A DNA stretch of 32,044 bases from Thermoplasmata archaeon (GTDB lineage: Archaea; Thermoplasmatota; Thermoplasmata; Thermoplasmatales; Thermoplasmataceae). Position 1 is the stretch's first letter, and every line of letters begins with the position of its first letter. Location: positions 1 through 32,044 of the forward strand of contig JAJZJZ010000013.1 in NCBI GenBank assembly GCA_021809755.1, given 5' to 3'. The notes beneath the pieces are model-generated. The model ran no database searches. It was not told the origin of the DNA and worked only from the letters and a program-made list of their open reading frames with translations. Of this stretch, positions 1 to 32,044 are shown piece by piece. A program made the translations under genes and the position numbers.

Positions 1-141
1 TTCCTTTCCTATCCATTTGTGGTCCTTTGATAGTCTCTGGAATCCATCGAGTATCCTCATTTCTTCCTTGATTGATATTTCCTCAAAGACCTCAATCTCA
101 TAAACTGTCTTACCATTTTTTTTGAGAGAAAGGGTCATCAT
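1..141 (-). CDS. hypothetical protein, C-terminus beyond window start (partial)
   Basis: Reverse-strand reading from ATG at 141..139: MMTLSLKKNGKTVYEIEVFEEISIKEEMRILDGFQRLSKDHKWIGKE..., open to the window edge. Its ATG overlaps the TGA of the upstream gene (138-140) as ATGA. Confidence 0.6.
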   Translation of the reverse strand, partial: MMTLSLKKNGKTVYEIEVFEEISIKEEMRILDGFQRLSKDHKWIGKE

Positions 142-428
142 TTCAGTTCCTCACAATCCTTTGTGACTCTCACCAAAATTATCATTGCTACAATCAAATA
201 GACACTGAAAACAACAATGAGAATTGCTACTGCATACCAGACAAACAATGGTATGTTTGTTGTTCCACTTAATTTAGTTAGTAATTCGTACGCTATGATC
301 CCAAGAAATATCACACCTATGATCATAACAAAGTCTATTTTTGTTTCATGAGAATGAGAATTTGTAACCTTCTTAATATTACCTTCTTTTTCCTTTTCCG
401 TTGTCTCTAAATGTTTGTTACTTATCAT
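138..428 (-). CDS. small membrane protein, two predicted TM segments
   Basis: 96-aa ORF with hydrophobic stretches DFVMIIGVIFLGIIAYELL and IPLFVWYAVAILIVVFSVYLIVAMIILV. ATGA overlaps with both neighbours. Confidence 0.7.
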   Translation of the reverse strand: MISNKHLETTEKEKEGNIKKVTNSHSHETKIDFVMIIGVIFLGIIAYELLTKLSGTTNIPLFVWYAVAILIVVFSVYLIVAMIILVRVTKDCEELK

Positions 429-835
429 TTTTTCAGTACCTCCGAAAGCTTTTCACGATTCCGTCTTTTTAATTCCATCTGGTATTCTTCTGTCAATTCA
501 TAGTCATCTTGCGATTCCGGATGTTCACACCCACAATAATAACACTGTCCATCGGGATGTTGAATCCTTCTGTGAACTTTATATGGTTTGCCTGTGTCAG
601 GATCTGGATCAATAAATAACAGTTCCTTAAGGAGATGCCCGCAATTAATGCATCTGTAGATTATTTTATATGTTTTATCAAATATATCCCTTCTACAGGG
701 GTATTTTTCTCCTTTTACGCCGGTCATGATGGCATCACCTTTTGTGTATTTGACCACTCCACCAAGAGCCTCGACTTCTCCATCTTCATTTGCGAATTCA
801 AATTCCACAATTACAGGCTTCTTGACTGCTTGCAT
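425..835 (-). CDS. zinc-ribbon-like hypothetical protein
   Basis: 136-aa ORF with CINCGH...CYYCGCEH (two CxxC knuckles). Operon context. Confidence 0.7.
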   Translation of the reverse strand: MQAVKKPVIVEFEFANEDGEVEALGGVVKYTKGDAIMTGVKGEKYPCRRDIFDKTYKIIYRCINCGHLLKELLFIDPDPDTGKPYKVHRRIQHPDGQCYYCGCEHPESQDDYELTEEYQMELKRRNREKLSEVLKK

Positions 836-836
836 A

Positions 837-1475
837 CTACCAGCTCCTTTGTTTTATGAGATCCAAATATTCCGGAGGAACGAAATCTCCAGCTCTTTCT
901 CCTTGGCCTGTTCTAACACAGTGATATTTTGTGGACAAAACGATATCGGGGATATCCTGGTAAGAACTAACGAGTTCCGAGAAATCTTTGTTCAGTTTGT
1001 CAATATCGAATTTAATTCCATACCTCTGCTCTATAAATTCGGGCTTGGTTGTGATACTTTTTGCTGACGGACTCAATTTAACCGTTTGAGAGATAAGGTG
1101 TTTTAAAGCCATTCCCGGATATCTCTGTTCAATTTCTTCAATAGCAGCTCTCTTTTTTCTTTCCTTTTCCTTCTCCTCTTCCACAAGTATTTGAGACCTT
1201 TTGACCGCAAGCTGAGCCGTTAATTCTGCCTCTTCCTGTTTGAGCATAGATATTTTGCCGTCAACCGAATAAATGGATCTGATGAGATAACTTAGGGCCT
1301 CTGCTATGGTTTTTCCCTTGAGATTGAAATATAATAGTTCCCAATCTTCCTGAGGTATCCACGCATGGAGCTCCTTTTTCAACTTCCCGGCAACTATTGG
1401 AGGCCTTCCTCTTCTATTTTCTGGAGCGTTCATTTCAATTCTTACCCTTCTTTCTTCATCTATTATTTCATTCAT
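837..1475 (-). CDS. putative DNA-binding protein: AT-hook-like RRGRPP, RHH-like N-terminal segment, then coiled coil
   Basis: 212 aa. N-terminal ENRRGRPP, then KKELHAWIPQEDWELLYFNLKGKTIAEALSYLI (RHH-like strand-helix-helix pattern), then a Glu/Lys-rich coiled coil. AGAGGTG ribosome-binding site before the ATG. Confidence 0.6.
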   Translation of the reverse strand: MNEIIDEERRVRIEMNAPENRRGRPPIVAGKLKKELHAWIPQEDWELLYFNLKGKTIAEALSYLIRSIYSVDGKISMLKQEEAELTAQLAVKRSQILVEEEKEKERKKRAAIEEIEQRYPGMALKHLISQTVKLSPSAKSITTKPEFIEQRYGIKFDIDKLNKDFSELVSSYQDIPDIVLSTKYHCVRTGQGERAGDFVPPEYLDLIKQRSW

Positions 1476-1594
1476 TTTTTACACCTCTAAAAAAAAAAGG
1501 AATTTGTATGTATAATCCAGACATATTCCTTATAATAAAAAAAAACAAATTTATGAAACCCTGTGTTTTGCAGGCTCCGCATGAAAATTTTGAC

Positions 1595-1716
1595 TTATTA
1601 TGTACATAATAATTTTTCCTGATTTTGTACAAATTCACTTTTCCCTGTTGTAGACTGCTTCCACGATTTTGTACAAAATCATTTTTTTGACATTTTTCCT
1701 TTAACATGTACATATT
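1595..1716. promoter_or_regulatory. cluster of four GTAC-centred (near-)palindromes, candidate operator or replication-origin elements
   Basis: TTATTATGTACATAATAA (1595-1612, perfect 18 bp); GATTTTGTACAAATTC (1621-1636, one mismatched pair); GATTTTGTACAAAATC (1665-1680, perfect 16 bp); AACATGTACATATT (1703-1716, one mismatched pair). Confidence 0.6.
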
Positions 1717-3797
1717 CATAAAACCCCGTACCTCCCTGGTCCAGCTTCGAAAATATCGCCTGACTTGTACATTGCCTCAATTGCCCTCTCCACATTCCTT
1801 GAGTTTACATTATCTCTAGAAGCAGCTGCAAAGATCTCTTCTCTTCCTATTGTACCATGGATTCCAATCAGGTTCCTTATCCATATTATTGAGTCTCTTA
1901 CGCTCCTGGTAATTCCTGATATGGCATCCATATCATAGTCGAACTGCCTCAGGTAAATATCCACAAGCTCCTTTGCCGCTTCAAAATCCTCTTTGGTTGT
2001 GAACTCATCCATCCTTAATCTTGCACTTGCCAGGGTAAGTCTCTTTATTGATTCAAGAGTCCTTGGATTTATGGTGCTTTCCCCCTTCTTTTTTCTCACA
2101 TCTGCATAGAAGTGGGCTATGAGGGTGCTAACTTCCTCAGTTAATTTTGGATTAATCTGCGATGCAAGCGAGATATATTTGGCAAGGAAATCCGGTTCCT
2201 TCATTGATGTAAAATTAGAGGAGAGGATCTTCTTTGCCTTCTCAATTTCATAAGTATCAGAACCGTTTTTATCGATCAGGATAAAAATCAGGTCAAATCT
2301 GTTCAGCAAAGGCAGTTCAATGTTGACCTGATCTGCAATGGGCTCTCCTACGTCAAATTTACCATACTTAGGATTGGCGGCTGCAAGTAGCGAAGTTCTG
2401 GACTGGAAATGAGCGTGGAGGCCTGCTTTCGACTTGGATATAAATCCCTGTTCCAATGCTGTGTGTATTCCTTCCCTGTCCTCTTTTTTCATCTTATCCA
2501 TTTCGTCTATGCATGCAACTCCCCTATCGGCAAGGACAAGCACCCCTGCCTGCATAACCTTCCTTCCGTTGATATCCGCTACAGCAGCGGTGAGTCCGGC
2601 AGCTGATGCATCCGAAACATAGATGCTCTTGGATGCAGCTGATGGATTTGCTTTGAGCAGTTGAGACTTTCCCAACCCTGGATCTCCTATGAGGAGCAAA
2701 TGGATCTGGCCTCTTCTCCTTATTCCTCCTACATTTTCATCTGGAGCTCCGGCAGCTTGGAGAATGATCGCATGCTTGACATATTCATAACCCACTATGG
2801 TAGGAGCATATAATTCCCCAAGATGCCTGAGAACATCTCCCTGATTCCGGAAAGCTTCTATCTGCTTTCTGTCCTCATCGCTAATTACGAGGTTCTTATC
2901 ATCCTCCTTGGAGATGTATAATACCTCTGCTACCCTTCGGAACAAGATATCGCCACTCTTGGTCTTTTCCTCTATGGCCTTTAGCAGTGCAATTACTGAC
3001 ACCCTGTCTCCGGGTGAGTACAATCCTGTTTTATCACCACTTAGAATTATTTCCAGAGATGTTGGGAATCCACTTGAATCCTCAAAATTTTCTGTAATTA
3101 TGCATTCCTGGAACTTCTCAGTCCTTTTTTCTATAATCGAAAATTTGGTTTCCTTCTTGCAACCCGGACACCATGCAGGACTTTCTGTTCCTTCTATTGC
3201 GTCACCACATCTTGAGCATTCCCATCTTGCATATAGTATCCTTTCCTTTGGGGGGTCCTGAACATATGTGAGCCATCCTTTCAGCTCGACTAACCTTTCC
3301 TCGTCCCGTTCAAGATTGATTTCCCGTATGTGCCTGCTGAATAAATTGGCATTCACAAGTTTAAACCTTGGGAGTGAAAAATCCTCATATTTATCATCGT
3401 CAGGATTCACAACTAATTCCCACAAGGCCTTATTCATTTCATCCATTGTCTTTACCGGGTCCTGTTCAAGACGTTGTATAAGTTCTCTCATTTTTCTGGC
3501 CTGCACATTCCTCCTTGTTTTCCGGAAAATATTCTCTCCCAGCTCTTGAATTTGAGAGCTGCTCAAATGAGATATAATTGCCTTAAAATCATCGTTGGAT
3601 GGTGGATGATATGAGAATTCGGACAGCTCCGAGATCTCTTCCAGGTCTATGATATATTCATCACAATAGACATGGTGTTTATTCTTTGTCAAGCTGTCAA
3701 AAAAGGCTGGCATTTCGGAGATTATATCACTTGCCCAACTCTCCGGTGAAGGTAAATTAGAGGGGGAAATTTGCGATTGTATGGTATGTTCACTCAT
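1716..3797 (-). CDS. mcm: MCM-family replicative DNA helicase (plasmid/provirus context)
   Basis: 693 aa. Zinc motif CSRCGD...CPGCKK, Walker A GDPGLGKSQLLK, Walker B VACIDEMDKM, LLNRFDLIF arginine-finger region, C-terminal winged-helix-like tail. Confidence 0.93.
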   Translation of the reverse strand: MSEHTIQSQISPSNLPSPESWASDIISEMPAFFDSLTKNKHHVYCDEYIIDLEEISELSEFSYHPPSNDDFKAIISHLSSSQIQELGENIFRKTRRNVQARKMRELIQRLEQDPVKTMDEMNKALWELVVNPDDDKYEDFSLPRFKLVNANLFSRHIREINLERDEERLVELKGWLTYVQDPPKERILYARWECSRCGDAIEGTESPAWCPGCKKETKFSIIEKRTEKFQECIITENFEDSSGFPTSLEIILSGDKTGLYSPGDRVSVIALLKAIEEKTKSGDILFRRVAEVLYISKEDDKNLVISDEDRKQIEAFRNQGDVLRHLGELYAPTIVGYEYVKHAIILQAAGAPDENVGGIRRRGQIHLLLIGDPGLGKSQLLKANPSAASKSIYVSDASAAGLTAAVADINGRKVMQAGVLVLADRGVACIDEMDKMKKEDREGIHTALEQGFISKSKAGLHAHFQSRTSLLAAANPKYGKFDVGEPIADQVNIELPLLNRFDLIFILIDKNGSDTYEIEKAKKILSSNFTSMKEPDFLAKYISLASQINPKLTEEVSTLIAHFYADVRKKKGESTINPRTLESIKRLTLASARLRMDEFTTKEDFEAAKELVDIYLRQFDYDMDAISGITRSVRDSIIWIRNLIGIHGTIGREEIFAAASRDNVNSRNVERAIEAMYKSGDIFEAGPGRYGVL

Positions 3798-4087
3798 CTT
3801 CCATACCTCCTTTGCCTTTGTTCAACGTATTTTTCCCTTTGGACCTTTTCAGCAGGATCTGGATACAAGGCAAACACCTTTATCTCAAATACCCCAGGCT
3901 TGTCATTTATGACCACTGATTTGTCCTGGTGTTTTTTTACAAAATCATGAAGACCAAGAATTGCAGATTTGGTATCTCCTGAGAATATTTGCAGGACATC
4001 TTCATCTCTACTCGAAAGTATATTCCTTGATCTGTCTCTGTAAAGGATCAACTCAAGGGCATTAACGAGATTTGCCTGGTAGTTCAT
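3794..4087 (-). CDS. hypothetical protein translationally coupled to MCM
   Basis: 97-aa ORF with ATGA overlaps to the MCM start (3794-3797) and to the upstream gene (4084-4087). GGAGG ribosome-binding sites within the overlaps. Confidence 0.65.
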   Translation of the reverse strand: MNYQANLVNALELILYRDRSRNILSSRDEDVLQIFSGDTKSAILGLHDFVKKHQDKSVVINDKPGVFEIKVFALYPDPAEKVQREKYVEQRQRRYGR

Positions 4088-4260
4088 GCTGGACTACCTC
4101 CATTAATTGCATTCTGACAATCGCACGAGCCGTGCATGCAAAAATCTCTGTAATATCCAGACCTTTTGTCATGAAGGACACTCTTAGATTCTATGAGCTT
4201 TTTATGGTAGGTTTTACCGTCGAATTCTACGACTCTATGGCCACAGCTTTGACACTTCAT
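4084..4260 (-). CDS. 58-aa Cys-rich zinc-binding-like protein
   Basis: The track ORF 4084..4341 is better started at the internal ATG 4260..4258, preceded by GAGAGGAGGTATTAGC. Product MKCQSCGHRVVEFDGKTYHKKLIESKSVLHDKRSGYYRDFCMHGSCDCQNAINGGSPA. Confidence 0.65.
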   Translation of the reverse strand: MKCQSCGHRVVEFDGKTYHKKLIESKSVLHDKRSGYYRDFCMHGSCDCQNAINGGSPA

Positions 4261-4400
4261 GCTAATACCTCCTCTCTTGGCGGAAAAGAAAAACGTCTTA
4301 TCTCGTAGTGCCCTGCATTCATAGCCTGGTGATCCTTCCATGTCTGACTAATTGTTTTTGAATGGAGGATCCTTCCGCAAGAACATTCCAGATAGGTCAT
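4257..4400 (-). CDS. 47-aa micro zinc-finger-like protein (paralogue of the next gene upstream)
   Basis: Not in the ORF track (under 60 aa). MTYLECSCGRILHSKTISQTWKDHQAMNAGHYEIRRFSFPPREEVLA*. GGAGGTAAGGGC ribosome-binding site; ATGA overlaps on both sides. Confidence 0.65.
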   Translation of the reverse strand: MTYLECSCGRILHSKTISQTWKDHQAMNAGHYEIRRFSFPPREEVLA

Positions 4401-4549
4401 GCCCTTACCTCCTTGGACTGATTAATAGGTAGATATGTCATCCTCCTTACCTCAAAATGGTCCTTGTTTTTCCTCAAGTGGCCATTAAGGGCGTTCGTTG
4501 ACTTACGTAAATGAATGACTATACCGCAACAGCAAACAGAATAGCTCAT
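4397..4549 (-). CDS. 50-aa micro zinc-finger-like protein (paralogue of 4257..4400)
   Basis: Not in the ORF track. MSYSVCCCGIVIHLRKSTNALNGHLRKNKDHFEVRRMTYLPINQSKEVRA*. GGAGGTGGTAGA ribosome-binding site; ATGA overlaps on both sides. Confidence 0.65.
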   Translation of the reverse strand: MSYSVCCCGIVIHLRKSTNALNGHLRKNKDHFEVRRMTYLPINQSKEVRA

Positions 4550-4689
4550 TCTACCACCTCCATAAGCAACTCACCAAGAGAAGACGGTTCGTATAAGTGA
4601 GTTAAATACCACTCTTTCAACAGCTCATTCAGTCTATCTTGAGAAAGGAGATGGGCTTGTTTGACTTCCAATGAAGATAGAGAAATCAT
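4546..4689 (-). CDS. 47-aa hypothetical micro-protein, apparent first gene of the operon
   Basis: Not in the ORF track. MISLSSLEVKQAHLLSQDRLNELLKEWYLTHLYEPSSLGELLMEVVE*. Its TGA overlaps the next ATG as ATGA. An in-frame GTG start lies 9 nt further upstream. Confidence 0.5.
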   Translation of the reverse strand: MISLSSLEVKQAHLLSQDRLNELLKEWYLTHLYEPSSLGELLMEVVE

Positions 4690-5082
4690 TGAGGCCACCC
4701 CATTGAAAGAATCGGAATAATTAGGCGAGAGCCTCTCCCCGCGCTTTATTTTATGTTACAGAACTTGCCGTGGACTCTGTTTATCCCTACATTTCCCTTA
4801 ATGTAATATTATTCTTGAAACTTTGAATTCTTCCTCAATAGAGCAATATACCTCAGTTAATCATTTGCAAACACTTTCAGAGGTCAAATAGATCCAAGTT
4901 ATTGCCTAACTTGTAACAACGTCATTATGGCATTAAGAAATCTCTTTGCAACACGCTTTAAATAGATTTTATGGCACTGAATTTAGAACACACCAACTAA
5001 GTTGAATTACTTTGAATAATTTTACACACAATTCATTAAGTAATATTATCATCAATGTTTTCCTGTTCCAATCAAACACAGT

Positions 5083-5909
5083 ATGTCTTTAATAGGGGTA
5101 ACCCTTCGTGCTTCTATCATGTTAGATAGGAACAAAAATATGCAGTTTTTAACTCTATTGTTACTCATATTTGTAGTGTTCCTCTATTTTAATTACTTTT
5201 ATTATGACTATATATATCTGTTTCTATATCCGCTGTATTATGCTATTTTAGGCATGTTCATAACATGCACTCTCGTTAACAAATACAGTAATGTGTTAAC
5301 TAAGTATGGGATTCCAGAATTTTTTTGGACTGGCACACACATCTATTCATTCCCTTCGCGTTTATGTTGCTTTATTATTTTCCATCACTCATAATCACAT
5401 TATTCCAAACAGGATTATGGACCGAACATTTCGATTATACTTCATTGGTGTTTCCCATAACGTACTCCTGCATGTTATTTTTATTTACAGTTTCCTTTTA
5501 CCTCTTCAGGCAAAGTGGAGTAAATATTGTAATTTCATTTCTCTTTGCCTTTTCAATAATTCTTGGTGCATCCGCAATTTATGAACCAGTTTTTAATATA
5601 TTCTATACTTACAATGGAATTTCTGGTTTTTATTACGAAAGTGGCATGTTTGCATTTAGCCTTAGTGCCTTCACTTCAATGAAGTATTGGAAGTTTAGTC
5701 ATTTATTTGTTATAGTATCAATCATTGAATCTATACTTTTTCTATTATGGTATTACCTGGCATATGGAATTCCGGAGACTTATTTGTCATATCAATTTTT
5801 ATTTAATGCCCTCACAAAAATAGTCATGTTCTTGCTATTCTTCTTACTTATTTGGGAAGGCACTAAAAATAAAAGAATGTCATTGGATGATAGGGGATAT
5901 CATATATAA
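5083..5909 (+). pseudogene. polytopic membrane protein, apparently split by a frameshift at a T7 tract
   Basis: Frame-1 ORF 5083-5394 (hydrophobic N-terminal part) and frame-3 ORF 5325-5909 (TTG start, multi-TM) meet at GAATTTTTTTGG (T7 at 5320-5326). One extra T gives ...KYGIPEFFLDWHTHLFIPFAFMLLYYF.... Confidence 0.45.
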
Positions 5910-6253
5910 ACACTTTATAATTTTATTGATTTATGACCTTCCAGATTCTTTTTATTTTTAGTTTCATTTTAAATTTCACTATGATCTTGCTTCTATGCTC
6001 TACTTTTGACTAAAAGAGTATGTCTTATACGGTAAGTCCCTTCAATCAAAGCTTATGGATACTTCATTTTATGGAGACTTTTAAAATTAAAATTACATTA
6101 ACACTTTAACTCAAAGTTTTGAAAACTTGCTATTTTGATTAATATGATAGAAATTTGCATAACATCTGCTATTGAAGAAATATTGTAGCCATGAAACGCC
6201 ATTAATTTATCAGATAAATAAACGACATGGAATAAAACAACACATAATATCCA

Positions 6254-6736
6254 TCATTCATACATTTTTTTCATTATAATATCTTCTTCATTTATTTCAG
6301 CAACTTCAAATCCATTCTTCTTATAGAATGATATGGCTATGACATTTCGCTGATGAACGAATAAGGAGCACTCCACAATATGTCTTTCTCTCAACATTTT
6401 CTCTGCTTCGAGAAGTAATGACTCTCCCATACCATATCGAGTATATATTGGTTTGAGATAAAGCCTGAGTAATTCAGCATTTCCTTCATTTATCTTTAAT
6501 TCTATAAAACCTGTCATACCTGATTCGTTGAATGACCCGAGTAGAATTATATCTAAATTAGATTGTGACCTATTTACCTCATTTAGTAATTTTTCCTTAG
6601 AATACTTCTCCCTGATCCATTGATCAATATATTCTTCACTATAGATCTCTCCATATGTCCATTTCCAAGAATCTCTTGCAATTTCTATAAGTGTTTCCAC
6701 ATCTCCAGCAGTTAATTTTCGAATAGTAATTTGCAT
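6254..6736 (-). CDS. GNAT family N-acetyltransferase
   Basis: 160 aa. YLKPIYTRYGMGESLLLEAEK (acetyl-CoA loop R/Q-x-x-G-x-G/A-like) and C-terminal NVIAISFYKKNGFEV. Confidence 0.85.
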   Translation of the reverse strand: MQITIRKLTAGDVETLIEIARDSWKWTYGEIYSEEYIDQWIREKYSKEKLLNEVNRSQSNLDIILLGSFNESGMTGFIELKINEGNAELLRLYLKPIYTRYGMGESLLLEAEKMLRERHIVECSLFVHQRNVIAISFYKKNGFEVAEINEEDIIMKKMYE

Positions 6737-6859
6737 ATCCTTAATTTGAAATCATGAACGTCATTAAATATATAATATGGTGAAGATAAGAATAAGGAAA
6801 AACTTTTCGAGTTCCACCGCGAACTGTAATAACCAAATTTATCACAATATTCTATGAAA

Positions 6860-7204
6860 TCAAAATGTGATTACAGTATATTGTTGGTCTACATAGTGGG
6901 TTATTGTATCGGATACATCTTCAAGTTTAAATCCTAATTTTGCTAGGTTTTCAGATTCATTTTTTGCGGCCGCATATCCACTGCAAGCTACAGGTACAAT
7001 TCCAGAACCTGTCAGCATGTTAAATAGGTTATCTATGTCTTTATCTTTGCCGCCCAGTGCCTCTTCGCTAGGTCCAAAAAACACAACCTTTACGTCTTCG
7101 GCTAGTTTCTTCCTGTGAACATTCTTAGCAAAGTTCAAACCTGCAATCATTTTTCCTTTTTCATTAAGACCGGAAGAAATTATTATGAGATATTTGGAAT
7201 TCAT
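6860..7204 (-). CDS. DsrE/DsrF-like family protein
   Basis: 114 aa. N-terminal YLIIISSGLNEKGKMIAGLNFAKN, VKVVFFGPSEEAL, and a Cys in GIVPVACSGYAA, resembling the DsrE fold. TTTAAATA box about 27 nt before the ATG. Confidence 0.65.
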   Translation of the reverse strand: MNSKYLIIISSGLNEKGKMIAGLNFAKNVHRKKLAEDVKVVFFGPSEEALGGKDKDIDNLFNMLTGSGIVPVACSGYAAAKNESENLAKLGFKLEDVSDTITHYVDQQYTVITF

Positions 7205-7352
7205 ATTATAGCTAGAAGAAGAAAATATTTAAACGCTTTGAAATTCTAATCCGCTATTCAAAGAAAATTTAAGGGATTAGAGGAAATCAAATTGTTAAAG
7301 ATGGAAGAAAGGTTCAAGAAATATATTATTGCAGTTTATCATTCTAATCTGA

Positions 7353-9185
7353 GTGTATAGGAGATCTATTTTGGAACTTTTAAAGAGTTATCATATGCAG
7401 TGGCTCATACCATTAGCCATTTTTGCAATACTAATATCCGTTTATATAATTCCAACATTTTACCCAACTTCAAACTCCGTGGAAACTAAAAAAATCACAA
7501 TTCAACAAGGAAATATGGTAAAGGTATCAGGAAACGTTCCTTACATCATTTACAACTCAACATGTGCTCATAATTTGACTCTCCTTGGTGCAGCTCCGAA
7601 AGGAAAGTTTTTGGCGATAACTCTGTATCTAAATTACACAAACTTAAGTCTGTTAGAAAGGTGTGCAAGTGAGCTTAATAATCCGGCCAGTTCAAATTTT
7701 CACAAGTATTTAACATCTCAGGAATTTAGAAGAGAATTTGACCCGGGTTACAATGAGATCAGGGCGATAGAAAATTATTATGCAAAGATAGGTTTTTCTG
7801 TTTGGAACTACTCTTATGCTCCAAATATTATAGTTCTCAATGGCAGCATCTCTCTAATAGATGAAGCATTTAATGTGACGGAATATTGCTGTGAATATCT
7901 TGGAAACCATGCTGATTTTATAACCAATAAAGCGGACCCATGGGTTCCACAAAATTTCTCTGAGATTTACCATATTTATGGTTTAAGTTATTCCTCAAAA
8001 GCCCTTTACTCATTCTACAATCCATCGCAAGCAAAACTTGGCATATCCGGAAGCAGTTCTATCGGAAACTTTTATGGAAATTCTAATACGCTTATTCCGA
8101 ATAATATATATTCATATTATAATTTAAGCGAATTATTCAAAAAAGGATACAGCGGACAGGGAATGAAGATTGGAATTCTTGGAGTGGGAGAATCTGTTGA
8201 TATGGGGTGTGTTAAGAACTTCTGGAACGCCTTTGGAATTCACAATCCTGATACAAATTTAATCAATCTAACGTCAACTGGAAGCAATAATTATAATCAG
8301 GGGTTCGAGGCAGACCTGGATGTCGAATGGGCAGGGGCTATGGCTCCTAACGCAACAATATATGATGTAATGCAACCGTTTAATCTTACAGGAATTGGTG
8401 ACAACGCTGTCAATTTGGAATTATATTATATGCTAAACGTGGTCGATCCTAATGTAATTAGTGGTAGTTGGGGAGAACTTCAGTTCCACCATGATCGTGG
8501 ATTTGCTGCCATATATAGCAATATTGGTCTTCAAGCTGTTGTGGAGGGAATAACAATTTTTCTCGCATCCGGAGATACCCACGATTTGAACTATTTAAAT
8601 GTAATGGGTTCCAAATATATTGTCACGGTAGGGGGTATATTTCCTAAACTTAACAGTTCAGGAGTAATAGTGGATCAATACGCATGGTATAACACATCAG
8701 GTGACTGGTATGGGGCTCCAACAGGTTCTGGAGGGGGAGAAAGCTATTTCTTCCAAATACCGGGGTATGAAAGAAATTATTCAATCAAGGTGAATGGCAC
8801 CAATGACCTTGAAGGGCTCCCCGATTTGGCAATGCCATCATCAGAACTTATAACCTTTGCATTTGGTGGGTTCATAACAGGAGAAGGAACAAGTTATGCA
8901 ACTCCCATTTTGGCTGGAATGATGGCGTCAATTGAGAGCGCAATTATTGCAAGTAACAATATAACTGGTAAATTGGGGTGGATTCAACCAATGCTTTTTA
9001 ATTTGGGATATGGGAATTTCTGGGGAAAGAATCCATATTTGAACGTGACTTATACAGAACCAGGCACTTCAAATAATTCCGATAAATATCTCGGGTCCGG
9101 ATGGAATCCATATACTGGTATTGGAGCGATAAATGTTTATAATTTATATATGGACATAAAAACATACGATTCCCAAGCAAAATGA
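7353..9185 (+). CDS. secreted/membrane-anchored S53 (sedolisin/kumamolisin-like) acid peptidase with pro-domain
   Basis: 610 aa. N-terminal TM, activation domain FHKYLTSQEFRREFDP, catalytic GFEADLDVEWAGAMAP, VISGSWGE, GEGTSYATPILAG, and Ca-site SGWNPYTGIG. The start may be TTG at 7371, preceded by AGGAGA, rather than GTG at 7353. Confidence 0.93.
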   Translation: MYRRSILELLKSYHMQWLIPLAIFAILISVYIIPTFYPTSNSVETKKITIQQGNMVKVSGNVPYIIYNSTCAHNLTLLGAAPKGKFLAITLYLNYTNLSLLERCASELNNPASSNFHKYLTSQEFRREFDPGYNEIRAIENYYAKIGFSVWNYSYAPNIIVLNGSISLIDEAFNVTEYCCEYLGNHADFITNKADPWVPQNFSEIYHIYGLSYSSKALYSFYNPSQAKLGISGSSSIGNFYGNSNTLIPNNIYSYYNLSELFKKGYSGQGMKIGILGVGESVDMGCVKNFWNAFGIHNPDTNLINLTSTGSNNYNQGFEADLDVEWAGAMAPNATIYDVMQPFNLTGIGDNAVNLELYYMLNVVDPNVISGSWGELQFHHDRGFAAIYSNIGLQAVVEGITIFLASGDTHDLNYLNVMGSKYIVTVGGIFPKLNSSGVIVDQYAWYNTSGDWYGAPTGSGGGESYFFQIPGYERNYSIKVNGTNDLEGLPDLAMPSSELITFAFGGFITGEGTSYATPILAGMMASIESAIIASNNITGKLGWIQPMLFNLGYGNFWGKNPYLNVTYTEPGTSNNSDKYLGSGWNPYTGIGAINVYNLYMDIKTYDSQAK

Positions 9186-9368
9186 GAATTCTCTTAACAA
9201 CAATTAAAACAAATAAAAAGAAATTTATTTGTCCTTTTTCTCGGAAATTTCAAGACATTTTTATAAGTCTAAGAGGTTTCATTATTATTTGGTAGAAGGG
9301 GTTATAACAATCCACACGAACTTTAGGAAACCTTTTTGGTTGATGTATCTGGAGTCTTAATATTCATT

Positions 9369-9388
9369 AAAAGTCTTTTGACTTTTTT
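9369..9388 (+). terminator. possible hairpin/T-rich terminator
   Basis: AAAAGTC-TTTT-GACTTTTTT: 7-bp stem, loop and T run, between the peptidase gene and the tRNA-Gly. Confidence 0.3.
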
Positions 9389-9470
9389 CTAACAAGAATA
9401 AAGAATACACAAAAAGTTAGGCTGATTCAAAGGTTTAGTCTGTTAACATCGCTATAACAGAAGAATAAGT

Positions 9471-9541
9471 GCGAGAACCGGGATTTGAACCCGGGTTAAG
9501 GGCTTGGGAAGCCCCTGTGATGACCGCTACACTATTCTCGC
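9471..9541 (-). tRNA. tRNA-Gly (CCC anticodon)
   Basis: Reverse complement GCGAGAATAGTGTAGCGG...GGGGC-TTCCCAA-GCCCT...CCGGGTTCAAATCCCGG TTCTCGC. 7-bp acceptor, T-arm GGTTCAAATCC, anticodon CCC. Confidence 0.95.
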
Positions 9542-9670
9542 ATCAGTAACCTGAATTTTGTTGCTATTTAATATATTTCTCTTAAACGGGAAATCAAATT
9601 TAAAGTGAATTTTAACTTAAAAAAGATTGGAAATTGCAATATACTGTTAAGTAAAAAATATGGGATGGGT

Positions 9671-10921
9671 TTAGTACCATCCTCTGGCTTTCATTGCATC
9701 GGCCACTCTTCTTACTGATATAATATAGGCACCCATTCTGGGATCAACCTTATATTTCTCAGAAGTTGCGAGAACTGCCTTTGCAGCTTCAGTCATAATC
9801 TTATCCAATTTCTGGTATACTTCGTCTCTTGTCCAATAGTATCCCTGTTCGTTCTGGACCCACTCAAAGTATGAGACAGTAACTCCTCCAGCATTTGAAA
9901 GGAAGTCCGGCAATACAAGAACATTGTTCTTATAAAGAATCTCATCTGCATCTGGTGTTGTTGGTCCATTTGCGAGTTCAAGAACAATCTTGGCCTTTAT
10001 CTTTGCTGCGTTTGATCCTGTGATCTGGTTCTCAATTGCAGCTGGGATAAGTACATCCACTCCAAGTTCAAGAAGTTCTTCATTTGTTATGTTTTTAGTT
10101 CCTTCAAGACCCTGAACCGTGCCCTTTGTCTCCTTCTGTTTTAGAACTTTCTCAAAGTCAAGACCTTTCTCAGAATAGATACCGCCCTTTGTGTCGGATA
10201 TTGCAACTACCTTAGATCCAAAGTGTTCCTTTACAAGCGTCATTGCGAACTGTCCTGCATTTCCAAATCCCTGAATTGCAACGGTTGCCTTTGAAAGATC
10301 GATCTTCTTCTTCTCTGCTCCTACCTTCAGAACATACATACCTCCTTTGGCTGTTGCATCTCCTCTTCCCTCTGATCCCCATAGAGTCAGTGGCTTCCCC
10401 GTTATGAAACCGGGTGCCGGGTGTCTTCTGATAGTTTCGAATTCATCGAGCATCCATGCCATTATCTGGGGTGTTGTATAAACATCAGGTGCTGGAACAT
10501 CTATTTCTGGACCAAGAACATCGTACAATGCTCTGATATAACCTCTGCTCAATCTCTCCAGTTCTCCCTGACTTAATTCCTTGGGGTTGCATATAATTCC
10601 TCCCTTTCCACCACCAAGCGGGATGTTCACAACCGCTACTTTCCATGTCATCCATGCGGACAATGCCTTCACTGTGGACAGAGTCTCCTCAGGGTGGAAT
10701 CTAATACCTCCCTTTGCTGGCCCTCTGGCCATGTTGTATTGTACTCTGAATCCTGTGAAAACCTTTGTTTTTCCATTGTCCATTTTCACGGGTATACTTA
10801 CCTGAACTATTCTTTTCGGCTGTCTTAATATTTCAAGAGCCTCTGGCTCCAACTTCATAGCTTTTGCAGCTTTTTCCAGCTGTTTAACCGCTATGTCAAA
10901 CGAATCTAGGTCTTCTGGCAT
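9671..10921 (-). CDS. gdhA: glutamate dehydrogenase (Glu/Leu/Phe/Val dehydrogenase family)
   Basis: 416 aa. [76 protein letters not shown] ribosome-binding site. Confidence 0.95.
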
Positions 10922-11133
10922 ATTATCACCATTTTTTTGGTATCGGGATATTATCCGAATCTAATTTAACCTTTCCACTGACTATTTAGCCGGAAACGGC
11001 AACATGCAGTACGAATTTCTAATTAATTCGATGTAATGAAATAAAAGTATACTAAATAGAGGTATAACGATCCCTTCTAAATTAGCAAACGTTTCAACAC
11101 GCATCTTTTTAACGTGCATGGGATTCCATAGGC

Positions 11134-11889
11134 ATGGAAGGGAATGATAAGTTATTCACAGGAAAGGGCGATCTATACTCAAAATACAGACCAATATACC
11201 CAAAGGAGATTTTGCAGGTTTTAACAAATAAATATGCCTTTAACTCTACTATGACAGTTGCGGATATTGGCTGCGGAACAGGAATCTTATCACGCATGTT
11301 TCTTGAGAATCAAAACAAAGTTGTATGTATTGATCCAAATGATGAAATGTTGCAAATATGTAGGGATCAGTTAGGAGAATATAAGAATGCCACCATTATG
11401 AAAGGAACAGCTGAATCCACTGGTTTATCTGATCACAGTGTGCATGTGATTAGTGCAGGGCAGTCATTTCACTGGTTCAATCTCGAAAAGGCAGGAAGGG
11501 AGTTCAGAAGAATTCTGAAAAGCCCCAATCTGGTTGCATTAATATGGAATGACAGGGATAATAAGGACATCTTTACAGCAGAATATGAGAGGATCGCTGC
11601 CAAGTACAGTAAAGGATACCATGGAACCGGAAGTTCAAACATTTCCGATGATCTAATTTCTCAGTTTTTTAACTGGTCCTATGGATATTATCAGTATCCT
11701 AACCTTCAGGAACTTGATATGGAAGGTCTCATTGGTCGATATTTGTCTGCTTCCTACAGCCTGAAACCATCTGACAATAAATTTGAAGAGATGATCTCAA
11801 ATTTAAAGGATGAATTTAACACATACCAGAAGGATGGGAAGGTCACAATAAGATATACTACAAAGCTGTACGTTGGAAAACTGCAATGA
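11134..11889 (+). CDS. class I SAM-dependent methyltransferase
   Basis: 251 aa. VADIGCGTGILSRMF, VVCIDPNDEML, VISAGQSFHWF. Confidence 0.88.
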   Translation: MEGNDKLFTGKGDLYSKYRPIYPKEILQVLTNKYAFNSTMTVADIGCGTGILSRMFLENQNKVVCIDPNDEMLQICRDQLGEYKNATIMKGTAESTGLSDHSVHVISAGQSFHWFNLEKAGREFRRILKSPNLVALIWNDRDNKDIFTAEYERIAAKYSKGYHGTGSSNISDDLISQFFNWSYGYYQYPNLQELDMEGLIGRYLSASYSLKPSDNKFEEMISNLKDEFNTYQKDGKVTIRYTTKLYVGKLQ

Positions 11890-11912
11890 TATTTTAGAGC
11901 AAAGGTAAGGCT

Positions 11913-12413
11913 TTAGTGGATCATCTTAGATCCAATATGATTGAATTTGCCATTATGAAATACCAGAGGTTTCTTCTCGGGATCATAATAGGCCGTCATC
12001 ACCTGGCCTATGAACGCTGCGTGGTCCCCAACTTTAAATTCGTCTATTACCTTGCATTCAAAATTCGAAATGCACTCATCTATGAGGGGTGCAGAAATAT
12101 ATTTTGAATCGAACGTCTTAAAGTTTGCCAGCTCAAATTTATTATGCTTTGATAGAGAATAATTTCCTGCTATATGAGCCAATTCACCCTGCTGATCAGT
12201 ACAATAACTTAAACCATATTCCCCCGATTCATGGATCAATTTGTAGGTTTCCCTTTCATAACCAACAAAAACAGCCATAAGGAAAGGATCAAGAGAGACT
12301 CTGAGAGACCATTCTGCCGACATAACATTAACAAGGTCTTTGTGTTTGGATGTGACTAGGGCAACTGTGGTGGTGAAATACCCCTGAGATTCCTCAATAT
12401 CTTCAATTCTCAT
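11913..12413 (-). CDS. flavin reductase-like (FMN-binding) domain protein
   Basis: 166 aa. TTTVALVTSKHKDLVNVMSAEWSLRVSLDPFLMAVFVG and C-terminal KPLVFHNGKFNHIG, typical of this family. Confidence 0.8.
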   Translation of the reverse strand: MRIEDIEESQGYFTTTVALVTSKHKDLVNVMSAEWSLRVSLDPFLMAVFVGYERETYKLIHESGEYGLSYCTDQQGELAHIAGNYSLSKHNKFELANFKTFDSKYISAPLIDECISNFECKVIDEFKVGDHAAFIGQVMTAYYDPEKKPLVFHNGKFNHIGSKMIH

Positions 12414-12713
12414 ATTCGGTTATGCAGAACTATTATTAAATTATAATTTGTGCTGGAACAGAACAAATAAGGATTTGTGTGAGTTCTTTCTTTAATTCTT
12501 CAAATTGCGAAATCGTATGGAGTGTAAAGGCGGTTGATAGTTCTTATAATATTAGTACACACAGTACTGGTAGTAAAATGCAGGTTAGAGCTGAAACGTT
12601 AACATTTCTCCAAAGATCAAATATTCTAAGGGGTATACGGTTGATCAATTCCCGCAAATTCTTCAAAAGATTACACGATATGTTTTTTAGACATATTCGC
12701 TTATGTTTTATGT

Positions 12714-14618
12714 ATGCATTATCCTTATAAATTTGAACCAATGATTACAGATGAGGAGATTGCTATGTTCAGGAGCGGTAATCTCCTTAATGCCTACAAA
12801 ATTTTTGGTGCTCACGTACTTTCATTTCCTGAATGCAAAGGGGTAAGATTCGTGGTTTGGGCACCAAACGCTGTTTCTGTATCTGTCATAGGGAATTTCA
12901 ACAACTGGCACCATGATTCCCATCCAATGATCAATGTTAGAAACTCAGGCATCTGGGAGTTGTTTATACCTGATGTTTTCAAGGGCGAGATATATAAATA
13001 TGCAATTAAAACCAGAAATGGAAGTGTGATAGAGAAGACCGATCCATTTGCAGCATATTCTGAAATTAGGCCTAGAACAGGCGCTCTGGTTTTTGATTCC
13101 GAATACCGATGGAATGATGATGAATGGATGAAGAAGCGGGCATTTACAGATCATACTAAAGAGAAAATTTCCATCTATGAAATTCATCTTGGATCATGGA
13201 AAAGAAATAAGGATGGCTCTTTCCCTAGCTATACCGAAATCGCGAAGGAACTTTGCATACATATAAAGAATCTTGGGTTCACTCATGTAGAATTTATGCC
13301 TCTTATGGAACATCCCTTAGATGGATCATGGGGATATCAGGTAATCAACTATTTCGCTCCCACATCAAGGTTCGGAACTCCAGATGATTTTCGATATCTT
13401 GTGGATCTGCTTCATCAAAATGGGATAGGTGTAATCATGGATTGGGTTCCCGCCCATTTTCCGCAGGATAGATATGGATTAACTCTTTTTGATGGATCGC
13501 ATTTATATGAGTATGAAGACCCCAGAAAAGGGTATCATCCAGACTGGGGCACAATGATATTTGATTATGGAAAGGGAGAAGTGGTTAATTTCCTCATTTC
13601 CAATTGCCTTTACTGGCTTGATTTATTTCATATAGACGGTATTAGGATCGATGCAGTTTCTTCCATGTTATATCTTGATTATTCTAGAGGGCCAGGAAAC
13701 TGGGTTCCCAACAGGTATGGGGGGAGGGAAAACCTTGAGGCCATAGATTTCCTTAGAAAGTTGAATTCGTCAGTTGAAAAGAGATTTCCAGGAGCCATGA
13801 TGATTGCGGAAGAATCCACAGCATGGCCAGGGGTAACCAGAGATATCTCATCAGGGGGATTGGGATTTGATTACAAGTGGAATATGGGTTGGATGCATGA
13901 TACTCTTGAATTCTTCTCTGCCGATCCCATATACAGGAAATTCAGCATGAACCGGATAACTTTCAGTCTCTGGTATGCATTTTCTGAGAAGTTTATCCTT
14001 CCACTATCGCATGACGAGGTGGTTCATGGAAAAGGATCTTTGTTCTCTAAGATGCCTGGAAGCAGCGAATCAAAACTTGCAAATCTCAGACTTCTCATAT
14101 CCTATATGTTTTCATTTCCAGGAAAAAAGTTACTTTTCATGGGCGTTGAATTTGGTCAGGAAACAGAATGGAACTTTGAGTCACAGATTTTCATTGGAAT
14201 AGACGATAAAAAAAAGGTCGCTATTGAGAATCTTTTAAAAAGACTAAACGCAATTTATGAAATATATGATCTGAGTAAAACCGATTTCGTTCAAAGTTCA
14301 TTTCAATGGATCGATTTCAACGATAACGAAAATACTGTAATTTCATTTATTAGAAAAAACAGTTATTCAAACTCAATGATATTGTATATATTCAATTTCA
14401 CACCAGTACCGAGGCATCAATACCGCATAGGTATTCCTCAAAAGGGGAAATACCGATCAATATTCAATTCAGACTCTTTGGAATATGGAGGGAGCGGTTA
14501 TGAGTTCATGGCAGAAACTAATTCAGAAGAAACCTCAATGCATGGTTACCCTTGGTCAATGGAGATCATTCTTCCACCCCTTTCATGCCTTGCTTATGAA
14601 TTTATAAAGGAGATCTAA
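12714..14618 (+). CDS. glgB: 1,4-alpha-glucan branching enzyme
   Basis: 634 aa. CBM48-like FVVWAPNAVSVSVIGNFNNW, GSWGYQVINYFAPTSRFGTPDDF, IDGIRIDAVSSMLYLDY, IAEESTAWPGVT, LPLSHDEVVHGKGS, FMGVEFGQ. Confidence 0.95.
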   Translation: MHYPYKFEPMITDEEIAMFRSGNLLNAYKIFGAHVLSFPECKGVRFVVWAPNAVSVSVIGNFNNWHHDSHPMINVRNSGIWELFIPDVFKGEIYKYAIKTRNGSVIEKTDPFAAYSEIRPRTGALVFDSEYRWNDDEWMKKRAFTDHTKEKISIYEIHLGSWKRNKDGSFPSYTEIAKELCIHIKNLGFTHVEFMPLMEHPLDGSWGYQVINYFAPTSRFGTPDDFRYLVDLLHQNGIGVIMDWVPAHFPQDRYGLTLFDGSHLYEYEDPRKGYHPDWGTMIFDYGKGEVVNFLISNCLYWLDLFHIDGIRIDAVSSMLYLDYSRGPGNWVPNRYGGRENLEAIDFLRKLNSSVEKRFPGAMMIAEESTAWPGVTRDISSGGLGFDYKWNMGWMHDTLEFFSADPIYRKFSMNRITFSLWYAFSEKFILPLSHDEVVHGKGSLFSKMPGSSESKLANLRLLISYMFSFPGKKLLFMGVEFGQETEWNFESQIFIGIDDKKKVAIENLLKRLNAIYEIYDLSKTDFVQSSFQWIDFNDNENTVISFIRKNSYSNSMILYIFNFTPVPRHQYRIGIPQKGKYRSIFNSDSLEYGGSGYEFMAETNSEETSMHGYPWSMEIILPPLSCLAYEFIKEI

Positions 14619-14619
14619 A

Positions 14620-16542
14620 ATGAAAACAGGATATGAAATAGGTGCAATAATAATAGACAATATCTGGCCCATTGTTGATACGGGAGCAATACCTGCAAGG
14701 GGTCAATGCGGTTTTTTGCAAAAAATTAGTTGCAGAATTTTTTCCCATGGAACCGATGTAATCAGGGGACAGCTCAAATACAAGCCACCAAATGGAAAAT
14801 CTTGGAAAGCAGTTTCCATGGACCTGGATAAGAATGATATATTCAGAACATTTGTCATGCTTGATTCTGAAGGAATCTATAAGTTCAGGGTAGAAGCGTG
14901 GTTTGATGATATCATGACTTGGTTCCAAAATTTCATCAAATGGAAGGATTCGGGAGAGGATGTTTCTCAGGATCTGGAAGCTGGTGGCATTCTCATCAAT
15001 GGGATAAGGAACAAATTAACAAAATCGGAATCTGCAGTGATAGATCATCTTCTAAGGTCAATTGATTCAAAGGAAGATATCGCTTCAATTGACATTGATC
15101 AAATTAAAAGGATTACACAGAAACATGCATTCAGAAGGTCATTTACAAAGAGCATGGATTTTGAAATTAATGCTCTACCATTGCACGCATTTTATGGGGC
15201 ATGGTACGAGATGTTTCCCAGATCACAGGCGTCAGTTGAAGGAAGAGGTGGAACTTTCATTGACTGCATAAATAGATTGCCGGATTTGAAAGAGATGGGT
15301 TTTAATGTCATATATTTCCCGCCCATTCATCCCATAGGTAAAACTAACAGAAGAGGGAAAAACGGAATCATCCCTGCAGGAAAGGGTGATCCGGGAAGTC
15401 CATGGGCCATAGGAAATGCATCTGGAGGCCATAAATCAATAAACGAAGATCTAGGGACATTAGAAGATTTCCAACTTCTCATAAGGAAAGCTTCAGAAAT
15501 GGGAATAGAAATTGCTCTGGATATTGCTCTCCAATGCTCACCAGATCATCCCTATGTGAAAGAACATCCGGAGTGGTTTTATCATAGGCCAGACGGATCA
15601 ATAAGATATGCAGAAAATCCGCCCAAGAAGTATTATGATATCTATCCTCTTAATTTTCAATGCAAGGATTATATGGGTCTCTGGAATGAAATCAGGAGCA
15701 TCTTTGAATATTGGATCAGCGTCGGGATAAGAATATTCCGGGTTGATAATCCGCACACAAAACCATTTAATTTCTGGAAATGGCTCATTGAATGCCTTGG
15801 TAATAAACATAAAGATGTGGTGTTTCTCAGCGAGGCATTTACAAAACCACCGGTTATGTATGAACTTTCAAAGCTGGGTTTTCAGCAATCATATACATAT
15901 TTTACCTGGAAAAATTATGACTGGGAGATAAGAGAATACTTTACGGAACTTAGCGATCCAGAGATATCATCATTCTTCTTGCCCATGCTCTTCACCAATA
16001 CTCCTGACATTCTACCCTATATTCTCCAAAATGGGGGAAGACCTGCCTTCGTTTTGCGAGCTGCTCTCGCTGCGACTCTCTCTCCATTGTGGGGAATTTA
16101 TAGCGGCTTCGAACTATGTGAAAACACAGCTATACCTGGCAAGGAAGAGTATCTTGATTCTGAAAAATTTCAAATTAAATTTAGAGACTGGAAAGCTCCA
16201 GGTAATATTAGGGAATTTATTGGTAAACTTAATGAAATTAGATCTGTTAAAAGACAGTTTCAGAGGCATGGGAACGTACATTTTATCTGGACGGACAATC
16301 CAAATATCGTGGCATATATAAGATCTGATCCACAATTACCGTCAATTCTCGTTATAGTTAATATAAATCCACATGAAATTCATTCTTCCAACGTTGAAAC
16401 TCCAGATGACTGGCAAACAGGAGCAAATGTGTTCAATGTGAAGGATTTAATCACGGGAGAGGATATTTTATGGAACAAGGGAAAGAATACAGTAAAGCTT
16501 GTACCTGACTATCGATGTGCTATGGTATTGGAGAGGCAATAA
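14620..16542 (+). CDS. glgE: alpha-1,4-glucan:maltose-1-phosphate maltosyltransferase (GlgE, GH13_3)
   Basis: 640 aa. HPIGKTNRRGKN, HPEWFYHRPDGSIRYAENPPKKYYDIYPLNF, IFRVDNPHTKPFNFWKWLI, LSEAFTKPPVMYELSKLGFQQSYTYFTWKN. These motifs are characteristic of GlgE rather than other GH13 enzymes. Confidence 0.92.
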   Translation: MKTGYEIGAIIIDNIWPIVDTGAIPARGQCGFLQKISCRIFSHGTDVIRGQLKYKPPNGKSWKAVSMDLDKNDIFRTFVMLDSEGIYKFRVEAWFDDIMTWFQNFIKWKDSGEDVSQDLEAGGILINGIRNKLTKSESAVIDHLLRSIDSKEDIASIDIDQIKRITQKHAFRRSFTKSMDFEINALPLHAFYGAWYEMFPRSQASVEGRGGTFIDCINRLPDLKEMGFNVIYFPPIHPIGKTNRRGKNGIIPAGKGDPGSPWAIGNASGGHKSINEDLGTLEDFQLLIRKASEMGIEIALDIALQCSPDHPYVKEHPEWFYHRPDGSIRYAENPPKKYYDIYPLNFQCKDYMGLWNEIRSIFEYWISVGIRIFRVDNPHTKPFNFWKWLIECLGNKHKDVVFLSEAFTKPPVMYELSKLGFQQSYTYFTWKNYDWEIREYFTELSDPEISSFFLPMLFTNTPDILPYILQNGGRPAFVLRAALAATLSPLWGIYSGFELCENTAIPGKEEYLDSEKFQIKFRDWKAPGNIREFIGKLNEIRSVKRQFQRHGNVHFIWTDNPNIVAYIRSDPQLPSILVIVNINPHEIHSSNVETPDDWQTGANVFNVKDLITGEDILWNKGKNTVKLVPDYRCAMVLERQ

Positions 16543-16544
16543 AC

Positions 16545-18200
16545 ATGATGAGTGAAGATGAAAAATTATGGTATAGGGACGCCACATTTTATGAGGTGCC
16601 TGTTAGAAGTTTCTATGATTCTAATGGAGATGGCATCGGAGACTTCAAGGGTCTCACAATGAAACTTGATTATATCAAGAGCATTGGTATGGATTGTATC
16701 TGGTTGCTTCCATTTTACAAATCTCCTCTGAGGGACGATGGCTATGACATAAGTGATTATTATTCTATACTACCTGATTATGGAACCATTGAAGACTTTG
16801 AGAAATTTGTGGAAGAAGCGCATGGCAGGGGAATAAAGGTAATAGCAGATCTGGTCATAAATCACATATCTGATCAACATCAGTGGTTCAGGGATGCCCG
16901 ATCATCCAAAGACAGCAAATGGAGAGACTGGTTTGTATGGTCAGATAGCCCGGACAAATTCAAGGAGGCCAGAATAATATTTGTTGATAGTGAAATATCC
17001 AACTGGACATGGGATCATATGGCAGGGCAGTATTTCTTCCACAGATTCTACAGTCATCAGCCTGATCTCAATTATGATAACCCAGAAGTGAGAGAAGGAA
17101 TGAAAGATGTCATCAGATTCTGGTTAGATAAAGGACTTGATGGATTCAGATGCGATGCCGTGCCATACCTGTTTAAAAGGGAAGGAACAAATTGCGAGAA
17201 TCTCCCGGAAACACATGCTTACTTCAAGGAAATCAGGGCCATGATAGACAGGGAATATCCAGGATGCATACTTCTTGCAGAAGCAAACCAGTGGCCAAAT
17301 AATGCAAAGGAGTACTTTGGTAACCAGGATGAATTTCATATGAATTTTAATTTTCCCCTTATGCCCAGAATTTTCATCTCACTGAGCAAGGAGGACTCAT
17401 ATCCAATAGAGAATATAATAAAGGAAACTCTCCCAATACCTGAAAAATGTGACTGGGGCGTATTTCTAAGAAATCATGATGAGCTGACTCTTGAAATGGT
17501 CACTGATGAAGAAAGAGATCTTATGTTCAGGGAATATGCAAAGGTTCCAAAGATGAGATTAAATCTGGGAATAAGAAGAAGACTCGCTCCACTGGTTGAC
17601 AATGACCGGTATATTCTTGAACTCCTCCATGCACTCATAATGAGTGTTCCAGGTTCACCTATCTTCTATTATGGTGACGAAATAAACATGGGAGACAACA
17701 TTTATCTTGGAGATAGAAACGGGGTACGAACACCGATGCAATGGAGCTTTGACAGAAATGCAGGATTTTCCCATGCCGATTCTGAACAGCTTTATTCTCC
17801 AGTGATAACGAATCCAAATTATCACTTTGAAAGCAATAATGTTGAATCAATGTCGCGTTTAAGCACTTCCTTCCTCAACTGGTTCAGGAGAATGGTCATA
17901 GTGAGGAAACAGAATTCCAAAGTTTTAGGCAGAGGTACGATAAAATTCATAAAGAGTGACCAAAAACAAATATTGGCATTTATAAGGGAATATGAACATG
18001 AAAAGATGCTTTGCGTTTACAATTTCTCACGGAATCCGTCATATGTTGAACTTCATCTGGCTGAATTCAACGGGTGGCACCTCAGGGAGGCCATAAGTTC
18101 TGTAAGATTCCCGAATATTGGAGAGTTACCATATTTCTTTACTCTGCCCAGACATTCGTTTTTCTGGCTCATAATGGAGGCTCCAGATGAAAATTATTGA
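16545..18200 (+). CDS. treS: trehalose synthase (maltose alpha-D-glucosyltransferase)
   Basis: 551 aa from ATG 16545 (the track start 16515 is an upstream in-frame codon). LWYRDATFYEVPVRSFYDSNGDGIGDFKGL, ADLVINHISDQHQWF, GLDGFRCDAVPYLF, LLAEANQWP, LRNHDELTLEMV. GGAGAGG ribosome-binding site. Confidence 0.93.
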   Translation: MMSEDEKLWYRDATFYEVPVRSFYDSNGDGIGDFKGLTMKLDYIKSIGMDCIWLLPFYKSPLRDDGYDISDYYSILPDYGTIEDFEKFVEEAHGRGIKVIADLVINHISDQHQWFRDARSSKDSKWRDWFVWSDSPDKFKEARIIFVDSEISNWTWDHMAGQYFFHRFYSHQPDLNYDNPEVREGMKDVIRFWLDKGLDGFRCDAVPYLFKREGTNCENLPETHAYFKEIRAMIDREYPGCILLAEANQWPNNAKEYFGNQDEFHMNFNFPLMPRIFISLSKEDSYPIENIIKETLPIPEKCDWGVFLRNHDELTLEMVTDEERDLMFREYAKVPKMRLNLGIRRRLAPLVDNDRYILELLHALIMSVPGSPIFYYGDEINMGDNIYLGDRNGVRTPMQWSFDRNAGFSHADSEQLYSPVITNPNYHFESNNVESMSRLSTSFLNWFRRMVIVRKQNSKVLGRGTIKFIKSDQKQILAFIREYEHEKMLCVYNFSRNPSYVELHLAEFNGWHLREAISSVRFPNIGELPYFFTLPRHSFFWLIMEAPDENY

Positions 18201-19635
18201 CGAAACAATAAATCTTATGGAAAAAGAGAACGGAGATATTGTATCAATGATTTTCGAATCATCAAAAGATAAAAGATGGTATCCATTCAAGGATCAGAGG
18301 GATCTGGAAATGACAATTATGGATTCCATTCCAGAAAAGATCAGAAATGAATCTCCTTTCATCATGCTTTTAAGACCTAATAAAAATCCAGAATCGCTCC
18401 TTTCCTTTGCTCCATTATTAAAATGGGAGAACGGCACTTCTGAAACAAATAAGATAGAAAGCAGGGATTCAATAGAATCTGGGGAGATTAGATTATTGAT
18501 AAATCGCCTACTTGAAAAGGGCTTAGAACATGGAAGAAATGGAAAGATAACATTTGAAGGTGATTCAATTAACGAGTTCCGGGAGCATTTATTGCAGAAT
18601 ATGGATTATAAAGCTTTGAATATCCAGCAAAGTAACAGTTCTTTTATCTTGGGTGGAAGATTCATATGCAAGTTTGTGAGAAAGGTTCATGTAGGAGAAA
18701 ACCCCGACGTTGAAATTCCACAGAAGCTCTATGCTGAAACGGCATTCAGAAACACTCCAAAACCAATAGGCCAATTAGTTTATCGTGAAAAGCAGGTTTA
18801 TTCTCTAATGTCTATCCACACTTTTATTGAAAATAATGGTGATTACTGGGATTATTTTACCAGAATGGCAGAAAGTCTATTTTTACAAAGTGAACATGAA
18901 GAATCAAGGGAAAACATTTTTAAATCGCTGACAGGAAGTATTGAAGAAATAGCAAAGGCTGTTGGTGAAATGCACATAGGACTATCAACGTTAAAAGGTA
19001 ATGATTTTTCCTCTGAACCGGTAAATGATAGCTATATATCAAAACTAAAATCGGGATTCCTGCAATTGTGCCAGAATCTTTCCAGTACAAAGACCCATAT
19101 AAAAATTAAAGGTGAAATCATAAACACAAATGAGTTAGGCAGGAGCCTAGAATCTCTCATTCACAAAATTAACTTTAGATTCTTTCAGGGTACCAGAATT
19201 ACAAGAGTTCACGGGGATCTGCATTTGGGTCAAATATTGAGAACTGACAACGGCCCGGTAATTATAGATTTCGAAGGCGAACCAATGCGCACTCCAAGGG
19301 AAAGAACCATGAAGCAGAGCCCTCTTAAGGACGTATCTGGAATAGTGAGATCCATAGATTATGCACTGAATTTTAACGTGGAACGTGACGATTACAATCT
19401 TGTAATGGGACAGAATTACTCTCTGAAATTGAAAACTAAATTTCTGGAGGAGTATTGGAAGATCACTTCCGGAATAGGAATTTTACCTGACACATTCCAG
19501 GCTTTTTTAGGTATTTCTGAATTCTTTGAATTGGATAAGGCCATATACGAGCTTAACTATGAAATTTCTAATAGACCAGAATGGGCAGACATACCTGCAG
19601 CTGCTATCCTGAAAATTATGCAGAGACTTGATTGA
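18187..19635 (+). CDS. mak: maltokinase (Pep2/Mak-type)
   Basis: 482 aa, overlapping treS by 14 nt. Kinase-like TRVHGDLHLGQILRTDNGPVIIDFEGEPMRTPRERTMKQSPLKDVSGIVRSIDYA matches the maltokinase signature. Confidence 0.9.
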   Translation: MKIIDETINLMEKENGDIVSMIFESSKDKRWYPFKDQRDLEMTIMDSIPEKIRNESPFIMLLRPNKNPESLLSFAPLLKWENGTSETNKIESRDSIESGEIRLLINRLLEKGLEHGRNGKITFEGDSINEFREHLLQNMDYKALNIQQSNSSFILGGRFICKFVRKVHVGENPDVEIPQKLYAETAFRNTPKPIGQLVYREKQVYSLMSIHTFIENNGDYWDYFTRMAESLFLQSEHEESRENIFKSLTGSIEEIAKAVGEMHIGLSTLKGNDFSSEPVNDSYISKLKSGFLQLCQNLSSTKTHIKIKGEIINTNELGRSLESLIHKINFRFFQGTRITRVHGDLHLGQILRTDNGPVIIDFEGEPMRTPRERTMKQSPLKDVSGIVRSIDYALNFNVERDDYNLVMGQNYSLKLKTKFLEEYWKITSGIGILPDTFQAFLGISEFFELDKAIYELNYEISNRPEWADIPAAAILKIMQRLD

Positions 19636-19678
19636 AAAGATCATTTGAAATAATGAGGTATCAATAGGGATAAAATAA

Positions 19679-21796
19679 ATGTCGAAAACGCAACTAGTCA
19701 GAGGAGAGCCATATCCTCTCGGTGCAACCTTAAAAGAGGATGGTGTGAACTTTGCCATATATTCAGAATACGCAGAGGCTGTTGAAATTGAGCTCTATAA
19801 TGCCAATGATAACTATACCAAAGAGACGGTGGAATTAAAAGAACGTGATGGATATGTTTGGCACAGGTTTGTCCCTGGAATAAGAAAAGGACAGCTTTAT
19901 GGAATAAGGGCAGAAGGAAAATACGATCCATCAAGGGGGCTAAGATTTAACAGGAATAAGCTCCTTATCGATCCCTATGCAAAGGCTCTGTCAGGTAAGA
20001 TAAACTGGGATAAGAGCATATTTTCATATGATCAGGAATCCCCTCATAAAGATTTGGCAATAAACAATGATGACAGCGGTCCTTTTGTTCCAAAAGGAAT
20101 TGTATTAGACACTCAATACGACTGGAAAGATGTGAAGAAACCTAAACATTCATGGGCCAGAACAGTAATTTATGAAACTCATGTTAAGGGAATCTCAATC
20201 TTACGGGAAGAAATACCGGAAAAGATACGCGGTTCATACTCTGCACTGGCTTCTGAAAGCATGATTCAATATTTCAAAGATCTGGGGGTCACTTCACTGG
20301 AACTGATGCCAATTCATCATCATGTTGATGATATGTTCCTTGTTAATGCAGGATTATCTAACTATTGGGGCTATAACACCATAGCCTATTTCGCACCTGA
20401 TATCAGGTATTCCAGTGGACCACCAGGAACCCAGGTAAATGAATTTAAGAATATGGTGAGAAAACTCCATGAAAATGAAATTGAAGTTATTCTAGATGTA
20501 GTGTATAATCATACTGCAGAAGGTAATCATTTGGGGCCCACGTTAAGCTTCAGGGGCATTGATAATATAACATATTATAAACTGCAATCTGAAAATAAGC
20601 GTTTATATGAGGATTTCACGGGCACAGGTAACAGTCTTGATTCGAGACAGCCAGCAGTTCTGCAGCTCATAATGGACAGTCTTAGATATTGGGCCACAGA
20701 TATGCAGGTTGATGGTTTCAGGTTTGATCTTGCATCAACGCTTGCGCGGGAACTCTATAATGTAAATATGCTTTCTCCATTTCTCGCAACTATTCATCAG
20801 GATCCAATAATATCAAACCTTAAGCTCATTGCAGAACCATGGGATGTTGGTCCAGGTGGATATCAGGTAGGAAATTTTCCTCCAAAGTGGGCTGAATGGA
20901 ATGGGAAATATCGTGATCAAATGAGAAGATTCTGGCGTGGAGACGAGGGGATGCTGGGTCATTTTGCCACTAGACTTTCTGGATCTCCAGATCTTTATCA
21001 GGATAAAGGTAGACTTCCCAAGGCAAGTATCAATTTTATAACAGCTCATGATGGATTTACCCTCCTTGATCTGGTGTCGTATAAAAGTAAACACAATGAA
21101 GACAATCCAAGTGGATTTGAAGGTGGAAGCGACGAGAACTACAGCATGAATTTTGGAGTTGAAGGAAATACGGATGATGAGAAAATAAATGGGCATAGAT
21201 TCAGAATGATGAAGAATTTTATTCTGACTCTTATGGTTTCTCAAGGGGTGCCAATGATCCTGGGAGGAGATGAAATAGCCAGAACTCAGAACGGAAATAA
21301 TAATTCATTCTGTCATGATAACAGAATTAACTGGTTTAACTGGAATTTAAATAGGGAAAAACAAGAACTTTTAAAATTCACCAGACACATGATAATGCTA
21401 AGAAAATCAAATCCTGTGTTAAGAAGGAGAAATTTCTTCATGGAATCGCTTCCCGATGTTGATCTCAAGGAAATAATATGGATGGACAGTTCAGGAAACA
21501 AAATGACCCCAGAAAAATGGAATCTTTCTGAAAACAAATCTCTAATGGTCTGGATTTCAGGGCATTATACCAGTGAAATAGCATATTCAGGAGAATTTCT
21601 CACGGGTGGTGACCTTCTTTTATTATTTAATTCAGGGAGCAACCCGGTAAATTTCATTTTACCAGATGATGGCACAAAATGGGAATTATATGCCGATACA
21701 AACCTACCAACTATAGATGGCCTTCCAATTCCAATAGAGGGTAGAAATTACCTTCTAAATAGGGGAGCATCGGCAGTAATTAGGGAGAGAACTTAG
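19679..21796 (+). CDS. glgX: glycogen debranching enzyme GlgX (isoamylase-type GH13)
   Basis: 705 aa. GEPYPLGATLKEDGVNFAIYSEYAEAVEIELY, YNHTAEGNHLGPTLSFRGIDN, VDGFRFDLASTLARE, FITAHDGFTLLDLVSYKSKHNEDN, NNSFCHDNRINWFNW. Confidence 0.95.
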   Translation: MSKTQLVRGEPYPLGATLKEDGVNFAIYSEYAEAVEIELYNANDNYTKETVELKERDGYVWHRFVPGIRKGQLYGIRAEGKYDPSRGLRFNRNKLLIDPYAKALSGKINWDKSIFSYDQESPHKDLAINNDDSGPFVPKGIVLDTQYDWKDVKKPKHSWARTVIYETHVKGISILREEIPEKIRGSYSALASESMIQYFKDLGVTSLELMPIHHHVDDMFLVNAGLSNYWGYNTIAYFAPDIRYSSGPPGTQVNEFKNMVRKLHENEIEVILDVVYNHTAEGNHLGPTLSFRGIDNITYYKLQSENKRLYEDFTGTGNSLDSRQPAVLQLIMDSLRYWATDMQVDGFRFDLASTLARELYNVNMLSPFLATIHQDPIISNLKLIAEPWDVGPGGYQVGNFPPKWAEWNGKYRDQMRRFWRGDEGMLGHFATRLSGSPDLYQDKGRLPKASINFITAHDGFTLLDLVSYKSKHNEDNPSGFEGGSDENYSMNFGVEGNTDDEKINGHRFRMMKNFILTLMVSQGVPMILGGDEIARTQNGNNNSFCHDNRINWFNWNLNREKQELLKFTRHMIMLRKSNPVLRRRNFFMESLPDVDLKEIIWMDSSGNKMTPEKWNLSENKSLMVWISGHYTSEIAYSGEFLTGGDLLLLFNSGSNPVNFILPDDGTKWELYADTNLPTIDGLPIPIEGRNYLLNRGASAVIRERT

Positions 21797-22015
21797 TTTC
21801 GCGCAAAAGAACCAAAAGATCATAAATTCCATCATCACATGATAAATTTTCTGTTCAAAGTTGCAGGGTTATAAAACTCATGTCTCAATATGGCACTCAC
21901 TCCTCATATATATTCGATGTGAATGGAAATTTTTACTCTCTCTCATTAAGGTTGGCATTGACGTTATGTTTGCACGAATTTGAGTTGGACATTTTTCAAA
22001 GAAATAACGAAATGT

Positions 22016-22819
22016 TCAGAGATGGAATAAAACTGTGTAGTTCTGATACATTATGTAAAATGCAACCAATATTACAATTATGGCGAATATTTGAGTCACC
22101 CTCCTCTTTGGAACCATGCCAGCAAGCCTTGAACCAATCCATCCCCCAAATATCCCTCCAACTATAAACAAGGCTGAGATTATAATATTAAGATCGCCGT
22201 TTATGGCATATCTGCCAGCTGTTATCACTCCAAAAGTGCCTACCGATAAAAGAGATGTGCCTACAGCTTGAAGAATATTAAGGCCACCGCCAAAGAGAAG
22301 TCCTGGAACTATTAGAAATCCTCCACCAATTCCGAAGTACCCTGAAGCGAATCCAACTATAAATCCTGTAAGAATCAATATTGCAAACGACTTTGCCGTT
22401 TTGATAACTTTCCTTTCAATCTGCGACATATCAACACATTTTCTCTTCAGCATGTAGATCGCGATACCGATCATAAGGAAACTGAAGAAGAATAACAGAT
22501 CATCTCCAGGAGTCATAAGGCCAAGTTCTGATCCAATAAGAACTCCGGCAATTCCAGGTAAAGTGAATTCTATTCCAATCTTATAATCCACATGTTTCTT
22601 TAGCGTATGCGGTATGAGATTAAGGTAGGCATTTACACCAACTGCCAATGCGGTTGTTCCAATGGCAATATGTGGGTGATCAAATCCCACAAAATATATC
22701 AGCAGAGGAATGGCGAGAATAGAACCTCCTCCACCTATTAGCCCAAGTGAAAAACCAACAAGTATTCCGGAAATTATGGAGAGAATAATCTGAATGTCTG
22801 TTAACGTAAATATGGTATC
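22016..22819 (-). CDS. TauE/SafE family anion permease; coding extends upstream of the track's GTG start
   Basis: C-terminal repeat FIVGFASGYFGIGGGFLIVPGLLFGG. In-frame upstream extension (22691-22819) reads DTIFTLTDIQIILSIISGILVGFSLGLIGGGGSILAIPLLIYF, i.e. the first family repeat. No ATG/GTG/TTG is available there. Confidence 0.8.
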   Translation of the reverse strand, partial: DTIFTLTDIQIILSIISGILVGFSLGLIGGGGSILAIPLLIYFVGFDHPHIAIGTTALAVGVNAYLNLIPHTLKKHVDYKIGIEFTLPGIAGVLIGSELGLMTPGDDLLFFFSFLMIGIAIYMLKRKCVDMSQIERKVIKTAKSFAILILTGFIVGFASGYFGIGGGFLIVPGLLFGGGLNILQAVGTSLLSVGTFGVITAGRYAINGDLNIIISALFIVGGIFGGWIGSRLAGMVPKRRVTQIFAIIVILVAFYIMYQNYTVLFHL

Positions 22820-22913
22820 CTAAAATGTTATAATACAATACCTATGGTAAATTTAGGCAGAGATTTCTGATTAATCATAAATTGAATAAATAATATATTT
22901 TCTTACGAAGAAC

Positions 22914-23099
22914 TTATTTTGATACCTTTTCCTTGTTTTTAAATCCTATTATCATTAAAACAAGACCAACGATGAACAGTATTACTCCGCCAACAAAATC
23001 CGTAATAGCATCGCCAAATTGTATACTAACAAGTGCTTGATTTGTTACATTATTTAGAGCACTACCATTTGAAATTTGTTGTTGGTTGTATGGTGACAA
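22914..23099 (-). CDS. small single-TM membrane protein (possibly the C-terminal piece of a decayed gene)
   Basis: 61-aa ORF with TTG start: ...FGDAITDFVGGVILFIVGLVLMIIGFKNKEKVSK. Preceded in another frame by a hydrophobic reading. Confidence 0.4.
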   Translation of the reverse strand: MSPYNQQQISNGSALNNVTNQALVSIQFGDAITDFVGGVILFIVGLVLMIIGFKNKEKVSK

Positions 23100-23185
23100 C
23101 CAACCCTACTACACTTGAAGCAAATGGTATCACGGATGCTGCACTCGCTACAACACGAACCAACAAAATAATTTCTTGTAGCTCA

Positions 23186-26100
23186 TTACGCAGAAAGCAT
23201 CCCGTTTGTCACTTCAAGATATCTTCCAGGTATTGGCGTTTGAAGTTTCCAAATTATGTTTATTGGCATACTCCCTTCGTGGCTGTAGTATTCTACAGGG
23301 CCAAGGAAAGTATATGGAAGTGCCCCTGTCTTATCTTCCTTGTTTTCCCTGACAAATAACAATACCTTGCTTCCAGATTTTTTTTGATTTATATACCTTT
23401 TACCAGTGCTTGAATCCACTGACGTTGTGCTTTGACTTTGCCAATGGAACAACGTATCATTTATGGAATAATCTTCATAAAGTGTTGTAGGGGAATAGTC
23501 TTTTTCACTCTTATTCAATGTGACAAAGAGCAAATCTATATTCCACTTAGGGATATATTTCACCCCTTCTCTCACAGTTTCTGGTTTTTCAAAATCCATT
23601 GCCAATAAAATCTGATCTCTTGTATAATTACAGTGTAGATCAAGGGGGCAGTCAAATCCTAGCTCTACTGGTCTATCTACGAAATCTATATTATTAAGCC
23701 TAAGTTCCAGCAATTCTATTAATTCATCAAACAATAGTCCACTCTCCTTAATTCTCTCAATAGCTTCACTTGGAGAATAAAATCCTACCTCTTTGAGAGG
23801 TTTCTTCCAAATGGTATACAGAAACATGTTAAGCATCCTTTGTTCCATGGGAGGTATTTTTTGGATTTCAGGTAAATGTTCGGCCTTAAAAGTGTTTAAT
23901 AAGAATTCTATCCACCGCCTTGAATCTATTGAACAAAGCTTGAGGAACGCTTTAGTCATCAGGGGTTCTAGGTCGTCCTGAAAATCAACCGCATGCCCTG
24001 AGACTGCTTTAAGTCTTGAAAAGTTTGTCTTTGAATATATTTCCTTCAAATCCATCCGGTAATGTTCAATAAAATTTTCAAGGGTTAGGGTCAACCCGGA
24101 ATCTGCTGTAAATGTTGAAATCATATATTTCAATTGAGATTTCGATCCAACTGCTTTCCTTATATTTTCCATTATGATTTCCTGAGCTCCTCTTTCTAGA
24201 TGGATATAACAGCCTTTGGGCATATCTGGGAAGCCTTCAGTAATTTCCTTTTCCAGGCCTCTGGAACCTCTTGAAAGCATTGCAGAGAATTTTTCCCTGA
24301 AATTGTAATTTCTATTGGCCTGACCAACGAAATCAAGAACAGTCAGGCAATCCTTTTCATCAGAAATCCGGAGGCCCCTGCCTAGTTGTTGCAAGAAGAC
24401 GGTAAGGCTTTCTGTTGGCCGAAGAAACATAATGGTATTTATTTGCGGAATGTCAACACCTTCATTATAAATATCTACTACAAACACCATTTTTATTTCA
24501 CCATTACTAAGCATATGTCCCGCTTTAGTCCTTTCTTCATCTGAGGAGTCACTGTCAATATATGCAGACTCAATCCCATAGGAATTGAATTGCTCAGACA
24601 TGAATCTACAGTGTAACTTTGAAACACAGAAACCAACTCCCTTAACGTCTTTTATATCATTCACGTATTTCGTAAGCGCATCAACAATGCAGCTAACTCT
24701 TTTTGTAGATGATTTGTTTCCATCACTGTATATTTGACTCAGTTGATTTTTATCATATCCACCTCTGATCCATTTTACATTCTTTAGATCTATATTGTCA
24801 GTTATTCCGAAATACTGGAATGGCGAAAGCAACTTCTTATCAATTGCTTCAGGAAGTCTGATTTCAGCAGATATGTGGTTATCAAAAAAAGTCAAGATAT
24901 CTCGGCCATCCATCCTCTCCGGAGTTGCTGTTAATCCCAACATTATCTTCGGTTTATAATAATCAAGCAACAGCCGATAACTTGGGGCTGCTGCATGATG
25001 GAATTCGTCAATGATTATGAAATCATAATAATCACTTGTTGTTTTAGTTGCCAATTCCCTAGAATTGAACAACTGAATGGACATGAAAATATGGGCGAGG
25101 TTAGTTGGAATGTTATCTCCAACACCCAATTGGCCAAAGTTTTGGTCCTTTAGAACACTTCTGAAACAGTCCATAGCTTGTTCTAGTATTTCCTTCCTAT
25201 GCGAGATAAAAAGTAAGCGATTAGGTTTTCCCGGATTCTGATTCCTGTATCTTTTGTAATCTAGTGCAGATATTACGGTCTTACCAATTCCAGTCGCTGC
25301 AACTATGAGGTTTTTATATCTGCCATGAATGGTCCTATCTGCTTCAAGTTTGTCAAGAATGTCTTGCTGATACGCATACGGATGTATATCTGCAATGAAC
25401 CTGCCCTTAGATTCCTTGCTACCATTTCTTTCCAGATCAATAGCAGAAACAAGTTTTTCTCTTTTCTCATTCGAGTAAAGTTCGAAGTCATCAGAGTCCC
25501 AATAACTTTGGAATGTTGCATTAACTTTAATCATCGTATCTCGCATATCCTTTTGAGTAATTTTCACATTCCATTCAAGTCCGCTTGAAATTGCTGCGTT
25601 TGAAAGATTTGAGGAGCCAATATAAGCTGTAGAAAAACCTGTGTCTCTGTGAAAAATGTAAGTTTTCGCGTGCAACCTTGTACGCTTAGTATCGTATGAA
25701 ATTTTAATTTCTGGGCTTTCACCGTTGTTATTTTTAAGTTTACTCAACTCTTCAATTGATTTTAGATCTGTTGCACCCATATAGGTTGTAGTTATAATCC
25801 TTAATTTCCCTCTTTTTTTAAAGAATTCACTTAATTCTTCAATTATTAATCTAATACCGCTCCACTTTATGAATGAAACAAGAATGTCAATTCTATCTGA
25901 AGATAGGATTTCTTTCTTCAACTCAGAATACATACTAGGTTCTCTTGGGGCCCCTGTAAATAGTGAGCTTTGTGAAATAGAAGTTAACGGCCTTTCTATC
26001 TTAATTATCTTATCCTTTAAGGTTGGCTCTTCATTCTTATCAACAATAGCTAATAGTTTTTCAATACTTTTCTCATGATCGCTGGAAAGGCTTAGATTGA

Positions 26101-26350
26101 ATGTCTCATCCTTACCTATGACTTTCAAAATTTTATCAATAATATCTATTTGACCATGGATTCCTCCTCCGCGTACTCTTTCATTGTCAAGAGATTCCTT
26201 TATTATTTCGGTTAGATATGATGTGAGCATTTTGGATGCCTCATCATTTTCTACTGGCAATTTATCGATGTGATCATATTTGAATAGAGAATTCAATTCT
26301 TTTCTAATCAGAACGTTAATAAGTTGTTCATAAATACCCTTTTTTAGCAT
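23186..26350 (-). CDS. PLD-family nuclease / SF2 DEAD-DEAH helicase / DUF3427-like C-terminal domain fusion
   Basis: 1054 aa. PLD-like LHAKTYIFHRDTGFSTAYIGSSNLSNAA; Walker A AATGIGKTVIS; box II IIIDEFHHA; LGLTATPERMDG; motif VI FLQQLGRGLR; C-terminus FVTLNKSEKDYSPTTLYEDYSINDTLFHWQSQSTTSVDSSTGKRYINQ. Confidence 0.9.
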   Translation of the reverse strand: MLKKGIYEQLINVLIRKELNSLFKYDHIDKLPVENDEASKMLTSYLTEIIKESLDNERVRGGGIHGQIDIIDKILKVIGKDETFNLSLSSDHEKSIEKLLAIVDKNEEPTLKDKIIKIERPLTSISQSSLFTGAPREPSMYSELKKEILSSDRIDILVSFIKWSGIRLIIEELSEFFKKRGKLRIITTTYMGATDLKSIEELSKLKNNNGESPEIKISYDTKRTRLHAKTYIFHRDTGFSTAYIGSSNLSNAAISSGLEWNVKITQKDMRDTMIKVNATFQSYWDSDDFELYSNEKREKLVSAIDLERNGSKESKGRFIADIHPYAYQQDILDKLEADRTIHGRYKNLIVAATGIGKTVISALDYKRYRNQNPGKPNRLLFISHRKEILEQAMDCFRSVLKDQNFGQLGVGDNIPTNLAHIFMSIQLFNSRELATKTTSDYYDFIIIDEFHHAAAPSYRLLLDYYKPKIMLGLTATPERMDGRDILTFFDNHISAEIRLPEAIDKKLLSPFQYFGITDNIDLKNVKWIRGGYDKNQLSQIYSDGNKSSTKRVSCIVDALTKYVNDIKDVKGVGFCVSKLHCRFMSEQFNSYGIESAYIDSDSSDEERTKAGHMLSNGEIKMVFVVDIYNEGVDIPQINTIMFLRPTESLTVFLQQLGRGLRISDEKDCLTVLDFVGQANRNYNFREKFSAMLSRGSRGLEKEITEGFPDMPKGCYIHLERGAQEIIMENIRKAVGSKSQLKYMISTFTADSGLTLTLENFIEHYRMDLKEIYSKTNFSRLKAVSGHAVDFQDDLEPLMTKAFLKLCSIDSRRWIEFLLNTFKAEHLPEIQKIPPMEQRMLNMFLYTIWKKPLKEVGFYSPSEAIERIKESGLLFDELIELLELRLNNIDFVDRPVELGFDCPLDLHCNYTRDQILLAMDFEKPETVREGVKYIPKWNIDLLFVTLNKSEKDYSPTTLYEDYSINDTLFHWQSQSTTSVDSSTGKRYINQKKSGSKVLLFVRENKEDKTGALPYTFLGPVEYYSHEGSMPINIIWKLQTPIPGRYLEVTNGMLSA

Positions 26351-26639
26351 TTTTTAACCTTTTAGTATATTCTGCATTGTATAAATAATATCTTCATCAT
26401 TTTTAAAAAATAGGGTTATGTTAAAGAAGTATTTTGAAGTAGTTATAAACTTACTAAACATCATAGAATCCTTTAATTCGGTTTAGGTCATTATTTAATT
26501 ATTTTTCTAGAAGAATATTAATATCATAACGTTAAAGCAGATTTTGACCCAAAGTCCAAAGCATAGATTATAAACGTGAATGCGGAGGACAGTATTAGAG
26601 CTATAATAAGGTTGGAATAAAGGTGTAAATAAACAACAT

Positions 26640-27020
26640 GTCAAGTCTGATCAAGGTATTCAAAAATAAATACGGAATTTTTCATGGAGCTTCCACTGAA
26701 AGATACCATGAACGGTGATGGAGTTCTAAGATGCGCATAAAATTGCATGCAAAGTTCAGAAATTATGTACATGCGTTTAATGAAAATTTGTATACGCTTC
26801 AATCATTGATCAAGCATATATAAGATAAAAGAAAGCGTTCAAAATGAACTTGGAACTATAATAAGGAAAATAGGGACATGTTTCATATGAGTATCCATGT
26901 GAAATGAACGCATATTTCGTTTATCGGATAATAAATGCAACAATTCAGAAGATGGTTTTCGAATATGAGAATAAGGAGCATTTCAAAATGGCACTATGCT
27001 TCCATTACGGTAATTTTCAG
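26640..27020 (+). pseudogene. possible degraded coding region (unidentified)
   Basis: Frame from ATG 26638 reads MSSLIKVFKNKYGIFHGASTERYHER*WSSKMRIKLHAKFRNYVHAFNENLYTLQSLIKHI*, with protein-like segments on both sides of a TGA. A further coding-like stretch, MNAYFVYRIINATIQKMVFEYENKEHFKM, follows at 26904. Confidence 0.2.
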
Positions 27021-27056
27021 CTTTATCCAGAGACCCACGCAAATGAAAGTTTGTTC

Positions 27057-27263
27057 TCAATTGTTATTCATTCTTTTCTTAGGCTTACGATTTACAAGCC
27101 ACATTGATATTAACAGAATAATTAGAAGACTATCAGACAAATCAGAAAATAAATTATCATTCGATTGCCAAAAAACATTTATGAATCCTCCCCACGCTAG
27201 AAGATTCAAAATATCGAATGTAGATAAAATACCTGAGAATAAAATAAAAATTTTATTTTTCAT
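27057..27263 (-). CDS. small membrane protein (hypothetical)
   Basis: 68-aa ORF with two hydrophobic segments (FILFSGILSTFDILNLLAWGGFINVF and LSDSLLIILLISMWLV) and a basic tail. Confidence 0.35.
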   Translation of the reverse strand: MKNKIFILFSGILSTFDILNLLAWGGFINVFWQSNDNLFSDLSDSLLIILLISMWLVNRKPKKRMNNN

Positions 27264-27279
27264 TAATTAAAACCTCATC

Positions 27280-28068
27280 TCAATATCCACTAGGCACAGG
27301 ATTGGCTCCTACCCATGGTACACCATATGGATGCCCACTGAATATTCCAAAAGCACCTGTTGTGTCTGCAACATATATTCCCTGATAACCCCCTTCCCAA
27401 TTTATAAGCCCTAAAACTTGTGCAACTGCCACTAGTGCAGCTGCCACAATTGTTGCAATTGGCCAACCAAGTCCTGCTGTTACCAATACAACTACAAAAA
27501 ACGATACTGCAGCTCCAACTTCAATCCATTTAATCAACCCATTTGTATTGTAATTATTGAAACTATAAGCCCAACCACATCCGCCACTAGAATAAGTCCC
27601 AACTGGTAAATATGAGCCACTTCCTCCGCCACCCCCCGGTGGACCCGTTATCTCGTTAGATGAAAATGACTCATTGAGCTTTCCGGTATAATACGAAAAT
27701 TTATTGTTTTCAAACGTAGTAATTTGTACTTCTCCTTTTTTAACGTTATTTTTGTATGATACAAATGAAACAAATGTACAGTTAACGAAAGTAAAAATTG
27801 TAAATCCATTTTTAAATTTATTGTGGAATTCTATGGTTAATATTGTAATATTGGTATCTCCAATTTGAATGTAAGATGTATTACACTCACAATTGTTGAA
27901 AGATTTCTCTGACTTAGAACTTGATGAAAATGGCATATATTTGTAAATATTTGCACCAGAGGTATTGATCTGAGGATTATATGAATTTGATGGTTCAAAC
28001 GCCATTCCCATGAGCAATATCACGATTACTATAGCTGTTACTTCCATTAAAACTCTTTTAAGTTTCAT
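27280..28068 (-). CDS. secreted/membrane Gly/Ala-rich protein of unknown function (bacteriocin-like character, speculative)
   Basis: The likely start is ATG 28068 (MKLKRVLMEVTAIVIVILLMGMAFEPSNS..., a signal peptide), not 28224. Asn-rich middle, GPPGGGGGSGSYLP linker, hydrophobic VGAAVSFFVVVLVTAGLGWPIATIVAAALVAVAQVLGLINW, Gly-rich tail. AAATATAAAT lies at 28091-28100, about 27 nt upstream of the ATG. Confidence 0.6.
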   Translation of the reverse strand: MKLKRVLMEVTAIVIVILLMGMAFEPSNSYNPQINTSGANIYKYMPFSSSSKSEKSFNNCECNTSYIQIGDTNITILTIEFHNKFKNGFTIFTFVNCTFVSFVSYKNNVKKGEVQITTFENNKFSYYTGKLNESFSSNEITGPPGGGGGSGSYLPVGTYSSGGCGWAYSFNNYNTNGLIKWIEVGAAVSFFVVVLVTAGLGWPIATIVAAALVAVAQVLGLINWEGGYQGIYVADTTGAFGIFSGHPYGVPWVGANPVPSGY

Positions 28069-28386
28069 ACAACCCGGCTTCTCCCCCCCCAAATATAAAT
28101 CTAACGTGAGATGAAGTAGCATTGCCTTATCTATAGGTGCAATTAAAATGTTCAATCGGTTCGAATTAATGATAGGTATATGCTCAAACATCTGATCGAA
28201 TACACACTGATAAAGCCATAACACTGATTGAGATGTAAGTCAAAGTGAATGATCAAGGATTGAGCATAGCTTTATTAATATTCAACAATTAATATATTCA
28301 AAAAATAATCTGTGTGTATATAAAAAAATCAAAAATTAAGCATATTTTCTCCTATAAGAATCCTAAAATACACCGTATTACAAAAT

Positions 28387-28470
28387 GCGGAGGGCCGGAT
28401 TCGAACCGGCGCATCCCTACGGAAACAGATCTTGAGTCTGTCGCCTTTAACCTGGCTCGGCAACCTCCGC
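28387..28470 (-). tRNA. tRNA-Leu (CAA anticodon)
   Basis: Reverse complement GCGGAGGTTGCCGAGCC...ACAGA-CTCAAGA-TCTGT...(long variable arm)...GCCGGTTCGAATCCGGC CCTCCGC. Class II tRNA. Confidence 0.95.
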
Positions 28471-28527
28471 TTAGTTACCCTGATTGTATGAGAGAATTAA
28501 ATAGTTTTATCATATGTTAACTGAAAT

Positions 28528-28755
28528 ATGTCTAATATCAAAATGAATATCACATTTACAGACGATGTAAAAATTCTTCAAAATATGAGGCTTTCAACGG
28601 GTCCAGAAGATAAGGATATGGTAAAAATAAACGAGGGAAACAATTTACTGACTTATATGTTTGAAAATGTAAAGGTTACATCTATCTATTCACTTGCAGA
28701 TGAATTATTAAAATCTTATGATGTTATAAAAAAAATAGAAAATTTAGGAGAATAA
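28528..28755 (+). CDS. Pcc1-like small protein (possible KEOPS subunit)
   Basis: 75 aa. Size and pattern (MNITFTDDVKILQNMRLSTGPEDKDM...VKVTSIYSLADELLKSYDVIKKIE) resemble the Pcc1/CTAG fold. Weak recognition. Confidence 0.45.
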   Translation: MSNIKMNITFTDDVKILQNMRLSTGPEDKDMVKINEGNNLLTYMFENVKVTSIYSLADELLKSYDVIKKIENLGE

Positions 28756-28758
28756 TAA

Positions 28759-29709
28759 TTACTCCTGTACTTCCAGACTAAGCTTCTCTGTTAATTCCTT
28801 GTACCTGTTTCTGATTGTAACTTCAGTTACACCAGCCACTTCAGCAACAGATCTTTGAGTCCTTCTCTCCTGAGTTATAATAGAGGCAATATAGATTGCC
28901 GCTGCGGCAACTCCTGTGGGACCCTTACCAGATGTTAAATCCCCATCCTGAGCCATTTTTATAATTTCGGCTGCTTTTTTTCTTGTTTCCATAGAAAGCT
29001 TAAGTCTACTGCAAAATCTATTCAGGTAATCCTCTGGTTTTGAAGGCATGATGTTTAGCTGCAGATATCTGCTCATGATTCTGTATGTCCTTCCAATTTC
29101 CTTCTTCTTAACTCTCGTTATTGCGGATATCTCATCAAGCGTCCTAGGAACATTGGTAATACGACAGGCTGCATAAAGGGAACCAGCTACCACACCTTCA
29201 ATGCTTCTTCCTCTGATCATGTTTTGTTTGACTGCTCTTCTGTAGATAACGGCCGCAGTTTCTCTAACATCGTTAGGAATGCTCAAATTCGAAGCCATTC
29301 TTTCCATTTCCTGCAAAGCTTGGGAAAGGTTTCTCTCAGCTGCGTTTGAAACCTTAATTCTTTTCTGCCACTTTCTCAATCTGTATAACTGAGCTCTGTT
29401 TCTGGTTGGTATGGATTTTCCATATGAGTCTTTGTTTTTCCAAGATATATCCGTGGACAAACCTTTGTCATGAATTGTGAATGTCATAGGAGAACCGGCT
29501 CTTGCTCTGGATTCATTCTGTTCAGAATCAAAGGCACGCCATTCAGGACCCTGGTCAATAAAGCTTTCGTCAATAACAATCCCGCAGTTGTTGCATATTA
29601 ACTCTCCTCTTTCATAATCTCTTACTAATTGGGTTGAGCCACATTCAGGACATTTTTCTATCTGTTCAAAACTTTTTTTCTTACCTTTTTCTTCTTCCAT
29701 TTGGTACAC
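28759..29709 (-). CDS. tfb: transcription initiation factor IIB (TFB), copy 1
   Basis: 316 aa. Zinc ribbon [28 protein letters not shown]-finger [10 protein letters not shown], two cyclin repeats, C-terminal [16 protein letters not shown]. Confidence 0.96.
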
Positions 29710-29718
29710 CCCTAAATA

Positions 29719-29931
29719 TTATAGGAACACTGCTTTAAGAGAGACTTCCTGAGAAGGCTTCTCAAGGATTGCAAGGGCGTAAGGATTTTCCACATTTCCA
29801 AGAACTCTGATAATCTTACCAATCCTTTTTCCGTTTGAATCAAAGATTTTTGAATTAATAGAAAAATTCTTAGATCCAGATATCAAAATTTCATTGGATT
29901 TGAAGTTAACTACCTTGCATTCCTCAGCCAT
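29719..29931 (-). CDS. gar1: H/ACA RNP protein Gar1-like
   Basis: 70 aa. KIFDSNGKRIGKIIRVLGNVENPYALAIL is the Gar1 beta-barrel core. Adjacent to tfb, as commonly seen in archaea. Confidence 0.8.
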   Translation of the reverse strand: MAEECKVVNFKSNEILISGSKNFSINSKIFDSNGKRIGKIIRVLGNVENPYALAILEKPSQEVSLKAVFL

Positions 29932-29933
29932 GT

Positions 29934-29970
29934 ATATTAACTGAATAGTTAATATGTATTTAAACTATTC
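29934..29970 (-). promoter_or_regulatory. gar1-tfb promoter with overlapping inverted repeats
   Basis: Perfect 9-bp arms ATATTAACT-GAAT-AGTTAATAT (29934-29955). Second IR GAATAGTT (29943-29950) / AACTATTC (29963-29970). On the minus strand a TTTAAATA TATA-like box sits about 28 nt before the ATG. Confidence 0.6.
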
Positions 29971-30289
29971 GCAATATTATTATCACATTTCACTTTATCG
30001 ATTTAACTTTTACGTGTTTAATCCTCTAATTTTCCCTCACAGAAGCCAATAGAATCGATATTCGATATAAAGAAATAGTTATAGTGTCATTGAATTTGAT
30101 ATTCATATTCATTTGTTCGTGGAATAGTTGAATGTATTACCATCATAATCGTCCTTATAAGAATGAAGCTTCATTGAATTTAATCTAATGGAAGGAGGAA
30201 GCTTTAAAATTGATTGAATCTGTTCATTTAATAATCTTAAATGCGTTATAATTTGCACATTAGCAAAATATTATATATAACCTAAGATG

Positions 30290-30304
30290 TAGTATAAAAT
30301 ACTA
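30290..30304 (+). promoter_or_regulatory. TATA box embedded in an inverted repeat, promoter of the second tfb
   Basis: TAGTAT-AAA-ATACTA: 6-bp arms, TATAAAATA core, centre about 25 nt upstream of ATG 30322. Confidence 0.6.
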
Positions 30305-30321
30305 ACGATACTGGTGTTTTG

Positions 30322-31251
30322 ATGGACAAGGTTGAAGGCAGTGAATCTGGAAAACGATGTTCAGAATGCAATTCAGAACATCTAATAAGGGATTATGAAA
30401 GGGGAGAACTGATTTGTAACGATTGTGGAATGGTTGTAGAAGATGCGTTCATAGATCAGGGACCAGAGTGGAGAGCATTCGATACAGATCAGGACGACAA
30501 AAGATCCAGAACTGGTTCACCAATGACGTTTCTAAGTCATGATAAGGGACTTGCAACTGAAATCTCATGGGCAAACAAAGATTACTACGGGAAAAGAATA
30601 CCTCATAAGAACAGAGCCCAAATATATCGTGTGAGAAAATGGCATCAGCGAATAAGGGTAAGCAATGCTGCGGAAAGGAATCTGTCACTTGCTTTGCAAA
30701 TGATGAATGATTATGGTGCTAAAATGGGAATTCCTAAGGACATTAAGGAAACCGCCGCTCTTACATATAGAAAAGCTGTTGAAAAAAACCTCATAAGAGG
30801 AAGGAGCATTGAAAGCATTGTTTGTGCCTCAATTTATGCTGCATGTAGAATGGTAAACCTTCCAAGAACTTTAGATGAAATATCAAAGGCCTCAGAGGTA
30901 AACAAGAAGAAAGTGGGAAAGGCTTATCGTCATCTATCAAAGGAATTATCACTTAATCTGCAACCCACGACACCATTTTCCTATATAGCTCAGTTCTGCA
31001 GTAAGCTGGAGCTGGATAAACAGGCAATAATGCAAGCCGAAGAAATTGTTAGGAAATCCAATGACATGGGTATCTCATCTGGAAAAGGACCCACTGGAAT
31101 AGCTGCAGCTTCAATCTATATTGCGTCTGTTCTAGTTGGAAAGCCTAGAACACAAAAGGAAATTGCAAGGGTATCAGGAGTCACGGAAGTAACCATAAGG
31201 AATAGATACAAGGAAATAAGTAAGGTTCTCAATATACCAGGACTGGATTAA
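30322..31251 (+). CDS. tfb: transcription initiation factor IIB (TFB), copy 2
   Basis: 309 aa from ATG 30322 (the track starts at TTG 30319). [56 protein letters not shown]. Confidence 0.96.
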   Translation: MDKVEGSESGKRCSECNSEHLIRDYERGELICNDCGMVVEDAFIDQGPEWRAFDTDQDDKRSRTGSPMTFLSHDKGLATEISWANKDYYGKRIPHKNRAQIYRVRKWHQRIRVSNAAERNLSLALQMMNDYGAKMGIPKDIKETAALTYRKAVEKNLIRGRSIESIVCASIYAACRMVNLPRTLDEISKASEVNKKKVGKAYRHLSKELSLNLQPTTPFSYIAQFCSKLELDKQAIMQAEEIVRKSNDMGISSGKGPTGIAAASIYIASVLVGKPRTQKEIARVSGVTEVTIRNRYKEISKVLNIPGLD

Positions 31252-31839
31252 ATGAAGATATATGTCATAGATAACGGTGGGCAATGGACTCACCGTGAAT
31301 GGAAGGTTTTGAGGAAACTTGGAGTAGAATCGGAGATTGTCCAGAACGATGTGGATATATCGGTTCTCAGCGATGCATCAGGAATAGTATTGTCTGGAGG
31401 CGCTCCTAGTATTGTGGACGAAATGGACAAGCTTGGAATCATAGGAAATTATATTGACAGTCTGAATCTTCCTGTTTTCGGTATATGCATTGGGGCACAA
31501 TTTATCGCTCTTCATTTTGGTGGCAAGGTAGGAAGGGCCAAAGTTCCAGAATTTGGGAAAACGCAGTTGTCTTTTTTCAATCAGGGCGGTATATTTCGAG
31601 AAATCCCCGAAAAAACCATGGCATGGGAAAATCACAACGACGAAATAACTGAACTTTCACCAGAATTTGAACTGTGTGCATCTTCAAAGAACTGCAAAGT
31701 TCAGGCTTTTTACCATAAGGCAAGACCAATTTTCGGAGTTCAGTTCCATCCGGAGGTTGAGAACACAGAATTCGGCAAAGAGATGTTTGAGAATTTTATT
31801 TCTGAATGTAAGGGATTCGTTAAACAGAAGGCGCAATAG
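31252..31839 (+). CDS. guaA: GMP synthase glutamine amidotransferase subunit A (archaeal split form)
   Basis: 195 aa. Nucleophile motif VFGICIGAQ, VQFHPEVENTE, N-terminal IYVIDNGGQWTHREWKVL. Its ATG immediately follows the tfb TAA. Confidence 0.93.
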   Translation: MKIYVIDNGGQWTHREWKVLRKLGVESEIVQNDVDISVLSDASGIVLSGGAPSIVDEMDKLGIIGNYIDSLNLPVFGICIGAQFIALHFGGKVGRAKVPEFGKTQLSFFNQGGIFREIPEKTMAWENHNDEITELSPEFELCASSKNCKVQAFYHKARPIFGVQFHPEVENTEFGKEMFENFISECKGFVKQKAQ

Positions 31840-31965
31840 ACCTTGTTCAGGAAATGGAAAGCAAGTTAGAGTTCTTCTTTTGTAATTTACCAAATCATTT
31901 TTTGTTAAAGCATCAATATTCGCAAAAATTAATAATAAGCTGGGCTATATAATCAACTGTAATTT

Positions 31966-32040
31966 ATGACGAAGGAACTATACATGGAAAAATCTATGGA
32001 CAATTATATCATTGTGATAATACTAAAAGAGGGAATGTGA
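31966..32040 (+). CDS. 24-aa leader-size ORF immediately before an ATG at the window edge
   Basis: ATG ACG AAG ... GGA ATG TGA = MTKELYMEKSMDNYIIVIILKEGM*. CTATATAA lies just upstream; the next ATG is at 32042. Confidence 0.3.
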   Translation: MTKELYMEKSMDNYIIVIILKEGM

Positions 32041-32044
32041 AATG

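Follow-up and report, generated by a model that had tools for sequence, protein, structure and literature searches.

Tandem CxCG micro-proteins with a predicted C2H2-like fold in integrative elements of Thermoplasmata

Small zinc fingers of archaea and their viruses

AFV1p06 of Acidianus filamentous virus 1 is a 59-aa protein with a strand-strand-helix-strand arrangement, which binds one zinc ion and, as judged by EMSA, DNA (PMC3541406). In its solved structure (AFV1 ORF59a; PDB ID: 2LVH) the strands span residues 8–13, 19–20 and 45–50, and the helix residues 23–32. Relatives encoded by Sulfolobus spindle-shaped viruses (SSV), such as A-45 of SSV1, are 43–48 aa long (one, SSV3 ORF26, is annotated as 77 aa) and lie, in the Sulfolobus virus records read, among small genes that overlap or abut one another; the SSV4 relative directly follows an ORF annotated as a C2H2 finger. 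One-domain micro-proteins of less than 70 aa with two C(P)xCG motifs (C4), mostly unannotated, have been described in the archaeon Haloferax, and one-domain fingers are in general capable of RNA binding (PMC6562870).

We analysed a 32,044-nt stretch of contig JAJZJZ010000013.1 of an acidophilic Thermoplasmata archaeon (assembly GCA_021809755.1), referred to below as the window, in which two adjacent minus-strand genes encode micro-proteins with a CxCG motif followed by a pair of histidines. The family to which they belong resembles AFV1p06 and its SSV relatives in size (43–59 aa for the viral proteins, the annotated 77 aa of SSV3 ORF26 apart), in being encoded in an archaeal virus or provirus setting, and in general design, with a single finger in which a Cys pair is followed by Gly, a hairpin, a helix and a third strand (predicted here). 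However, the spacing is C-x2-C-x12-H-x4-[E/H] in the viral fingers and C-x-C-x11/15/18-H-x6-H in the window family, from which the shared viral sequence YQCxRCG...YFYxYFRVRE is absent. Profile-profile comparison of the family with AFV1p06 and the SSV proteins (hhalign) gave a probability of 0.6% (E 0.095), and pairwise shuffles mostly yielded p>0.05; therefore, a likeness of design is claimed, and not membership.

With classical C2H2 fingers (zf-C2H2) the family shares the ligand order Cys-Cys-His-His and a predicted hairpin-helix, from which it departs in having CxC instead of CxxC, Hx6H instead of Hx3-5H and an extra C-terminal strand. The original prediction had pointed to this unusual spacing, and all eight members of the family bear it out: each has C-x1-C-x11/15/18-H-x6-H and none fits C-x2-4-C-x12-H-x3-5-H. 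Pfam zf-C2H2 was matched neither by single members (up to E 1) nor by an alignment of six members (up to E 5). A classical-type finger is encoded as well by the element of one relative, G064 (see below). The Haloferax proteins are similarly tiny, archaeal, mostly unannotated and built on a CxCG-type knuckle, but they are of the C4 type, whereas each protein of the window family has a single CxCG and two His.

Two tandem coding genes and their family

The two finger genes are part of a series of minus-strand genes that overlap and encode, in order, proteins of 50 aa, finger 1, finger 2, a 58-aa Cys-rich protein, 97 aa, an MCM helicase, 83 aa, 212 aa, 136 aa and 96 aa. The features discussed are as follows.

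4546–4698, minus strand: first gene of the operon, 50 aa, GTG start; weak BLASTP match (E=0.012) to the 54-aa first gene of a second element of the same genome (contig C176)
4397–4549, minus strand: CxCG finger paralogue 1, 50 aa (MSYSVCCCGIVIHLRKSTNALNGHLRKNKDHFEVRRMTYLPINQSKEVRA), ORF with Shine-Dalgarno site GGAGGT; 74% identical homologue at G032:C28:2285–2434
4257–4400, minus strand: CxCG finger paralogue 2, 47 aa (MTYLECSCGRILHSKTISQTWKDHQAMNAGHYEIRRFSFPPREEVLA), ORF with Shine-Dalgarno site; homologues in G032 (two copies), G064, G418 and G096
4084–4260, minus strand: 58-aa Cys-rich protein, CxxCGH...CxxxxCxC; Shine-Dalgarno site, alignment with relatives
3794–4087, minus strand: 97-aa protein; 76% identical homologue in the C176 element, which lacks the finger pair
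1716–3797, minus strand: element-type MCM helicase, 693 aa; Pfam MCM 1e-63, phrog_10371 2.9e-106; best relatives 44% and 41% identical, in G009 and G058
837–1475, minus strand: 212-aa coiled protein with a GRP start; matches beside the element MCM in G058, G029, G009 and G038

Inspection of the ORFs gave the coordinates and translations of the two fingers as originally predicted. The paralogues align without gaps over 36 residues, C6, C8, G9, H13, H24, H31, E33, R35 and R36 being identical in the pair, and their alignment score of 82 was reached by none of 20,000 shuffles, the best of which scored 48. Both genes are preceded by strong Shine-Dalgarno sites (GGAGGTGGTAGA-ATG and AAGGAGGTAAGGGC-ATG), GGAGGT or a close variant, as is clearly the case at nearly every start of the run, with the exception of the GTG of the first 50-aa gene. 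They overlap their neighbours by 4 nt, a pattern typical of coupled genes in one operon. The C-terminal [KE]EV[LR]A common to both paralogues encodes the Shine-Dalgarno site of the next gene, and this likeness is largely accounted for by that site and not necessarily by protein conservation.

Homologues are present in a genome of the same genus, G032, in which three tandem copies lie on a 5-kb contig. The copy order is alike in the two genomes, an a-type copy first and a b-type second, with one extra copy in G032; the tandem duplication is therefore older than their split. Between the first copies (74% protein identity) synonymous sites are saturated (pS 0.90) at a dN of 0.24, with 11, 11 and 30 substitutions at codon positions 1, 2 and 3, respectively; between the second copies pS is 0.88 and dN 0.31. 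Saturation at synonymous sites combined with constraint on the amino acids shows that the finger genes are coding and that their proteins are under selection, and the pattern is not the non-coding one by which the original prediction would have been refuted. Short length is the one property that these ORFs share with chance reading frames or decayed gene fragments, and the probability that they are such is negligible in view of this pattern, the Shine-Dalgarno site at each gene, the conserved tandem order and the homologues in five genomes. Tandem paralogous micro-proteins, as proposed from the sequence, are thus real.

Profile searches in Thermoplasmatota covered overlapping sets of genomes: 77 from the family, 117 from the order, and samples of 400 from the class and 390 from the phylum. 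Beyond the window genome and G032 only three carriers were retrieved: G064 of the same family (E 9e-20), G418 of another family within the order (E 1.3e-10), where the finger forms the N-terminus of a 178-aa protein, and G096 of another family within the class (E 7e-7). The finger family thus consists of eight copies in five genomes, all of them Thermoplasmata, and pairwise shuffles support the kinship of all members. In the MAFFT alignment the gap of the G064 member was misplaced when fewer members were included, and H24 and H31 came into register once G418 and G096 were added. Weak matches from the class search (G022, G053, G065, G600 and others) were discounted as short, frame-broken or devoid of the Cys pair. 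A scan of GTDB r220 matched only the G032 contig (JAKATR010000061.1, MAG YP3.bin100). Scans of IMG/VR with two family alignments gave no convincing match, the sole hit (L138) being an unrelated frame without CxC in an apparent bacterial tailed phage, and tblastn against phages and plasmids returned only noise.

The Cys/His set is kept in the four other genomes. The eight copies share the motif C-x-C-G-x(10/14/17)-H-x6-H and, five residues past the last His, an Arg that never varies. Of the signature originally read from the pair, C6, C8, G9, H24, H31 and R36 are invariant, whereas H13, E33 and R35 are not universal: E33 is replaced by V in the third G032 copy, R35 varies across the family, and H13, a candidate fifth ligand, is missing from the G064 and G096 members, those with the shortest (x11) spacing, and is therefore not a core ligand. 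The second Cys is followed by 11, 15 or 18 residues before the first core His, and the two core His are always separated by six. These steps of 4 and 3 residues look like insertions of helical turns that would keep the helix face, in line with a helix ahead of H24.

Finger loci in integrative elements

The finger operon starts 34 bp from an attachment core, and the location in a mobile element originally proposed for it is supported. Two features mark this boundary.

4732–4744: attachment core CCTCTCCCCGCGC, an exact match to the final 13 nt of tRNA-Ser(GCT)
4745–4846, minus strand: decayed C-terminal tail of a tyrosine integrase, with stops in all three minus frames; 73% DNA identity (4732–4846) to the 3' end of the L122 tRNA-Ser integrase

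Intact tRNA-Ser(GCT) genes are found in the window genome itself (G000:C167; L122 9875–9957) and in a relative with an empty site (G030; L125 6625–6707). The chromosome of the latter has the order S53-type peptidase (by eye), tRNA-Ser(GCT), 61-aa ORF and helicase-like gene. Contig C167 of the window genome carries the tRNA-Ser and the helicase-like gene and then a tyrosine integrase gene, the 3' end of which runs into the tRNA; the window corresponds to the peptidase side of this locus. C167 and the window may hold opposite ends of a single element. A core followed by an integrase tail is the arrangement that attP, or the junction of two tandem elements, would show, and a second element, inserted in tandem, may have left the region from 4745 to about 7300 as its remnant; by eye, this region holds genes for a membrane protein, an acetyltransferase and a DsrE-like protein. 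The 2.1-Mb assembly has a heavy load of integrative elements, with 15 tyrosine-integrase matches, 14 of them over the family cut-off. About 6 kb inside the tRNA-Ser integrase of C167 (L128 7861–9853), a gene resembling the three-Cys-motif partner (TcmP) lies beside a radical-SAM-like gene (by eye), possibly as cargo or defence.

All finger copies have a mobile-element context. Three of the loci have a tyrosine integrase close by, and two of these integrases overlap a tRNA gene: one, about 1.6 kb beyond the finger operon of G064, overlaps tRNA-Asp, and the other, about 0.6 kb downstream of the finger in G418, overlaps tRNA-Pro. In G096 the finger operon is followed by an integrase and then by a winged-helix protein 32% identical to one encoded on the G032 contig. 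On that 5-kb contig no integrase was seen, and its element nature is deduced from the genes shared with other finger loci. Besides a tyrosine integrase, the operons of G064 and G096 contain further small proteins of Zn type and genes judged by eye to be ribbon-helix-helix-like. The CxCG operons of G064 and G032 encode small proteins similar to the 58-aa Cys-rich one; these two are 61% identical to each other and the one in the window is more distant. As a separate observation, the finger operon of G064 is preceded (L024 264–10306; G064:C1 about 118263–128305) by genes for a surface-type protein of 1985 aa, for a P-loop ATPase that matches phrog_22963 (1.7e-22) and for a serine resolvase, possibly an undescribed Thermoplasmata provirus.

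The original prediction placed the pair directly upstream of the MCM gene and suggested a part in element replication. The genes for the 58-aa and 97-aa proteins in fact intervene. The fingers do share an operon with an element-type MCM in the window, the host MCM being encoded separately (G000:C76), which is what accessory factors of MCM-dependent element replication would show. However, an element-type MCM was seen in none of the four other finger genomes (G418 is about 52% complete, and the single G096 MCM is on another contig), no CxCG finger was found in the MCM-carrying elements read in three relatives (G009, G029 and G058), and the C176 element has the 97-aa gene without the finger pair. 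The accessory role is largely refuted by this non-co-occurrence, and we regard it as very improbable.

Two further observations concern the neighbouring genes. The 136-aa Cys-containing protein (428–835, minus strand) matches uncharacterised phage families (phrog_4502, 2e-10; phrog_419, 2e-9). In the closed genome of G029, two element-type MCM genes that score identically lie about 29.4 kb from each other (G029:C1 1812007–1813707 and 1841438–1843138), with matching coiled-protein genes, possibly a tandemly duplicated element.

Predicted fold and candidate functions

In agreement with the expectation that the pair escapes standard annotation, searches of Pfam, PHROGs, NCBIfam, PADLOC and PDB gave no convincing family match. 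No Pfam zinc-finger family scored above cut-off; one member weakly touched zf-UBP (E 0.07), and another alone matched the non-zinc PF08833 (E 0.00076), which we take as chance. Matches in PDB to ribosomal protein L31 and PhiC31 integrase were short CSCG coincidences.

AlphaFold2 modelling of six members predicts strands at residues 2–6, 11–14 and 33–37 and a helix at 17–27 (pLDDT 85.7), and the same order of elements for the G064 member (pLDDT 65). In the model the Cys pair sits at the hairpin turn, H24 within the helix and H31 just past it, so that the predicted fold is a C2H2-like arrangement plus a third strand. Foldseek searches against PDB and BFVD gave no significant match; a 48-aa protein of Nitrosopumilus spindle virus in BFVD is suggestive (prob 0.77, E 0.59), and weak resemblances to the RING and ZZ protein-binding folds all had E>2.

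Our preferred reading, held with middling confidence, is that the fingers are zinc-stabilised, C2H2-like, one-finger DNA-binding regulators of the own genes of an integrative, perhaps proviral, element. As single-domain products of an element targeting tRNA-Ser(GCT), they would each hold one zinc ion, with C6 and C8 contributed by the hairpin turn and H24 and H31 by the end of the helix, and the third strand (residues 33–37, with invariant R36) would complete a small sheet. Each would be a compact regulator expressed early from the operon at the att end of the element. Divergence between the tandem copies affects the helix, so that they probably recognise different target sites.

Several observations argue for this regulatory role: coding genes under selection; C-x-C-G, H-x6-H and R36 invariant, with the candidate Cys/His ligands kept in all eight members; helix-compatible spacing steps; the operon company in G064 and G096; and the window's att core with the adjoining integrase remnant. 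By analogy, AFV1p06, with the same order of elements, binds zinc and DNA, and its SSV relatives also lie among small genes. Against it stand the chance level of the likeness to AFV1p06 and the SSV proteins and the lack of a significant Foldseek match or a Pfam zinc-finger family.

By residue count the net charge is about +6 for copy 1, which is basic, but only about +1 for copy 2, so that DNA binding is not obvious from composition; binding of protein or RNA is equally compatible with a zinc finger. Zinc fingers frequently bind proteins, and the very small size, the tandem diverging copies, the patchy presence among element operons (the sister operon on C176, for instance, has none) and the faint RING and ZZ resemblances would suit inhibitors or adaptors whose binding partner is the host RNA polymerase, a defence protein of the host or some other protein of the element, in host takeover or counter-defence. 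The finger operon has no defence-associated neighbours and no PADLOC match, which speaks against such a role, and we consider it possible but unlikely. Action on element translation or mRNA through RNA binding, of which one-domain fingers are capable (PMC6562870) and with which the basic copy 1 agrees, appears improbable. An equally doubtful proposal is that CxCG/Hx6H plus a third strand defines a new type of zinc finger, so far found only in Thermoplasmata integrative elements, whose tandem copies would vary their helix faces to suit different sites of hosts or rival elements, or different defence proteins, like a finger array split into genes.

Returning to the regulators that we favour, the finger family is real, small and easily missed, ORFs of 47–50 aa readily falling below length cut-offs. 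Small one-finger proteins are already known from archaeal viruses and integrative elements; this family is a further variation on that kind, and categorical novelty is not shown. Few small zinc-finger proteins are known from mobile elements of archaea, and this family, which has no annotation in the libraries searched, enlarges their number; it comes from Thermoplasmata elements that appear little described in the literature searched. If zinc and DNA binding hold true, the range of C2H2-like spacing would be widened, and one-finger regulators carrying a third strand, known first from a structure solved for a crenarchaeal virus, would be seen to arise in euryarchaeal elements too.
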